The notes under the pieces: generated by a model
What the model was told of the DNA's origin: nothing
What the model saw: the letters and a program-made list of their open reading frames with translations, nothing else
The model's database searches: none
Shown: piece by piece, positions 1 through 64,000 of the stretch
Layout of the letters: each line of letters begins with the position of its first letter
How positions within the stretch are numbered: the stretch's first letter is position 1
Position numbers and translations under genes: made by a program
From: Acidobacteriota bacterium
GTDB lineage: Bacteria; Acidobacteriota; Terriglobia; Bryobacterales; Bryobacteraceae
Direction: 5' to 3'
Length of the DNA: 64,000 nucleotides
Assembly: GCA_025350695.1 (NCBI GenBank)
Contig: JANXXI010000076.1
Span: forward strand, 1-64,000

Positions 1-1
1 A

Positions 2-1168
2 GTTGGTCCCCATCGAACTGGTCCACGCAATCAGCGGCGCACTCCAACGGTGGTCAATACTACTTTCTACCCCGCGTTGATGTGGAATGGCCGGTTCAAC
101 GCGCCTTCCGGGAACCCGTTCAATAACTCGATGGGTTTCCTGTTCCCTCCGCCAGAATCAAACGTGAAGTTTCCGCCCAACGATCCGGTGTTTAAGCATC
201 TACTGCAAGCCCAGGCTTTCATCCCGCCGACGGAGTTGGTGGAAGTGGCTGGCTTTACGAATACAAAGGGAACCCTTGGACCGCGTTTCGATCAATTCGA
301 CGATGGCAAAGGCGGCAAGGTGCCGCTTCCGGACGCCAGCGGATTCCGTAACGATCCGATCCGCGCCGAAGTCTTGAAGCGGCTAAATGGCAACGCGAAG
401 TATCGTAAATTGTTTGGCGCACTTTTTCCGTCGGTTGCGGGCGGAGGTCCGATCGATTTCTCAATGTTCGGTCGCGCAATTGCCGAGTTCGAATTTACGC
501 TGGTGCAAGCGAACGCCCCCATTGACAAGTTCGCGCGCGGAGATGCAAGCGCGATGTCCGAAAACCAGAAACGCGGCGCATTGACGTTCTTCGGCAAGGG
601 AAAGTGTTCTTCCTGCCATTCAGTGAGTGGACAGTCCAATGAAATGTTCAGCGATTTCAAGATGCACAACATCGGCGTGCCTCAAGTGGCTCCTTTCTTC
701 GGCGTGGGTCAAGGCAACGTAATATTCGATGGCCCAAACGAAGATGAAGATTTTGGCCTGGAGCAGATCACGGGCAACTCGCATGACCGGTACAAATTCC
801 GCAGCTCCCCGTTGCGCAATGCCGCTGTGCAACCTGCCTTCATGCACAACGGAGCGTTTACGCGGCTTGAGGATGCCATCCGGCATCATCTCAACGTCAC
901 CGATTCGGCGCGCCGCTATAACCCTATCCGTGCGGGATTGCCCGCCGACTTGACGCATCGGTTAGGCCCGATTGAGCCAGTGTTGAAGAGTCTCGATCCT
1001 CTAGTTGCACGGTCGATTAACCTGGACGAGGACGATTTTGAAGATTTGGTTGCGTTCGTCCGTTATGGTTTGCTGGACTCGCGCGCGGACACCAGGAACC
1101 TGTGCCAGCTTGTGCCGGCGGTGGTTCCAAGTGGATTGCCCGTTGCAACTTTCGAAGCCTGCCGCTAG
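2..1168 (+). CDS. Cytochrome c peroxidase / MauG-family di-heme protein, 5' partial
   Basis: The frame is open to the left edge of the window. Codons before the first possible GTG (position 50) still read like the family (G-P-R-N-Q-R-R-T-P-T), so the gene begins outside. A heme-binding CSSCH sits at 605-619. The N-terminal heme motif expected for this di-heme family would lie before position 1. A conserved FMHNGAF stretch near 840-860 resembles the region that carries the distal ligand of the second heme in MauG/CcpA proteins. The family is periplasmic and either reduces peroxide or carries out heme-dependent oxidation of a partner; which of these applies here cannot be told. The C-terminus has an extra Cys pair (CQLV...FEACR) that might form a disulphide. 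Next gene is 576 bases away. Confidence 0.85.
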   Translation, partial: VGPHRTGPRNQRRTPTVVNTTFYPALMWNGRFNAPSGNPFNNSMGFLFPPPESNVKFPPNDPVFKHLLQAQAFIPPTELVEVAGFTNTKGTLGPRFDQFDDGKGGKVPLPDASGFRNDPIRAEVLKRLNGNAKYRKLFGALFPSVAGGGPIDFSMFGRAIAEFEFTLVQANAPIDKFARGDASAMSENQKRGALTFFGKGKCSSCHSVSGQSNEMFSDFKMHNIGVPQVAPFFGVGQGNVIFDGPNEDEDFGLEQITGNSHDRYKFRSSPLRNAAVQPAFMHNGAFTRLEDAIRHHLNVTDSARRYNPIRAGLPADLTHRLGPIEPVLKSLDPLVARSINLDEDDFEDLVAFVRYGLLDSRADTRNLCQLVPAVVPSGLPVATFEACR

Positions 1169-1744
1169 AACTTATTCCATTTTGCTGGGGCCCTTGCGAA
1201 GGTACTCCTAACTAACGGAGTGAGAATCGGACAATGGAATCGCATCGGCCTCAGTCGGACTCTCAAAATACAGTTTTGGCGCATCGCAAAACTTCAGTCA
1301 CAAGGCCATCGGTCCCTACGCTAACACTGCCCCAATGGGATAGTGTGTCTATTATCAGCGGCTTCCGAGCGAAAACGTTCTTGGAAAAGCAAAATGCTAG
1401 ACCGGGCCTGGTACGCAGAGGCTGCTATGCTTCTTCTAGTCACACAGTTCCTCCAGAGCACTTCGTCTGTTGCTTTGCTGGTCTTCCTCGCCGTCGTCGT
1501 GATTCTCTTTGAGTTACATCTAGCTCAGATTGCGTTCCCAGTTCAGTATAAGAGTTTACGCGTGGTTACACCCGTTAATCACCGTATAACCCGAGTTGCG
1601 ATGCCTTAGCAAAGGGGTAGATAATGATAGGTACTCGCGTGGGGTCCGTTTGTTCCTTGGCCACAAAATATCTAAGAGGTTAAGAACGAACCTACTGTGA
1701 ACCTTGAATGTCGACGATGTATCCAGTATTGGGAGGAGTTGTTA
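1169..1744. other. Intergenic region, no supported gene
   Basis: This is 576 bases between the peroxidase and the first Oar-like gene. A small hairpin, ACTCC(8)GGAGT, lies at 1204-1221 soon after the peroxidase stop but has no T-run. An open frame from ATG 1394 to 1609 has one hydrophobic stretch, but it has no clear ribosome binding site and no family I recognise, so I do not call it. The last bases before 1745 are the leader of the next gene, with a strong Shine-Dalgarno sequence at 1731-1738. Confidence 0.5.
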
Positions 1745-4700
1745 ATGCTTAGATCTCTATGTCAGAGCCTCATGCTAGCCATGGCGCTATTCAGTTCGGT
1801 GTATGCACAGGCGCCCACCGGCACAATCACAGGCCGCGTTTCCGATGGAACCGGCGCCGTTATCCCGGGAGTGAAAATCACTTTCGAGGAAGAAAATCTC
1901 GGTTTCAAACAAACACAAACGACAGCCAGCGACGGCAGATTTGTCCAACCCAGTATGCGGCCAGGCTCGTATCGCGTCATGGCCGAAAAGACCGGGTTTT
2001 CAAAGTCCGTCTCAACGGGCGTTAATTTGGACGCAAGCGAAACTGTAACGGTTGATATTGCCCTGAAAATTGGCGAAGTCAGTACCACCGTGGAAGTCTC
2101 AGCGGAAACGGCGCAGCTGAAGACGGAAACGTCCAGCGCCTCGACCACGATTACTCAGCGGCAGCTGCTTGATTTGCCGACGGGTCGTAATCCTTTCAGC
2201 GTTGCTACCCTGACGTCGGGCGTGATCCCGGCTGGCGGCGGCTCCACCCCTTGGATCGGCGGCGGCCGCAATGCCACTAGCGAAATCCTGATCGACGGCA
2301 ACACCGGCATCGTTCCGGAAAACAACGTCAGCATTAATGATGGCGGCTACACTCCCATCATCGATAGCGTTGCCGAGGTGACGGTTATCAAGAACTCCAT
2401 GTCCGCCGAGTACGGTCGAACCGGCGGCGGCGTCATCACGGCCACCACTCGTAGCGGAACCAACAGTGTCCACTTTGGATTGTTTGAATTCTTCCGTAAT
2501 CCGGCGTTGAACGCTAATAGCTGGAACAACAATCGCAACGGCGTTAAGCGTCCAAACTGCTGTTCAACTAATCAATTTGGATTCAACGTTGGCGGACCTA
2601 TCGTGATTCCTCATCTTTATGATGGTCACAATAAGACCTTCTTCTTCTGGAGCGAACAGCATAACCGTAGCCCAAGCAGCCAGACGCCAACCGCCACTGT
2701 ACCTAACCAAGCTTGGCGCGATGGGGATTTTTCCAACCTCCGCCTGGGTGGAACCGATCTTCGCCCTATCACCATCTATGACCCGCTAACCACCGGCGCC
2801 GCAGCCGACCTGCGTCTTCCATTCCCGGGCAATATCATTCCCACCAACCGTATTGACCCAATCTCGAAAGGGTTGCTGAAGTTCTACCCCAACCCGAACA
2901 ATGTACCCGTAACCGGCCAGACGAACCTGGGCGCAAGCAACTTTCTGGCTCAAGGTAAGGCGCTGAATAAGGGCATCAAATTCGATTCCCGCATCGACCA
3001 TTACTTCAGTGAAAAACTGAGGATGTTTGCCCGCGGTTCGTACGACAATTCCCCAGGTTTCCCCTTTAATGGTTTCGGCAACATCGCAACCAGCATCGGG
3101 GATGGCAACTCCACGAACACATTCCCGAACATCACCTCAAATTTTGTTTACACTTTGAACCCTTCAACCATCGTTAGCGTCAGTTTGGGATTCGGACAGA
3201 AGGATGCGACGCGATATCCGTTCTCCACCGGCACGCTGCCTAGCTCGCTGGGCTTCCCTAAGGCGTTGGATGCCATCGCGGCGATTAACAACCTGGAGTT
3301 TCCGAACATCATCGTTGGCTCCGGCGTTTCGAATCTGGGCCAAGCCACCTTCACAACACTCGACATCAAGTCATATGCATATACGGCCCACGGCGATGTG
3401 GTGAAGATCCTTGCCAAGCACACCATAAAGGTTGGCGGTGAATATCGCAAGTCGATGCTAAACTTCACGCAATACGGAAATCCAAGCGGCGCTTGGAGCT
3501 TCAGCACATCACCAACAGTACGGCAAGTGAACAATACAACGCCTACCACCGAGGGGCTCGCATTCGCCTCGTTCCTGCTTGGCTATCCGGGCAATGGCAG
3601 CCCGATCAGTCACAGCTTCTCCAACGCAACGTCCAGCCCGTACATCGCCATGTTCTTCGACGACACTTATAAGTTCAGCCGGAAGCTGACTTTTAACATT
3701 GGATTGCGCTACGACGTCGAAATTCCGCGCACGGAACGCTACAACCGTTTGAACCATTTCGATCTGGATGCGGCTTCACCAATCGCGGGCAAAGTTCCCG
3801 CCTTCCCGAATTTGAAGGGAGCGTTTGTATTTCAGAACGGCGACAACCGCAGACAAGTACCCACTGACAAGAACAATCTTGGTCCACGCTTCGGTTTCGC
3901 GTACCAGATAACGCCCAAAACCGTGTTCCGCGCGGCTTATGGCATCAGCTATTCCGGATCTTCATACACGGCCGCCGGCACCTCGGGAACTTCGGGCACC
4001 GAGGGATTCCAGAGCAGCACACCAGTTAATTTCACGAATGATAACGGCCGGACCTACGTTACAACTTGGAGCAATAACCCTTTTTACAATGGCTTTAACC
4101 TCCCTGGTGGCGTGGCCGGTAGTAGCGGCACTTCAGGTCCCGGCACGGCGTTGGGTCTGGGCGTAGGACAAGGGATTTTCATCGACAACCAAAGCCCGAT
4201 GATTCAGCAGTGGAATGGAACCTTGCAGCGCGAACTGAAGGGAGGATGGGTGCTCGAAGCCGGATATCTGGCAAGCAGAGGCCATCACTTGATTGACGGG
4301 GAAAGCAACATCGCTATGAATCAGTTGCCTGCCTCCTTCCTCTCGCAGGGCGCGGCGCTGAACACACTTGTCCCCAACCCGTTCTATCGCGTGGCAGGAC
4401 TCAATACAACCTCAGCGTTGTATAACAACACCACTATTCAGGCAAGACAGCTGTTGTTACCTTACCCGCAATATACCGGCGTTTCTCCGTTCCGTGTACC
4501 GCAAGGCAACTCGAACTACAACTCCTTCACGTTTGAAGCCAACAAGCGCTTCTCTCACGGATTGCAATTGCTCTTCGCCTTCACGGGCGGTAAGTTAATT
4601 GACGACAACTCGCAAACCGTTACGTTCCTTGGCGCAGCGGGCACCAAGCAGGATTATTACAATCGCAGGGCGGAAAAGTCTCTTTCCGCGCAGGATGTTT

Positions 4701-5251
4701 CCCGGCGCATGGTAATTAGCGGCAACTACGTAATTCCGGTTGGCCGTCACCAAAAATTCCTCGGCAATATGGCCAAGCCCCTGGATTTTGCGATCGGTGG
4801 ATGGCAGACAAACGCCATCTATGTCGCCCAAACAGCCATTCCATTTGCAATCGGCAATGGCGCCAACAACACCCAACTCGGCAATCCTGGCCAACGTCCC
4901 AACAACAACGGAACTTCAGCCAAGAAGTCCGGACCGATCGATCAACGCCTGAATGCCTATTTTGATCCGAGCGTTTTCTCGCAGGCCGGCAACTTCACCT
5001 TCGGTAACACGTCGCGCTTCTCACCAGACCTGCGCGGCCCGTCTCTGTTCAACATTGACTTCTCCGTTTTCAAGAACTTCAAATTGAAAGAGAAGCTCAC
5101 ATGGCAGTTCCGCATGGAAGCCTTCAACGGCTTCAACCACCCAACCTGGAGCAACCCCGGTTTAACGGTTAACGCCCCGGCCACGTTCGGCGTCATCACT
5201 GGCGCAAATGGCAACCGCACGGTGCAAGCGGCACTTAAGGTCAACTACTAA
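1745..5251 (+). CDS. Oar-like outer-membrane protein (TonB-dependent receptor fold) 1
   Basis: About 1,168 residues. The order is signal peptide ending in VYAQ, a carboxypeptidase regulatory-like/CnaB-type beta domain (GTITGRVSDGTGAVIPGVKI, roughly residues 25-105), a plug-like segment (about 110-230, with PTGRNPF and LIDGN), and a long beta-barrel ending in the aromatic KVNY expected of an outer-membrane protein. I chose ATG 1745 because GGGAGGAG at 1731-1738 is well spaced and the signal peptide starts there; a frame open from GTG 1697 adds a non-signal extension. Proteins of this type are numerous in Acidobacteria and resemble Myxococcus Oar and SusC-like receptors; substrate is unknown. 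No SusD partner is visible. It is followed by a hairpin and a second family member. Confidence 0.9.
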   Translation: MLRSLCQSLMLAMALFSSVYAQAPTGTITGRVSDGTGAVIPGVKITFEEENLGFKQTQTTASDGRFVQPSMRPGSYRVMAEKTGFSKSVSTGVNLDASETVTVDIALKIGEVSTTVEVSAETAQLKTETSSASTTITQRQLLDLPTGRNPFSVATLTSGVIPAGGGSTPWIGGGRNATSEILIDGNTGIVPENNVSINDGGYTPIIDSVAEVTVIKNSMSAEYGRTGGGVITATTRSGTNSVHFGLFEFFRNPALNANSWNNNRNGVKRPNCCSTNQFGFNVGGPIVIPHLYDGHNKTFFFWSEQHNRSPSSQTPTATVPNQAWRDGDFSNLRLGGTDLRPITIYDPLTTGAAADLRLPFPGNIIPTNRIDPISKGLLKFYPNPNNVPVTGQTNLGASNFLAQGKALNKGIKFDSRIDHYFSEKLRMFARGSYDNSPGFPFNGFGNIATSIGDGNSTNTFPNITSNFVYTLNPSTIVSVSLGFGQKDATRYPFSTGTLPSSLGFPKALDAIAAINNLEFPNIIVGSGVSNLGQATFTTLDIKSYAYTAHGDVVKILAKHTIKVGGEYRKSMLNFTQYGNPSGAWSFSTSPTVRQVNNTTPTTEGLAFASFLLGYPGNGSPISHSFSNATSSPYIAMFFDDTYKFSRKLTFNIGLRYDVEIPRTERYNRLNHFDLDAASPIAGKVPAFPNLKGAFVFQNGDNRRQVPTDKNNLGPRFGFAYQITPKTVFRAAYGISYSGSSYTAAGTSGTSGTEGFQSSTPVNFTNDNGRTYVTTWSNNPFYNGFNLPGGVAGSSGTSGPGTALGLGVGQGIFIDNQSPMIQQWNGTLQRELKGGWVLEAGYLASRGHHLIDGESNIAMNQLPASFLSQGAALNTLVPNPFYRVAGLNTTSALYNNTTIQARQLLLPYPQYTGVSPFRVPQGNSNYNSFTFEANKRFSHGLQLLFAFTGGKLIDDNSQTVTFLGAAGTKQDYYNRRAEKSLSAQDVSRRMVISGNYVIPVGRHQKFLGNMAKPLDFAIGGWQTNAIYVAQTAIPFAIGNGANNTQLGNPGQRPNNNGTSAKKSGPIDQRLNAYFDPSVFSQAGNFTFGNTSRFSPDLRGPSLFNIDFSVFKNFKLKEKLTWQFRMEAFNGFNHPTWSNPGLTVNAPATFGVITGANGNRTVQAALKVNY

Positions 5252-5273
5252 CTAAGTAAGTCTGGAGGTAGCA

Positions 5274-5309
5274 AAACCGGCGTAATGGGGCAACCTGTTA
5301 CGCCGGTTT
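5274..5309 (+). terminator. 12-bp perfect hairpin between two Oar-like genes
   Basis: AAACCGGCGTAA (5274-5285) and TTACGCCGGTTT (5298-5309) are perfect inverted repeats around a 12-base loop, 22 bases after the stop of the first Oar-like gene and about 60 before the next start. There is no T-run after the stem, so it may act as a Rho-dependent or mRNA-stabilising hairpin rather than a classical intrinsic terminator. Confidence 0.6.
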
Positions 5310-5368
5310 AGCCACCCTGACATCCCGAAAATCTGATACGCTTTCAACAACTAGGGAGGTCTCAACGT

Positions 5369-8300
5369 ATGAGACAACTGTTCTTGCTACTGGCCTTGTG
5401 CCCCGCCGTAATGGCCCAATTTGAACTCGGCTCCATTGTTGGTGTCGTTACCGATCCAGCGAAGGCGCCAGTCGCCGGCGCAAAGGTGGAAATCCGAAGC
5501 ACTTCCACCAACGTCAAACGCGATGTCCTCACATCCGCCGATGGCGATTTTAACTCACTCCCGCTTCAACCGGGCCCCTATCTGGTTACCATCCGCCAAT
5601 CCGGATTCCGCGACCGCGCCTTGAACGTGAACCTCGGTGTTAGCCAGCGGCTCCAGGCCGACGTCTCGCTTGAACTCAGTTCAGTAAATGAACAGCTAAC
5701 CGTGCAGGCCTCCACGCCCACCATCGAAACGGCGTCCTCCGATGTTGGCCAAGTGCGCGCTGCCAAGGAAATCGTGGACCTTCCGCTCAACACCCGAAAT
5801 TTCACCCAACTTGTACAACTTGCTCCCGGCGTACTTACCGGCGTTGGTGGCGCCTCGGGTTTGCTCGGTTACACCAGTGGCCGTGGCACTAACGGCGCGG
5901 TAATCAACGGCGCCCCCGTAGAGGATGTTATTTATCTAATCGATGGCATCAATAGCGTCGACACCGATGCGGGCGTCCTCATCTTCTTCCCTCCCGTCGA
6001 TTCCATTTACGAATTCAAGGTGCAAACCAGCTCCGCGCCGGCGGCTTACGGCGGTGGCCAAGGCATCATTAATGTAACTTACAAGTCGGGAACCAACCAA
6101 CTGCACGGCGCGGCCTACGAGTTCGTCCGCAACTCAGCCTTCGACGCCAAGAACTTTTTCGATTCAGCGGCCTTGCCCATCCCGCCATTCAAACTAAATC
6201 AATTCGGATTCAACCTGGCTGGCCCCGTGATACTTCCCCACGTACTCAACGGAAAGGACAAGTTGTTCTTCTTCTTCGACTATGAAGGCAAGCGCGTGCG
6301 TCAAGCCCAAACTTTCCTTAGTAGCGTGCCCATCGATCCGTACCGAAAGGGAGACTTCTCTTCTTTACTCCCGAAGACGGTCATCAACGATCCTCGCTCA
6401 ACTCCCCGCCTGCCGCTGCCAAACAACATTCTGCCCGCCTCGGCAATCGATCCAACTTCGGCGAAGATGGTGGCGCTTTACCCGGCTCCAAATCTTCCCG
6501 GGACGATTAATAACTTCCTGTACAATCCGGTGCAAACCAGCCAAGTAGATCAGTACGACGTTCGAATTGACTATCGCACCAGCAACGCAGCTCTGTTTGG
6601 CCGCTACAGTTGGGAAGATGCCGACACGTTCAATCCAGGCAACTTGCCGGAACCCGCAATTGGAGCCGGACCAGGCCGCCCAGGTCGCGTGGTGGTTCCC
6701 GGTAAGCAGGCGGTCCTTGGTTATGGACGGTCCATCGGTCCTGCCAAGTACTACGAACTGCGCATCGGCTATTCCCGTTTGATCCAAGGCATCTACGATT
6801 CCGGTACGAAGTTCCCCACTATCGCCGAGGATCTAGGAATCCCCAACGCAAACTTGCACGGCGCAACTCCGGGGTTCACTACAACCGCCATCACAGGCTT
6901 TACCGGGCTGGGCGATGGCGCCGGTAGCCTTCAGAAAATCAACAACAATTGGGAAATCGATCAAGCCCTAAGCTGGGTTCGCGGCCGTCACGAAGTGAAG
7001 GTTGGGTTCGACTTTATGTCGCGACGTTTCGCCTTCACTTCCCCCGGCGCACCCAACGGTAGTTACTCCTTCACTGGTGTATACAGTGGCTCCGGGCTAT
7101 CTGACTTCCTGTTCGGACGCCCCATCAGTTCGCGTCTGGACGTTGTACCGTTCTTTGGGCTTCAGCGTTTTTATTACAGCACCTATCTGCAGGACAACTG
7201 GCGCGTAAATTCCAAATTGACAATCAATATGGGGCTCCGCAACGATTCCATCACCGCCTGGAAAGAACGGCACAATCGTCTGGCGGGATTTGTTCCCACC
7301 GGCGGCGGTACTTTGGTTCCTGTCGGTACGGCGCCCTTCAATGGTGACTCGGTGCTGGACGGACGGCCCAGTCAACTCGGGCCGCGACTGGGCTTCGCTT
7401 ATACACTCAATCCCAAAACCGTGATCCGCGCCGGCACGGGCGTTTTCTATAGTTTCAAATCAGTCACGTCAGGAAATTCTCTCGCCAAGAATGCCCCGTT
7501 CAGCGGAACGTTAATTACCACTAACGATGCCGCGAATTTTGCCGCCGCCAAACCGATCTCCGCTGGATTCCCCTCCGACCGTCCCTCTATCTGGCCCATC
7601 GCCGGTACTGGATTCTTCTACTGGCCGCAAGACAGCAAGACGTCCACCATGTATGAATGGAACTTCAACATCCAGCGCGAACTTGCCAAGGATTTGGTGC
7701 TCTCCCTCGCCTATGTCGGCGCCAAGGGCACTTATGTCGATCTGGTCGGCCTCAATATTAATCAAGCAACTCCAGGCCCAGGCGCCGTGGTCAGCCGTCG
7801 CCCGTATCCAAACTTGAGCGACGCCACGGGCGTCGTGCCATGGGGTAATTCACACTACAATTCAATGCAGACAACTTTACAGCGCCGCATGGGAATTGCT
7901 CGCTTTTCTGGTTCTTGGACCTGGGCGCACAGCATAGACAACACGAGTGGCGAATCGAGTAACAGTCCCATTCAGAACGCCAGAAACATATCGGCCCAGC
8001 GCGGCAGTTCCACGTTTGATGTTCGTCACAAACTGACCGTTTCCGGAACCTACGAACTCCCCTTCGGCAAGGGCAAGAAGCTACTGAACACCGCATCCCG
8101 CCCAGTCAACCTTTTGGCCGGCGGATGGCAGTTGAACAACATTCTGACGATCATGTCAGGGTTGCCGTTCACACCCACCATGCAAACCAGCAACCTGAAT
8201 ACCGGTACAGGATCGCAGTTCCCCAATCGCATTGGCTCGGGCCTACTGTCCGGTAGTGAACGCTCGCTTGACCGCTGGTTCGACGCCACGGCCTTCGCCG

Positions 8301-8584
8301 CTCCGCCGCAATACGTGTTCGGCAATTCCGGCCGCAACATCCTCTATGGTCCCGGCACTAAGCAACTCGACCTCTCTCTCTTCAAGAGTTTCCCGCTTGG
8401 CGAACACGGTCCCCGCGTGGAGTTCCGCGCAGAGGCGTTCAACGCACTGAATACGCCGCAGTTTAATAATCCAAATACGGTGATCGGCTTTAGCGGCGTG
8501 GGAAGGATTACTAGCGCCGGCAGTCCGACCACCTATCAGCGGACCTCGAGGCAGATTCAGTTGGCGCTGAAGCTTTATTTCTGA
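5369..8584 (+). CDS. Oar-like outer-membrane protein (TonB-dependent receptor fold) 2
   Basis: 1,071 residues with the same architecture as the gene before it. A short signal peptide (MRQLFLLLALCPAVMAQ) leads into a carboxypeptidase regulatory-like domain (GSIVGVVTDPAKAPVAGAKV, about residues 20-105). A plug region with LPLNTRNFTQLVQLAPGV and YLIDGINSVDT follows, then a barrel ending KLYF. A good ribosome binding site (AGGGAGG, about 5353-5359) precedes ATG 5369. The family is an outer-membrane pore or receptor; the ligand is unknown. The two genes are probably paralogues, as they share order, length and plug motifs. Whether they form one transcript is unclear because of the hairpin between them. 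Confidence 0.9.
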   Translation: MRQLFLLLALCPAVMAQFELGSIVGVVTDPAKAPVAGAKVEIRSTSTNVKRDVLTSADGDFNSLPLQPGPYLVTIRQSGFRDRALNVNLGVSQRLQADVSLELSSVNEQLTVQASTPTIETASSDVGQVRAAKEIVDLPLNTRNFTQLVQLAPGVLTGVGGASGLLGYTSGRGTNGAVINGAPVEDVIYLIDGINSVDTDAGVLIFFPPVDSIYEFKVQTSSAPAAYGGGQGIINVTYKSGTNQLHGAAYEFVRNSAFDAKNFFDSAALPIPPFKLNQFGFNLAGPVILPHVLNGKDKLFFFFDYEGKRVRQAQTFLSSVPIDPYRKGDFSSLLPKTVINDPRSTPRLPLPNNILPASAIDPTSAKMVALYPAPNLPGTINNFLYNPVQTSQVDQYDVRIDYRTSNAALFGRYSWEDADTFNPGNLPEPAIGAGPGRPGRVVVPGKQAVLGYGRSIGPAKYYELRIGYSRLIQGIYDSGTKFPTIAEDLGIPNANLHGATPGFTTTAITGFTGLGDGAGSLQKINNNWEIDQALSWVRGRHEVKVGFDFMSRRFAFTSPGAPNGSYSFTGVYSGSGLSDFLFGRPISSRLDVVPFFGLQRFYYSTYLQDNWRVNSKLTINMGLRNDSITAWKERHNRLAGFVPTGGGTLVPVGTAPFNGDSVLDGRPSQLGPRLGFAYTLNPKTVIRAGTGVFYSFKSVTSGNSLAKNAPFSGTLITTNDAANFAAAKPISAGFPSDRPSIWPIAGTGFFYWPQDSKTSTMYEWNFNIQRELAKDLVLSLAYVGAKGTYVDLVGLNINQATPGPGAVVSRRPYPNLSDATGVVPWGNSHYNSMQTTLQRRMGIARFSGSWTWAHSIDNTSGESSNSPIQNARNISAQRGSSTFDVRHKLTVSGTYELPFGKGKKLLNTASRPVNLLAGGWQLNNILTIMSGLPFTPTMQTSNLNTGTGSQFPNRIGSGLLSGSERSLDRWFDATAFAAPPQYVFGNSGRNILYGPGTKQLDLSLFKSFPLGEHGPRVEFRAEAFNALNTPQFNNPNTVIGFSGVGRITSAGSPTTYQRTSRQIQLALKLYF

Positions 8585-8612
8585 AACACAGAAGCTGGGC
8601 CGCTCGTAAGGG

Positions 8613-8897
8613 TCAGAGCCGATTTGGCCACCGCTGATTTCCATGAAAAACCGCGAGCAGTTCCAGTTTTTCGCGCCGAATGCGATAGGGAATAAGATAC
8701 GGAGTGCCGGGAACTACCAACTCGCGCGTCCCGGCAATACGTCCTGGCCGACCAATGTGCGGTTGGCATTCCAACAAATCAACGGCTCTCAGTATTTTTT
8801 GGGCAACTAAAGCAGCGTTCTGTTCCGAATCTTTGGCGATCCGATCCCGCGCTCTTCCCAAATGGCGAATGGCGCGAGGAGACCAGACAATCTTCAT
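8613..8897 (-). CDS. ParE/RelE-family toxin
   Basis: 94 residues. The N-terminus MKIVWSPRAIRHL, the central helix pair, and the pattern GRPGRIAGTRELVVPGTPYLIPYRI are typical of ParE-like toxins of the RelE superfamily, which poison gyrase or cleave mRNA at the ribosome. Its start overlaps the stop of the upstream antitoxin by four bases (8894-8897), so the pair is translationally coupled. Length fits the family (about 90-100 residues). I cannot tell gyrase poisoning from ribosome-dependent cleavage from sequence alone. Confidence 0.88.
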   Translation of the reverse strand: MKIVWSPRAIRHLGRARDRIAKDSEQNAALVAQKILRAVDLLECQPHIGRPGRIAGTRELVVPGTPYLIPYRIRREKLELLAVFHGNQRWPNRL

Positions 8898-9154
8898 CGG
8901 GGAGCTTTCGTCTCACCGGGTTGTCCCCAAGTGTTGAGCCAGCCCTTGACCCTTTCATGACTAACGCCTTTCCCAGCATCCAACTCATCAATGCCTAACT
9001 GAATTTCCGCAAGCTGCCAGGCTTCGCTCTCCAAGTAAGCCGTAATTGCTTCAGCCGCCAAAAAAGACTTGGAACGTTTGGTCCGTTCGGCAAGTGAGGC
9101 TAGCCTCTGATTTGTTTCCGGGTCGATTCGAATGGATAGAGTTTCCGTCATCAT
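8894..9154 (-). CDS. Ribbon-helix-helix antitoxin (CopG/ParD-like)
   Basis: 86 residues. The start LSIRIDPETNQRLASLAERT followed by SKSFLAAEAI is a ribbon-helix-helix DNA-binding domain; the acidic, tryptophan-containing C-terminal part would wrap the toxin. It is the first gene of the module and overlaps the toxin by four bases. Two consecutive ATG codons exist (9154 and 9151); GGTGAG lies a suitable distance upstream on the minus strand. RHH antitoxins of this kind repress their own promoter, and a palindrome is present at 9165-9174. Confidence 0.88.
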   Translation of the reverse strand: MMTETLSIRIDPETNQRLASLAERTKRSKSFLAAEAITAYLESEAWQLAEIQLGIDELDAGKGVSHERVKGWLNTWGQPGETKAPR

Positions 9155-9164
9155 TTGTACTCAC

Positions 9165-9174
9165 CTGTATACAG
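9165..9174. promoter_or_regulatory. Candidate operator of the RHH/ParE module
   Basis: CTGTATACAG is a perfect 10-bp palindrome 10 bases upstream of the antitoxin start. On the minus strand it contains TATACA, which could be the -10 box, with TTTTCA 16 bases upstream as a weak -35. Binding of the RHH antitoxin here would block its own promoter. The short divergent region (9155-9218) is shared with the HicB-like gene. Confidence 0.5.
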
Positions 9175-9218
9175 TGTCGCACAGTACTGAAAATCCACCC
9201 TTGCGTTAGTATAGAGGG

Positions 9219-9431
9219 ATGACACTGCACGATTACAAGGTCATCGCATATCGCCAGCAAGATGGTTCATGGATCGCCGAGGCCCCTTCGTTCCCCAGTT
9301 GTTACGCCGTGATGGACACGAAGGACGAAGCGATCAAGGAATTGGAAGTCGTCTTCGAAATGCTCGCCGGTGTTTACCTAGAATCTGGCCGGGCTCTGCC
9401 GAGCGATACCACGCAACTCGTAGACGCCTAG
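9219..9431 (+). CDS. HicB-family antitoxin
   Basis: 70 residues. The pattern Y-K-V-I-A-Y, DGSWIAEAPSFPSCYAVMDT and the following helix DEAIKELEVVFEML is the partial RNase H-like HicB fold. Such short versions lack the usual C-terminal DNA-binding domain; none is visible here. The AGAGGG before the ATG is too close for ideal Shine-Dalgarno spacing. The HicA-like frame follows within 30 bases, giving the order hicB-hicA. It is divergent from the RHH/ParE pair. Confidence 0.85.
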   Translation: MTLHDYKVIAYRQQDGSWIAEAPSFPSCYAVMDTKDEAIKELEVVFEMLAGVYLESGRALPSDTTQLVDA

Positions 9432-9456
9432 CAGCACAGCCCGGGAACTGCGTCGT

Positions 9457-9639
9457 TTGGCGCGGAAACTGGGATTCAAGAACATGCGCCAAAAGCGCAG
9501 CCACGAAATTTGGAATCATTCTGACGGCAGGATTATTGTGATCCCGATTCACGGTCATCGAACCATTGGCGGATCGCTGCTTCATCGGCTGCTCGATCAA
9601 CTAGGGGTCACTCTCGATGAATTTCAACGGCTCAAGTAG
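9457..9639 (+). CDS. HicA-family mRNA interferase toxin, uncertain start
   Basis: From TTG 9457 the product is 60 residues: KLGFKNMRQKRSHEIWNH carries the HicA double-stranded-RNA-binding-like fold with the catalytic His of the G/R-S-H motif, then IPIHGHRTIGGSLLHRLL and the terminal GVTLDEFQ. The same frame is open back to 9424 and encodes TARELRRLA just upstream, which matches the first helix of HicA proteins. No ATG or GTG is available there, only CTG 9448. Either an unusual start is used or the start codon has been lost. The HicB-like antitoxin lies directly upstream. Confidence 0.8.
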   Translation: MARKLGFKNMRQKRSHEIWNHSDGRIIVIPIHGHRTIGGSLLHRLLDQLGVTLDEFQRLK

Positions 9640-9662
9640 CACCTTCACGCTACAATAAAGCA

Positions 9663-10580
9663 ATGTCTCTAGTTGTTGTTGGATCCGTCGCGTACGACGG
9701 AATTGAAACGCCCCACGGTAAGCGTGACCGGATTTTAGGCGGCGCCTGCACTTACATTGCCCTCTCGGCAAGCTACTTCACGCCAGTTAAGATAGTCGGA
9801 ATTGTCGGCGACGACTTCGCGTCCACTGACATCGACATCCTCAAAAATAGGAACATCGACGTCGCGGGACTGGAACAAGTCCCCGGCAAAACGTTCTTCT
9901 GGCAAGGCGTCTATTCGCAAGATATGAACGATCGCGAAACGCTGGTTACTGACCTGAACGTCTTCGCCGACTTCAATCCAAAGCTACCCGAATCCTATCG
10001 CGACCAGCCCTATCTGATGCTCGGCAACATTCAACCCGGCCTGCAGCGCGCTGTCCGCGCTCAGATGAAGGAGCCCCGCCTTGTCGGTGGCGACACCATG
10101 AATTTCTGGATCACCGGTTCGCGCGACGAACTGCTCGCCACTATCAAGGAATGGGATTTTCTGCTCATCAACGACAGCGAAGCCCGTCTCCTCTCCGGCG
10201 AATCCAACCTTAAAAGGGCCGCCAAAAAAATCATGGCCATGGGTCCCAATACGTTGGTCATCAAGCGCGGCGAATACGGAGCCATGCTGTTCCGTGGCGA
10301 TGATTATTTCATCGTGCCCGGCTACCTCCTTGAAGAAGTGTTCGATCCCACCGGCGCGGGCGATTGCTTTGCCGGAGGCTTTGTCGGCTATCTTGCCGAA
10401 CAAGGAATAGACCTCGGCCGCGGCCACATCGACCGTCGTGAACTGGCCCGCGCCGTCATTCATGGTTCGGTCATGGGCAGCTTCTGCTGCGAAAAATTCG
10501 GACCGGAACGGTTCTACTCTTTGACTCGCGCCGAAATCGATGCCCGCTTCCAAGAATTCAAAAAATTCACGGACTTCTAA
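9663..10580 (+). CDS. PfkB-family carbohydrate kinase
   Basis: 305 residues, a usual length for ribokinase-type sugar kinases. The N-terminus has VVVGSVAYDGIETP and GGACTYIALSASYF, typical of the substrate-binding lid. The PfkB signature 2 DPTGAGDCFAGGFVGYLA, near residue 235, supplies the catalytic Asp and the anion hole. The reaction is ATP-dependent phosphorylation of a sugar or nucleoside hydroxyl in the cytosol; which substrate is not readable. It overlaps the next gene by 41 bases. Confidence 0.9.
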   Translation: MSLVVVGSVAYDGIETPHGKRDRILGGACTYIALSASYFTPVKIVGIVGDDFASTDIDILKNRNIDVAGLEQVPGKTFFWQGVYSQDMNDRETLVTDLNVFADFNPKLPESYRDQPYLMLGNIQPGLQRAVRAQMKEPRLVGGDTMNFWITGSRDELLATIKEWDFLLINDSEARLLSGESNLKRAAKKIMAMGPNTLVIKRGEYGAMLFRGDDYFIVPGYLLEEVFDPTGAGDCFAGGFVGYLAEQGIDLGRGHIDRRELARAVIHGSVMGSFCCEKFGPERFYSLTRAEIDARFQEFKKFTDF

Positions 10581-12144
10581 ACCGAAGAAGAAATCGGCCC
10601 CGCGGTCACGCAGGGGCGCCTCAGGGCACGAGCACTACTCGCCAGGCGCCGCTCTAGCTGTTCTGTGCGGCGCCGCGCTCTCTAGCGCCATCGCCATTTG
10701 GTGGTGCTTCGCTCACGGCTACATTCTGTATTACGGCGACGCTCAGGCCCACCTGGCCATCGCCCGCCGCATGATCGATTCCCGTACCCCAGGCTTTGAA
10801 CAAATCGGCACCGTCTGGCTCCCGTTACCCCACCTGCTCATGCTGCCTTTCGTTCGGTTCGATTCACTCTGGCGAACAGGACTCGCCGGTGCAATCCCCT
10901 CCGGCCTTTGCTTCGTAGCCGCCACGGGGTTTTTGTTCGGCGCTGTCCGCCGCACGTTTCACTCCACAACCTCCGGCGTCACCGCAGCCATGATCTTCGC
11001 CCTGAACCCGAACATGCTTTACCTGCAATCCATCCCCATGTCGGAGTCGCCGTTTCTCGCTTGCTTCACGGGCCTGATCTATTTCCTGGTCCGCTTTCAC
11101 ACGAATCATCGGCCCATCTGGGCGGCACTTGCGGGACTGATGGCGATGGGCGGAACCATGTGCCGCTACGACGGCTGGTTTCTGCTCCCTTTCATCGCCC
11201 TTTACTTCCTTGTCTTCGGTGGGCACGAGCGGTGGCCCGCCCTGTCGCTATTCACCATCATCGCCGCCATCGGACCATTGTTCTGGTTCGGACACAATCT
11301 CTACTACAACGGCAACGCTCTCGAATTCTACAACGGCCCCTATTCAGCTAAAGCGATCCAAGGCGGCAAGCCCTACCCCGGCCAGCACGATTGGCTCACC
11401 GCCATCCGCTTTTATGCCAATGCCGCGAAGCTGAATACCGGCTGGCCACTAGCGATCCTCGGCCTCATCGGAGCCGTAGTTTCGTTCGCCCGTCGCAAGT
11501 GGCTTGGTCTCTCTCTACTGCTTATCCCCATCACGTTCTACCTGCTTGGAATCCACTCCACCGGCAACCCAGTGTGGACGCCCGCACTCTATTTCGATAG
11601 TTACTACAACACCCGCTACGGCTTGGCCTTCTTGCCATTCTGCGCCTTCGCCGCCTCGTCCATGGTAGCTGGCCGATGGCGTCGCACCATCGCCACGACC
11701 GTCATCATTCTATCTTCCATACCTTGGATCGCCTACCCTAAAGCCGAAAGCTGGATCACGTGGAAGGAGTCACAAGTCAACTCCCGCCATCGCCGCGCCC
11801 TCGAAACGGAGGCCGCCGAATATATGAAAATCCACTACAAACCAGGCGACGGATTGCTGATGCCGTTCAGTGATGTGGTGGGAATCGCGCGCGAGGCAGC
11901 CATACCCCTCCGAGACGCAATTCACGAAGGCAACGGTGTATTGCTATACGCCGCGATGGCGCGCCCGGCATTGTTCCCTTTCGGTAAATGGGCCATCGGA
12001 ATCGCCGGCGATACCGTCTCCAGCCGAGTAGGGGCCTGGTCGCGCCGTGGTCTTTACTGGGATTGTGTCAAAATAGTAGAAGTTAAAGGCGCACCCCCGA
12101 TAGAGATTTACCGCCGCCGCAGTACGTCGCAAATTCATCGATGA
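10540..12144 (+). CDS. GT-C fold membrane glycosyltransferase (PMT/ArnT-like, GT39 type)
   Basis: 534 residues with a basic N-terminal tail rich in Lys, Ser and Arg, then about ten hydrophobic segments. After the first membrane segment comes YYGDAQAHLAIARRM, which resembles the acidic first-loop motif of PMT/ArnT-type enzymes that move sugars from polyprenyl-phosphate carriers. The conserved loop SIPMSESPF and CRYDGWF are further family-like marks. ATG 10540 overlaps the kinase gene by 41 bases; no closer start with a good ribosome site is visible. The end overlaps dapF by ATGA. Acceptor and donor are unknown. Confidence 0.75.
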   Translation: MPASKNSKNSRTSKPKKKSAPRSRRGASGHEHYSPGAALAVLCGAALSSAIAIWWCFAHGYILYYGDAQAHLAIARRMIDSRTPGFEQIGTVWLPLPHLLMLPFVRFDSLWRTGLAGAIPSGLCFVAATGFLFGAVRRTFHSTTSGVTAAMIFALNPNMLYLQSIPMSESPFLACFTGLIYFLVRFHTNHRPIWAALAGLMAMGGTMCRYDGWFLLPFIALYFLVFGGHERWPALSLFTIIAAIGPLFWFGHNLYYNGNALEFYNGPYSAKAIQGGKPYPGQHDWLTAIRFYANAAKLNTGWPLAILGLIGAVVSFARRKWLGLSLLLIPITFYLLGIHSTGNPVWTPALYFDSYYNTRYGLAFLPFCAFAASSMVAGRWRRTIATTVIILSSIPWIAYPKAESWITWKESQVNSRHRRALETEAAEYMKIHYKPGDGLLMPFSDVVGIAREAAIPLRDAIHEGNGVLLYAAMARPALFPFGKWAIGIAGDTVSSRVGAWSRRGLYWDCVKIVEVKGAPPIEIYRRRSTSQIHR

Positions 12145-12953
12145 AGATTCCCTTTACGAAAGCGCATGGCGCCAAGAACGATTTTCTGCTCACCTGGAGC
12201 GGCGATGCCCCCGCGTCCAATTTGCCGGAAATCGCCAAACGTATTTGTGATCGCAACACCGGCGTTGGGGCCGATGGCTGGTTGCTGGTCAGCAAAGGTC
12301 CCCAAGGGGCTGATTACCATGGAAAAATCAGGTTAATCAACTCCGATGGAAGCGACGCCGAGATGTCCGGAAACGGAACCCGTTGCGCCGCAGCCTTCCT
12401 TCTTAATGCCGGAATTGGCGCCGAGGACGTTACAATCCTCACCGGCGCCGGGAATAAACATCTTCGCCTGAAGGCGCGCCACGGATCAGAATGGGTTTTT
12501 GAAATGAACATGGGCCAACCTACCGTCCAGGAAGGCGATCTTCTCCGTTTTCTCCCCATGGGCGACGACAAGATTCAAGCGACGATATTAAATGTCGGGA
12601 ATCCTCAATGCGCGGTGTTCGTCGATGCCTTTGATTTCGATTGGCAATCCTTGGGGGCAAAGCTGGAACGGCATCCATATTTCCCCAATAATGCCAACGT
12701 TTCGTTCATCAAGCCGGTGGACGAGCACACGATTGAGGTACGATTTTTTGAGCGTGGCGCCGGAGTAACGATGAGTTCCGGCACTGGCTCCACAGGGGCC
12801 GTGGCAGCCTCCGTGTTGCGCGGATTGGTGAAGAGTCCAGTGAAGGCTTTGACACCGGCCGGGCCGCTTGACCTAACCTGGGAGTCAGCCTCCGCCGATA
12901 TCTATTTAGTAGGACCGGCGGAGATAGTAGCCTCCGGGGATTTCTTTTTGTAA
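12141..12953 (+). CDS. dapF: Diaminopimelate epimerase homologue with Ser/Ser in place of the catalytic cysteines
   Basis: 270 residues, full length. KAHGAKNDFLL and the NSDGSDAEMSGNGTR block identify the DapF fold. In the standard signature (N-x-D-G-S-x4-C-G-N-G-x-R) the Cys is one of two racemising residues; here it is Ser76. The second site, normally GAGET...CGTG, reads GAGVTMSSGTG, so the second Cys is Ser213 and the substrate-binding Glu is Val. Known DapF converts LL- to meso-diaminopimelate for lysine and peptidoglycan synthesis. Whether this protein does so is uncertain. It starts in an ATGA overlap with the glycosyltransferase. Confidence 0.85.
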   Translation: MKIPFTKAHGAKNDFLLTWSGDAPASNLPEIAKRICDRNTGVGADGWLLVSKGPQGADYHGKIRLINSDGSDAEMSGNGTRCAAAFLLNAGIGAEDVTILTGAGNKHLRLKARHGSEWVFEMNMGQPTVQEGDLLRFLPMGDDKIQATILNVGNPQCAVFVDAFDFDWQSLGAKLERHPYFPNNANVSFIKPVDEHTIEVRFFERGAGVTMSSGTGSTGAVAASVLRGLVKSPVKALTPAGPLDLTWESASADIYLVGPAEIVASGDFFL

Positions 12954-12968
12954 GGCAATTTAAACGCT

Positions 12969-14279
12969 ATGAGCACCAATTGGGCTTCCGTACTCGAAAA
13001 CAAGATTAAGAACAAAACCGCCAGAGTCGGCGTTGTCGGCCTCGGATATGTGGGTCTGCCGCTGGCAGTGGAGTTTGCCCACGCTGGTTTTGACGTCACT
13101 GGCATCGACGTCACCAAGGGAAAAGTGGATGAGCTGAATGCCGGTCGTTCCTACATCCAGGACATCCCCACATCTGACGTCGCGCCTTACGTCAAGGCCG
13201 GCAAGCTCCGCGCCACTACCGATTTCAAGGCTGTCCGAGATTTAGACACGATCAACATCTGCGTGCCGACGCCGCTGCGCAAGACCAAAGATCCCGATAT
13301 GAGCTACATCATCTCCGCTTGCGAATCGATCGTGGAAAATTTGACGCCGGGCAAACTTCTGATCCTCGAATCCACAACCTACCCAGGCACTACCGATGAG
13401 TTGCTCTTGCCGATGTTCGCGAAGAACGGCCTGAAGGTTGGCAAAGATTTCTTCCTCTGCTTCTCGCCCGAACGCGTCGATCCAGGCAACGAGAAATTCC
13501 AGACTCGCAATATCCCCAAAGTTGTCGGCGGCATGACTGCCGCCTGCAACAAATTGGCTGTGGCTTTCTATAGCCAGGCGCTCGATCATGTCGTCCCCGT
13601 AAGTTCACCGACCGTCGCCGAAATGGTGAAGTTGCTCGAAAATACCTTCCGTATGATTAACATCGGCATGGTAAATGAACTGGCGATGATGTGCGACCGC
13701 ATGGGTATCAATGTTTGGGAAGTAATCGACGCCGCCGCTACCAAACCTTTTGGGTACATGCCCTTTTACCCCGGTCCGGGCCTCGGTGGCCACTGCATTC
13801 CCATCGACCCTTTCTACCTTTCATGGAAGACTCGTCAGGCTGGCATCGAAGCGCGGTTCATTGAACTCGCGGGCTACATCAATGGCCAGATGCCCCATTT
13901 TGTAGTCGACAAAATTCAAAACGCGCTCAACACCAAAGGTAAGTCCATCAAGGGTTCGAAGATCCACATCCTCGGCGTCGCGTATAAGAGGAACATCGAC
14001 GACATGCGTGAATCGCCGGCGCTCGACATCATTCACCTGCTGAAAGAGAAAGGCGGCAAAGTGACGTTCAGCGATCCCTATGTCCCCACCTTGAAGCTCG
14101 ATGGTTTTTCACTGAAATCGCAGCCCATCGCGTCGTCGTGCAAAACCGCCGATTGCGTTGTCATTGTCACCGACCACAAGGATTTCGACTATAAAGCCAT
14201 TGAGAAGACCTCGAAAATGATCGTCGATACCCGCAACGGCATGAAGGGCATCAAATCAAAGAAAATAACTCTGCTGTAA
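12969..14279 (+). CDS. UDP-N-acetylhexosamine/UDP-glucose-type 6-dehydrogenase (WbpA/WecC family)
   Basis: 436 residues. VGVVGLGYVGLPLAVEFA is the N-terminal NAD-binding Rossmann motif. The central domain has ESTTYPGTT, SPERVDPGN and KLLENTFRMINIGMVNEL. GGHCIPIDPFYLSWK near residue 275 holds the catalytic Cys that forms the thioester. The C-terminal domain (ILGVAYKRNIDDMRESPALD) binds the UDP part. These motifs fit the UDP-GlcNAc/UDP-ManNAc dehydrogenases better than Ugd. The product would be a UDP-sugar uronic acid for surface polysaccharides. It starts 15 bases after dapF. Confidence 0.9.
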   Translation: MSTNWASVLENKIKNKTARVGVVGLGYVGLPLAVEFAHAGFDVTGIDVTKGKVDELNAGRSYIQDIPTSDVAPYVKAGKLRATTDFKAVRDLDTINICVPTPLRKTKDPDMSYIISACESIVENLTPGKLLILESTTYPGTTDELLLPMFAKNGLKVGKDFFLCFSPERVDPGNEKFQTRNIPKVVGGMTAACNKLAVAFYSQALDHVVPVSSPTVAEMVKLLENTFRMINIGMVNELAMMCDRMGINVWEVIDAAATKPFGYMPFYPGPGLGGHCIPIDPFYLSWKTRQAGIEARFIELAGYINGQMPHFVVDKIQNALNTKGKSIKGSKIHILGVAYKRNIDDMRESPALDIIHLLKEKGGKVTFSDPYVPTLKLDGFSLKSQPIASSCKTADCVVIVTDHKDFDYKAIEKTSKMIVDTRNGMKGIKSKKITLL

Positions 14280-14298
14280 CTCTGATTGGGTTTTGTCA

Positions 14299-14304
14299 TA
14301 TAAT
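14299..14304 (+). promoter_or_regulatory. Candidate -10 box upstream of the DUF1508 gene
   Basis: A consensus TATAAT lies 55 bases before ATG 14359 in the 79-base gap after the dehydrogenase stop. No good -35 is visible at 16-18 bases. It suggests that the DUF1508 gene is transcribed separately. Confidence 0.4.
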
Positions 14305-14358
14305 TCCGGGATGGCGATTTTCCTTACCCCTCGAAACTCGCCGCCGACAAGGAGAATC

Positions 14359-14718
14359 ATGCCCGGTAAATTCGAAGTCAAAGTGGCCAAGAACGGCCAA
14401 TACTATTTCAACCTCAAAGCCACCAATGGTGAGGTTATTCTAACCAGTGAGATGTACAAAGCAAAGTCGAGCGCTCTCAATGGAATCGAATCCGTAAAGA
14501 AGAACTCGCAGATCGACAAGCGTTACGTAACAAAGACCTCAACCAGTAAGAAGGCGTTCTTCGTGTTGCGCGCCGGCAACCACGAAGTAATCGGCAAAAG
14601 CGAAATGTACGAATCCGAAAAGGCCTGCAACAACGGCATCGCTTCTGTGAAAAAGAACGCAGTCAGCGCGAAGACTGACGATCAATCGGCTCCAATCGTG
14701 AAGGCCGCCGGCGTCTAA
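14359..14718 (+). CDS. DUF1508 (YegP/UPF0339) protein, two repeats
   Basis: 119 residues from ATG 14359, chosen because AAGGAG lies just upstream and the protein then begins directly with the domain. Two tandem DUF1508 units are visible: KNGQYYFNLKATNGEVILTS...SALNGIESVKKN and KKAFFVLRAGNHEVIGKSEMY...CNNGIASVKKN. The repeats form a small beta-rich fold; function is unknown in the family, and E. coli YegP is the best known example. The C-terminal tail is Ala/Ser rich. A stem-loop follows 43 bases after the stop. Confidence 0.9.
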   Translation: MPGKFEVKVAKNGQYYFNLKATNGEVILTSEMYKAKSSALNGIESVKKNSQIDKRYVTKTSTSKKAFFVLRAGNHEVIGKSEMYESEKACNNGIASVKKNAVSAKTDDQSAPIVKAAGV

Positions 14719-14760
14719 CTAAGAATCAAGATCAAAACTAGTGATATGATGATCTATAGG

Positions 14761-14786
14761 CGGTTCGTCCTCTTCAGGGCGAACCG
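14761..14786 (+). terminator. 10-bp stem-loop between DUF1508 and a toxin-antitoxin module
   Basis: CGGTTCGTCC pairs with GGGCGAACCG (one G-T wobble) around the loop TCTTCA. There is no T-run. A possible -10 (TATGAT, 14745-14750) lies just before it, so the hairpin could be either the end of the DUF1508 transcript or a leader structure of the antitoxin mRNA. Confidence 0.5.
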
Positions 14787-14807
14787 TACCTAAAAGAAGG
14801 AGCCAGA

Positions 14808-15008
14808 ATGAGCAAAGTAGAACAGCTAGAAAAAGAAATCCAGATGCTCGCCCCTAACGAAATGGGCGCATTTCGGCAATGGTTTGCTCAGTTCGACTCC
14901 GATCAGTGGGACCTTCAAATGGAACAGGACATCCACGCCGGTAAATTGGCAGGCTTAGCGGAACAAGCATTGATTGACCACCGTTCAGGCCAATCCACCA
15001 GTCTGTGA
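14808..15008 (+). CDS. Small antitoxin-like protein of a ParE/RelE module
   Basis: 66 residues. The pattern KVEQLEKEIQMLAPNEMGAF, then a short Phe/Trp-rich turn and DIHAGKLAGLAEQAL, is that of the short helical proteins encoded directly upstream of ParE/RelE toxins in many bacteria. There is no obvious DNA-binding domain. AGAAGGAG at about 14795-14802 is a good ribosome site. The stop overlaps the next start as GTGA (15005-15008), so the two are translationally coupled. Confidence 0.78.
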   Translation: MSKVEQLEKEIQMLAPNEMGAFRQWFAQFDSDQWDLQMEQDIHAGKLAGLAEQALIDHRSGQSTSL

Positions 15009-15259
15009 TCCATCACGCATCTCCAGCTTTTTGGAAATGTTACCGTTTACTACCTGCTCCTACCCGGAATCTTGCGGATAGATTATTCAAGATTCTTAAA
15101 TCGAATCCGGATCATCCGTCCCTTCAACTCAAACACCTCGGATCATACTGGTCTGCCAGGGTCGGTTTGCACTACCGCACTCTTGGTATTGACGTACCCG
15201 ATGGAATCCTTTGGTTCTGGATCGGCAGCCACGCAGCCTATGATCGCCTTATCCGCTGA
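15005..15259 (+). CDS. RelE/ParE-superfamily toxin
   Basis: 84 residues from GTG 15005. The pattern FKILKSNPDHPSLQLKHLGS, YWSARVGLHYRTLGI and ILWFWIGSHAAYDRLI is the beta-sheet core of YoeB/RelE-like toxins, with the late Ser-His and Tyr positions. It is the second gene of a coupled pair with the 66-residue protein. The likely action is ribosome-dependent mRNA cleavage, inferred from the family. Confidence 0.82.
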   Translation: MIHHASPAFWKCYRLLPAPTRNLADRLFKILKSNPDHPSLQLKHLGSYWSARVGLHYRTLGIDVPDGILWFWIGSHAAYDRLIR

Positions 15260-15317
15260 TCCGCTGACGCAGCCTTCGCCAAGCACGCTACAGTAGATAC
15301 TTTGGAGGCAATCTTCT

Positions 15318-16784
15318 TTGTCCATGATCCTCGCCCTTGATCAAGGCACCACCAGCTCTCGCGCCATTCTTTTCGATAAGCAAGGCAACATCCACGGCCT
15401 CGCCCAACGTGAATTTCAACAATTCTACCCGCAAGCAGGCTGGGTCGAACACGACCCCCAGGAAATCTGGCTCTCCCAAAAAGCCGTGATGGAAGAATCG
15501 CTCTCGAAGACCGGCATCAAGCCTCACGCCATCGGCATCACCAACCAGCGCGAGACCACCATCGTTTGGGACCGTACAACCGGAGCTCCCGTCTACAACG
15601 CCATCGTCTGGCAAGACCGCCGCACCGCCGCATTTTGCGATCAACTGAAACGCGACGGCCACGCCGCCTCGATCCAACAGAAAACCGGCCTCGTCATCGA
15701 CGCCTATTTTTCTGGCTCCAAAGTCGCCTGGATCCTCGACAACGTTCAAGGCGTCCGCGCCCGCGCCGAACGTGGAGAACTCGCCTTCGGCACCATCGAT
15801 TCGTGGCTCGTCTGGAATCTCACCGCCGGTAAAGCACACGTCACCGACCCCAGCAACGCCTCCCGCACAATGCTCTTCAACATCCACACTGGCGTATGGG
15901 ACGAAGAACTTCTCCAACTATTCCGCATCCCGCCCAGCCTGCTGCCCGAAGTGAAGTCTTCCTCCGAAGTCTACGGTCACACAAGCACAGGCATCCCCAT
16001 CGCAGGAATCGCAGGCGATCAACAAGCCGCCCTCTTCGGCCAAATGTGCCTCTCCCCGGGCATGAGCAAGAACACCTACGGCACTGGCTGTTTCCTATTG
16101 CAGCAAACAGGAACCCAGGCCACCGCGTCCAAGAACAACCTGCTGACAACTATCGCTTGGAAGATCAACGGCAAGACCGAATACGCCCTCGAAGGATCCG
16201 TCTTCATCGGCGGAGCCGTCGTCCAATGGCTGCGCGATGGCCTCGGCATGATTCAATCCGCCGCCGAAATCGAAGGCCTCGCCCGCACCGTTCCCGATAA
16301 CGGAGGCGTTTACTTCGTTCCCGCCTTCGCCGGTCTCGGCACACCCCACTGGGATCAGTACGCCCGAGGCACAATGGTCGGCATCACTCGTGGAACAACC
16401 AAAGCCCACATTGCCCGCGCCGCCCTCGAAGGAATCGCCTTCCAAGTCGCCGACCTGCTAACCGCCATGCGCGCCGACGCCGGCATCCCCTTGACCGAGC
16501 TCCGTGTCGATGGCGGCGCCTCGCGCAACGATCTGCTCATGCAGATTCAAGCCGACCTCCTCGGCGCTCCCGTCGTGCGTCCCAAAGTAAGCGAGACCAC
16601 CGCACTCGGCGCCGCCTATCTCGCCGGCCTCGCCACCGGTTTCTGGTCATCCACAAACGACACCGCCACGCAATGGCAAGTCGACCATCGCTACGAACCG
16701 CAAATGCCCCGTGACGCCGCAGCCGCGCTCCAACACCAATGGCAACGCGCCGTCGAACGCTCCAAGGGCTGGATCGAATCGTGA
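15318..16784 (+). CDS. glpK: Glycerol kinase
   Basis: 488 residues (family about 500). [20 protein letters not shown] is the phosphate-binding start of the FGGY fold, [13 protein letters not shown] and WQDRRTA are substrate-loop motifs, and [17 protein letters not shown] with the C-terminal [12 protein letters not shown] complete the signature. It phosphorylates glycerol to sn-glycerol-3-phosphate with ATP. TTG 15318 is preferred because GGAGG at 15304-15308 is nine bases away; ATG 15324 is the alternative. The gene runs into glpD with a GTGA overlap, giving a two-gene glycerol operon. No glpF uptake gene is in the window. Confidence 0.95.
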
Positions 16785-18361
16785 TTCGCAGTGACATGAC
16801 GCGCCGCCTAGCCGAGCGCACTAAACCCTGGGACATGGTAATCATCGGTGGAGGCGCCACCGGCGTTGGCGTAGCCGTCGACGCCGCCTCGCGCGGTTAC
16901 GACGTCGCCCTGATCGAGCAAAGTGATTTCGGCAAAGGCACCTCCAGTCGCTCCACGAAGCTGGTCCACGGCGGCGTTCGCTATCTCGAACAAGGCGACG
17001 TCGCCCTCGTAATGGAGGCCCTCCAAGAACGCGGCCTGATGCGTCAAAACGCCCCCCACTTAGTCCACGACCTCGCCTTCGTCGTTCCCAATTACGAATG
17101 GTGGGAAGCCACATTCTACGGCGTAGGCTTAAAACTCTACAACCTACTAGCCGGCAAATACGGCTTCGGCCCCTCGCAAGTGCTCGATCGCGAAGAGACC
17201 CTGGAACGCCTTCCCTCCATCAAAACCGAAGGCCTCCGCGGTGGAGTCGTCTACTACGATGGACAGTTCGACGACACTCGCTTTCTAATCCACCTTGCCG
17301 AAACAGCCGTCGAACAAGGCGCCGTGCTCACCAACTACATGCGCGCCACTGCCCTCCACCGGGATGGCGAAGGTTCCGTAACTTCCCTCGACGCCGAAGA
17401 TCTCGAAACCGGCGCCAAACTCCGCATCCACGCAAAAGTCGTCATCAACGCTACAGGCGTTTTCACCGATACCATTCGCCACATGGCCGAACCAGGCGCG
17501 CCGGCCATGGTCTCCCCCAGCCAAGGCGTGCATATCGTCATTGATCAATCCTTCCTTCGTTCCAACTCAGCCATCTTAGTCCCCCACACCTCCGACGGCC
17601 GCGTGATGTTCGCCCTCCCATGGCACGGCCACACGCTCGTCGGCACAACCGATACACCCATTCCCGAAGCGACCCTCGAACCAACGCCCTTAGCCGAAGA
17701 GATCGATTTCCTACTTGAAACCTCAGCCCGCTACCTCAGCCGCCCCCCCCGTCGCGAAGACGTCCTCAGCACCTGGGCCGGCATCCGCCCGCTCGTCAAA
17801 TCCACCGGCGCAACCAGCACGGCATCGCTCTCCCGCAGCCACGCAATTCAGATTGATAATTCCGGCCTGCTCACCATCACTGGCGGCAAGTGGACCACCT
17901 ACCGGCATATGGCCGAAGACTGCGTCAACCACGCCGTAACACTCGCGAAGTTGGACGACCGTCCCGTAGTGACCCAGCGCCTCAACCTCCACGGCTTCCA
18001 TCAACACGCATCCAAGTTCGGCGATCTCGATTTCTACGGCTCCGACGCCCCAGCCGTGGAAGCGGTATGCCACGAGTCTCCCGAATATAGCGAGCCTCTC
18101 CATCCCGCGCTGCCCTATCGTGCCGGTCAAGTAGCATGGGCTGCCCGCTTTGAGATGGCTCGTACGCTCGAAGATGTCCTATCGCGCCGACTCCGGGCCC
18201 TGACTCTAAACGCCCGCGCCGCCATGGAGATGGCTCCCAAAGCAGCATCCATCTTACGGCGCGAACTGGGCCAATCCTCCGAGTGGGAAGCACAACAACT
18301 GACCGTGTTCACCATCCTTGCGAAAGGCTATCTGATTTCGCGCGTGTCGCCGCCCGCCTAA
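16781..18361 (+). CDS. glpD: Aerobic glycerol-3-phosphate dehydrogenase
   Basis: 526 residues from GTG 16781, which overlaps the glpK stop; ATG 16796 is an alternative. [17 protein letters not shown] is the FAD-binding dinucleotide fold, [19 protein letters not shown] is the GlpD signature, and the C-terminal DAO_C-type domain ([21 protein letters not shown], helical end) is present. It oxidises glycerol-3-phosphate to dihydroxyacetone phosphate at the membrane and passes electrons to quinone. With glpK it forms a complete route from glycerol to glycolysis. Confidence 0.95.
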
Positions 18362-18427
18362 ACGAATGCGATGTCCGCGCCTGGGACGAATCGAAGTCCG
18401 GAAAATCCACCCCAACAAACATCAATC

Positions 18428-18523
18428 AAGAAATAGGTTTTTATCCGCGTTCATCCCGTGCATTTGCGGCCAATAATCCAATGTCCAGGACACGGACACA
18501 GCCTCTACCGCCAATGAAAATCT
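18428..18523 (+). repeat. Intergenic repeat, copy A
   Basis: This copy lies between glpD and the third Oar-like gene. It shares the string ATCCGCG..CATCCCGTGCAT, then GCGGCCAATAATCCAATGTC, then CACGGACA and CTCTACC.CCAATGAAA with copies at 22078 and 22888, all in the same orientation. The left part is itself made of three imperfect 9-10-base units (ATCCGCGTTC, ATCCCGTGC, ATTTGCGGC). Confidence 0.85.
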
Positions 18524-18553
18524 CGCATCGCGAATGTGACATTTCATCCATAG

Positions 18554-18559
18554 TATACT
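18554..18559 (+). promoter_or_regulatory. Possible -10 box of the third Oar-like gene
   Basis: TATACT lies 59 bases before ATG 18618, downstream of repeat copy A. No convincing -35 is seen at the usual distance, so this is only a candidate. Confidence 0.3.
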
Positions 18560-18617
18560 GATCACGGAAGGTATCGTTGCAGTTCACGAAAACCCCATAC
18601 AACTTCAGAGGTGTTCC

Positions 18618-21600
18618 ATGTCAAAATTTCTTATGACGCTTGCGCTGCTTGGCGTACTGAGTCTTCCTGGGTCGGCGCAGGTTTCTTCAGCCGAATTGAG
18701 CGGTACCGTCGTAGATGCCACTAACGCAGCTGTTCCCGGTGTGAAAGTCACGGCCACGAATTCCGGAACCAACGTAACGCACGATTCTGTTAGTGACGCA
18801 TCAGGAAATTATCTTATCCCCTTGCTTCAACCCGGTGAATACGTGATCACCGCGGAGGCGAAAGGTTTCAAAAAGCTTGTGCAAAAGGGCCTCACCCTGC
18901 AGATCAACCAACAAGCGCAATTGAACCTGCAACTGCAGCTGGGGCAAGTTACAGAAGAAATCCAAGTGACTGCGCAGGCTCCACTATTACAATCGGAGTC
19001 GTCCTCACTGGGTACCGTTGTCAGTGAAAAACTGGTGAATCAGCTTCCACTCAATGGGCGTAATTTTATTCAGCTCGCTATTCTGAGTCCTGGAGTCACG
19101 GGTGTGGGTTTCGGTGCTGGCGGAACCATTATGAGTGGCACGCGGCCGGATGACCGCCGTCCTGGCACGGAAATCTTTTCCAATGGAAACCGCGAAGGCT
19201 CGAACAATTTTCTTTACGATGGTGTGGACAACAACGAACGCCTGACGCTGTCGATTGTGTTACGGCCCGCGGTGGAAGCGGTGCGCGAATTCAAGATTCA
19301 GACTAACCTTTATAGCGCTGATATCGGCCGTAATTCCGGCACCGTGGTTGATGTCATCACCAAGTCAGGCACTAATCAAATCCATGGAAGTTTGTTCGAA
19401 TTCCTGCGCAATTCGGCCATGGACGCTCGCAATTTCTTCAGTCCGAAAGGCACGGCGTTCCCATCATTCCGGTTGAACCAATTTGGTGGGTCTTTTGGCG
19501 GGCCGGTTCTTCTGCCGAAGCTATATAACGGAAAAGATAAGACATTTTTCTTTGTCGACTATGAAGGCTATCGCCGCGATTCGCAAAGCATTTCCTTGGG
19601 TAACGTTCCGACACTGCTGATGCGTAAGGGCGACTTTAGCGAAGCAGCTGCAATTTTCGATCCGTTGACGACACGCGCGAATCCGAGCGGTGCAGGCTTC
19701 ATCCGCACGCAATTTCCTGGCAATCAAATCCCAGCCAACAGGTTCGATCCGAAAACGGCAATACTGATCAATGCCTATCCGGCGCCAACCAGTCCCGCGC
19801 GGCTAAATAACTATCTGGCGAATTTGATTCAACATCAAAACTGGAATCAGGGCGACATTCGCGTGGATCACCAAGCTTCGCCCAAAGATAGCTTCTTTGC
19901 CCGCTACTCAATTCAAAATACGGAGACGCAGGTACCCAGCACATTGCCGCCGGCAACTATTCCTGGCATCGCCAAACCGCTGAACCTGGGTGACGAAGGT
20001 TCGTTTGCAGGTACTGCTTTTCAACCAGCTCAGCATGCTGTGGCCAGCTATGTCCGCGTCATTAATCCGCAGTTGGTGAATGAATTCCGCGTTGGCTACA
20101 GCCGCTTCCGCGCCGACTATACGGCTGATCAATATGAACCTGGTGGCGCCCTTGGAAACAAGTTCGGCATCGCAAATTCCAACGCAACGCCGAACGAACA
20201 GAACTTCCCGATCTTCTCGCCATCCAATTATTTCGGAATTGGCCAAACACGTTCTCTGCCCATTTTCCGTCGTGAAAACATGTTCCAATACGTGGACAAC
20301 ATGAGCATGACGAAAGGCAAGCACACGTTGAAATGGGGCGCCGATTTCCGCCGCCGTCAACTCACCGTCTATCAGACGAACATGGGCAATGGCCGCTTCA
20401 ATTTCTCACCGGCATTTACAGATTCCCGGCAAGGGCCTGGCGGCGATACGATGGCCAGCTTCCTGTTGGGCTACCCAACTTTGACCGGCCACGACTATAC
20501 CTTCAACTGGCCCGGTGAGCGCGGTAGCGAAGTGGGCCTGTACGTTGCCGATGACTGGCGCGTGACCCGCAAGCTGACTTTGAATCTGGGCATGCGTTGG
20601 GATTACTACAGCCCCTTTAGCGAAGTTGCCAATCGTTGGTCTAACTTCAATGTCAGGACTGCCAGAATGGACGTTGCTGGAACAACTGGCGTGGACAAAT
20701 ATGCTGGTGTTAAACCCTACTACAAGAACTTCGGACCACGTGTTGGATTTGCCTACCAGGTACTTCCCCATACCGTAATTCGTGGCGGGTTTGGCGTGTT
20801 CTACAACCCGGCTGGAAACGAAGGAAGCAGCTTGCGGTTGTTCCGCAATCTTCCTTTTGGTTCGACGATCAATATTACACCGGGCGACATCAATGTGGGC
20901 CTGCGCGTGAGTGACGGCTTTCCCGCACTGCAACCTCTAGGCCAGGCTGCCGTGGATAAGCCGTATGGCGCCGTGAATGCGGTTTCCGCCAACTTCCGTC
21001 CTTCCTATGCCGAACAGTTCAACCTCACGGTGGAACATGAAATCGCACCCTTGGCCTTGGTGATCCGCGCTGCTTTCATCGGCAACCTGGGACGCCATTT
21101 GTATAATGTGTACGATGCAAACTATCCCGTTCCATCGGCGGCAGCAACAAACACACGCCGTCCATTCTATTCAGTACTTCCTGATTTGGCTGGCGTGAAC
21201 TATTACGTCTCTGATGGATTGAGTAGCTACTATGCCGGTCAACTGACTTTGGACAAACGCTTGAAGGGCGGATTGAGCGGATTGGTTGGTTACTCCTGGT
21301 CTCATGCGATCGACAACGTCGTGCTTGAATTTGGTGGCGGTGCTACCGGCCCGCAACCACAGGATCCGCGCAACCTGAAGGCGGAGCGTGGCAACTCAAT
21401 TATTGACCTGCGGCATCGCTTAACAGTGGGCTATCTTTACGCCCTGCCATTCGGCAAAGGTCAGCCGATGCTGAACCAAAGCAAAGCGCTGGATTTGATT
21501 ATCGGTGGTTGGCAGACCAATGGAATTCTGACCATTCAAAGTGGCCAGCCGTTCTCTCCGGTTCTGCAGACTTCCACCACAAACGGCACCGGAAGTCGGC

Positions 21601-21932
21601 CTGATGTGGTGGGCAACGTATCGTACCCGCGCACACTTCAGCGCTGGTTTGACCCAAGTGCTTACGCCACCCCGGCGCCATTTACGTACGGCAACGCGTC
21701 GCGCAACAGCTTGTTTGGACCAGGCCGCATTAATTCGGACATGTCGCTGTTCAAGAATTTTGTAATTCGGGATCAGATGCGGTTTGAATTTCGGGCGGAA
21801 GGGTTTAACGTGTTTAATCATCCACAATTCGGATTGCCGAATCAGAATATTGGCAATGCGCAGGTGGGTTCAATTACAAGCACGGTGGGAAATCCGCGAC
21901 AGTTGCAATTGGGCCTTCGGTTCCAGTTTTAG
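18618..21932 (+). CDS. Oar-like outer-membrane protein (TonB-dependent receptor fold) 3
   Basis: 1,104 residues. A signal peptide ending PGSAQ is followed by a carboxypeptidase regulatory-like domain (ELSGTVVDATNAAVPGVKVT, about residues 28-110). The plug-like region carries LPLNGRNFIQLAILSPGVTG and FLYDGVDNNERL, and the barrel ends LGLRFQF. GAGGTG precedes the ATG. It belongs to the same family as the two genes at 1745-8584 but stands alone, with its own intrinsic terminator (21956-21990) and a repeat copy on each side. Function beyond outer-membrane transport or adhesion cannot be assigned. Confidence 0.92.
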   Translation: MSKFLMTLALLGVLSLPGSAQVSSAELSGTVVDATNAAVPGVKVTATNSGTNVTHDSVSDASGNYLIPLLQPGEYVITAEAKGFKKLVQKGLTLQINQQAQLNLQLQLGQVTEEIQVTAQAPLLQSESSSLGTVVSEKLVNQLPLNGRNFIQLAILSPGVTGVGFGAGGTIMSGTRPDDRRPGTEIFSNGNREGSNNFLYDGVDNNERLTLSIVLRPAVEAVREFKIQTNLYSADIGRNSGTVVDVITKSGTNQIHGSLFEFLRNSAMDARNFFSPKGTAFPSFRLNQFGGSFGGPVLLPKLYNGKDKTFFFVDYEGYRRDSQSISLGNVPTLLMRKGDFSEAAAIFDPLTTRANPSGAGFIRTQFPGNQIPANRFDPKTAILINAYPAPTSPARLNNYLANLIQHQNWNQGDIRVDHQASPKDSFFARYSIQNTETQVPSTLPPATIPGIAKPLNLGDEGSFAGTAFQPAQHAVASYVRVINPQLVNEFRVGYSRFRADYTADQYEPGGALGNKFGIANSNATPNEQNFPIFSPSNYFGIGQTRSLPIFRRENMFQYVDNMSMTKGKHTLKWGADFRRRQLTVYQTNMGNGRFNFSPAFTDSRQGPGGDTMASFLLGYPTLTGHDYTFNWPGERGSEVGLYVADDWRVTRKLTLNLGMRWDYYSPFSEVANRWSNFNVRTARMDVAGTTGVDKYAGVKPYYKNFGPRVGFAYQVLPHTVIRGGFGVFYNPAGNEGSSLRLFRNLPFGSTINITPGDINVGLRVSDGFPALQPLGQAAVDKPYGAVNAVSANFRPSYAEQFNLTVEHEIAPLALVIRAAFIGNLGRHLYNVYDANYPVPSAAATNTRRPFYSVLPDLAGVNYYVSDGLSSYYAGQLTLDKRLKGGLSGLVGYSWSHAIDNVVLEFGGGATGPQPQDPRNLKAERGNSIIDLRHRLTVGYLYALPFGKGQPMLNQSKALDLIIGGWQTNGILTIQSGQPFSPVLQTSTTNGTGSRPDVVGNVSYPRTLQRWFDPSAYATPAPFTYGNASRNSLFGPGRINSDMSLFKNFVIRDQMRFEFRAEGFNVFNHPQFGLPNQNIGNAQVGSITSTVGNPRQLQLGLRFQF

Positions 21933-21955
21933 CTTGCCGGTTGCGATTTGAGAGG

Positions 21956-21990
21956 AAGGGCGTTCCGGTCAAACGGTGCGCCCTTTTTTT
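21956..21990 (+). terminator. Rho-independent terminator of the third Oar-like gene
   Basis: AAGGGCG (21956-21962) pairs with CGCCCTT (21979-21985), with an inner CCG/CGG pairing, and a run of T continues to 21990. It lies 24 bases after the stop at 21932. Confidence 0.88.
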
Positions 21991-22077
21991 GGAGGAAGCC
22001 TCCGGCGACGTAGTGAAAGAGGTAGTCCAACGCCTCCTAGCCCTCCTCCCAAAGTAGCCCCCCGGCTTCAAACCCCA

Positions 22078-22172
22078 AAGAAATAGGTTATCCGCGATCA
22101 TCCCCGTGCATCTGCGGCCAATAATCCAATGTCCAGGACACGGACAACGTCTCTACCGCCAATGAAATCTCT
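22078..22172 (+). repeat. Intergenic repeat, copy B
   Basis: This copy lies between the Oar-3 terminator and the 3' end of the MazF-like gene. With copy A it shares the leading AAGAAATAGGTT and an unbroken block from GCGGCCAATAATCC through CAATGTCCAGGACACGGACA. Confidence 0.85.
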
Positions 22173-22254
22173 CAGCCCAAACTTATCATAAATTTCGCGG
22201 CAAAGTAGAGAATGTCCCCCGGCCTGGGCATCAGCGCGTAACCCATGACAGGTT

Positions 22255-22623
22255 TCAACTTAACCGCTTCAACCCAACCGCCACACGCAAAGCCTCATCC
22301 ACGCGCTCCAACGTCTCCTCACCGACACTGCCGTACCGCCCCAAAATCCTGCGCTTATCCAACGCCCGAAGCTGCATCAGTAATACCTTCGATAGCTGCG
22401 GAAGCCCGCCCTCTCCGCCTGCTATCAGCGCCTCAAACGGAAACACCCTCTCCGTTTTCTTCGAAGTGATCGCGGCCACCAAAACGATAGGACTGTGTTC
22501 GTTGACGAGGTCCGGTGACACCACCAAACCCGGTCGATCGCCACTCTGCTCGGAGCCCTCCGCCGGGTCAAGCCGAACACGCACAATGTCCCCTCGCCGA
22601 TAATACTCACTCGCTGATTTCAT
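22255..22623 (-). CDS. MazF/PemK-family toxin
   Basis: 122 residues from ATG 22623. The start YYRRGDIVRVRLDPAEGSEQ, then SGDRPGLVVSPD and the central beta strands with VLVAAITSK, is the MazF endoribonuclease fold. The Arg-Pro of GDRPGLV is the conserved catalytic region. A longer frame to 22701 only reads back through the antitoxin gene in another frame, so I reject it. The start overlaps the antitoxin end by 17 bases. It would cleave mRNA when freed from the antitoxin. Confidence 0.9.
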   Translation of the reverse strand: MKSASEYYRRGDIVRVRLDPAEGSEQSGDRPGLVVSPDLVNEHSPIVLVAAITSKKTERVFPFEALIAGGEGGLPQLSKVLLMQLRALDKRRILGRYGSVGEETLERVDEALRVAVGLKRLS

Positions 22624-22855
22624 ACCAGATCTCATCCGCCGAGCCGTTCCATTCCTGGTCCACTTCCTGGTACAAACCAGCCATCTCCTGACAACCTTCA
22701 ACCACCAAACGCCGCAATTCCGCTCGCTCCCGTTCAGCCAACCATTCTTCCATCAGCTTAGCGACAGTCTTGCTTCGCTCGCCCGGCGCAAGCTGCCGTT
22801 CATATCGCTCCAAAGTCGACGGAGGCAAAGAGTATGTTCGTTTTGCCAGTTTCAT
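22607..22855 (-). CDS. Ribbon-helix-helix/MazE-like antitoxin
   Basis: 82 residues. LAKRTYSLPPSTLERYERQL and SKTVAKLMEEWLAERERA suggest an RHH-type DNA-binding N-terminus, followed by an acidic C-terminal part (ADEIWYEISE) that would bind the toxin. It is first in the operon. Only a few bases separate the candidate promoter from ATG 22855 and no Shine-Dalgarno sequence is visible, so the mRNA may be leaderless or nearly so. A strong palindrome lies 13 bases upstream. Confidence 0.85.
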   Translation of the reverse strand: MKLAKRTYSLPPSTLERYERQLAPGERSKTVAKLMEEWLAERERAELRRLVVEGCQEMAGLYQEVDQEWNGSADEIWYEISE

Positions 22856-22867
22856 GTCGATATTTTA

Positions 22868-22884
22868 CCATACCAATGGTATGG
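22868..22884. promoter_or_regulatory. Operator-like palindrome of the MazEF-like module
   Basis: CCATACCA and TGGTATGG are perfect 8-bp inverted repeats with one central base. On the minus strand the right half runs into TAAAAT, a likely -10 box just before the antitoxin start. A repressor here would cover the promoter, as expected for antitoxin autoregulation. Confidence 0.65.
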
Positions 22885-22887
22885 CCA

Positions 22888-22985
22888 AAGAGGGTTAGTT
22901 TTATCCGCGTGCATCCCGTGCATCTGCGGCCAATAATCCAACGTCCAAGTCACGGACACCGCCTCTACCTCCAATGAAAACCTCC
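22888..22985 (+). repeat. Intergenic repeat, copy C
   Basis: This is the most diverged of the three copies. It keeps TTATCCGCGTGCATCCCGTG, GCGGCCAATAATCCAACGTC, CACGGACA and CCTCTACCTCCAATGAAAA. It starts four bases beyond the MazEF operator. Confidence 0.82.
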
Positions 22986-23120
22986 CCGGAAAACCACAAT
23001 CACCAACCAATCAAAAATATCCAAAACGAATAACCCACTCCCCCTCAACCACTTCCATCCAACCGCCCCATCCAGTCCCCGGCCACTCACCACTCCCGCC
23101 CGCTACCCTTAAACCAGTAA

Positions 23121-24134
23121 ATGCATCCTCTTATCCAACTCGCCGCCGACCGCATCCAGCTCTTCCTCTCCCCCTCCGGCCAGCCCCACGCCATTCTCCC
23201 CACCTGCGACGCCACCCCCATCTATTCCGAGCAATTCTTCACCTACCTCGTCACCCTCGCCGACACCCAGCAAACCGATTTCCCCACTTCCGCCAAGCTC
23301 GCCTACGACCTCCGCCGCCTCAACTCCCAAGCCGAAGCCAGCCGCCGCACCCAACCCGTTCCCCTCCGCACCTTCAAGCCCGACCCCGAAACACTCCTAA
23401 TCGATCTCCAGGAAAACCTCGAAGCCATCGAATTAACCCGAAAAGGCTGGAAAATCACCGCCAATTTCGACGCCCCATTTCTCCGCCCAACTCTCAACTA
23501 CTCACTCCCCATCCCCGAACCACCAAAACACGACCTCCCTACTTACCTAGCCCAGCTATTCGAAATTAACCAGGAACCCGCCCAACAACTAGCGATGTGG
23601 CTTGCCCAAGCCCTCCTACCCGATGGACAACCGCCCATCTTAGTCATCACCGGCAAAGCCCGCGACGCAGCCGCAACAAAGCTGAGGACAATTATCGACC
23701 CCGTCCCCCAAGCGCTTTTCCCGCTGCCGTCCACCACAAACCAATTAGGTCAACTGGCCCTCACCAACCGCGTCCTAGCCTTCGCCGCCTACGGCCCGCT
23801 GACGCAAAAGAAGAAGGTAGCCTTCAATACCTTGTCCAAAGGCATGCCAATTCGCTTGAAGGAAGTGAACAAAAGAGGCCCGCAAATCTTCACAACGGTA
23901 TCGCGCCCCATCATCATTACTAGTGAAACTCCACAGGAAATCGGTGACCATCAAATCACCATCGAAATCAACAAAGCAAACCCCGGAGATCACCCCCAAA
24001 TTCTAGGAGCTCTGTTAGACTTCGCCTCAGCCGCGCTAGCAAAATCCCCGGTATCGCGAACTGAAACTATCGTGGAAACAAAGCTGCCGATTTTCCCGCC
24101 GATCAACACCGAGTCCGGCACCCGAGGCCCATGA
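23121..24134 (+). CDS. ATPase-like protein with degenerate P-loop, function unknown
   Basis: 337 residues, C-rich codons, Pro-rich. By eye the middle part follows the order of phage/plasmid-type AAA-like ATPases: LAMWLAQALLPDGQPPILVITG is where these have a beta strand before the P-loop, but the loop itself reads GKARDAAATKL instead of G-x4-GK-S/T. RVLAFAAYGPL is where they have LAFDN (Walker B region), and SRPIIITSET resembles their RPvilng strand. It may be a nucleotide-binding-dead derivative of a mobile-element protein. No partner gene is visible. The family link is an inference. Confidence 0.55.
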   Translation: MHPLIQLAADRIQLFLSPSGQPHAILPTCDATPIYSEQFFTYLVTLADTQQTDFPTSAKLAYDLRRLNSQAEASRRTQPVPLRTFKPDPETLLIDLQENLEAIELTRKGWKITANFDAPFLRPTLNYSLPIPEPPKHDLPTYLAQLFEINQEPAQQLAMWLAQALLPDGQPPILVITGKARDAAATKLRTIIDPVPQALFPLPSTTNQLGQLALTNRVLAFAAYGPLTQKKKVAFNTLSKGMPIRLKEVNKRGPQIFTTVSRPIIITSETPQEIGDHQITIEINKANPGDHPQILGALLDFASAALAKSPVSRTETIVETKLPIFPPINTESGTRGP

Positions 24135-24271
24135 GAAGGTCAGGCCAAGCTCAGGCCACAAATCGGAGTCACCCCGCAACCCGCCTCGTAGGTCATTGAA
24201 AATCGAATAGGCCCGCGGAACGCCAGCGCCATAAGTGCGCAAAAAGCCCGTTAACCCGTCACCCACGGGGA

Positions 24272-25633
24272 TCACCGCGCCTCAGCCACCTCAACAACAA
24301 TCCGCCGCAGCAATGCAGTTCCCCTCGAAAGATTATCAAGCTGCATTCGTTCGTCATTGCCATGGGCGCGGCTCTCCGTCCCATCGCGCTTGAAAATCGG
24401 GATGCCGTACACGGCCATCCCCTTTTGCCGCAGATAGCTGCCATCCGTCGCCCCACGCGACATAAAAGGAATTACCCTCGCACCATCCTGCGCGCCGAAG
24501 ATTTTTTCCATTGCCAAATACAAATCAGTAGTCAACGAACTCGGTTCGGTCGCAGGCATATCCTGTCCCACGGTGGGCAGCACCTCCACCGCGGGATCAT
24601 TGATGATCCGCTTGAAACGCTCAATCACTTCCTGCTTTGATTCGTTCGGCAGCCGCCGGACGTCCACCGTCGATTCCGCCAAGTTGGGAATCACGTTGTT
24701 TTTCATTCCCGCATTCAGCATCGTCGGCGAAACGCTGGTGCGAAGCATGGCGTTCAACTCAGCGTCGCGTAGAGCGATGGCGTCGGTCGCTTCGGCACTT
24801 TCCAGCTTCTCCACATAAGGCGCAACCCAGGAATACTGTGGCAGCTTGGCCAACTCAGAAAAATAGCGGCGAGTCGTGGTGTTGAGCCTTACCGGCTGTT
24901 CGGCTCGGGCCAGCTTCAATATCGCTTCCGCCAAATGAACCACTGGATTGTCGGCGCGCGGAAGGGATCCATGCCCCGCCGTGCCTTTAGCGGATAGCGT
25001 TACGCGCGTGGGAATCTTCTCCGAAGTCTGAATCTGATAAACCGTCTGATCGCCCACGGCCATCGCCCCGCCGCCTTCGTTGATGGCAAACTCAGCTTCA
25101 ATTTTCGGATAGACGTTGGCGATGAGCCAGTTGATGGCCGTCGACCCAGCTTCTTCGTCGGCTTCCGATAGCAAGATCACGTCGCGGGTCAGCTTTACCT
25201 TCTTACGTTTCAAATCAAGGAAGACTGCTAATTCGGCGGCCAGCAAACTCTTGTCATCGGAGGCGCCGCGGCCATAAACGTAACCATCGCGGATCTGGGC
25301 CGAAAATGGAGGAACCGTCCACAGCTTGGGATCGGCTGGGACAACATCGGAGTGGGCCATCAAAAGGAGCGGCCGTTTCGTGCCGGATCCTTTCAAGCGG
25401 GCCACAAAGCTTTTACGATGGGCCTCAGGACCGAGCAATTCAACCTCGATGCCCTCGGCGCGGCACACTTTGGCAAGATATTCGGCAACACGCGTTTCGT
25501 TACCCGGTGGGTTGGTTGTGTCCAGCTTGATCAGGTCGATTAGAAAAGCTCTGGCATCGGCTTCCATCCGGCCGGCTTCAACCTGCCCGGCCAGCGGCGC
25601 GCCCAAAAGCACTAACAAAATTAGCTGCCTCAT
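24272..25633 (-). CDS. Secreted M20-family metallopeptidase
   Basis: 453 residues with an N-terminal signal peptide (MRQLILLVLLGAPLAGQ). Metal-site motifs are in order: LLMAHSDVVP (His), YGRGASDDKS (bridging Asp), SEADEEAGS (catalytic Glu pair), FAINEGGG and, near the C-terminus, RAHGNDERM (His). A dimerisation domain occupies about 205-320. The family hydrolyses dipeptides, N-acyl amino acids or similar amides using two zinc ions. It is divergent from the TonB-dependent receptor at 25713; the 79-base gap must hold both promoters. Confidence 0.92.
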   Translation of the reverse strand: MRQLILLVLLGAPLAGQVEAGRMEADARAFLIDLIKLDTTNPPGNETRVAEYLAKVCRAEGIEVELLGPEAHRKSFVARLKGSGTKRPLLLMAHSDVVPADPKLWTVPPFSAQIRDGYVYGRGASDDKSLLAAELAVFLDLKRKKVKLTRDVILLSEADEEAGSTAINWLIANVYPKIEAEFAINEGGGAMAVGDQTVYQIQTSEKIPTRVTLSAKGTAGHGSLPRADNPVVHLAEAILKLARAEQPVRLNTTTRRYFSELAKLPQYSWVAPYVEKLESAEATDAIALRDAELNAMLRTSVSPTMLNAGMKNNVIPNLAESTVDVRRLPNESKQEVIERFKRIINDPAVEVLPTVGQDMPATEPSSLTTDLYLAMEKIFGAQDGARVIPFMSRGATDGSYLRQKGMAVYGIPIFKRDGTESRAHGNDERMQLDNLSRGTALLRRIVVEVAEAR

Positions 25634-25712
25634 TTGGCCTCAGTTTACCAGTGCGGGTACACTATTACTATTCATGCTCCAACCCAGTTCTCCTCGTGGG
25701 AGTCGATTCCTT

Positions 25713-27518
25713 ATGAAATGCTATGTCTTCGGCGCGATTTGTGCGTCGACATGCTTGCATGTTTACGGGCAACAGCGGGATGCCGAAAAGGTTCCGGCAA
25801 GGAAGGACACAATTGTTGTGACCGGCGTTGTTACGCCGCTCCCCTTAACGGAATCAGACCGGGCGATTCGGGTGCTTCCGGCGCGCGAACACCCGCTACT
25901 GTTCAACACGTTTTCCGATTTGCTGAACCTCGATAGTTCGCTGGACCTGCGAGAGCGTGCGCCGGGGATGGTGCAATCGGGGCTATCGATCCGCGGCGGA
26001 TCTTTCGGGCAGACGCTAGTGCTACTAAATGGATTGCGACTGAACAATGTGCAATCATCCAATCACAACATGGATGTACCGGTGCCGCTCGAATCGGTGA
26101 GCCGGATTGAAGCATTCAGCGGTTCTGGTTCTTCCTTGTATGGGTCGGATGCTGTGGCGGGTGTCGTCAATTTTGTCACAGAGCCACCGAAGGCGACAGA
26201 AATGAAGCTGGGCGCGGGCGCGGGAAATTTCGGCGTGAATCAGCAGAACGCATCCATTGCCTGGACCTCCAAGCTTGTCGATCAGCAGCTAAGTTTCTCG
26301 CGCGATTTTTCAAGCGGGTTCGTTCAAAACCGGGACTATCGCAATCTTTCGATTGCTTCCGATTCGAACGTTCGTAGTTCGCTGGGGCTGTCGCATATTA
26401 CTCTCGCGTTGAATGACCGGCCTTTCGGAGCGGAACAATTCTATGGGCCATACAATTCCTGGGAGCGCACCAAAGGCTGGTTTGCAGGGATTCATCAACC
26501 GCTTGGAGAGAACACCGATGTATCGTTTTCCTATCGGCGTCATTCGGATCTGTTTGTGCTGTATCGCGAGCGGCCGCAAGTGTTCACCAATCGTCATGTG
26601 GATGAAAGTTATGAAGCATCGGTGCGCCGGCGCGAGCATCCCTCGCGAAACGTCACAATCTTTTATGGCGCTGAGATGCTGCACGATGAGATTGATTCGA
26701 ACAACCTGGGGACCCACAACCGGACGCGCGAGGCCGTGTATGGCGGTGTGGAGATGCGGGCGCTGGGGCGTTTTTCCTTCACAGTCAGCGCTCGCGAAGA
26801 AATGTACCGTAATCTTCGGCAGCAGTTTAACCCCAGCATCAGTGGTGGTGTCTGGTTGAACTCGGCGTGGAAATTGCGCGCCTCAGTCAGCCGCGCGTTT
26901 CGCTTGCCGACCTTTACCGATCTGTACTATCACGATCCGGCGAACCTGGGCAATCCGTTGCTACAGCCGGAAACCGCATGGGGCCTTGAGGGTGGCGCGG
27001 ACTATCGGCCCACAGCGAGGCTGCACATGGATGCAACCTATTTTCAGCGACGGGAAAAGAACGGAATTGATTTCGTACGCACCAATCCCGCGGCCATTTG
27101 GCGCGCCACCAATTTTCAGGCGCTGACGTTTAACGGCTTCGAGGGAGGCGGAAGGATGACATTACCAAGGAACCAAACGCTCAATATTCGCTACACGTTC
27201 CTCGATGGGGCGCAAAACGTTTTGGGAGCCCAGCAATCGAAATACGTATTTAATTATGCGCGGCAATCGGCCTTGATCGGGTGGACCGCCGTAGTGGGCC
27301 AGTTTGCGATGCGGGCTCGGTTGGGTGTAATAGAACGCTTCGCCCGGAACCCCTATGGAGTGCTGGACGTAGCCGTCTCCCGCACACGCGGCGCACTACG
27401 GCCATTCCTGCGTGTGAGTAACCTTACGGACACCAATTATCAGGAGTTTTTTGGTGTACCCATGCCCGGAAGATCCGCCGTCGTAGGAATGGAGTGGGTT
27501 GTGTTCAGCCGCAGGTAG
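25713..27518 (+). CDS. TonB-dependent receptor
   Basis: 601 residues from ATG 25713, where a signal peptide (MKCYVFGAICASTCLHVYGQ) begins and GGGAG lies ten bases upstream; the frame is open earlier, but over the divergent peptidase gene. TIVVTGVV begins a plug domain with LSIRGGSFGQTLVLLNGLRL and GSGSSLYGSDAVAGVVNFVT. The rest is a barrel ending in an aromatic-containing strand. Size and plug resemble BtuB/siderophore receptors rather than the larger Oar group. Substrate unknown. No cobalamin riboswitch fits into the short leader. Confidence 0.9.
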   Translation: MKCYVFGAICASTCLHVYGQQRDAEKVPARKDTIVVTGVVTPLPLTESDRAIRVLPAREHPLLFNTFSDLLNLDSSLDLRERAPGMVQSGLSIRGGSFGQTLVLLNGLRLNNVQSSNHNMDVPVPLESVSRIEAFSGSGSSLYGSDAVAGVVNFVTEPPKATEMKLGAGAGNFGVNQQNASIAWTSKLVDQQLSFSRDFSSGFVQNRDYRNLSIASDSNVRSSLGLSHITLALNDRPFGAEQFYGPYNSWERTKGWFAGIHQPLGENTDVSFSYRRHSDLFVLYRERPQVFTNRHVDESYEASVRRREHPSRNVTIFYGAEMLHDEIDSNNLGTHNRTREAVYGGVEMRALGRFSFTVSAREEMYRNLRQQFNPSISGGVWLNSAWKLRASVSRAFRLPTFTDLYYHDPANLGNPLLQPETAWGLEGGADYRPTARLHMDATYFQRREKNGIDFVRTNPAAIWRATNFQALTFNGFEGGGRMTLPRNQTLNIRYTFLDGAQNVLGAQQSKYVFNYARQSALIGWTAVVGQFAMRARLGVIERFARNPYGVLDVAVSRTRGALRPFLRVSNLTDTNYQEFFGVPMPGRSAVVGMEWVVFSRR

Positions 27519-27581
27519 TTTAAAATAATGTTGACAGTGAAAACAGCTCTTACATTCCAAAATTCCAGAACCAAAGTGGGG

Positions 27582-27618
27582 CAGACCCCCTGGTATGCGG
27601 CGGGCCCCCTGGCCAGCC
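27582..27618 (+). repeat. Two tandem hairpins with the same loop
   Basis: CAGACC-CCCT-GGTATG (27582-27597) and GGCGGGCC-CCCT-GGCCAGCC (27599-27618) are consecutive stem-loops, each with one mismatch and the identical loop CCCT. CCTG-CTC-CAGG follows at 27617-27627. They lie in the leader of the next gene, after a TTGACA at 27531-27536. This looks like a decayed interspersed palindromic element. Confidence 0.6.
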
Positions 27619-27635
27619 TGCTCCAGGCATTACAA

Positions 27636-29195
27636 ATGTCACCTGGTTTCGGAAATGCGCCATTCCTAACAACGGCCCTTCTATTTCTCTGCACCGCCCT
27701 AGCCAACGCACAACCACAACCAACCCAAGGCCAGCTCGACGCAAGTCCTTCGCTCTTCGCCGTGATGTCTGCCATTCAGGCGGCCGGATTCGACGCTAAC
27801 GTGGATTCCCCCAACAACCACCCCTTACGTAAGTCCGTGCGCGACCATCTAGCCAAACAGAATATCCCCATTCTGGACGACCTTAAATACTTCGTCAAGC
27901 AGCACAAGAAACCGACCGCGTCCGCCGAGTTGAGCCAGTACATCAGCTTCGCTCTCGCCACCTCCGGCCCGCCCAGCTTTCAGACGACCCTGAAGGAACA
28001 CGAGGTGCCGTTGGACGTCGCCGCACTCAGCGGATTTCAGGATCTGATGAAGCAGTTCTACGAGCAGGCGAAGATCGAGGAAATGTGGAAGGCCGCGCAA
28101 CCGGCCATTGATCAGGTTATCGGCGTGTATCACGAACCGGTGGCTGCAGCTGTGCTGCAAGCAAATGGCTATCTGAGAAACGTCACGAGCGGCTACCTCG
28201 GCAGACGGTACCAGATATTTTTCGAGTTACTGGCCCCGCCTAACTTTGTACAAACGCGCAGTTATAAAGATGATTTTTTCCTGGTCATTACGCCCACTCC
28301 GGAAATGCTGGCCGCAATTCAGAAACCGAAACCGGGAGAATCCGCGCCCACCCCGAATGTGGATCCTATTCGTTATTCCTATCTGCAATACTTGCTGGAT
28401 CCGTTGAGCATCAAGTATGGCGACCTGATCCAAAAGAAGCGTGGGCTAAGCGATTTCGCAAAAGCGGCGCCGGCGCTGGACGATTTCTATAAAGAGGATT
28501 TCGTTCTGCTGACCAGCGTTTCCGCAATCAAGGCAGTCGACGCCAAACTGCATGGTAAGCAAGGTCCGGCAATGGTGGAGCAAGCACTGAAAGAAGGCTT
28601 TATCCTGGCGCCGCATTTCTATGAACAATTGCCGGCCTACGAAAAGAGTGAGCAGTCGTTCCGTTTTTTCTTTCCGGATCTGATCAATTCGATTGACCTA
28701 AAGAAGGAAGATAAGCGCCTGGAAGGAGTGCAATTCGCTTCCACTAAAGCCGTACGAACGATCAAGGTTACTCGCGAAGAGCAGGTGGCGCCAGAGTTGA
28801 AAGGTGTGGAAAAAACGCTGGCCGACGCCGAGGAAATATTGAACGCCAAGCAAGGCGCCGGCTATCTGGAGAAATCCCGCCTGCTGTTTCTGAAGTCGCT
28901 CGAACAAACGGACCTGAAACCATCGCACGCGAAGTCGTATTATGGTCTAGCGCGGGTAGCTGCGTCGCAGAAGAATTGGGAACTGAGCGAGAAGCTGTTT
29001 GGGAAGACGCTGGAGTTGGATCCGGACCCCAGAACGAAAGCGTGGGCGCACGTCTATCTTGGGCAACTGTCCATGAAGGCAGGCGAGGCAGAGGGAGCGA
29101 AGAGTCACTTTGAGACCGCTCTGAAAATTGATGGAGCATCGGACTTGGCGAAGCGGACAGCCGAGCAAGGTTTGAAACAACTATCCCCCAAATAA
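27636..29195 (+). CDS. Exported TPR-containing protein
   Basis: 519 residues from ATG 27636, which begins a signal peptide (FLTTALLFLCTALANAQ). The frame is open to 27528 but that part crosses the tandem hairpins and is not signal-like. The middle is helical and not recognised. From about residue 420 there are TPR-like units: LEKSRLLFLKSLEQTDLKPS with YYGLARVAAS, NWELSEKLFGKTLELDPDP, and AWAHVYLGQLSMKAGEAEGA. It probably works in the periplasm as a protein-binding scaffold. It is followed 27 bases later by another helical repeat protein. Confidence 0.75.
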   Translation: MSPGFGNAPFLTTALLFLCTALANAQPQPTQGQLDASPSLFAVMSAIQAAGFDANVDSPNNHPLRKSVRDHLAKQNIPILDDLKYFVKQHKKPTASAELSQYISFALATSGPPSFQTTLKEHEVPLDVAALSGFQDLMKQFYEQAKIEEMWKAAQPAIDQVIGVYHEPVAAAVLQANGYLRNVTSGYLGRRYQIFFELLAPPNFVQTRSYKDDFFLVITPTPEMLAAIQKPKPGESAPTPNVDPIRYSYLQYLLDPLSIKYGDLIQKKRGLSDFAKAAPALDDFYKEDFVLLTSVSAIKAVDAKLHGKQGPAMVEQALKEGFILAPHFYEQLPAYEKSEQSFRFFFPDLINSIDLKKEDKRLEGVQFASTKAVRTIKVTREEQVAPELKGVEKTLADAEEILNAKQGAGYLEKSRLLFLKSLEQTDLKPSHAKSYYGLARVAASQKNWELSEKLFGKTLELDPDPRTKAWAHVYLGQLSMKAGEAEGAKSHFETALKIDGASDLAKRTAEQGLKQLSPK

Positions 29196-29222
29196 AGTTA
29201 AATGGAATTTAAGGAGAGTTTG

Positions 29223-29969
29223 ATGAACGGGATTTTAAAGCTGGCATTTGCCGGAGCTATTGTAAGCGCGCTTGCGTTTGCCCAACCTAAGCCGAAATCG
29301 CAGAAAGAAGTAGATGCGTTAATGGCGATGCAGAACGCGCAGACGGCGGATGCGCGGATCACTGCGGCCAAGGAACTAATTACGAAGTTCGCCGACACGG
29401 ACTTTAAACCGTTTGCACTGCAGATGATCATGCAGAGCTATCAGCAGACGAACGATAGTGAAAACACCATCATCTATGCGGAGAAGTTACTTGAAGCCGA
29501 TCCTAAAAGCTACATGGCGCAGTTGACCATCGCTCAGACTTTGGCCCAAAAGACTCGTGAGTTCGATTTGGACAAGGAAGAAAAACTGGGCCGCGCCGAA
29601 AAAATGGCAAAGGCCGCCCAGGAAAACATAAAGACCGCAACGAAGTTCAATCCGGCCATCACCGATCCGCAATGGGAAGGTTTCAAGAAAGATCAGATGG
29701 CGGAATCCTACCAGGCGCTGGGACTAGTCGCGATGGTCAGGAAGAAGTATGACGACGCGGCGACACAGTTCAAGACATCGATAGACGCGGCCGCCACACC
29801 CGATCCCGCCACCATGGTGCGGCTGGGTTCGGCTTATCTCTCGGCAGGTAAGACAACTGAAGCCTTGGCCGCCTTCGATAAAGTGCTGGCCACGCCGGAT
29901 CTTCACCCGCAGATCAAGCAGTACGCTACGTCCGAAAAGCAAAAGGCGCAAGCCGCTGTGAAAAAGTAA
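29223..29969 (+). CDS. Exported TPR-like protein
   Basis: 248 residues from ATG 29223, where TAAGGAGAG gives a good ribosome site; the signal peptide is GILKLAFAGAIVSALAFAQ. TPR-type helix pairs appear throughout, for example NTIIYAEKLLEADPKSYMAQ, AESYQALGLVAMVRKKYDDA and VRLGSAYLSAGKTTEALAAF. Function unknown. It sits between another TPR protein and rnc, with only two bases to the rnc start, so co-transcription is likely. Confidence 0.8.
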   Translation: MNGILKLAFAGAIVSALAFAQPKPKSQKEVDALMAMQNAQTADARITAAKELITKFADTDFKPFALQMIMQSYQQTNDSENTIIYAEKLLEADPKSYMAQLTIAQTLAQKTREFDLDKEEKLGRAEKMAKAAQENIKTATKFNPAITDPQWEGFKKDQMAESYQALGLVAMVRKKYDDAATQFKTSIDAAATPDPATMVRLGSAYLSAGKTTEALAAFDKVLATPDLHPQIKQYATSEKQKAQAAVKK

Positions 29970-29971
29970 AA

Positions 29972-30712
29972 TTGGAAGAAACCACACTCAAGGCGCTTGA
30001 CGCAGATCTTCTGGAAGAACAACTGGGCAGGAAGTTCTCCAACCAGGAGATTTTGCGCCGCGCGCTTACACACAAATCACGAGTATTCGAGCGGACTCCG
30101 CATCAACTGGAAAAAGCGGAAGACAACGAGCAGTTGGAATTTCTCGGGGATGCCATCCTCGGTTTTCTGGTGAGCGAGGCGTTGCTCGAACAGTTTCCTT
30201 CCGCAGCCGAAGGGCGGCTATCCAAGATGAAAAGCTTCCTGGTTAGCGCCAGCCACTTGTATAACGTGGCGCTCACCTTGAAACTGGGCGACTTTCTGGT
30301 GCTTGGCAGAGGCGAGGAATTGAGCGGGGGCCGCGAGAAGAAAGCCCTTCTGGCCAACGCCATGGAAGCTCTGATTGCGGCGATCTATCTGGACGGCGGC
30401 ATTGATTGGGCCCGTAGCTTCGTGCGCGCTGAAGTTTTGGACAATTTCGAGGCGCTTGGCGATGACAGCGATTTGCAAGGCAAAGATAACAAAAGCGCCT
30501 TGCAGGAACTGACCCAATTGAAAAAGCTCTCACTACCAAGATATGTGGTCACGGCCGAACGTGGCCCCGAGCATTCTAAAACTTTCACTGTAGAAGTACG
30601 GGTGGGTAAAGACTTTACTTCTCAAGCGCAAGGCATCAGCAAGAAAGAAGCCGGACAGCGAGCGGCTGGGCAGTTAATTGAACGGCTGCACGCGATGGTT
30701 GATCCCACGTAG
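29972..30712 (+). CDS. rnc: Ribonuclease III
   Basis: 246 residues from TTG 29972. The signature NEQLEFLGDAILGFLVSE, near residues 50-67, and the second acidic site NAMEALIAAIYLDGG give the Mg-binding Glu/Asp residues of the catalytic dimer. The C-terminal third is a double-stranded-RNA-binding domain (NKSALQELTQL...SKKEAGQRAAGQLIERL). It processes rRNA precursors and double-stranded RNA. An unusual TTG start directly after a TPR gene suggests weak, coupled translation. Confidence 0.95.
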   Translation: MEETTLKALDADLLEEQLGRKFSNQEILRRALTHKSRVFERTPHQLEKAEDNEQLEFLGDAILGFLVSEALLEQFPSAAEGRLSKMKSFLVSASHLYNVALTLKLGDFLVLGRGEELSGGREKKALLANAMEALIAAIYLDGGIDWARSFVRAEVLDNFEALGDDSDLQGKDNKSALQELTQLKKLSLPRYVVTAERGPEHSKTFTVEVRVGKDFTSQAQGISKKEAGQRAAGQLIERLHAMVDPT

Positions 30713-30769
30713 GATTAGGCCTTCCTAAACAGCAATCTCTTCTAACATCCTCACCAATTTCACCGATAC

Positions 30770-30804
30770 GGTAATAGTCGGGTCGCCCAACCCGGTTAAT
30801 TACC
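30770..30804 (+). promoter_or_regulatory. Imperfect stem-loop before motA
   Basis: GGTAAT(30770-30775)/ATTACC(30799-30804) enclose CGGGT(30779-30783)/ACCCG(30790-30794). It lies 58 bases after rnc and 11 bases before motA, so it could close the rnc transcript or cover the motA start region. It lacks a T-run. Confidence 0.45.
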
Positions 30805-30814
30805 TTAACTATTT

Positions 30815-31672
30815 ATGTTCGCACTCATCGGACTCGTCATCGTTATAGCATCCGTCGTTGCCGGCTACATTCTTAGCAGCGGTCAAATGGCTGTGCTCTT
30901 TCAGCCTTATGAATTGCTGATCATTCTAGGATCAGCAATAGGAACGCTTTTGGTAGCCAATCCGCTGCCTGTGGTAATCGGAATCGCCAAGGGAATGATT
31001 GGAATTATCAAGGGGAGTCCTTATACCAAGACGGTATACCTGGACCACCTGAAGATGTTCAACGACCTATTTAGCACGGCCCGTAAGAGCGGCATTGTTA
31101 AGCTGGAACCCGATGTAGAAGAGCCAGACAAGAGTCAGATATTTTCCAAATATCCAAGTTTTGCGAAAAATCATCATGCCTTATACTTTGTTGCCGATAC
31201 GTTGCGGATGGCGATCAGCGGAGGCGTTGGTCACTTCGATTTAGACCAGATGATGGAGCTCGACATGGAAGTCCATCACCATGAAGAGTCCCTGCCCATT
31301 GGCGCGCTACAAACGATGGCGGATGCGCTGCCTGGCCTGGGAATTGTGGCGGCGGTGTTGGGAATTGTGATTACGATGGCTTCGCTCGGCGGCCCTCCAG
31401 AAGAGATTGGCCATCACGTGGCGGCTGCACTGGTCGGTACATTCCTCGGGATTTTGATGTGCTATGGCTTTTTCGGGCCGATGGCGGGGATGATGACGCA
31501 GATTAGCGCCGCCGAAAAGGAATATTACAATTTCCTGCGCGTCGCGTTGATCAGTTTTATTAAGGGGGCTGCGCCCATTCTGGCGGTCGAATTGGCCCGC
31601 CGTTCGATTCCCCATCACAATCGCCCCTCATTCAAAGATATGGAAAAAGCTTGTAAGGGAGGAGGCGCATAA
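30815..31672 (+). CDS. motA: Flagellar/proton-channel stator protein MotA
   Basis: 285 residues with four membrane segments: two at the N-terminus (FALIGLVIVIASVVAGYI and a second near residues 33-52) and two near the C-terminus (LPGLGIVAAVLGIVITMASL and VAAALVGTFLGILMCYGFF). The large cytosolic loop has acidic and basic residues that contact FliG in flagellar stators. Length matches E. coli MotA (295). It is followed by motB after three bases. No other flagellar genes are in the window, so whether it powers a flagellum is open. Confidence 0.93.
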   Translation: MFALIGLVIVIASVVAGYILSSGQMAVLFQPYELLIILGSAIGTLLVANPLPVVIGIAKGMIGIIKGSPYTKTVYLDHLKMFNDLFSTARKSGIVKLEPDVEEPDKSQIFSKYPSFAKNHHALYFVADTLRMAISGGVGHFDLDQMMELDMEVHHHEESLPIGALQTMADALPGLGIVAAVLGIVITMASLGGPPEEIGHHVAAALVGTFLGILMCYGFFGPMAGMMTQISAAEKEYYNFLRVALISFIKGAAPILAVELARRSIPHHNRPSFKDMEKACKGGGA

Positions 31673-31675
31673 ATC

Positions 31676-32476
31676 ATGGCCGACGACCACAAAGAGAATA
31701 TAATCATCATCAAAAAGATTTCCGGCCACGCAGGGCATCACGGCGGAGCTTGGAAGGTGGCCTACGCCGACTTCGTCACCGCGATGATGGCTCTATTCAT
31801 GGTGCTGTGGCTGCTCAGCAGCAGCGCTGAGGTACAGAAGGCAGTCGGCGGCTACTTCCAGGATCCGACAGGGGACGGTAGAATGATGGGCAGTCAGATG
31901 AGCGGAGCTGGCGGCGCCTCTGTCAATCTCGATGAAGACGACATGGCGAAATTGAAGGGAAAAATCAACTCCGCTATGAAGGAAATGTCCTCTTTCCAAC
32001 AGTTCAAAGACAACGTGAAGATGATTGTGACCGGTGAAGGTCTGCGGGTGGAACTGATCGAAAAAGAACAAGGCATGTTCTTTGAAAGCGGTAAGGGCCA
32101 TCCCAGTGAGAGCGGAAGGGATCTGATCGCCAAGTTGGCTGCTGAAATTGGTAAGTTGCCGAATAAGGTCTTGATTGAAGGTCACACCGATTCGAAGGCA
32201 TTTTCAGGGGCTTATTCGAATTGGGAATTATCCGCCGATCGCGCCAACGAGGCTCGCAAGGTGATGATGGAAGGCGGCATGAGGTCCGATCAGGTGGCCC
32301 AAATTCGGGGCTTCGCGGATCAGCATTTGAGAATCCCGGATGATCCCGAAAACCCTGGAAATCGCCGAATTTCGATTATTATTCAGTATCGCGACGACAT
32401 TCCAGCCCCACCGCCTCCGGCAGAAGGAGACCCCGAAAAGGCTGTAGAAGCGCCTAAAGAAAAGAAAGGCCACTAA
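31676..32476 (+). CDS. motB: Stator protein MotB, OmpA-like peptidoglycan-binding domain
   Basis: 266 residues. The N-terminal HGGAWKVAYADFVTAMMALF contains the conserved membrane Asp that carries protons. A plug/linker region (about 60-115) precedes the OmpA-like domain with VLIEGHTDSKAF, NWELSADRANEARKVM and NRRISIIIQYRDD, which anchors to peptidoglycan. The acidic, proline-rich C-terminus is short. Together with MotA it forms the ion-driven stator. Confidence 0.93.
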   Translation: MADDHKENIIIIKKISGHAGHHGGAWKVAYADFVTAMMALFMVLWLLSSSAEVQKAVGGYFQDPTGDGRMMGSQMSGAGGASVNLDEDDMAKLKGKINSAMKEMSSFQQFKDNVKMIVTGEGLRVELIEKEQGMFFESGKGHPSESGRDLIAKLAAEIGKLPNKVLIEGHTDSKAFSGAYSNWELSADRANEARKVMMEGGMRSDQVAQIRGFADQHLRIPDDPENPGNRRISIIIQYRDDIPAPPPPAEGDPEKAVEAPKEKKGH

Positions 32477-32530
32477 CCGAGCCCCTACAGGCTGCCTAAT
32501 GGGAACCGGCGGGGTAACCTTGGTGTCTAA

Positions 32531-33725
32531 TTGTGGAGGATGCGGGATATTCCCTCTGCGCCGATGGTATGGACCCCGCTTGTACTCGCGGCGGTCGGGG
32601 CGTGTCTTGCCGCCTATCTAGTTGGAGCGGTCCCACCCCGACGAAGCCTATCTGGAATTGGCATCGTCGCCAGCACCCTACGCGCAGTCCTGATTCCGGC
32701 TCTAATCGCGGCGATGCTTGTCTTCGTATTGCGGCTGAGAAGTAACGGCCGAACCACCAACCTACCGAAACATTTTGTGCGATTGTTTTGGGTCGGCCCG
32801 ACGGCAGTCTGGTTGGCAGGGGATTCGCTGTGGGCTGTCATCCCGAGGGTGATCCTTATCGCTTCCGTTCTTGCCGCCGCTTGGCGCTACTGGGGCGCCT
32901 TCGGCCCGGATCGCGCCCTTGACCGCACCAGCCCACCCGATGATTTTTCCTTGATTCGCCTCCTCACTGATTCTTTCTGCAATCGTCGCCGCGCTTTTGA
33001 GCCGATACAAAGCGGCCACCTGCTTTGCCGCCATCGCGACCAGCTTCACGTCAGCCCGCTATTTCCAAGCCACCGATCCTTGGATCCAGCAGCCGACCCG
33101 CCTTTCGAGAGTCACCGGAACGATCTTGCTCGCTTTTCTGATTACCGCGCTGGGGCTACTGTTTGGAGTCAGCAGCAAGAATCCGCTCAGCATTCCCTTT
33201 TTTGGCGTTTATTTTGTTGGTTCTTCAGCCCCTGACCGTCGCCCGCCACCCAAATCGCTCGAAACCAAAGGGAGTCCGGTGACCCAGACTTTTCGCACTC
33301 CCGACAAGCGGTCCATCCAAATGGAAGCTCGTCAAAATTTGGGCATTCATATTGATTTGAGTTGTTGCCGCAACGTTCAAATCGTGGTGCGTAACCGCGA
33401 TCCCTTTGCGCACACCGTCGGACTGGAATTACGGTTGGTCGATACTCTTGGCTCTATGCCGCTTTACCAAACCCTCGGAGTGCAAATCGTGCAATCCACA
33501 CCCAACGGGAGCCCGGACGTATTGGGGCTGGTGTCCCAATACGAAACGTTGGCTTTTCCCATCCCCAAATCGTCCGCAGTTAAACGATTCGACGAATTCG
33601 CAATTCGCTACCATATAACCGGAATGCCGACCGCAGCCCCAATATCGGGATTGAAAGATTTATTCTCACTCCTCACGGTCTGTAAAGTCTGTAAATTAGG
33701 AATCCGCGTCATAGTCGGGCCATAA
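32531..33725 (+). pseudogene. Frameshifted multi-pass membrane protein, unknown function
   Basis: Two frames join to one plausible product. Frame one from about 32531 encodes membrane segments (VWTPLVLAAVGACLAAYLVG; LRAVLIPALIAAMLVFVL; AVIPRVILIASVLAAAW). Its reading after about 32955 becomes polar and nonsense-like. The next frame over, open from 32955, continues with a membrane helix (SLILSAIVAALLSRYK), another (GTILLAFLITALGLLFGV) and a soluble C-terminal domain to 33725. Removing a single base near 32957 would join them. It is therefore a gene with a one-base insertion, by mutation or sequence error. No family recognised; the exact start is uncertain. Confidence 0.6.
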
Positions 33726-33736
33726 TTGAGTTAGGT

Positions 33737-33940
33737 ATGCCTCCGAAGACGCGGCCGACAATCGCCGCCCTCATAAGTATTGCTATTTTCGTTCTGGTTA
33801 TTATCGTGGTTCCCAACCTAATGCCTGGGCCATTAAAACGGATGGATTACATGGTGATCGGAACGCTGGCCACTCTGGCGGCGCTACTGGCGGCTTTTCT
33901 ATTCACGATGAAAGGCTGGTTCAAGCCTTCCGATTCCTAA
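33737..33940 (+). CDS. Small membrane protein, unknown function
   Basis: 67 residues with two hydrophobic helices (IAALISIAIFVLVIIVVPNL and MVIGTLATLAALLAAFLF) and a basic N-terminus. It starts 11 bases after the broken membrane gene and ends six bases before the convergent kinase gene. Codon use and spacing fit a real gene, but there is no family I can name. Confidence 0.6.
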   Translation: MPPKTRPTIAALISIAIFVLVIIVVPNLMPGPLKRMDYMVIGTLATLAALLAAFLFTMKGWFKPSDS

Positions 33941-33946
33941 TCTGCC

Positions 33947-34876
33947 TCACAGGTTTCCGCGCAACTCCACTTTCTTGTAGATTTCCTCAGTCTGAGCAAA
34001 CGTGGGAAATTGCACCCCGGGAAGGCAAGCTGATGCTGTTCCGGCCGCCACACCCCAATGAATCGCCTCCGGAAAAGTCTTGCCGGTCGCTAGCGCCCAA
34101 GTGAACGCGGCCGCCAAAGCATCGCCTGCTCCAATGGGAGAAAGGGCATCCACACGAGGCGGAATCGCTTCAATCACTTGACCGCCCTTTTTTCCAACCG
34201 CGCCCCTGCTACCAAGAGACAAGATCACCGATTCGGCTCCCATCGAAACAATGCGATCCACGGCATCCAGAAAATGCTGGCGAGTGAGCAAGGCCCGGTT
34301 CAACAACCGCTCCGCCTCCAACTGATTTGGCGCAACAGCCGTCGGTCCCGATTCAATGCCATGCAACAAGGAGTCGCCGTCGGTATCGAGCAGCGTGTTC
34401 ACACCTGCTCGCTTCGCCATCTCGATGATGCGTGAATAAAACGTAGGCGGGACACCTGGAGGCACGCTGCCGCAAATCATCAGCCATTGAGCGTCGGGCA
34501 AACTGGACTTCACGGCTTTCTCGATCTTGTCCAATTCCGCGGCGCTTAACGGAGATCCCCGTTCGTTCAACTTGATCGCTAACCCCTGCTTGTCGGAGAT
34601 TGTCAGATTGGTTCGCACTTCGCTCTTGACCCGAACCAACTCGGCGGGGAAACCGCAGGTGGCAACTAACTCTTCGAAATGTTGCCTCTGCTTTCCGCCA
34701 CAAGCGGCAATCGCTTTGGTTGGGGTTCCGAATGAGTGGATTACCTGCGAGGCATTAATTCCTCGGCCGCCAACCGCTTCGCTGCGCGATAGGATGTAGG
34801 CGCGATCCTCGAAAACCAGTCGATCAGCAAGGATCGTGCGGTCAATGGCGGGGTTTATTGTCAGTGTTACTATCAA
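33947..34876 (-). CDS. 1-phosphofructokinase/tagatose-6-phosphate kinase-type PfkB kinase
   Basis: 309 residues. IVTLTINPAIDRTI at the N-terminus and GGRGINASQVIHSFG are typical of the FruK/LacC branch, and SPIGAGDALAAAFTWAL near residue 247 is PfkB signature 2 with the catalytic Asp. The branch phosphorylates hexose-phosphates at C1 or C6. No PTS fructose genes are in the window, so the substrate is open. It is transcribed away from the repeat region at 34888. Confidence 0.9.
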   Translation of the reverse strand: MIVTLTINPAIDRTILADRLVFEDRAYILSRSEAVGGRGINASQVIHSFGTPTKAIAACGGKQRQHFEELVATCGFPAELVRVKSEVRTNLTISDKQGLAIKLNERGSPLSAAELDKIEKAVKSSLPDAQWLMICGSVPPGVPPTFYSRIIEMAKRAGVNTLLDTDGDSLLHGIESGPTAVAPNQLEAERLLNRALLTRQHFLDAVDRIVSMGAESVILSLGSRGAVGKKGGQVIEAIPPRVDALSPIGAGDALAAAFTWALATGKTFPEAIHWGVAAGTASACLPGVQFPTFAQTEEIYKKVELRGNL

Positions 34877-34887
34877 GCTACTATTCT

Positions 34888-35118
34888 AAACCACCACCCG
34901 CTCGAAGCCAGTGGGTTTGGTCGCGACTGAAAGGCGCCGGACAGCGGGTGAAGCCGCAAGCACTTGCAAGAGCGGCAACATCTTAATTTAGCCATGGAAC
35001 CCTTCGGAAAGATACCGCCGCCTCAGTGCTTTGCCCAAGGGATCATTTCACCAACTACTCAGCGCGGTGGCTGGAAGCAACTCGCCTGAAAGGGGGGGTA
35101 GACCGGGCACTGTTCACT
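34888..35118 (+). repeat. Structured ~235-bp direct repeat, copy 1
   Basis: This copy matches 35303-35537 along its whole length, including an identical 53-base block (34981-35033 against 35397-35449). Shared pairings are a 5' hairpin (CCACC...GTGG), GCAAG-CA-CTTGC, CCGCC/GGTGG enclosing GTGCT with AGCGC, and a CGCCT-GAA hairpin that has decayed in this copy. The end reads TAGACCGGGCAC. There is no coding frame I would support across it. Confidence 0.85.
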
Positions 35119-35302
35119 TAAGGTTTCTAGCAGGGACTATCGCTGCCGTCCAAACGGACATTTCGACTAGCCTCGATGGGAATCGGGGGATTGTTCAAAA
35201 CCCCAACACATGACCTGGTTCGGAAGAATCGCCCGACTCCATCGGGGGCTAGTCGACCGATCCTAAGTGACAGTGTTGGGTTTAGACCGGGCACATTGAA
35301 CT
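35119..35302 (+). repeat. Structured segment between the two repeats, sharing their 3' tail
   Basis: The body is unrelated to the flanking copies but ends with the same tail, TTTAGACCGGGCACATTGAA. GACTAGCC and CGATGG (35165-35179) pair with CCATCG and GGCTAGTC (35239-35254) around an inner GGGG...CCCC hairpin, giving a long stem-loop. Confidence 0.65.
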
Positions 35303-35537
35303 CAACCACCACCGACTCAAAGCCGGTGGGTTCGGTTGCGACTGAAAGTCAACGGACAGCGGCTGAATCCGCAAGCACTTGCAACAGCAGCAATCCTCTT
35401 AATTTAGCCATGGAACCCTTCGGAAAGATACCGCCGCCTCAGTGCTTTGTCCAAGGAATCATTTCACCAACTTCGCAGCACGGTGGCTGGAAGCAACTCG
35501 CCTGAAAGGCGGGGGTTTAGACCGGGCCCATTGAACT
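35303..35537 (+). repeat. Structured ~235-bp direct repeat, copy 2
   Basis: This is the better-preserved copy. CCACCGACT-CAA-AGCCGGTGG forms a 5' stem with one mismatch, and CGCCT-GAA-AGGCG a 3' hairpin. GTGCT pairs with AGCAC where copy 1 has AGCGC, a change that keeps pairing through G-U. The membrane glycosyltransferase gene starts 72 bases after it. Confidence 0.85.
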
Positions 35538-35608
35538 AAAACATCCAGCGAAGCGGCATTCCATTTCTTGTTGCGCAATGTCTTTTACTCTGGGATCATA
35601 GGCTGAAA

Positions 35609-37237
35609 ATGCCGGAATTTAAGGGTCGCGGTTCGAGGATTTCGCTAGTAATGATGTTGCTCTCCGCGCTGGCGATGCTCTGGGTAATCCCACGCTTGGG
35701 CCCCCATCACGATGAAAACTTCTTTGTCAAACCAGTATTCTTCCCTCAGTGGTCCCACACATTTGTGACCTTCGGCGGACACCAATATCCGCTAATGCTC
35801 CAAGCCTACATTGGAGCGCCAAAGGTGATCCTATACCAAGCGATCTTCACCATCATCAAGCCCTCCCTTTGGTCATTGCGCATCCCCGTGCTCGCGGCTA
35901 TTATTGGGTCCATATTTCTCATCCGATCCAGCTGCATCCGCGTTGGACATCCATTAACAGGAAATGCCCTGGCTACTTTTCTGGTTTGTTCTCCCTTAAT
36001 AATGCTGACCAATGTGTTCGACTGGGGCCCGGTTTGCATGCAAATGTTTCTGCTTGCACTGGCCGTCGCGTGTTGGTCAATGGGATTTAGTAAAGGCAGT
36101 GTCCCGTGGCTCGCGGCTTGCGCCTTTTTTGCAGGCGTCGGCATTTGGGAGAAAATGACGTTCGCTTTCTGCTTCGGCCCTATGCTTGCGATCCTATTTT
36201 GCGCGACCCTTTTGCGGCTTTCCCGGAAACAACAGATCCAATCAATCGTAGCTTCCGTTGTGGGATTATTGCTTGGCGTCTCACCCTTAATCGGGGCCAC
36301 CTACATATCCACAAGCCAGCCGCTCAAAGACTTGCTTACCTTTGAAAGCCTGTCTGTTTATCTGCTTAAATTCCAATTGCTCGGGCGGGCCATTACCGGT
36401 TCTTCGCTCGTCGGTTACATGACCTCGCCACAGCCTTATTGGCCAATGATTTCTAATGTTGTTACGCGGTCATTCGCACATGTCCTGGCAGTTCTACTTC
36501 ACTATGGTTTCCAGGCGCCGTCCCTTGTGCTGGCGATCCTGCTAGGCGCCGCGCTGGTTCCAGGGAAAACTCAAAAGCTGCGTTGGGCCTTGGTGGTTGG
36601 GGAGGTTTGCTCCTGGCTGGCTATGGTCAGTTTCCGTAATCTGGGCAGTTCGGCCCATCACACCGTTCTGCTGCTGCCGGTTCTGTTCGCGCTCTTGGCG
36701 CTCACCATTGAAGATGCTTCTCAATTGAATCCGCCATGGCGAACGTCGATCGGATGCTTCGCTTCGATCGTCTTGCTGTTGAATGTTGCTTCCTATGCGG
36801 ACTACATCATGAGGCTAAAGTACTTGCCTGTTCCGACGGTCTGGTCACGCGCTATCGGGCTTGCCGCTTCCCAAGCGATCAAGCAACAATCAATGGCCCT
36901 TTTCACCGACGATTGGGGGCTCGATAACGCCGTGATCTTGCTGTCGGCAGGCAAGGTAGTTGCATTCCCCGCAGTGCCAATCCACTGGCGGGAAGGCGTC
37001 GAGGCGCCTGATCGTGAGGCGGCTCTGAAAATAATGGAGCAACGCAACGCGCTCTTTCTGGGCTTCGCCGCCGGCAAGCAGTCATTTCCAATCGGGCCCG
37101 CGGTGCTTGGCGAATTGGCTTCCCAACATGGCCTCAGCCGCTGCGTGATAGCCTCGTTTCCTAATCGTCCTGGTGGCGAAACCGTAGTGGAACTCTACCG
37201 GTTTCTTCCATCACCCAACTGCGCGCCAAGCCCATAG
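35609..37237 (+). CDS. GT-C-like multi-pass membrane protein, probable glycosyltransferase
   Basis: 542 residues with roughly ten to twelve hydrophobic helices. The first loop GPHHDENFFVKPVFFPQW has an acidic pair in the position of the PMT/ArnT catalytic loop, and VFDWGPVCMQMFLL and GIWEKMTF resemble later GT39-type loops. The soluble C-terminal part (about 430-540) lies outside the membrane. Donor and acceptor are unknown. Its last 43 bases overlap the convergent cytochrome-WD40 gene. Confidence 0.65.
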   Translation: MPEFKGRGSRISLVMMLLSALAMLWVIPRLGPHHDENFFVKPVFFPQWSHTFVTFGGHQYPLMLQAYIGAPKVILYQAIFTIIKPSLWSLRIPVLAAIIGSIFLIRSSCIRVGHPLTGNALATFLVCSPLIMLTNVFDWGPVCMQMFLLALAVACWSMGFSKGSVPWLAACAFFAGVGIWEKMTFAFCFGPMLAILFCATLLRLSRKQQIQSIVASVVGLLLGVSPLIGATYISTSQPLKDLLTFESLSVYLLKFQLLGRAITGSSLVGYMTSPQPYWPMISNVVTRSFAHVLAVLLHYGFQAPSLVLAILLGAALVPGKTQKLRWALVVGEVCSWLAMVSFRNLGSSAHHTVLLLPVLFALLALTIEDASQLNPPWRTSIGCFASIVLLLNVASYADYIMRLKYLPVPTVWSRAIGLAASQAIKQQSMALFTDDWGLDNAVILLSAGKVVAFPAVPIHWREGVEAPDREAALKIMEQRNALFLGFAAGKQSFPIGPAVLGELASQHGLSRCVIASFPNRPGGETVVELYRFLPSPNCAPSP

Positions 37238-38622
37238 GGTTGAAGCATCTCTTCTTTCGAGCCGTCCCATATGTGCACGTTTCCTTTCGCATCGCCGGCG
37301 AATGCTATTTTGCCATCGAAGCTAACGGCCACCTTGGTCAGCATCACCAACGAAGGCGGAAGCGCCCCTAGCACTTTGCCCAGGCTTGAGTACACACGCA
37401 CGGCCTTATCCCTGCCTGTGCTGAACAACCGGCCGTCTGGCCCAAACTGAACGGACAAAACACCGCCCGGCAATTTCCCAAAAGTTCCCGGTGCAAGTTT
37501 CGGCTGATGGGGTGTCATGGTCGACGCCGGAAATCCGTCGCGCGTGTCCCACAGAATCAGTTGGCCATCTTCGCTGCCCGTCGCCAGCGTCACGCCATCG
37601 GTGCGCCAACTCAACGATGTAATGGCGTCCTTGTGTTCGGCCAAGCTAACCAGAAACCCACCGGTGGCAGCCTCCCACATATGCACGCCACCGGCGCGAT
37701 CGGCAGTGGCCAGCCGGTGCCCATCGGGGGCGAATTCAAGCGCAGTTATCCAATCGGTATGCTTTGCAATTTCATAGATAGGCTTCGCGCCTGGCTGCCC
37801 AACTGCAAAAACTCTAACAATTTTCCCAGGCCCACCCAGCGCCACCAATTTCCCATCAGCGCTGACGTCCGCCGCCAACACAACGTCACGTTCAGCGCCA
37901 AATTCACCAAGCCTCATGCCAGATCGCACATCGAATAAAACTGCCTTGCCGGCCACTGCGCCCTTCCCGCCGCCAGCGAGCAAGGTGGAACCGTCGCGGC
38001 TGAATCGCAACACGTAAGGGATACCTTCGGCGAACGCCAATTCGCCCAGCTTTTCGCGCGTCACTGTGTTGTAGAGCGCTATCGCGCCATGCCCTGCTAC
38101 AGCCAATAGTGGCGCCCAGGGACTAGCCGCAATCGCCGTCACCGGTTGCGCCGCCCGCAGTTTGTCCACGGTTGCCGAAGCAGGTAGTTGCCTCGGCATG
38201 GCCGCTTCACTCTTGGGTTTCGGAATCAGGCCGCCACTGAACTCGAGACTAGCCCGATCGGAAAGCCGTGTCTTACCACCCGGCTTGTCCACCAATCCTT
38301 GCTGAATCCAATCCCGAATAATTCCAATTTCGCGATCCGGCATCTTGGGTAACCCCAGAGGCATGTTCGGCACGCCGTTCCCTTCGTGCGAAATCGCTAG
38401 AAACAGGATGCTGCTGCCTGGACGTCCGGGCTTCACAATCTCGCCCGAGCCGCCGCCTTTCAACAAGCCGGAAAAACTTTCCAGTTCCAGACCCGCGCGC
38501 TTCTCCTCCGCGCCGTGACACGCAAAACAGTAGCGGCGAAGCACGGGCTTCACGTCGCTCTCGTAATTCAACTGCGCTTGCGCTACACGCGCGGCGAACA
38601 ACAAGACAACAAACAATCGCAT
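37195..38622 (-). CDS. Cytochrome c (planctomycete type) fused to WD40 repeats
   Basis: 475 residues from ATG 38622, one base after the upstream stop. A signal peptide (MRLFVVLLFAARVAQA) precedes a heme domain with CFACHG near residue 32 and the distal part PKMPDREIGIIRDWI. From about residue 150 there are six to seven WD40 blades, for example DWITALEFAPDGHRLATADR and AITSLSWRTDGVTLATGSED. Such PSCyt-type/WD40 proteins accompany DUF1501 and DUF1549 genes in planctomycetes and acidobacteria. The role is unproved; it is the last gene of a four-gene minus-strand operon. Confidence 0.85.
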   Translation of the reverse strand: MRLFVVLLFAARVAQAQLNYESDVKPVLRRYCFACHGAEEKRAGLELESFSGLLKGGGSGEIVKPGRPGSSILFLAISHEGNGVPNMPLGLPKMPDREIGIIRDWIQQGLVDKPGGKTRLSDRASLEFSGGLIPKPKSEAAMPRQLPASATVDKLRAAQPVTAIAASPWAPLLAVAGHGAIALYNTVTREKLGELAFAEGIPYVLRFSRDGSTLLAGGGKGAVAGKAVLFDVRSGMRLGEFGAERDVVLAADVSADGKLVALGGPGKIVRVFAVGQPGAKPIYEIAKHTDWITALEFAPDGHRLATADRAGGVHMWEAATGGFLVSLAEHKDAITSLSWRTDGVTLATGSEDGQLILWDTRDGFPASTMTPHQPKLAPGTFGKLPGGVLSVQFGPDGRLFSTGRDKAVRVYSSLGKVLGALPPSLVMLTKVAVSFDGKIAFAGDAKGNVHIWDGSKEEMLQPYGLGAQLGDGRNR

Positions 38623-38623
38623 A

Positions 38624-40804
38624 TTAGTGATTGAAAGCAAACTCAGTGGAGTTCAGCAGTCCCCAGAAAATGTCTTCGTAAGTCTTACGGTCTTTTGGAT
38701 TCGATTCCGTCAAGGCCAGCATGCGCTTCTTCTCCGACGCGGTTGGGGTGCGGGTCAGAGTGCGAATGTATAGCTCTTCCACAATCTCCTCCTGCTTGGC
38801 ATTCTTCTTCAACATGCCGGTGATCAGCGATGACCGCGACAGCTTTTCATCGACCGTAGCGCCATTGATCAAGTGCAGCGTCTGCGAAAGGGTCGGCTCC
38901 ATACGCGTATCAGCAGCATTCACCGTTTCCCGAGAAGCCAAGCCGAACGTCTTTAAGAAGTAATGATTGTAGTGCGCTCCACCGTCGAAGACCTGCGCCG
39001 CGCGATAGCCGGTTGGAAAATTGTTGAACGTAGTCTTAACCCCGGTCGCCTGCGAGATCGCGTCCAACATTACGTCGGCGCGGAGCCTTCTAACCGCCGC
39101 ATGGGAAAACTGCAATTCATCCGCTTTGTTCGATGCGTTCGAGGCCGCTGAAGCTTGATAAGTCCGGGAATTGCAGATGTCGCGAATCAGAGCTTTTGAA
39201 TCAAATTTATACGCCGCTAGCCGCTTGCCCAACGCTTCAATTAGTTCGCGGTTGCTCGGCGGATTGCTGATGCGCACATCATCTACCGGCTCAACAATGC
39301 CACGTCCAAAAAAGTGCGCCCAAATTCGATTCGCAAAATTTTGCCGGAAATACGCATTGTCGGAGGATGTCAACCAATCGGCCAGCGCCGCGCGCGGATC
39401 CTTCCCCTTGGTATCGGGCAGCACGCCACCCAAGAACTTCGGGGGCACGGGCCGCCCGTCCATCAGATGCTTGGCGGGTGGCGCATTCGCATCGTTGTAA
39501 ATGTAGAACTCCACCGCATCGGATCCGTACTTACGCTTCACGCCCGTAAAGAAGCTGACAAAGCCGTAGTAATCATCCATCGTCCAACGGTCGAACGGAT
39601 GATTGTGGCACTCGGCGCACTGGATTCGAACACCAGTGAAGATCTGCGCCACATCCTGCGCCACTGCCTTCGCCTGATAATTACCCTGCGGCAGCATGGT
39701 GTAAAGGTTAGCCGGCGCGTCCGCCAAGTTACTCCCTGACCCTTCCACTTGCGCCCGCACAAACTGATCTAGTGGAGCGTTGCGTTTCACTTGCGCCCGA
39801 ATCCACTTGTAATATTCCTGGGCCGCTTTCGGATCGGCGCCAGAACCGCTGTTGGTATCCCCCAACACCTTCACCATCTCCGACCACTTAGTGGCCCACA
39901 CATCAGCGAACTCATCGCGCTCCATCAATTCGTCGATCCACTTGGCGCGCTTGTCTTTGGCTGTTGAAGCCATAAACCGGCGATACTCGTCGGCTGTCGG
40001 CGGCAGGCCCGTCAAATCGAAATGCACGCGCCGCAAAAACTCTGCGTCGCCGGCCATGCCGCTGGGAAGAATCCGCAACTTATCTAACCGCGACCCAACC
40101 AATTCGTCAATATAGTTGACTGGCTTAATTATCGGCTTTTTGTAACCGGCCGAATTCCGGGGAAGTACAATTACCTCGGAGCCAGAGGTGAATTTCGCAA
40201 AACGGGCAAACACGTTGGTAGCCCCGCTCGATCCGGCAGTAACATTCCCTTGATCATCAATATTGGCGTTTGAGGCGTTGTTAGTAAGGTAGAGCGCCAA
40301 GCGAGTAACATCGCGCTCCGTGCCATCGGAGTAAGTGGCCATCACTTTCACACGCCGCGCCTTTTCATTGCCCTGAAACAGAATCTTATCCGGCACAATC
40401 GCAATGCCGGTGGCCGCGGGCACATTTTCGGCATCATCCGGCGCACCCGCTTCAATCCACCGCAACAACACTTTGTAGTGGTCGCTATCCGCGGCAAACC
40501 GCTTACCACCTGAGTGGGGAGCCTTGCCTAACGCCTTCATCAGCAACAAGCTCTGCTCAGGAACAGCAACATCGATACGCCGCCCCACCATCTGCTGCGT
40601 CAACCTGTAGTAATCGCCCGCTGGATCGTAGCCAAACAACGACAAGCGGAATCCGTCCTTGCCTGAAGCGGCGCCATGGCACCCGCCGCTGTTGCAGCCT
40701 GCGCGAAAGAATACCGGCATCACATCGCGACGGAAACTTGGAGCGGGCGCAGTATCCGCCGCCAAAGCTGAAGCAACAAAAACAAGAGGGAGCAGCTGTT
40801 TCAT
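38624..40804 (-). CDS. DUF1549/DUF1553 protein with heme-like motifs
   Basis: 726 residues with a signal peptide (MKQLLPLVFVASALA). An N-terminal CNSGGCHGAASG motif (C-x4-CH) suggests heme binding. A Big2-like beta domain follows (VKVMATYSDGTERDVTRLAL). DUF1549 (about 225-430) contains the CAECHNHPFDRW motif, a second CxxCH. DUF1553 fills the C-terminal third (NRIWAHFFGRGIVEPVDDVR, LRADVMLDAISQATG). The family is periplasmic and of unknown function. Its start overlaps the PPC-domain gene stop by ATGA. Confidence 0.9.
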   Translation of the reverse strand: MKQLLPLVFVASALAADTAPAPSFRRDVMPVFFRAGCNSGGCHGAASGKDGFRLSLFGYDPAGDYYRLTQQMVGRRIDVAVPEQSLLLMKALGKAPHSGGKRFAADSDHYKVLLRWIEAGAPDDAENVPAATGIAIVPDKILFQGNEKARRVKVMATYSDGTERDVTRLALYLTNNASNANIDDQGNVTAGSSGATNVFARFAKFTSGSEVIVLPRNSAGYKKPIIKPVNYIDELVGSRLDKLRILPSGMAGDAEFLRRVHFDLTGLPPTADEYRRFMASTAKDKRAKWIDELMERDEFADVWATKWSEMVKVLGDTNSGSGADPKAAQEYYKWIRAQVKRNAPLDQFVRAQVEGSGSNLADAPANLYTMLPQGNYQAKAVAQDVAQIFTGVRIQCAECHNHPFDRWTMDDYYGFVSFFTGVKRKYGSDAVEFYIYNDANAPPAKHLMDGRPVPPKFLGGVLPDTKGKDPRAALADWLTSSDNAYFRQNFANRIWAHFFGRGIVEPVDDVRISNPPSNRELIEALGKRLAAYKFDSKALIRDICNSRTYQASAASNASNKADELQFSHAAVRRLRADVMLDAISQATGVKTTFNNFPTGYRAAQVFDGGAHYNHYFLKTFGLASRETVNAADTRMEPTLSQTLHLINGATVDEKLSRSSLITGMLKKNAKQEEIVEELYIRTLTRTPTASEKKRMLALTESNPKDRKTYEDIFWGLLNSTEFAFNH

Positions 40805-43233
40805 CGGGTGGCCGCCCGCGTCTTCGCCGGATCAATTCGCAACACGCCCGACCCAGTCTGCTGCTTCACCGCCTGTCCTTTTTCAGTTACTGTAACTTCG
40901 CAGGTGATTTCCTTATAAAGCCCCGCGAGCGAATCGGGCGAAGCTTCCACTTCAAACGTCACCTTGTCTTCGCCCGCCTTGATCTCCGGAGCCTTGCCGG
41001 ACAACTTCACGCCATTCGGAAGGCGTTTCAGCGTTAGTTGCGCTGTACCTTCAAAGGCTTTGTTGTGCTTCACCAATCCGGTAATCGTTCCGTGCTGGCC
41101 CTTCTCTACCGACGCGCGCTGCAGGGTAACAGTAAAGTACGGTTCCGCCACCTTAATCGTTACGAACGGCGAGGAAACCCGCACGTTCCCTACACCACTA
41201 AACGAATCGCCAACAACGGTGGAAGCGTTCATCGCAATCTGATACTCACCGGGCAGGATCTTCGCATCGGCATTGATACGGAACGATGCTTCGCTCTTGC
41301 CCGCCTTGATCGTCACTGTGCTTTCCTTCGACATGCCTGACGGCAACCAATCGGGTTGAATTTCCACGGCGCCGTCAAACCCTTCGTGCCGCACAAGCTT
41401 CACCTTCAGGTTCATTTCACCGTTCTGCGCCAGATCAGTTCGCGGCGCTTCAACTTCAATGTGGAACGGAGCAGGCTTAGTCACGGCCAACGCGAACTTA
41501 TCCAGAAACACCATATGCCACGGCAGAAGACCACGACGGTTGACCAACGCCAATCCGTAGCGTGACCCGCTCCGCAGCTTCACCTTCGGATCCACGGCTT
41601 TGGCCCGAATCTCAATCAACGCTGCTTGCTGTTCGGCATCAAGGGCCGCGATGAACTGCACCGGCATAACCGTTTTGCCGGCTTTATACACTGGCGCCTT
41701 CATAGTCACGCCACGCGGCAAGCCAATCGCTTCGAGTTCAATATCGCCCTTATATGAGTTGCCCAACCCCGGGGCAATCTGCACGTCCAAGGTCCACTGA
41801 TTGCCCTGCGGAACAATCAATCCGGTGAGCCGCGGAATCTGGTAGCCCTCGCGATAGGTGATATGCGTCAGGACACTATCTACAGCAGGTTCCATCTCAA
41901 CGCGATAGACAAACAAGGGTCCACCCATGCCGCGATTGTCTTCTACTGTTAAAGTGTAATCGCCGTCCGCCGGAGCTTTGAACACAAACGCCGGATCCAG
42001 CGTGTCTTTGATATGCCAAGTGGCGCGCGAGGAAACAAATCCCCGCTCGGCCAACGTGGAATCATCGGCCTGCTGCAACAATCGCCCGTCAGCATAGCGA
42101 ATCACAATCTTCGGATCAATCGGCGAACCCAGCGTCCGGCCATACACCATCACCCTCCACGATTCGCCCTTCTTCGCGCCGAAGCGGAAGGTGTCGGTCT
42201 CGCCCTTCACCGAAAGAATTCCATTTAGGGCAGCGGGCAGCGAACTCACTACAGTTGGATTACCCTGCTCGCCTTCCAGTACATTTTTGAAAGGGGAAAC
42301 CCGCAGCACATTCGGCGATGGAGCCCCCGTCGCAAATTCGAAATCGCCCGCAACATTTGGAAGCTGAATCGAAGCTGTTGTATCGCCCAACGCATCGCCC
42401 AACAATGTCGCTTCAACGCTCTCGCCCATCTGCCCGCCTGCTGGATACACCGCCATCGGACGGGCGAAATCTCCGATATGCGCGCGGTAATACGCCAACC
42501 GAGGCGAACTGAAAATCTGCTGCATTACTTCGACGTAGTAAGCGCCGTCCGCCGGCGCGACGGTTGTCAGCAAAGGGTCCATACCATGCAACGAATTATC
42601 CGAATTCGCGGCTAACTCCGTGCCCTTCGCATCGAGAACCCGCATGCTCAAATCGTTCTCGCCGCCGTAGTGCATTGTGCCTAGCCGGACGCTTTCGATC
42701 TCCACCGAAATCCGTTGGCCCTTCTTCGCGTCGATACGGTAGTAATCCCGGTCCATCGCCTCACCGGGCAGAATCTCACCATTCACTGTGGAATTTAAGG
42801 AGACGTGCTGCGCCGTCTCAATCGAATCGTTTTCCCCAATCTTCTTTTCCACTTCATTCACGGTGGGAAACGGACCAACCCAAAACGTCACCACTTCGCT
42901 GAGCGCCGTGCCGGTGCGCAACCGCAACGCGTGCTGACCCAGCGGCGCATCCGCCGCGATCTCAAATTGCACTTTCGTTGTCTTTGAAATCGTGCCGCCA
43001 TTGGGCGTACGCGACGTCTGCTTGGCGTTTGAAGTAGCGAACTCTGAAGCGCGAATCCCGGGCCGATAAAAAACCACCTCACGCGGGTCATCCAAATCGA
43101 TGCCATGAAAAGTGACTTCAATCGTTTCACCGCGCCCCGCTCCACGGGGTAACACATGTTCCACCATATGCTGCTCAGCATAGAGCCCAGCCGCCGAAAC
43201 AATCAGCAATCCTAACCTAACTAGTGGCCGCAT
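40801..43233 (-). CDS. Exported protein with pre-peptidase C-terminal (PPC) domains
   Basis: 810 residues. A signal peptide (VRLGLLIVSAAGLYA) is followed by an Ig-like region, then PPC-type beta domains, for example IETAQHVSLNSTVNGEI with DYYRIDAKKGQRISVEIES, and a second with DTFRFGAKKGESWRVMVYGR and ADGDYTLTVEDNRG. The C-terminal half is a series of Ig-like beta domains. No catalytic domain is seen. It probably binds or stabilises partner proteins at the cell surface. Start is seven bases after the DUF1501 stop. Confidence 0.85.
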   Translation of the reverse strand: MRPLVRLGLLIVSAAGLYAEQHMVEHVLPRGAGRGETIEVTFHGIDLDDPREVVFYRPGIRASEFATSNAKQTSRTPNGGTISKTTKVQFEIAADAPLGQHALRLRTGTALSEVVTFWVGPFPTVNEVEKKIGENDSIETAQHVSLNSTVNGEILPGEAMDRDYYRIDAKKGQRISVEIESVRLGTMHYGGENDLSMRVLDAKGTELAANSDNSLHGMDPLLTTVAPADGAYYVEVMQQIFSSPRLAYYRAHIGDFARPMAVYPAGGQMGESVEATLLGDALGDTTASIQLPNVAGDFEFATGAPSPNVLRVSPFKNVLEGEQGNPTVVSSLPAALNGILSVKGETDTFRFGAKKGESWRVMVYGRTLGSPIDPKIVIRYADGRLLQQADDSTLAERGFVSSRATWHIKDTLDPAFVFKAPADGDYTLTVEDNRGMGGPLFVYRVEMEPAVDSVLTHITYREGYQIPRLTGLIVPQGNQWTLDVQIAPGLGNSYKGDIELEAIGLPRGVTMKAPVYKAGKTVMPVQFIAALDAEQQAALIEIRAKAVDPKVKLRSGSRYGLALVNRRGLLPWHMVFLDKFALAVTKPAPFHIEVEAPRTDLAQNGEMNLKVKLVRHEGFDGAVEIQPDWLPSGMSKESTVTIKAGKSEASFRINADAKILPGEYQIAMNASTVVGDSFSGVGNVRVSSPFVTIKVAEPYFTVTLQRASVEKGQHGTITGLVKHNKAFEGTAQLTLKRLPNGVKLSGKAPEIKAGEDKVTFEVEASPDSLAGLYKEITCEVTVTEKGQAVKQQTGSGVLRIDPAKTRAATR

Positions 43234-43240
43234 CGTCGTT

Positions 43241-44599
43241 TTAACCTATTAAGCCGCGAACAACTTGCCCGCCGCGCACAATATCAATCGGCCGTCCGCC
43301 AGGAGCAACCAAGCGGTCACTGGCATTGATCCCGAGTTGGTTATATACGGTGGTCAAATAGTCTTCAACCGTCACAGGGTTCTGATCCGGCTCCGCCGCC
43401 GTGGAGTTCGATGATCCATAAATCTGCCCTTTGGTAATACCGCCACCGGCCAGCACCAAGGAGAAGCAACGGGCCCAATGATCGCGCCCCGCTGTATCGT
43501 TGATCTTCGGCGTGCGCCCGAATTCCGTCGTCACCATCACAAGCGTGGAATCCAGCAACCCGCGCTGTTCCAAATCCGCAATCAATCCGGCAAAGGCGTG
43601 ATCAAACGGAGGCATGTTATTATTGAACGCATCCTTGATGCGCACATGATTGTCCCACCCTGATTCATGCTGCACGGTAACAAATCGCGCCCCGGCTTCC
43701 ACCAATCGTCGCGCCAACAGCAATCGCCGACCAATTCCCGAAGGCTTCATGCCAGGCATATCAATCCCGTAAAGCTTGTTGATGGAATCCTTCTCACCCT
43801 CAAAGCTGAAGGCCTTCCGCGCGTCGGGCGAACTGATCAGTTTGTAAGCCTGCTGATAAAATTCGTCCATCGTATCAAGCACGGCCGGATGATTCTCCGC
43901 CTCGCGGAAATGATCCTCAACCGCTTGCCGCGCTGACTGGCGCCGTGCAAACTGCTCTTCGGTGACGCCCTTGGGCAACATGACATCGCGTACTTGAAAC
44001 GATTTCTGCCCAGGGTCGGCCCCTAACTCAAAGGCGCCGTATTTCGAGCTCAAATACCCAGTGCCACCCTGCACCGGTACGCGCGGCACGCCGATGTAAC
44101 CCGGCAGATTGTTGCGTGTTCCAAACTCATGCGCCACCACCGAGCCAATGCTAGGATGCGAAATCGCCGGCGAAGGAACGTAGCCGGTGAACATGTGATA
44201 GGTGGCTTGGCTATGATCCGGCACACGGCCCGCGATGGAACGGATGACTGTGATCTTGTCCGCTATCGCGGCCGTCTTCGACAGATTCTCACTGAAGACA
44301 ACGCCTGGAATCTTCGTCTTCACCACGTCTAGCGGTCCGCGATATTCAATGGGAGCCTCTGGCTTTGGATCCCAAGATTCCTGATGGGCCATGCCACCGG
44401 GGAAAATAATTTGAATGACGCTCTTCGCTTGGCCTTCGGTGCGCGGTGTTTTGTCGCCTTCAATTCGGACGCGGCTCTGCGCCTTCAGAACATCGCCAAG
44501 GGAAAGACCGAGCCCCCCCAGCATTCCGACTTGGACAAAACTGCGACGGCCAAGGCCGGCGGCGTAAACGGGGCCGGAACAACTGGAGGTGGGTTTCAT
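43241..44599 (-). CDS. DUF1501 protein (sulfatase-like fold), Tat-type signal
   Basis: 452 residues from ATG 44599, preceded by GGAAG. The N-terminus GLGRRSFVQVGMLGGLGLSL has twin arginines and a hydrophobic stretch, a Tat-type signal. FPGGMAHQESWDPKPEAP, GRVPDHSQATYHMFTG and TTEFGRTPKINDTAGRDHW are DUF1501 motifs; the family is related to alkaline phosphatase/sulfatase-type enzymes, but activity is unproved. It is the first gene of the operon that continues with PPC, DUF1549/1553 and cytochrome-WD40 genes. Confidence 0.92.
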   Translation of the reverse strand: MKPTSSCSGPVYAAGLGRRSFVQVGMLGGLGLSLGDVLKAQSRVRIEGDKTPRTEGQAKSVIQIIFPGGMAHQESWDPKPEAPIEYRGPLDVVKTKIPGVVFSENLSKTAAIADKITVIRSIAGRVPDHSQATYHMFTGYVPSPAISHPSIGSVVAHEFGTRNNLPGYIGVPRVPVQGGTGYLSSKYGAFELGADPGQKSFQVRDVMLPKGVTEEQFARRQSARQAVEDHFREAENHPAVLDTMDEFYQQAYKLISSPDARKAFSFEGEKDSINKLYGIDMPGMKPSGIGRRLLLARRLVEAGARFVTVQHESGWDNHVRIKDAFNNNMPPFDHAFAGLIADLEQRGLLDSTLVMVTTEFGRTPKINDTAGRDHWARCFSLVLAGGGITKGQIYGSSNSTAAEPDQNPVTVEDYLTTVYNQLGINASDRLVAPGGRPIDIVRGGQVVRGLIG

Positions 44600-44622
44600 A
44601 AGATCTTCCGCGATTATACCGT

Positions 44623-44850
44623 TCAACGGCGCAAGGGCCGATACAGGGGTAACCCGGGAAGCTGGGTAAAGTTTCGGTTAAAACAATCAAACCGCATCCG
44701 ACAAGAGCCTACCAACAGGACCAATTCTTCGAGCCCTTGATAGTCCACCACGATCCGGTTCCCCGGATAGATAGCCTCAAGGCAATAAGTGACGCCCTGG
44801 CCTTGCGTAAGGGTACGCAAGATTTTCAGGCTTTTCATTGGGATTTGCAT
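44623..44850 (-). CDS. Possible small protein, unsupported by family
   Basis: 75 residues starting MQIPMKSLKILRTLTQGQGV, with a weak GAAG ribosome site. It is upstream of the DUF1501 gene on the same strand, and its stop is 23 bases from that start. The sequence fits a small beta-rich protein, but I recognise nothing in it and it may be part of the leader. Confidence 0.3.
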   Translation of the reverse strand: MQIPMKSLKILRTLTQGQGVTYCLEAIYPGNRIVVDYQGLEELVLLVGSCRMRFDCFNRNFTQLPGLPLYRPLRR

Positions 44851-44919
44851 ATCTTCACATTTTCATGTCGCGCACCCTCGAATAACCGACCCGTTCCCTA
44901 ATCGAGTACCCTGGTATTA

Positions 44920-45282
44920 ATGACAAAAAATGTTCTTGGTGGAGCGTTGCAGACCTGTTGCACGGATCCGCTAACCGGTTTCTTTCGCGATGGAAAATGC
45001 AACACAGGCCCGGAAGATCGTGGCCAACATACTGTCTGCGTTTTGGTGACAGATGAGTTCCTCCGCCACCAGGCTTCCATCGGGAACGACCTAGTCACGC
45101 CGCGGCCCGAATTTGGTTTCGTTGGACTGAAGCCCGGCGATGGCTGGTGTGTTTGCGTCGAACCGTGGAAGGCATCGTTTGATGCCGGAATCATGGCTCC
45201 AGTTCGCCTTGAAGCAACGCACGAAAAAGCGTTGGAAGTAGTTACTCTCGAAATGTTAGTGAAATGCGCCCGCAAGAACTAG
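44920..45282 (+). CDS. DUF2237 family protein
   Basis: 120 residues. TKNVLGGALQTCCTDPLTGF, CNTGPEDRGQHTVCVLVTDEFL and FGFVGLKPGDGWCVCVEPW are the defining DUF2237 motifs, rich in conserved Cys. Cytosolic, function unknown in the family. Its stop shares the palindrome CTAG with the stop of the convergent PEP-CTERM gene, so the two genes overlap by four bases. Confidence 0.92.
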   Translation: MTKNVLGGALQTCCTDPLTGFFRDGKCNTGPEDRGQHTVCVLVTDEFLRHQASIGNDLVTPRPEFGFVGLKPGDGWCVCVEPWKASFDAGIMAPVRLEATHEKALEVVTLEMLVKCARKN

Positions 45283-46049
45283 CGTTTGCCAAGTAGCGCC
45301 AAACCCGTCAATCCTAGCATCAGCAATAGCCCCGAAGCAGGCTCTGGGACATTGGTCGAACTATCAATGTCCAACGAAAATTGAAGTAAAGACCCTGCAA
45401 CCGATGGGCCGGAAGGACCGACCGCGTTGTCAGTTATGTACAATTCCCAGAATCCGGCAATAGGTTGGCCGGTAAATTGAGCCGAGAAGTTGCTCGGGTT
45501 GCTACTAAACGCCCCGTGCGTAGTGTACGCGCCCGAGAATCCAGCAGCGGCGCCGGGGATGAAGTCAGCAGATCCAAGCATTGAGGCTGTAGTCCAGAGA
45601 TTTGTCGCTGCTCCCGAGTTAAAAGAGTAATTTTCGCCGCCAAAAAGGTCTCCGAACTGGGCGGAATAGCCAAAATCATTGGGATCGTTACTGAGTTTTC
45701 CTATTCGGTGGAACAAGGTTTGCGTGGCCCCGTAGGTTAAAGACTTATTCACGTCCGAATAGTGTGTCAACGTAATAATTAGGTCACCGGAAGCCTCATG
45801 GACGAAGCCCAACAAGCCCACAGTAATTGCGTTCCCGGCGGCCACAATCCCCGGCGTATTGAGCAGTAGACCGCAGGAAAATCCACTAGGAATCGTGGTT
45901 CCGTTTCCATCAACCGTAGCATCGGGAATATTGTTTGCGCCACTCCCGCAGGTTGCCGAAAGCGCGGGCGTTCCGATTGCACAGAGCGGGCAAAGCAGGA
46001 ATGCTATGAGTGCTACTACTGGCGCTTTTGTAATAGTACCAATGTACAT
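45279..46049 (-). CDS. PEP-CTERM surface protein with P-domain-like fold
   Basis: 256 residues. The signal peptide (ALIAFLLCPLCAIG) comes first. The middle has repeated beta motifs resembling the proprotein-convertase P domain (SGDLIITLTHYSD, WELYITDNAVGPSG). The end VPEPASGLLLMLGLTGLALL plus GKR is a PEP-CTERM sorting tag, cleaved by an exosortase in known systems. No exosortase gene lies in the window. It likely ends up on the cell surface or in the exopolysaccharide matrix. Confidence 0.85.
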   Translation of the reverse strand: MYIGTITKAPVVALIAFLLCPLCAIGTPALSATCGSGANNIPDATVDGNGTTIPSGFSCGLLLNTPGIVAAGNAITVGLLGFVHEASGDLIITLTHYSDVNKSLTYGATQTLFHRIGKLSNDPNDFGYSAQFGDLFGGENYSFNSGAATNLWTTASMLGSADFIPGAAAGFSGAYTTHGAFSSNPSNFSAQFTGQPIAGFWELYITDNAVGPSGPSVAGSLLQFSLDIDSSTNVPEPASGLLLMLGLTGLALLGKR

Positions 46050-46083
46050 ATACAGAGACTACCATTTCCGCCAGCCCGAATAA

Positions 46084-46752
46084 CTAGTCGTTCTTAACTT
46101 TTACCATTCTGATTTCGAACTCGAGTTCCACGCTTTCCCACTCGGGGTTCCTTGAAACATCGCGCAGGTTACTCAGCAGATGGCCGAAGTCATCCGCATG
46201 GTCTGCTGGAAACTCGAAGTAAGTAACGAAGTCGTAAGGCAGCGCCGAGCCGGTGTAGCGCGAATGGTACAACTTACGATAGACGCCCGCGGCAAAGGGG
46301 TGGCCAATATTGGTGTGCCCTTCGCTGGATTTTGTTTTGTGGAAGAATGCCTGGCGCTGATCCTGCGTCAGGGCCCACCAGCCGGCCGACTTACGGATCG
46401 GAATGATTACCGCCGTGGTGCTGGGAGAAGCCTCCATTTCCGTGCGAGATTCGACGGCTAGCTTTTCCTTGTCTTCTTTATTCGTGTAATGAAGATGCTG
46501 TGTGACGCCGCGGAACACAACCACATGCGCATCCGGCTTATGCGGCTCAAGCATCACCGGTGCGCTGCTTTCAATGCGCACTACATGATGTCCCGCTTCA
46601 ATTCCATGGACCGGTTGGCCAATAACCGGGTTGAAGCCAGTAACGTTGTAATGCGTGCGATGGCCAGCGTGCTTTTCCGTTATTGCGCCCAAAAGAGAAG
46701 CATCCTTGGATACTGCGAATAGAACCCAGGTAGGGGTTGTAGGGGTGGCCAT
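46084..46752 (-). CDS. Chlorite dismutase/HemQ-family protein
   Basis: 222 residues from ATG 46752; an open extension to 46794 is not needed. The C-terminal half carries the family pattern PIRKSAGWWALTQDQRQAFF, GVYRKLYHSRYTG and YDFVTYFEFPADHADDFGHL. Family members bind heme and either split chlorite or, as HemQ, decarboxylate coproheme to heme. The N-terminal half also has the paired ferredoxin-like fold expected. Which activity applies is not settled by sequence. It is 111 bases downstream of the dioxygenase gene. Confidence 0.85.
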   Translation of the reverse strand: MATPTTPTWVLFAVSKDASLLGAITEKHAGHRTHYNVTGFNPVIGQPVHGIEAGHHVVRIESSAPVMLEPHKPDAHVVVFRGVTQHLHYTNKEDKEKLAVESRTEMEASPSTTAVIIPIRKSAGWWALTQDQRQAFFHKTKSSEGHTNIGHPFAAGVYRKLYHSRYTGSALPYDFVTYFEFPADHADDFGHLLSNLRDVSRNPEWESVELEFEIRMVKVKND

Positions 46753-46863
46753 ATCCGAGATTATCACAACGACGAATGGGAGCCTGATTGGCAATCGTGA
46801 CGATTTGGTGGAAGCGATGCGACGGGCAGAGAAGTTTTTCGCGCCACAGTTGGGCGCGGTTCG

Positions 46864-47661
46864 TTAGCCGAAACGAAAGCCGGAAACCGCCTTGCCAAAT
46901 ACTCTGTCGCTGTAGTCGCGGACAGCTGGCTCCTCCAGGGCGGCGCCTGCCGCCACAAACAACGGTATCAAATGCTCTGGCTGCGGATGCGCCCGCAAAG
47001 CTCCGGGTGCGCTTGCCCAATTCGTGAAGGCTCCAGCGCGCAATGGGGTGTTGATCACCGCCGCGAGCAACCATTCATCAAACTCAGCCGCCGCTTGGTT
47101 CTCCCTTGCATCGCCAAAGGCGCGAAGGTTGTGATAGCTCATCCCGCTGCCAATGATCAATACGCCTTCATTCCGCAATGGGGCCAGGGCTCGTCCCATT
47201 GCAAGATGACGCGCCGCATCGTACCCAGCCTCGATCGACAACTGCACAACCGGCACATCGGCATCCGGGTACATCAGCATAAGTGGGATGAACACGCCAT
47301 GGTCAAAGCCGCGGTCCGAATCTTCACCGCAGGCGAATCCCGCTGTTTTGAGAAGTTGCTTCACACGGGTTGCAACTGCCGCGTCCGACGCGGCCGGATA
47401 GCGCAGATGATAGGTGTAGTCGGGAAAGCCGGAATAATCGAACAGAAGCTTTGTTACTGCCGGTGCATAAATTGTTGGCAGCCGCTCCTCCCAGTGTCCC
47501 GAGATGATGAGGATAGCCTTCGTCCGTTCAGGCAACGTCGCGGCGACGCCCTTCAGGTAGGCACCCATGGAATCCCATGTACCTGTGGCCGAGCCTTCAC
47601 CGGGCCGCATAAAAAAGCACGGACCGCCGCCGTGTGGAATGAAGAGTGTTGGCTGTCTCAT
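46864..47661 (-). CDS. DODA-type extradiol dioxygenase (YgiD/LigB family)
   Basis: 265 residues. LFIPHGGGPCFFM, ILIISGHWEE and RGFDHGVFIPLMLMYPDADV hold the His residues of the metal site, followed by GVLIIGSGMSYHNLRAF. The family cleaves catechol rings (4,5-DOPA in plants and E. coli YgiD). The substrate here is unknown. It lies between the beta-helix gene and the chlorite-dismutase-like gene on the same strand. Confidence 0.92.
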   Translation of the reverse strand: MRQPTLFIPHGGGPCFFMRPGEGSATGTWDSMGAYLKGVAATLPERTKAILIISGHWEERLPTIYAPAVTKLLFDYSGFPDYTYHLRYPAASDAAVATRVKQLLKTAGFACGEDSDRGFDHGVFIPLMLMYPDADVPVVQLSIEAGYDAARHLAMGRALAPLRNEGVLIIGSGMSYHNLRAFGDARENQAAAEFDEWLLAAVINTPLRAGAFTNWASAPGALRAHPQPEHLIPLFVAAGAALEEPAVRDYSDRVFGKAVSGFRFG

Positions 47662-47684
47662 AGGTAAGAATCACGCTCCTGCTT

Positions 47685-49622
47685 CTACCGGTAGAACGGC
47701 TTCCAAGTAATCCAGCGGGGACCATAGTGGGGTTCTACTTTGCCGGACTCAATCGCTCCCAGATCAGGGGCCTTCCCGGTGAAGCCGTCGTTGATGGTTG
47801 GCAACACCAAGCCGGCGTCAATGGCTTTGGAGTTCGCCTTTAGCCGGAAATTTAGATCCATTGAATGGTAAACCTGGTAACGGCGGGCGGGGTCGGGGGG
47901 CGCCAGGTTTTCGAAGATGTCGTAATCCACTTCGATTCCGTGAGCTTCCTGGCCGGTTGCCTTTTGAAACTCGGCGAGTGTGGCAAAGCCACGCCAGTCG
48001 GATTCTTTCGCTCCATGGGCCGTCTTGCCCGGCTCCGGCGCAAGCCATGCGTACTGCCTTGTAACGTTGCGGTTGGGGCGGAAGCCATTATAGTCACTGC
48101 TGTAGTTGCCCGTGGCATTGGCCCAAGTCATGATGCCGCGGTTCGGAATATCCTTTCCTAGAAATAGGTTATTGCGAAAGTGCGCGTTTGAGTACGGTTC
48201 TTTCGCAGTCTGTTCGCCAATCATCGTGTTGTGGTAAGCGAGAATGCCGGCGGGCGCGGCGCTGAATTTGAAGGGGCCGCCCGCGGGGACGTGATAGAGC
48301 AAGTTGCGGAAAAAATAGACCGGCCCGCCGAACAAGGGCTGAGCGCTGTAGCCGTTGTGAGCGGCATTCACACCACGGTTTTGAAAGACGCGGATGTTGT
48401 GGGCGCCCCCGTCGGTTTCTATGAAGTCGTCGTTGGTAAGGTGAATATCGTTGTTGTAAATGTCGATAGACGAGGCGCGCCGCTCGGGATCAGCTTCGGG
48501 CGGGCCGTAGGTGGAGATGCAAATGGCGTCATGAAAATAGGCGATGGCGTTGTGGGCAATCACGTGTCCCGGTCCGTAGACTTTGATGGAAAAGAAGCTC
48601 CGCAGCAGATGCGAAGGATAAATTCCCGCGGCCCTCGACCCGGCTTGATTCCAACCGATGAGGCGCATCTGGTCTTCGCGGCCCAAGAAAAGATTGTCGG
48701 AAATAAAGAAATCGCGGGAATCAGCGCTTTCGGTCCAAATGCCGACGCCAATGTCCTCGAAGCGGCAATTGCGAACCGTGAGAGCCACTGCGCCCATCAC
48801 TTCCTTCTCGCCGGCGAACATGGCGATCTCAGTATTGCGGAAGGTCAGCCCTTCGAATATGTGATGCTGGGTGGCCATGACATCGAACAGTTTGTGGTTG
48901 CCCGCGCCGTCAAAAATTGCTTCGCTATCGCCGGCGCCTTTTATGGTTATGGGCTTCTCGGCCGTGCCTTTCAAGGATAGGGACCAGGAACCGGTGAAGG
49001 GGGCGCTTAGCGGGTCAACGTAATTGAAACGTTCCGGCCGGTAAAGGCCACCGTGGACGAGAATGGTGTCGCCAGGCTGGGCTTTTTTCATACGGACGGC
49101 GGTCCAATCGCCACGCCCTTCGCCATAGTAGGCCGCCTTGAGTCCGATGAAACTGGGTTCCTCACGCGGGCCTTCATGATCGACTGGATAGACGTGGAGT
49201 ACGCGCCCGCCGGTGTAGGATTTCGGTTCTGCCCGGGTGGCCACCGTGACACGCTGTTGCACCTGGCCGGTGACGCCGTCGGGATCCTGGAGCGTGAACT
49301 CGCATTCATAGCTGGTGGCGGGCTCAAGGTTCAGGATGCTGCCGGCGAAGCCTTCGGGAACTGTGTAGGTCATGCTCTCACGGTCGCGGTACACGCGCTC
49401 TCCACCGATGCGCAATAGAGGGAGCGCTGGCCGCCAGGCTGCGGCGCCCACTTTACGGAAGCGGACCTCCACGGTGGCATTCCGATTGGCGTCGCCATCG
49501 ATGAGCCATTCAAAGCCGAGATTCAATAACGTGGGGTGCTCGACATGGAAGCGACCCGAGCGGGTGGCATTTTGGGCGTGCAGGGTGCAAGCGGCGAAGA
49601 ACAGGATGACAAGGTGGCGCAT
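47685..49622 (-). CDS. Secreted right-handed beta-helix protein
   Basis: 645 residues with signal peptide MRHLVILFFAACTLHAQ. An N-terminal fibronectin-III-like domain (about 30-130, ending in TVATRAEP) precedes a parallel beta-helix with motifs like GDTILVHGGLYRPE, LTVRNCRFEDIGVGIWTES and IDIYNNDIHLTNDDFIETDG. Such folds bind or cut polysaccharides (pectate lyase type), but no lyase active site can be fixed by eye. Its 23-base gap to the dioxygenase gene may mean co-transcription. Confidence 0.82.
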   Translation of the reverse strand: MRHLVILFFAACTLHAQNATRSGRFHVEHPTLLNLGFEWLIDGDANRNATVEVRFRKVGAAAWRPALPLLRIGGERVYRDRESMTYTVPEGFAGSILNLEPATSYECEFTLQDPDGVTGQVQQRVTVATRAEPKSYTGGRVLHVYPVDHEGPREEPSFIGLKAAYYGEGRGDWTAVRMKKAQPGDTILVHGGLYRPERFNYVDPLSAPFTGSWSLSLKGTAEKPITIKGAGDSEAIFDGAGNHKLFDVMATQHHIFEGLTFRNTEIAMFAGEKEVMGAVALTVRNCRFEDIGVGIWTESADSRDFFISDNLFLGREDQMRLIGWNQAGSRAAGIYPSHLLRSFFSIKVYGPGHVIAHNAIAYFHDAICISTYGPPEADPERRASSIDIYNNDIHLTNDDFIETDGGAHNIRVFQNRGVNAAHNGYSAQPLFGGPVYFFRNLLYHVPAGGPFKFSAAPAGILAYHNTMIGEQTAKEPYSNAHFRNNLFLGKDIPNRGIMTWANATGNYSSDYNGFRPNRNVTRQYAWLAPEPGKTAHGAKESDWRGFATLAEFQKATGQEAHGIEVDYDIFENLAPPDPARRYQVYHSMDLNFRLKANSKAIDAGLVLPTINDGFTGKAPDLGAIESGKVEPHYGPRWITWKPFYR

Positions 49623-49750
49623 GGTTCCTGACTATGTTACATCAGCCTTGCGTTTCGGGTATGGTTACTTGGGCGATGGTCCGGCAGGGCCTGGGAAGGA
49701 GCGTCTCCATTGCGCGAACGATAATTCTAATTAAATTTGACGTGGGGAAA

Positions 49751-49790
49751 TGGTCGGGCTGGCGAGATTCGAGCTCGCGACCTCCTGCAC
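49751..49790 (-). other. 3'-half tRNA-Pro fragment, probable attachment-site remnant
   Basis: On the minus strand this reads GTGCAGGAGGTCGCGAG, then T-loop CTCGAAT, then the T-stem partner CTCGC and CAGCCCGA-CCA. The T-stem is perfect, CCA is encoded and the implied first base pair would be C1-G72, which is typical of tRNA-Pro. The 5' half with the anticodon is absent. Integrative elements often leave such 3'-end copies at their ends. Confidence 0.75.
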
Positions 49791-49828
49791 ACATTTTTGC
49801 GTTGGCGAGTGCGTTGCATACGAAATTC

Positions 49829-50322
49829 CGGCGGCTAACCTGTTTGTTGACGCCTGGCAATTGAATGCGTGGGAAGCCTACCGCGATGTGAGCCGTCTGG
49901 GGCTGAAGACGCGGCCTTCCGAGGAGCAGCGGGCAGGGCTGTGGGCGATCTTGGAAAAGGTGCGGCTGGACTCGAAGCCAAGGGGCTGATTACGCAATCG
50001 ATGAAGTTTACGCTGTTGGCGGAGAAGCTGGCTGGAGCCAAGGATCTTTCGTTTGCGTTCGCAGTGGTGGACGAGCCGCAGGATGTGAGGATCGGGCAGC
50101 TTCGGTTGCTTGCGACGCTCCTCGGGAAGCCACCTTTGTTCTTTGCTGGTGACTCGGGACAGCGGATTTTTCAAGCAGCCTTTTTCAGGGAAGGCGCCGG
50201 GAGTGGATGTCCGGGGGCGGTCGTCGACGCTGAAGATCAATTACAGGACCTCGCATCAGGTTCGGATGCAGGCGGACCGGAAATCGATGAGTTCCTCGCC
50301 CGGGTGGGATGAGCTCAATTAG
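49829..50322 (+). pseudogene. UvrD-like DNA helicase remnant with two frameshifts
   Basis: Three frames each give part of one helicase sequence. 49829-49978 encodes VNAWEAYRDVSRLGLKTRPS-type sequence (AWEAYRDVSRLG) and EEQRAGLWAILEKVRLD. The next frame gives LEAKGLITQSMKFTLLAEKL and FAFAVVDEPQDVRIGQLRLL, where Walker B DEAQD has become DEPQD, then LFFAGDSGQRIFQ. From about 50170 the first frame returns with VDVRGRSSTLKINYRTSHQV. The N-terminal Walker A part and the C-terminal end are missing. The remnant lies directly next to the tRNA fragment. Confidence 0.82.
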
Positions 50323-50383
50323 GATCTTTTCCGCAACGAGGAAGCCGAAACAACATCAGTTAATCAAATTGAGAAACAAATTG

Positions 50384-50415
50384 TTGACAGAGCCGGAGCG
50401 ATTATTTGCTTTAAT
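50384..50415 (+). promoter_or_regulatory. Candidate promoter P1 of the exopolysaccharide operon
   Basis: TTGACA (50384-50389) is followed by TGCTTTAAT (50407-50415), an extended -10 with TG. The distance to TTTAAT is 20 bases, longer than ideal. It lies about 250 bases before the first gene, upstream of a large inverted repeat. Confidence 0.45.
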
Positions 50416-50432
50416 TCCTGAGTCTTAAATCG

Positions 50433-50471
50433 CTATGACATAGGTAACGCGGATCTTAGGTGCTGTCATAG
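50433..50471. promoter_or_regulatory. Inverted repeat in the exopolysaccharide leader
   Basis: CTATGACA (50433-50440) and TGTCATAG (50464-50471) are perfect 8-bp inverted repeats with a 23-base gap. Two more CATAG units lie at 50439-50443 and 50476-50480. It could be a regulator site or an mRNA hairpin between the two promoter candidates. Confidence 0.5.
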
Positions 50472-50547
50472 TACGCATAGGACAAATATTCCCATTTTTG
50501 CCCGGTACTATTGCTGGCCTGGAATCGATTTGCTCGCCTATTATCCG

Positions 50548-50575
50548 TTGACTGAATACATGATTATGGTTTAAT
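50548..50575 (+). promoter_or_regulatory. Candidate promoter P2 of the exopolysaccharide operon
   Basis: TTGACT (50548-50553), a 16-base spacer and TTTAAT (50570-50575) preceded by TGG give an extended -10 promoter about 93 bases before the first start codon. It is better spaced than P1. Confidence 0.55.
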
Positions 50576-50667
50576 CTGGAGCAGTTGTTCTGAAAGCCAG
50601 AGCGCGAGTTCCCCCTAGCAGCTTCGTGGATCTACAGAGAGCGATGGGCTTTGACTTCGGAGTCTTT

Positions 50668-51672
50668 ATGCGCGCTGAAAATTTTCCAAAACAGTTGCTA
50701 GTTCTTTCCGACGGTCTTCGAAAAGGCTTGAAAAGCCCGCCTCGAATTAACCTTCTTTTTGCGTGCTTGTATCTAATTGCAAACGTAGCGGTTGGTCAGA
50801 CTGGTTCCGGCAAGTATCTCCTTGGGCCCGGAGACCGCATCACGATTAGTTTGCGTGATCTTAAAGAAATTGAGATAAAACCAGCCACCATCGATCGGGA
50901 TGGAACGATAGATTTGCAGTATGCGGGACGCTTGAAGGCCGAAGGTTTAACGACCGAACAGCTTGGAGTGGAGATTCAAAAGAAGCTGACGGGCATCATT
51001 CGCAAGCCCAATATCACTGTGGAGGTAACTGAATTCGGCTCGCAGCCTGTGTCCATACTGGGTAGCGTGAACAAACCCGGTGTGCACCAACTTCGAGGTG
51101 GGAAGAATCTGGTTGAAGTACTGGCTATTGCGGAAGGGATGAAGCCCGAGGCGGGTAACGTTATCAAAATCACTAGGCCAAGATCGAAAGACGCCATTGT
51201 GTCCGCGAATTGGAAGGAAGATGCCAGTGGGCAGTTCGTAACAACGGAAATCGGTGTGAAAGCGCTGCTGGAGGCCCGGACGCCCGAAGCCAACATACAG
51301 ATTCGGCCTCATGACGTCATCTCCATTCCTCGCGCGGATTTGGTGTACGTCATGGGCAGTGTCCGCAAACCAGGCGGCTTCATGTTGGCTGAGAGGGAAT
51401 CCATCACGGTGTTGCAAGCAGTGTCGATGGCGGAAGGTGTGGCGCCCGGTTCATCCCCCCAAAGGGCTCGAATTTTGCGGCCATCGGTGAACTCCTCCGT
51501 CTCGCAGGAGATCGTCATTGACGTGAAACAAATTTTGGCGAATAAGGCCCCGGATCAGAAGATGCAGCCAAATGACATACTTTTCATTCCGAGTAGTGCA
51601 ATGAAAATGGTCAGCATGAAAGCGATTGAAGCAGGCTTGCAGATGGCAACTGGATTGGTGATATTCCGCTAA
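50668..51672 (+). CDS. Polysaccharide export protein (Wza-type, SLBB domains)
   Basis: 334 residues from ATG 50668, chosen because CGGAG lies five bases upstream; the frame also opens at GTG 50626. A hydrophobic signal (INLLFACLYLIANVAVG) is followed by the Poly_export domain (YLLGPGDRITISLRDLKEIE, about 50-125) and two SLBB domains (SVNKPGVHQLRGGKNLVEVL; SVRKPGGFMLAERESITVLQ). No lipobox Cys is seen. In known systems it forms the periplasmic/outer-membrane channel for capsule or exopolysaccharide. It is the first gene of the operon; its stop and the next start overlap by one base. Confidence 0.9.
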   Translation: MRAENFPKQLLVLSDGLRKGLKSPPRINLLFACLYLIANVAVGQTGSGKYLLGPGDRITISLRDLKEIEIKPATIDRDGTIDLQYAGRLKAEGLTTEQLGVEIQKKLTGIIRKPNITVEVTEFGSQPVSILGSVNKPGVHQLRGGKNLVEVLAIAEGMKPEAGNVIKITRPRSKDAIVSANWKEDASGQFVTTEIGVKALLEARTPEANIQIRPHDVISIPRADLVYVMGSVRKPGGFMLAERESITVLQAVSMAEGVAPGSSPQRARILRPSVNSSVSQEIVIDVKQILANKAPDQKMQPNDILFIPSSAMKMVSMKAIEAGLQMATGLVIFR

Positions 51673-53885
51673 TGAAGTTAGGAATCAAAGCAGCTTCGAA
51701 GGAACGGGGAAATATTGTCGCACCCTCCAGCAACTTTGGTGCGCTCGCCGCCGCCACGCATGTAATCTCGGTCAGAAATGCCAAGCCGGCCGGCGAAAAC
51801 ACCGCTTTAAACTTGTGGGCGTTCCTGCGTGCTCACTGCAAACTTCTCGCGCTCTCCACAATTCTTGGCTGTCTCGGAGCCTACGTTGTTACCGCAAGTC
51901 AAACCCCGGTATATCGTGCGCAAGGTTCACTTGAAATTCAGGATCTTAACGAAAATTTCTTAAACCTCCGCGAAGTCTCCCAGGTCTCCACGTCGCAGCC
52001 AACTTCCTTAAGCAGTGACATGCAAACGCAGGTGCGGCTCTTGCAGAGTCAAAGTTTGCTGGCGAGGGTAGTTAGGCAGCTGCCGGATGAAAAATTACCG
52101 CCGCCTACAGGCGTCAGGTCGTTCATTACTCAATTTCAGCAAAATGAGATAGCTGTCAAACCATCCCCCGAAATACGAGCGGAAGCTGCTTCGCAGAACC
52201 TTCAGGTGCGTGATACGCGTCAGACTAGAATCGTCGACTTGATATTCGACAGCCCCGATCCAAGCTATGCCGCGACCTTCGTCAATAAATTGGCTCAACA
52301 ATATATTGCACAGAGCATTGAAGCGCGGCTTGAAATATCAAAGGGCACAAGCGCCTGGCTCGAAGAACAGATCGGGGATCTACGCGGTAAATTGGCCGAT
52401 TCGGAAAACCGGCTTCAAGCCTACGCCAAACTTACGGGCCTGCTGGTCACAACAGAAGAGCATCGCCCCGATGAACAGAAGTTACATCAAGTGCAGGAAA
52501 ATCTGAGTAAGGCGCAAGAAAACCGCATGATGAAGCAGGCTCGTCTGGAAGCCGCATTGCTAGCGCCGCTCGACTCCCTCGAAGCGCCACTTGGAAGTGC
52601 TTTGCGGGATCACCAAGCTAAAGCTGCCGACTTGCGCCGCCAAAGAGCGGATCTGTTAACTGTGTACACTTCCGATTTTGATGGCGTCAAACGATTGGAA
52701 TCGCAGCTAGCGGTGATCGATGCAACACTGCGATCCGAGTCCGCGGCCGTCCTGCAAGGAATTCGGACGGATTACAACGACTCAATCCGCAGAGAGCAAC
52801 TCTTGCAGGAAAGTTATGAGAACCAGGTAACGCAGGTGAATAAACAGGGTTCCATCGCCATTCAATACGGAATTTTGAAGCGCGACGTTGACACCAACCG
52901 GCTGTTGTACAACACTTTGATGCAAAAGGCGGCCGAGGCCAAAGTAGTCTCCGCATTAAGGGCAAGCAGCGCGCGACTAGTTGACCGGGCGCAGACGCCG
53001 CTCAAACCGTACCGGCCAAGCATGCTTCTCAATATGATGTGGGGCTCAACCGCCGGACTCCTCTTAGGACTGGTCCTGGTGACAGCTCTAGATCGCTCTG
53101 ATGATCGCATTCGCAGGCCTGGAGATTTAGCATTTCATTTGGATGTGCCGGAACTTGGAGTTATTCCTCAGTTCCGGAGTCAAGAGCCAAGGCGCATCGA
53201 CAAAGGGAATCTCCATGCCGGCGCTAAACAGCGTGAGGACTGGGAGAGCCGTGCCTTAGCAAGCGGGAAACTGCCCACCTGGAACAATCCGACTTCGATG
53301 GAAGCAGAATCTTTTCGATCCGTCTTGACTTCAATCTTATTCTCGCGCGAGGCTGTCCTGGCTCCCCAGGTAATTGTAGTTACCAGCGCCCTGGCTGCGG
53401 AAGGCAAAACCACACTGGTAATGAATCTGGCGGCTGTGCTTTCGCAAATGAAGCGGCGCGTCTTGTTAATCGACGCGGCTCGCGAACGTGGGCTTCACAA
53501 ATGGCTGGGACTTGATGGCAACTTCGGTCTCAGCGATCTGGTCGATTTGCCGGGCATACAAACGGATCTATTTCAGTACGTCACGCATCCCACGCCGATG
53601 CCCGGAGTTTCTCTGGTCGCCACGGGACCAAAGGAAACCGGTGCTCTTGAACTGATGTATTCGATGACCCCTCTGCTTGCGGAAATGAGGGGAGAGTACG
53701 ACTTGATTCTGATTGATTCTCCATCCCTTTGCGATCTACCCGATGCCCGGGTTTTCGGTCGAATGTCGGATGGAGTGATTTTGGTTGTACGCGCGGGGGA
53801 AACTACGCGAGAAGTTGCCCAAGCGGCCGCTTCGCGTTTGAAAGAGGACGGGTCTATTCTTCTGGGTACGGTTTTGAACAATTGA
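51672..53885 (+). CDS. Wzc-like chain-length/ATPase protein with altered Walker A' motif
   Basis: 737 residues. The N-terminal membrane helix (LALSTILGCLGAYVVTAS), a Wzz/GNVR periplasmic region with coiled coils (about 200-420), and a second membrane helix (MLLNMMWGSTAGLLLGLVLV) precede a cytosolic BY-kinase-type ATPase. Walker A is SALAAEGKTTLV (K579). The Walker A' site normally has DxD but here is Asp601-Ala-Ala, followed by RERG. Walker B is LILIDSPSL. The C-terminal tyrosine cluster of true BY-kinases is absent; the protein ends SILLGTVLNN. It likely sets chain length and gates export; tyrosine kinase activity is doubtful. Confidence 0.85.
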   Translation: MKLGIKAASKERGNIVAPSSNFGALAAATHVISVRNAKPAGENTALNLWAFLRAHCKLLALSTILGCLGAYVVTASQTPVYRAQGSLEIQDLNENFLNLREVSQVSTSQPTSLSSDMQTQVRLLQSQSLLARVVRQLPDEKLPPPTGVRSFITQFQQNEIAVKPSPEIRAEAASQNLQVRDTRQTRIVDLIFDSPDPSYAATFVNKLAQQYIAQSIEARLEISKGTSAWLEEQIGDLRGKLADSENRLQAYAKLTGLLVTTEEHRPDEQKLHQVQENLSKAQENRMMKQARLEAALLAPLDSLEAPLGSALRDHQAKAADLRRQRADLLTVYTSDFDGVKRLESQLAVIDATLRSESAAVLQGIRTDYNDSIRREQLLQESYENQVTQVNKQGSIAIQYGILKRDVDTNRLLYNTLMQKAAEAKVVSALRASSARLVDRAQTPLKPYRPSMLLNMMWGSTAGLLLGLVLVTALDRSDDRIRRPGDLAFHLDVPELGVIPQFRSQEPRRIDKGNLHAGAKQREDWESRALASGKLPTWNNPTSMEAESFRSVLTSILFSREAVLAPQVIVVTSALAAEGKTTLVMNLAAVLSQMKRRVLLIDAARERGLHKWLGLDGNFGLSDLVDLPGIQTDLFQYVTHPTPMPGVSLVATGPKETGALELMYSMTPLLAEMRGEYDLILIDSPSLCDLPDARVFGRMSDGVILVVRAGETTREVAQAAASRLKEDGSILLGTVLNN

Positions 53886-53892
53886 GCCGATC

Positions 53893-55251
53893 ATGAGTGA
53901 ACTTAATCCCAGATTGGTTGTTCCTTTGTCCGGTAAATACGAACTGGCCCGGACTTTGTCCGCTTCGTTTAAATCTCAGCGGAGTTTGGCAGGCGTGGCC
54001 GGTTGGTCGTTCCTGGCCGCGCTAATTTCCCGTGGAGCCAATCTGGCCGCCTTGGTGATTTGCGCCCGAATATTGGAACAAACTCAATTTGGCTATGTAG
54101 CCATCATTCAAAGCACAGTCGGAATGTTTGCCCCGATCGCGGGAATGGGATTGGCAATGACAACAACGAAATTCATGGCCGAGTTTCGGGATTCCGACCC
54201 GGTTAGAGCCGGCAGAATCCTTGCGCTATGTCTTTGCGCGGCGGCAGTTGCGGGCATTCTTTTAACGATTGCCTTGATCCTACTTGCGCCAACGCTTGCA
54301 TCGACAGGATTTGCTTCGCCGGGTCTTTCCAACCAATTAATCGGTGCTTCGGGACTCTTGGTGTTCGGAGTCATTGACGCGGTACAGACAGGCGCTCTGA
54401 CGGGATTCGAAGCATTTCCCCGTATTGCCCGCCTCAGTGTCTGGAACGGCCTTCTTTCTATTCCGCTCACAGCGTGGCTGGCCCATAGCTTTGGGGCTTC
54501 AGGAGCCATCGCGGGGCTAACGGCTTCGGTGGCAGGCTCGTGCGTCATGAACTGGATTGCCTTGACAGGCGAGTGCCGCAAGTGGGGCATCCACCCTTCT
54601 CTTGCCGGTTGTTCGTCGGAGCGAGGCATGCTTTTGTCGTTCAGCCTTCCCTCTTATTTATCCGGCATTGTAGTCGCGCCTGTTACCTGGATGAACAGCG
54701 TCCTGCTGGTAAGGCAACTCGATGGATTTTCCTCCATGGCCTTGTTCACCGCCGCGGACCGCTTTCGCTATCTGTTAATTTTCGTCCCGTTAGCGGTTTC
54801 GCGCATCGCCGTGCCGGCTCTTTCACGGTACCGGTCGGCGGGAGACTCCGCCGGCTTCCAACAGGCGTTTCGCTGGAACATGGGATTTGGCATGGTTGCG
54901 ACCATTCCACCGGTCCTACTTTGCGCGGCTCTTTCGCCAACATTGATGGGTATGTTTGGCGCATCTTTTCGGCGCGGCTGGCCCGTGCTTGTAATTCTGG
55001 CGCTCTCCGCAATTCCAACCATCATCAACACACAATTGGGCGCCGCGCTTCTAAGCAAGGGGCACGCTTGGGCGCGCGCGGCGGCGGATCTATTGTTGGC
55101 GGCTGTATTTCTGTTGACTGCGCAACTGACTGTGCCTCGCTGGAATGCCGCGGGCCTTGCGGCCTCGTTCGCCATTTCTTATGCGGTAGCTTCTATTGCT
55201 TTATGGGCCGCCTTGAAAACTCTGGAAGCCCCGGAGGGATCCCACGGATGA
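53893..55251 (+). CDS. Wzx-type polysaccharide flippase
   Basis: 452 residues with about 12-14 hydrophobic helices spread over the whole length, from AGWSFLAALISRGANLAALV and YVAIIQSTVGMFAPIAGMGL to the final ASFAISYAVASIALWAAL. The pattern fits the MATE/MOP-type polysaccharide biosynthesis family, which moves lipid-linked repeat units across the inner membrane. It starts seven bases after the Wzc-like gene and overlaps the next by ATGA. Confidence 0.85.
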   Translation: MSELNPRLVVPLSGKYELARTLSASFKSQRSLAGVAGWSFLAALISRGANLAALVICARILEQTQFGYVAIIQSTVGMFAPIAGMGLAMTTTKFMAEFRDSDPVRAGRILALCLCAAAVAGILLTIALILLAPTLASTGFASPGLSNQLIGASGLLVFGVIDAVQTGALTGFEAFPRIARLSVWNGLLSIPLTAWLAHSFGASGAIAGLTASVAGSCVMNWIALTGECRKWGIHPSLAGCSSERGMLLSFSLPSYLSGIVVAPVTWMNSVLLVRQLDGFSSMALFTAADRFRYLLIFVPLAVSRIAVPALSRYRSAGDSAGFQQAFRWNMGFGMVATIPPVLLCAALSPTLMGMFGASFRRGWPVLVILALSAIPTIINTQLGAALLSKGHAWARAAADLLLAAVFLLTAQLTVPRWNAAGLAASFAISYAVASIALWAALKTLEAPEGSHG

Positions 55252-56723
55252 ATCTCTCTACTTCAGCGCGCCCCAAACAGCTTCATGCGGGTTGGACGCT
55301 TCTATTGCCGTTAATTGCGTTGACCTTCTACCTTTATGCGCCGCCGGAGCGCAGGATGGTAACGGCTTTGATTTCGGCGCCAATCTACGCATTCATGCAA
55401 TTCGTGGCGCCCAAGTGCCGGCCACGCCTCGATCACTATCTTTGCCCGGTCAATATAGCGCTTTTCTTGCTGTTCTTAAAACTCGTTGTTGTTCCTTGCT
55501 TGATCATGGCCGTTGGGGCGGAAAACAGAATTCTTACAACGCTGCCTTCTTTCAGGTCCATGGAAGGCGCTATCCAAATTGACATCCTGGCCTACATTGC
55601 GTTTTGTGTTGGGTTAACGCTGGCTCCTGAAGGGATCATCCGCCCATCTTCAGCAATGCTCACTTCGGCTCTTTCCCAAAGCCCTTCAGGTCCGATAGTA
55701 TTGATTTTCGCCGGTTTGGGAATCGTCGGATTCGCAGCCGCATTCGGAAGCCCAGCTAGAATCGTGCAGTATTTCCTTGAACCTTCCGCCGTGGTGGATA
55801 TCCAACAGGAACTGGACGGAACCTTATTTGGCTTATTCGGCACCATTTTGCGCCCATTTCTTGCGTTTTCGCTGGTTGCCTGGTGGTCTCGCATCTCAGA
55901 CCAGATGGAGGAGAATAGCAGCATTTGGCGGCCAACATTGGTTGGGGTGATCGCCGCGGTGGGCATTACCATCGCCAACCTAACCTTCAGTTTCAATCGG
56001 GCCGCTTTCGTGTTTCCACTGATTTGTCTTGCCGCAACTTACAGCGCAAGAATCCGGCTCATTCCCATTGGCGTGACAATCATCGTTGCCGCTGCCGCGC
56101 TCCCGGTTTTGATCGCCATCAGCACTTATCGTTCCAACCTCATGGCAGGCGCTGAAGGCAACCAAGGCAATGCATCTTTCGCGGAGAATGTTCGTGAAAC
56201 ATCGGAAACCCTTCAAGCATACAGTGGCGGTCCACAGTTCGCAGCTCTCTTTTACGAGCGATTGGGTTGGGGAAACACTCTTTATGGCGGGTCGACGCTG
56301 ATTGCGTCGGCTCTTGGCCCCGTGCCGATATTCGGGAAAAGTTTTAGGGATACAAATGGGCCGGCCTTATTTAATCGAGCCATTTACGGAGCGGCTGGGT
56401 TCGAAGATCAAATCATTCCTTTCGACGCCGAACTGTTTGCGAATTTCCATGCGCCGGGCGTTTTGGCGGGCTTCGTGTTACTAGGACTGTTTTTAAGTTA
56501 CGCGCAACGATTGTTTGCCGCGGCGCAGTCTACCTTCGCGGCATTTTCCATCCAATATGCATCGCTGTGGGCGGCGATGCTGGGGGCATGGAGCCTCAGC
56601 ATCTTCAGCCAAATTCTGATTTACTTTTTTGTCCCCATCTATTTCTATCTGGCCACTTTGCAGTTGCGCAAATGGATCCTCGGCTTTGACCGGGGAGCCG
56701 GCGCGATAGGAGCGGCGCGATGA
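55248..56723 (+). CDS. Wzy-like O-antigen/exopolysaccharide polymerase
   Basis: 491 residues from ATG 55248; the longer open frame upstream is only a shadow of the flippase gene. About ten to twelve membrane helices are visible, with a large periplasmic loop near residues 300-400 (SFAENVRETSETLQAYSGGP, FYERLGWGNTLYGGS) that fits polymerases. There is little sequence conservation in this family, so the call also rests on its place after the flippase. It would join repeat units made by the glycosyltransferases downstream. Confidence 0.75.
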   Translation: MNLSTSARPKQLHAGWTLLLPLIALTFYLYAPPERRMVTALISAPIYAFMQFVAPKCRPRLDHYLCPVNIALFLLFLKLVVVPCLIMAVGAENRILTTLPSFRSMEGAIQIDILAYIAFCVGLTLAPEGIIRPSSAMLTSALSQSPSGPIVLIFAGLGIVGFAAAFGSPARIVQYFLEPSAVVDIQQELDGTLFGLFGTILRPFLAFSLVAWWSRISDQMEENSSIWRPTLVGVIAAVGITIANLTFSFNRAAFVFPLICLAATYSARIRLIPIGVTIIVAAAALPVLIAISTYRSNLMAGAEGNQGNASFAENVRETSETLQAYSGGPQFAALFYERLGWGNTLYGGSTLIASALGPVPIFGKSFRDTNGPALFNRAIYGAAGFEDQIIPFDAELFANFHAPGVLAGFVLLGLFLSYAQRLFAAAQSTFAAFSIQYASLWAAMLGAWSLSIFSQILIYFFVPIYFYLATLQLRKWILGFDRGAGAIGAAR

Positions 56724-57862
56724 AGATCTGCTTGATTGGCGGCATTTACGCGAAAGGCGGCACACGTTCGGAATACGTGAAGACAACTCCCGAAACTACT
56801 CTCGAATCGGGCTTCCGGATGGCTGGGCACGAAGTGACGACGCTCAGCCACTACGACGTAACTGATTTCGGCCAATTCGATATTGTGCACGTTCACCATT
56901 TGAGTTATGGAGCGGCGCGTCTGGCAAGTGACCCATCCCGAACGCCGTTCGTATTCACTGCCCATGATGCAAGCTTGATGAACGGTACGGCATTAAGCAG
57001 ACCACGGCAAATAGCAATGAAATATGTCATGTCGCGCGCCGATGGCGTTGTCAGTCTGTCTGAAGCAGAGGGGCGGTTTCAACGCGGAAACCATGCGTTG
57101 GCAGGCTCCGTTCAAGCCACTATAGCGAATGGCGTTTCCCCAGACCTTTTCCCATTCACCCAACGCAATGTTGAAGGAGCTTCCGACGCCTTCCGGCTCC
57201 TCTTCGTTGGCCAACTCATTCCTGTCAAGCGATGCGACGTACTGTTGCAAGCCTTGGCGCTGCTACCGCCCTCTGTTGAACTAGAGCTTGTCTATCAAAC
57301 CGCATCCCTGGAACGTGAGTTGAGAGCATTGGCCGAATCACTTGGCATCGACTCACGTGTGAAATTCCTGGGTAAGAAGACTCCTACGGAACTAGCTAGC
57401 CTCTATCAAACCAGGGACTGTCTGGTGTTACCCAGTGAAACCGAAGCGTTGCCTTCAGTCATCACAGAGGCGATGTTTAGCGGACTGCCCTTTGTAGCTA
57501 CAACAATCGGAGGAATTCCCGAACAGGCCGGAGGATTCGGAGTGCTGGTGAAGCCTGGCTCAGTAGAGTCGCTTGCTGCCGGATTGCGCGAAGTTATTTC
57601 CAATCGCCGGATATTCGGAGAAGCTTCGAGAGCAATGAGCGAGTATGCGAGAAGCAAGTTCTCGATCGGCTCGATGGTTCAAAAGCATTTGGATATGTAC
57701 CAAGCCGTGGCGGGACGAAAGCCGCGGCGGCATTCATGGAATCCCCTAGGAATCGACAGATTCATCCGTATTGCCGTGCGGATGAAAGGCACTGGCGGGG
57801 CAAAGGGCGCAAGCGCCGTGGGCGCAACAAACAAGCAACAAATTGCAGGTGAAAGATTATGA
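56720..57862 (+). CDS. Glycosyltransferase family 4 (a)
   Basis: 380 residues. MKICLIGGIYAKGGT begins the N-terminal Rossmann domain, and FDIVHVHHLSYG is the acceptor-side loop. The C-terminal domain has FRLLFVGQLIPVKRCDVLLQ and LPSETEALPSVITEAMFSGL, the GT4 donor-binding E-x7-E-like region, then GGIPEQAG. It starts in an ATGA overlap with the polymerase and probably adds one sugar of the repeat unit. Confidence 0.88.
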   Translation: MKICLIGGIYAKGGTRSEYVKTTPETTLESGFRMAGHEVTTLSHYDVTDFGQFDIVHVHHLSYGAARLASDPSRTPFVFTAHDASLMNGTALSRPRQIAMKYVMSRADGVVSLSEAEGRFQRGNHALAGSVQATIANGVSPDLFPFTQRNVEGASDAFRLLFVGQLIPVKRCDVLLQALALLPPSVELELVYQTASLERELRALAESLGIDSRVKFLGKKTPTELASLYQTRDCLVLPSETEALPSVITEAMFSGLPFVATTIGGIPEQAGGFGVLVKPGSVESLAAGLREVISNRRIFGEASRAMSEYARSKFSIGSMVQKHLDMYQAVAGRKPRRHSWNPLGIDRFIRIAVRMKGTGGAKGASAVGATNKQQIAGERL

Positions 57863-58983
57863 CCATCGTACACATTGGTCCCCCGAATTTGCCGATCCTT
57901 TATAACCTTGGAGGCGCTACCGAAAGAAGGATTCGCGAGGTAGCCGCGCGCCAGGCGCAAGCCGGGGAACGGGTGATCGTTTATTCGGCGGACAGCGTGG
58001 CGGGATCGGCGGATTATCATGGCGCGGAAATTCGCTCCATTGAATGCAGACAAAAAGGCGTGGTGCGCGCGGCCGAGTTCCTAGCCAAAAGCGTGCGCGA
58101 CGCGAAGAGCAGCAAGCCCGATGTGATTCATTTCCACACTCTCGCCGAAGGCGCCGCTTTTACTAAACTTTTTGCGAGGGGTCTCGAAGTTAAGACGGTT
58201 CTGACTTTCGACTATTTCATCTTCCGCCGTGGAAAACAAAATCCCTTCTTTCCCTGGTATAAGCGCGCCTTGAATTCCTTTTCCTCGCTGCTGCCCGTCT
58301 CTGGTTATTGCTTGAAGGAATCCGCGGCGTATTGGTCCATTCCGGAGGATCGCATGCAAGTTCTATACAACGGAGTCAGCCTACAACAATTCACGCACAA
58401 TCCTGAACAAGGAGCCACGCGCCGGGCGGCTGTGGGCCTGAGCGATGAATTTGTGCTGCTCTATGTTGGACGCGTGTGCGAGCAAAAAGGCACCGACCTG
58501 CTGGTGGACGCCTACGCTCAATTGCGGGCCGAAGGACGCAAGGTTCGATTAGTAGTCGCCGGACCAGTGGGCCAATTCGGGCACGGCGGATCAAATCCAA
58601 TTACAGAACGTCTAAAACACGAGCAAGGCATCTATCTTGGTCCGGTCGACGAAGAGATCCTACCGTCCGTCTACAATATGGCGGATGTTTTTGTTCTTCC
58701 GACTCGCACAAACGAAATGTTTGGGATGGCCGCGATAGAGGCGCAAGCCTGCGGCCGGCCCGTGGTTTGCAGCAATCATGGAGGCCTCCCCGAAGTGGTG
58801 CGCAACACCAGCGGGTTGCTGTTCAACCCTGGGGACATTCAGGATCTGACGCGGCAATTGCGCACGCTGATGGACGACGACCAGAGGCGAAGAAGTTTTT
58901 CCACGGCCGCGCGAGCCAATGCCAAACGATTCGCGTGGGAAACGATCACATCCGACCTGCAACAGGTGTATTGTCAGGCCTAA
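57859..58983 (+). CDS. Glycosyltransferase family 4 (b)
   Basis: 374 residues. The N-terminus has GGATERRIREVAARQAQAG, typical of GT4 N-domains that bind acceptor, and VIHFHTL. The donor domain reads VLLYVGRVCEQKGTDLLVDA and VLPTRTNEMFGMAAIEAQAC then GGLPEVV, with the usual E-x7-E acidic pair. ATGA overlap with the preceding transferase; the next gene begins after four bases. Confidence 0.9.
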   Translation: MTIVHIGPPNLPILYNLGGATERRIREVAARQAQAGERVIVYSADSVAGSADYHGAEIRSIECRQKGVVRAAEFLAKSVRDAKSSKPDVIHFHTLAEGAAFTKLFARGLEVKTVLTFDYFIFRRGKQNPFFPWYKRALNSFSSLLPVSGYCLKESAAYWSIPEDRMQVLYNGVSLQQFTHNPEQGATRRAAVGLSDEFVLLYVGRVCEQKGTDLLVDAYAQLRAEGRKVRLVVAGPVGQFGHGGSNPITERLKHEQGIYLGPVDEEILPSVYNMADVFVLPTRTNEMFGMAAIEAQACGRPVVCSNHGGLPEVVRNTSGLLFNPGDIQDLTRQLRTLMDDDQRRRSFSTAARANAKRFAWETITSDLQQVYCQA

Positions 58984-58987
58984 TTCC

Positions 58988-59881
58988 ATGAACAGAGCGC
59001 ACAACAGTTCGGGCCCAACGGTAAGCATCATTCTTCCCTTTCTCAATGGTGGGGCGGAGTTCGTTCCCGCTCTGCGTTCGATTCTGGAACAGAGTTTCAC
59101 CGATTGGGAGTTGCTGCTTTGTAACGATGGCTCAACCGACGGCAGCCTGGAAGTCGCGCGTGCAGTTCGCGATCCAAGAGTGATTGTCTGGTCAGATGGA
59201 AAATCAAAAGGTTTGGCGGCTAGGCTGAACGAATGCATCGATCGTTCCAGTGGCTCGCTGATTGCGCGCATGGATGCGGACGATATTAGTTATCCGCACC
59301 GGCTTCGGCATCAGGTTGCGTTTCTCGAAGCCAGACCCGAGGTTGATGTAGCCGGTTGCCCCATGTTGATTTTCGAGGAAAATGGCGCCCCCATTGGCAA
59401 GCGTCTTGTTCCACTTGAGCATGAGGAAATTGTGGCCAATCCAGCTTCAGGATTCGGTTTGGCGCACCCTACGTGGCTCGCGCGCGCCGGTTGGTACCGT
59501 AAGCACCATTATGATCCAGCCGCAATCCGCTTTGAAGATATTGAGTTACTCTACAGGTCTTACCCGACTAGCCGCTTTGCCAACGTGCCCCAGTTACTTT
59601 ATGGCTACCGCGAACTGCGGGGTGGATTCCGCAAACGCTTGAAGACGCGCTTGGGACGCCTGCGATATTTGCGCGAACGCCGCGACATCACCCGACCGGG
59701 TCTGTTTTGGGAAGCGGCATTCACCGAATCGCTCAAGGTCGTATCTGACGCGGCTCTTGCCGCCACATCCACTCGCTACCAGGCTTTAAGGCTTCGAGAG
59801 CACCAACTGGATCCGTTGGAATCGACGGAATGGCATGAAGTATTCAACCGGTTGAACGCCGCCGGGAGGGCCGCCGCATGA
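58988..59881 (+). CDS. Glycosyltransferase family 2
   Basis: 297 residues from ATG 58988; an upstream open frame overlaps the previous gene without support. VSIILPFLNGGAEFVPALRS and LLLCNDGSTDGSLEVARAV are the GT-A nucleotide-binding start, and IARMDADDISYPHRL carries the DxD metal site. The C-terminal part is helical and basic. It would add a sugar from a UDP- or GDP-donor at the inner face of the membrane. Confidence 0.92.
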   Translation: MNRAHNSSGPTVSIILPFLNGGAEFVPALRSILEQSFTDWELLLCNDGSTDGSLEVARAVRDPRVIVWSDGKSKGLAARLNECIDRSSGSLIARMDADDISYPHRLRHQVAFLEARPEVDVAGCPMLIFEENGAPIGKRLVPLEHEEIVANPASGFGLAHPTWLARAGWYRKHHYDPAAIRFEDIELLYRSYPTSRFANVPQLLYGYRELRGGFRKRLKTRLGRLRYLRERRDITRPGLFWEAAFTESLKVVSDAALAATSTRYQALRLREHQLDPLESTEWHEVFNRLNAAGRAAA

Positions 59882-61098
59882 GAAGCGCCGCCGCAACTCC
59901 GTTGCGTTTAATGGTGATTACAACCGTTCCTGAAACGCTAGCTGTTTTCTTCCCCAGCCAGTTGCGTTCGCTCGCACAGGAAGGCTTTGAGGTTCATGCT
60001 GTTTCCTCCCCAGGATTGGATTTAGCGGAAATCGGAAAGATTCCCGGCGTTACGGTTCATGCAATCCCGATGGAACGAAAACCGCATCCCGCGCATGATT
60101 TGGTATCGCTTTTCAGGCTATTTGCCTTGATGCGTAAGTTGCGTCCACACATAGTCCATGCCCATACTCCGAAGGCTGGGTTGTTAGGCATGGCCGCAGC
60201 CCGAGCAACGTGTGTTCCCGTTCGCCTCTACACAGTCCACGGTTTGCCTTTACTGACAAGGACGGGAAAGTGGCGCAAGGTTCTTGAAGCAGCGGAGCGA
60301 GCCAGCGCGGCTTTAGCATCCAGAACCTATTCCGTCAGTGCATCGGTCAGAGAATTAGTCGTTGACTTAAAACTGTGTCCCGCATCGAAAATCGATTTAC
60401 TCGGAGATGGGTCTTGCGCCGGGGTCAATCTTACTCGCTTCAATCCGGCAACGCTGCGCAGCTCCGGGAGCGCTTTTCGAGAGAAACTCGGAATTCCATC
60501 TGGCGCGCTTTTGTTGTCGTTTGTTGGACGTGTGGCGCGGGACAAAGGTATTGAAGTGTTGGCGGAGGCGTGGCCCGTCATAGCCCATCAGTTCCCTAAC
60601 ATCCATCTATTGCTTGCAGGCCCGCTTGATCATACGGATCCTGTTTCTGAAGCGGCGTTGACTGGGCTGCGAACGCACGCGCGGGTACATATGCTTGGTG
60701 CTCAAGCTCCTGAGGCAACAGCTTCGATCTACTCCGCCACGGACATTTTTGTCCTGCCAACATTCCGCGAGGGCCTTTCGCAAGTGGCCCTTGAAGCAGG
60801 AGCCATGGGCGTGCCAATCGTATCCTGCCGAGTTTCCGGATTGGACGCCGTCCAAGACGGAGTCACAGGCTTACTTGTGCCGCCCAGAGACCCAATCTCT
60901 TTGGCTCAAGCAATCGCGAAATTGGCGGCAAACCCCAAATTTCGCGAAACAGTCGGACGCGCCGCCATGAGTCACATTCAGGCTCGTTATTCCGAACAAC
61001 GGGTCAATCAATTGTGGATGGATGAGTATCGCAAATTAGTAAAAGAATCACTTTCGAATGTTGCCGCGATGGAGTCGCGAATGGAGAGTCATACATAG
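59878..61098 (+). CDS. Glycosyltransferase family 4 (c)
   Basis: 406 residues. LMVITTVPETLAVFF and LRPHIVHAHTPKAGLLGMAA (Rossmann N-domain with HAHTPKAG) resemble CapM/PelF-type enzymes. The C-terminal domain has LLSFVGRVARDKGIEVLAEA and VLPTFREGLSQVALEAGAMG followed by CRVSGLDAVQ. It is the fourth transferase of the operon; ATGA overlap with the GT2 gene, one base before the next. Confidence 0.9.
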   Translation: MRSAAATPLRLMVITTVPETLAVFFPSQLRSLAQEGFEVHAVSSPGLDLAEIGKIPGVTVHAIPMERKPHPAHDLVSLFRLFALMRKLRPHIVHAHTPKAGLLGMAAARATCVPVRLYTVHGLPLLTRTGKWRKVLEAAERASAALASRTYSVSASVRELVVDLKLCPASKIDLLGDGSCAGVNLTRFNPATLRSSGSAFREKLGIPSGALLLSFVGRVARDKGIEVLAEAWPVIAHQFPNIHLLLAGPLDHTDPVSEAALTGLRTHARVHMLGAQAPEATASIYSATDIFVLPTFREGLSQVALEAGAMGVPIVSCRVSGLDAVQDGVTGLLVPPRDPISLAQAIAKLAANPKFRETVGRAAMSHIQARYSEQRVNQLWMDEYRKLVKESLSNVAAMESRMESHT

Positions 61099-61099
61099 T

Positions 61100-63133
61100 A
61101 TGAAATCCTGCAAGAACCCACTAATTCGCGGCTCAATCCCTGGACTATTCGCGATTCTGGCGGTATTCCCGCCAGTAATCTCCGCGCAAGAACAGTCAAT
61201 GGCCAGCTTCACTTTCTACCAGGAGTACTTCGCCCCACGAGGATATTTAGATCCCCAACTGGAGCGGAATCTAAACCAGGGAATGACCAACGGCATCGTA
61301 ATAGCTCCTCCAGTTGAGCGCGGTGTTTCCCGTCTTACCGATCCTTATGCCGCCAGCCTCATGCTGCGATTAGCAGGATCCTCCGTTCCCGCCGCAATGC
61401 CTGAAACCGCCATCGAAAAAGAATCGGCGGCGCTTGCGGATTTGGCCGAAACTGCTCCCAATCCAGTGCTCTGGAATTTGATGCCCGAATGGGATCAATC
61501 CGGTGGCTTGTGGGTAAGCAAAGGACGGCCAAGGTACATCGGCTTGACACGCGCAGCGGCCGTCAATGCGTTCCAAACTTATTACACAGCCTCCTTCCCA
61601 ACGCTGATTCAGCGTTTAAAGGCGCCGCAGCAGGCTCGTAACTTAAGGCTGGCGGCTATTACGGATTACTCGCCTAACGTTTTCACGGCATACGAAATGG
61701 GCGTTGACCTCCAAATGTTGGAACGTGGTATCGACGAATTAGGGGACCTTTCCACCGGCATAGCTTTCTTGCGAGGGGCTGCTGCGCAGCACGGTAAAGA
61801 GTGGGGCATCGACATGTCCACTTGGCGAAGCACAACCAATATGGCGACTACCTACACCGCGGATGGTGTCCTGCAAGGGGGATGGTCTGAGAGTTATGTT
61901 CGGCGCCACTACTACGCGGCGTTTCTTGCTGGAGCTCGCACAATCCAGAACGAAGCGACTAATTACCGTTTCGCCAACGGAACACTAAACCCTCTTGGTT
62001 TAGTCACCGAGGAGTTCGCCGATTTTGCCCTCCGCCGCCATCCTGATGCGGGCCAACCGAAAATTAATATCGCCATTCTAATAAGCCACTCGGCGGGCTT
62101 CGATCCCAAGCACGGCGTTTACGACCAACGCGACGCGGTCTGGTATCAGGACATTCCATACGCGGACGGAGACTATATGGCCAACAACTTTTTCCGGTTG
62201 GCATACCCGAATCATTGGCTGCACGGCTTGGCTCCGGGAGCCACCTTCTCTAACAGCAGCGGAGTTCCCAATCAATCCGCTTTCCGCTCATTCCTGGCTT
62301 CGGGAGGCGACCCAAAGCCGTTTGAACCGATGCCTTTTACGCGCTGGGGCGACAACTTGGACATTATCACAGACACCGCTCCGGCAAAGGTGCTGAATCG
62401 CTATAAGGCGATCTTCATGCTTGGCGACGTTAGCTTGAATGGCCGGCTTCGTGGCGACATAGCTGCTTGGGTGGACCGGGGGGGGATTCTGATCATCAAC
62501 GCTGCGCAAGCAACTCTTGCTGACGAGGAATTGTTGGGGGCATCCGGGAATTCAGGACCTATCAAGGAGGCTTCGTCCTTCCGCTGGGTGACACAAGCAG
62601 ACTATCGTCGGCAGCCGGTTTATGCCTACCTGCCTCTGCGGCCTGCAACGGCTGAAGTTCTGGCGGACAATGAGGCCGCGGATCCGATCCTGACAAGAAA
62701 CATAGTGGGCGCAGGAGAAGTTTACCTAACCGCGCCCAGCTACATGCAGGCTAAAGATCGCAGCCAGTTGCTCGACGTAAGTATCGAATTGCTGGACATG
62801 GTATTCAATCGTTTCGCATCCGCCCGCATCACTGGGGCTCCCATCGAATTCGTGACCGGTGAGGCTGAGGGCAAGATTCTTGTCAGCCTGATAAATAACT
62901 CGGCCGCGGATTGGACCGGCGAGATCGCGGTGCGAACGCCAAAAGGATTTATTCGAGTCGCCGAATACATTACCGATCAAGTGGTCGATTCGTCAATCGA
63001 CTCACACATCGTTCTAATTACAGGAGCAGTACCCGCCTTTGATGTTCGTGTTTATTCATTTGAATCCATTCCGCCGGCTTCCCGTCCAACCCTGGCCAGC
63101 AGTCCTATCCGATTGAAACGGAGCCGCCAATGA
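61100..63133 (+). CDS. Secreted glycoside-hydrolase-like protein of the exopolysaccharide operon
   Basis: 677 residues from ATG 61100, with a signal peptide (GLFAILAVFPPVISAQ). The first half reads like a TIM barrel: VLWNLMPEWDQSGGLWVS, LAAITDYSPNVFTAYEMGVD and LQMLERGIDELGDLSTGIAF, then EWGIDMSTWRSTTN and GARTIQNEATNYRF, with Glu residues at possible catalytic strands. The second half has a Rossmann-like part (RYKAIFMLGDVSLNGRLRGD, WVDRGGILIINAAQ) similar to the glutamine-amidotransferase-like domain of GH42 enzymes and a beta-rich end. It may trim or release the polymer. No exact GH family can be named. Confidence 0.6.
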   Translation: MKSCKNPLIRGSIPGLFAILAVFPPVISAQEQSMASFTFYQEYFAPRGYLDPQLERNLNQGMTNGIVIAPPVERGVSRLTDPYAASLMLRLAGSSVPAAMPETAIEKESAALADLAETAPNPVLWNLMPEWDQSGGLWVSKGRPRYIGLTRAAAVNAFQTYYTASFPTLIQRLKAPQQARNLRLAAITDYSPNVFTAYEMGVDLQMLERGIDELGDLSTGIAFLRGAAAQHGKEWGIDMSTWRSTTNMATTYTADGVLQGGWSESYVRRHYYAAFLAGARTIQNEATNYRFANGTLNPLGLVTEEFADFALRRHPDAGQPKINIAILISHSAGFDPKHGVYDQRDAVWYQDIPYADGDYMANNFFRLAYPNHWLHGLAPGATFSNSSGVPNQSAFRSFLASGGDPKPFEPMPFTRWGDNLDIITDTAPAKVLNRYKAIFMLGDVSLNGRLRGDIAAWVDRGGILIINAAQATLADEELLGASGNSGPIKEASSFRWVTQADYRRQPVYAYLPLRPATAEVLADNEAADPILTRNIVGAGEVYLTAPSYMQAKDRSQLLDVSIELLDMVFNRFASARITGAPIEFVTGEAEGKILVSLINNSAADWTGEIAVRTPKGFIRVAEYITDQVVDSSIDSHIVLITGAVPAFDVRVYSFESIPPASRPTLASSPIRLKRSRQ

Positions 63134-63873
63134 TAGATAAGACAAGGACAGGTAAGAAAATTGTTGTCTTCGGAGCATCCGGTCACGCCAAAGTCGTTCT
63201 CGACATCATTCGGCGGCAAGGCATTTATGAAGTTGCTGGTTTGCTGGACAACTATAAAGCGGTGGGGACCCCATGCGGAGCCCATCAAGTGTTAGGGGAC
63301 ATCAGTGCTTTACCCGGCTTGGCTTTCAAACACGCCGGCTTAGGCTGCGTGGTCGCTATCGGGGATAACTGGGCAAGAGCGCGCATCGTAAACAAGATTC
63401 GAGAATGTTGTCCAGACTTGGAATTTGCAACAGCTGTTCATCCGTCGGCGCAGGTGGCCGAAGATGCTTTCATCGGCCAAGGAACGGTAATTATGGCTGG
63501 AGCCGTGGTCAATTCCGGGGCCCATGTTGGCCCTTTTTGCATTCTGAACACCCGCTCTTCGCTTGATCACGATTCAGTCATGGAAGAGTTTTCAAGCCTG
63601 GGCCCATCAGCCGTAACTGGCGGCTCCATTTATGTCGGCGGATATTCGAACGTTGGCATTGGCGCAACTGTGGTGCAGGAAGTGACTATTGGCAGGCATA
63701 CCGTAATCGGAGCCGGCGCGGTGGTGACGAAATCGGTCCCGGATGAAGTCGTGGTCTATGGAACACCGGCGCGAATCATCCGCTCCCGTAAAGTAGGCGA
63801 GCGTTATCTGAGCGAATCGAGCGGCCATTTAAAGGAACAGCAGATTGGTCTGGCAGTCGGAAGTGAATCATGA
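63130..63873 (+). CDS. PglD/NeuD-like sugar O-/N-acetyltransferase
   Basis: 247 residues. IVVFGASGHAKVVLDIIRR is the N-terminal UDP-sugar-binding Rossmann domain. The rest is a left-handed beta-helix of hexapeptide repeats (VAEDAFIGQGTVIMAGAVVN, LDHDSVMEEFSSLGPSA, VGIGATVVQEVTIGRH) with the catalytic His near NTRSSLDHDS. In PglD-type enzymes this acetylates a UDP-4-amino-sugar before transfer to lipid. ATGA overlap with both neighbours links it tightly to the sugar transferase that follows. Confidence 0.9.
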   Translation: MIDKTRTGKKIVVFGASGHAKVVLDIIRRQGIYEVAGLLDNYKAVGTPCGAHQVLGDISALPGLAFKHAGLGCVVAIGDNWARARIVNKIRECCPDLEFATAVHPSAQVAEDAFIGQGTVIMAGAVVNSGAHVGPFCILNTRSSLDHDSVMEEFSSLGPSAVTGGSIYVGGYSNVGIGATVVQEVTIGRHTVIGAGAVVTKSVPDEVVVYGTPARIIRSRKVGERYLSESSGHLKEQQIGLAVGSES

Positions 63874-64000
63874 CTCAATCCCGCCCGTTCTATAACCTGA
63901 CCAAGCGGATTTTTGATATTTTCGTGGCCGGCATTGCTCTCCTGCTACTGGCCCCCGTAATTGTCATCACCGCTGTTGCCGTGCGTTACTTCATGGGCAG
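63870..64000 (+). CDS. Initiating bacterial sugar transferase (PglC/WbaP type), 3' partial
   Basis: The first 43 codons are visible. YNLTKRIFDIFVAGIALLLL then LAPVIVITAVAVRYF is the N-terminal membrane re-entrant helix and basic residues of phosphoglycosyl transferases. Such enzymes move a sugar phosphate from a UDP-sugar to undecaprenyl phosphate and begin each repeat unit. Next to a PglD-like gene, the donor is probably a UDP-diacetamido-type sugar; this is inferred from context. The gene runs beyond the window. Confidence 0.85.
   Translation, partial: MTQSRPFYNLTKRIFDIFVAGIALLLLAPVIVITAVAVRYFMG

Follow-up and report, generated by a model that had tools for sequence, protein, structure and literature searches.

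The window analysed here is a stretch of 64,000 nucleotides in which a PfkB gene and a GT-C gene are divergent, and the space between them holds a repeat stretch that consists of two tandem copies of one element, A1 and A2, and of a third body, B, which interrupts A1. The coordinates of these features, together with related short forms from other genomes of the order Bryobacterales, are collected in Table 1.

Table 1. Features of the repeat stretch and its neighbours (window coordinates), with related short forms elsewhere.
Feature	Position or locus	Strand	Basis or remark
PfkB gene	33947-34876	minus	listed open reading frame; name from the original prediction
A1, transposase-free IS200-type element, interrupted by B	34886..35300	-	both ends match IS200 elements
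Hairpin region at the right end of A1: three small hairpins, two mismatches in the outer one	34886..34957	-	24-row right-end alignment
Left copy of the 10-bp target-site duplication of B, GGGGTAGACC	35095..35104	.	8/10 identical to right copy, zero offset
B, miniature inverted-repeat element (MITE), 174 bp	35105..35278	.	terminal inverted repeats, dispersed copies, stable hairpin
Right copy of the duplication, GGTTTAGACC	35279..35288	.	rest of A1 left end continues to 35300
A2, 235-bp copy with no interruption, tandem partner of A1	35301..35535	-	IS200 ends matched on both sides
Left-end hairpin region of A2	35477..35535	-	21-row left-end alignment
TTTAG target beside A2 left end (CTAAA on plus strand)	35536..35540	-	CTAAA beyond 20/25 left ends listed
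GT-C gene	35609-37237	plus	listed open reading frame; name from the original prediction
Short tnpA-less forms	L129, L130, L131 (G224, three places); L132 (G245); L133 (G256)		two A-like ends

The original prediction described two direct repeats of about 235 bp, and these are present: A1 and A2 align over 118 nt at 95% identity and over 93 nt at 85%, with start-to-start distances of 416 and 415, and their longest shared run is exactly the 53 bases that had been reported, while the outer limits move slightly, to 34886 for the start of A1 and to 35535 for the end of A2. On the transposase strand, the left end of A1 is its high-coordinate end and its right end lies at 34886. When B and one copy of its target-site duplication are taken out, 231 bp of A1 remain, which are identical to A2 at 210 positions in an end-to-end alignment. 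The interior is not clearly better conserved than the ends: differences between the copies affect 7 of 102 positions in the interior versus 14 of 130 in the ends (p 0.36) and 12 of 72 in the right end alone (p 0.05), counted on an alignment with a restored A1 of 232 bp, one base more than the 231. The pair-preserving difference claimed for the two copies, AGCGC in A1 and AGCAC in A2 opposite GTGCT, can be confirmed as such, though a lone change of this kind in a pair of copies carries little weight. Within the source genome (391 contigs) two A copies were found among the matches listed, and the 53-base block, which had been proposed for a search beyond the window, was seen in A1 and A2 alone. 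An exact 23-mer of this block gave no match in genome-contig and viral-contig collections, outside which the source genome may lie.

Both ends of A are homologous to those of IS200/IS605 elements with a Y1 TnpA. Compared with 41 genomes, the whole repeat stretch found matches in 5 genomes other than its own, confined there to the ends of the copies; several of them lie at contig edges, as multi-copy elements give, and one (G029, query 389-471) spans the A1/A2 junction. The ends of A2 are 75-94% identical to IS200-type elements found elsewhere in the order, and the right and left ends of A1 and A2 match the IS200 elements L031, L032, L132, L134 and L135 and, in part, a decayed copy in the source genome itself (L053/L136). 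L031 and L032 are elements of ~630 bp bounded by an A right end and an A left end, and the open frame between the A-like ends of L031 encodes a Y1_Tnp protein (PF01797, E 5.9e-47 in a profile search) with the motifs HVH and YIENQ. For IS200 subclass 1.1 the published signature is Y---Q together with a V or an I in the HuH motif (PMC6006769). The source genome has one match to the L031 transposase, 37% identical and with an internal TGA; this decayed tnpA copy lies between stretches that resemble the A ends (78% over 67 bases, 86% over 44 bases), and the outermost left-end tail of A is absent there. A1 and A2 contain no transposase gene, their frames being broken by stops and their insides showing no significant similarity to tnpA. 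The original prediction, which offered a noncoding RNA family or a non-autonomous element, named a match to the ends of a known insertion sequence as a finding that would count against it. Such a match exists at both ends, to IS200-type elements with a Y1 transposase, and with the transposase gene absent it supports the second of the two options.

The ends themselves carry the marks of this family. Subterminal hairpins occur at both ends of A1 and A2, and a short fixed target lies 5' of the left end, with no target duplication. Left ends follow TTTAG on the transposase strand: the complementary CTAAA stands beyond 20 of the 25 left ends listed, A2 included and the A1 left end excluded, with some of the 25 coming from one genome and the CTAAA of L102 already belonging to the neighbouring element, which begins there. 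The remaining five flanks read CTAGA, CTAAG, ATAAA, GTAAA and ATCAA. Across the elements, right ends mostly finish in TTTAG, TTCAG or TTGAG; A1 ends in TTTAG and A2 in TTGAG, and it is the latter that the left end of A1 abuts. There were 31 distinct right-end rows, of which 7 were left unused, and 29 distinct left-end rows, of which 8 were; most of those left aside were cut or shorter, but the decayed copy of the source genome and the A1 left end are also among them. Among the 24 aligned right ends, 95.0% of cells are paired and two pairs show compensatory changes, and among the 21 aligned left ends 97.9% are paired and three pairs are changed on both sides. For right and left ends alike, the covariation score and the share of paired cells lie above all 500 shuffles; the number of pairs changed on both sides is not exceptional (reached by 349/500 shuffles for the right ends and 67/500 for the left), and the number of further pair types was reached by 386/500 for the right ends, again not exceptional, and by 23/500 for the left. 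The outer right-end hairpin is mismatched in both A1 and A2, which is consistent with decay. As a separate, uncounted impression, the middle base of the terminal TTTAG or TTCAG of the right ends seems to covary with the base past the outer hairpin, TTT going with AAA and TTC with GAA in several elements, much like guide-target pairing; other elements do not fit.

Short elements of this kind are found elsewhere in the order. A2 was matched in 36 of 257 genomes, the source genome included, with up to three candidates scored per genome, and among the matches listed those outside the source genome fall within A2 positions 1-75 and 170-235 and leave positions 76-169 without a match. The short forms of G224, G245 and G256 have their two ends about 210-260 bp apart. 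The three interiors from G224 resemble each other, and the interiors of A, G224, G245 and G256 gave no mutual match at E 0.01, L131 having been entered in this comparison as 221 bp with a partial interior. The short form of G245 directly abuts a full element, and its interior, judged by eye, keeps both ends of the tnpA frame. Remnants of tnpA were also sought in the ~95-bp interior of A and could not be demonstrated: against the tnpA of six full elements there was no significant similarity, and 9% of shuffles did as well as the best of the six comparisons, which leaves a simple internal deletion unsupported as the origin of A. That this interior is instead captured cargo, such as a small RNA or a pfkB promoter brought by the IS200 ends, we consider very unlikely.

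The middle body, B, is of another kind. It is bounded by 18-bp terminal inverted repeats with the consensus CAACACTGTTCACTTAGG, the first three bases of the window copy being GGG, and it was matched at no fewer than 39 other places in the source genome, 40 of 67 candidates having been scored; the 39 are what remains of 46 rows after the window itself, one row that is an IS200 end and five second-strand rows of places already counted are subtracted, and two of them adjoin on C278. With up to 3 mismatches the terminal repeat occurs 46 times in the source genome versus 8 times for the reversed pattern, and with up to 1 mismatch its inner 15 bases occur 27 times versus 0 for the control. Terminal repeats are common to the dispersed copies of B, as in a MITE, and B has profile matches as well. 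The hairpin formed by B is very stable, as for a MITE hairpin, with a folding z of -7.05 against shuffles. By eye, the 10-bp target duplication of the B copies often has a TTAGC-like centre. Seven two-ended copies were examined for flanks at exactly 10 bp and zero offset, and four of them carry a duplication of this fixed length: L002 (10/10), L085 (9/10), L003 (8/10) and the window copy (8/10). The others give 4/10 (L005, whose start is possibly two bases off), 3/10 (L012) and 1/10 (L016), and two further places (0 and 1 of 10), at which the second end is missing, were set aside. Since the boundary of the duplication was first drawn on L002, the other three copies are independent support, and the chance of a match of at least 8/10 is 0.0004 for random bases.

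Outside the source genome, B had no match in the 40 other genomes searched, and one exact variant of its terminal repeat gave a single match outside the source genome among 200 genomes of the order. No ends like those of B, and hence none shared with an autonomous transposon, were found beside the source-genome transposase matches to PF01609 (six) and NF033592 (six) in the loci examined, and B-like terminal repeats in G157 (L073), L062 and L072 have no evident transposase adjoining, as far as reading of the open frames can tell. B is an orphan MITE family with about 40 places in the source genome, for which no helper transposase was found in these searches. Its ends may resemble those of IS4-type elements.

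The relation between these parts explains why the stretch looked modular. B sits inside the left-end tail of A1, and with B removed the restored left end of A1 reads like that of A2. The tail reported by the original prediction, TAGACCGGGC, is indeed found three times (35099-35108, 35283-35292 and 35518-35527), but the variable body with a constant tail that was deduced from it arises from nesting: a MITE flanked by terminal inverted repeats forms the middle body, and most of the recurring tail is the target-site duplication of this MITE. With B inside the left end of A1 and 10 bp of the tail there duplicated, the tail seems to belong to a third body. Beyond the 10-bp duplication the common tail extends for six bases, GGGCAC, the last three of which are alike in B and A independently. 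The first three, GGG, stand in the window copy where other B copies have CAA, and the same three bases follow the right duplicate, so that the tail repeat exceeds the length expected from a clean 10-bp duplication; the GGG at the start of B possibly stems from later conversion or an unusual cut.

With a probability of about 0.93, we regard the stretch as the leftovers of nested transposable elements, namely two transposase-free copies of an IS200-type element and the unrelated MITE B. An IS200-type element without a transposase gene would have inserted beside a TTTAG target and, judging by its family, would very likely have moved in single-stranded form, with a Y1 TnpA supplied in trans reading the end hairpins and making the cuts. 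A second copy may then have entered at the retained target and produced the head-to-tail pair A2-A1, an order of events suggested by a relative with full elements so arranged (tandems comprise two full elements in L031, and a full and a short one in L132). Finally, B, with its 18-bp inverted ends, would have transposed into A1, landing in the left-end tail and generating a 10-bp duplication there. All parts of the stretch by now look decayed. Counting against the nested elements are the imperfect duplication in the window (8/10), the GGG at the start of B and the poor match at 3 of the 7 two-ended B copies, as well as the lack of tnpA similarity in the A interior, the absence of the outermost left-end tail from the decayed copy and the failure to find a transposase with the ends of B in the loci examined. 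An orthologous empty site was sought and none was found, the one genome of the same genus having no close PfkB homologue.

Other explanations have to be measured against the same observations. The tail TAGACCGGGCAC on both sides of B would also be expected if the three bodies belonged to one family in which interiors are exchangeable, so that B would be an A with its interior replaced, and other genomes do have IS200 ends around non-matching interiors. This explanation is contradicted because the flanks of other B copies differ, homology stopping at B's own terminal repeats in the other copies shown; moreover, B lacks any A right end, and three other two-ended copies have 10-bp duplications of their own. 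We hold it to be the least probable of all. A structured noncoding RNA family, with a variable body and a constant tail and expressed from the intergenic region, would account for the predicted hairpins, for the compensatory changes in the end hairpins across homologues, for a minus strand of A2 that folds slightly better than shuffles (z -1.90, 7/200) and for one promoter-like site within A2. However, the compensatory changes fall in ends that flank tnpA in IS200 elements, and a conserved, covarying structure that lies outside mobile-element ends and recurs at several loci was looked for and not found; the plus strand of A2 folds like shuffles (z -0.35), a search of Rfam at gathering and relaxed thresholds gave one chance-level mir-6 match alone and nothing above threshold, the interior is seen in two tandem copies alone among the matches listed, and the middle body has the tail of A mainly through a target-site duplication. 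Promoter-like matches number two (0.3 expected), one per strand, which is no proof of transcription, and a terminator-like site was looked for and none found. With both ends of the A copies matching IS200-type elements and Rfam silent, the proposed noncoding RNA family is unsupported, and we give it only a slim chance.

Slighter still is the chance that A1 and A2 are not IS200 derivatives at all but REP- or REPIN-like hairpins that a REP-type or class 3 transposase mobilises. The several small hairpins would suit such an origin, and PMC6006769 describes class 3 TnpA for Acidobacteria, with about 600 hairpins in Solibacter. Against it, the transposase of the relatives has HVH and Y---Q, as in subclass 1.1 (IS200), and not the Y----Q given for class 3 (PMC6006769); there are two A copies in the genome among the matches listed; and the ends and the target resemble IS200 left and right ends. 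The repeats are ordinary mobile DNA and not a new RNA family.

Among described systems, the closest known kind to A1 and A2 is that of the PATEs (palindrome-associated transposable elements) of Haloquadratum, which are IS605-derived, transposase-free and struck by a second mini-element (PMC3119063). PATEs have no transposase, no terminal inverted repeats and no target duplication, carry near-terminal palindromes like those of IS605-type transposons, and are often interrupted by a second small element with the missing terminus beyond it (PMC3119063). A1 and A2 match in these features, including, in A1, the interruption, and differ in their Bryobacterales host, in their TnpA-only IS200-type relatives, in the target TTTAG and in numbering two copies among the matches listed. 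With TnpA-only IS200/IS605 elements they have in common the ends, the end hairpins and the left-end target; those relatives carry a Y1 transposase, whereas A1 and A2 lack tnpA and have an interior with no significant similarity to it. B, in turn, is like prokaryotic MITEs with target duplication in its 18-bp terminal repeats, its 10-bp duplication, its shortness, its many copies and its strong hairpin, and differs from them in that a mobilising transposase with the same ends was not found in the genome (PF01609 and NF033592 loci).

These results remove a candidate RNA family and illustrate that nested insertion can mimic a modular RNA. They also add short IS200 derivatives from four genomes of the order Bryobacterales, each genome having an interior of its own, and, in one genome, the MITE family represented by B. 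Between the right end of A1 and the listed PfkB start codon lie 9 bp (window 34874-34886), and from this position the element might affect the expression of pfkB and may have replaced its leader.
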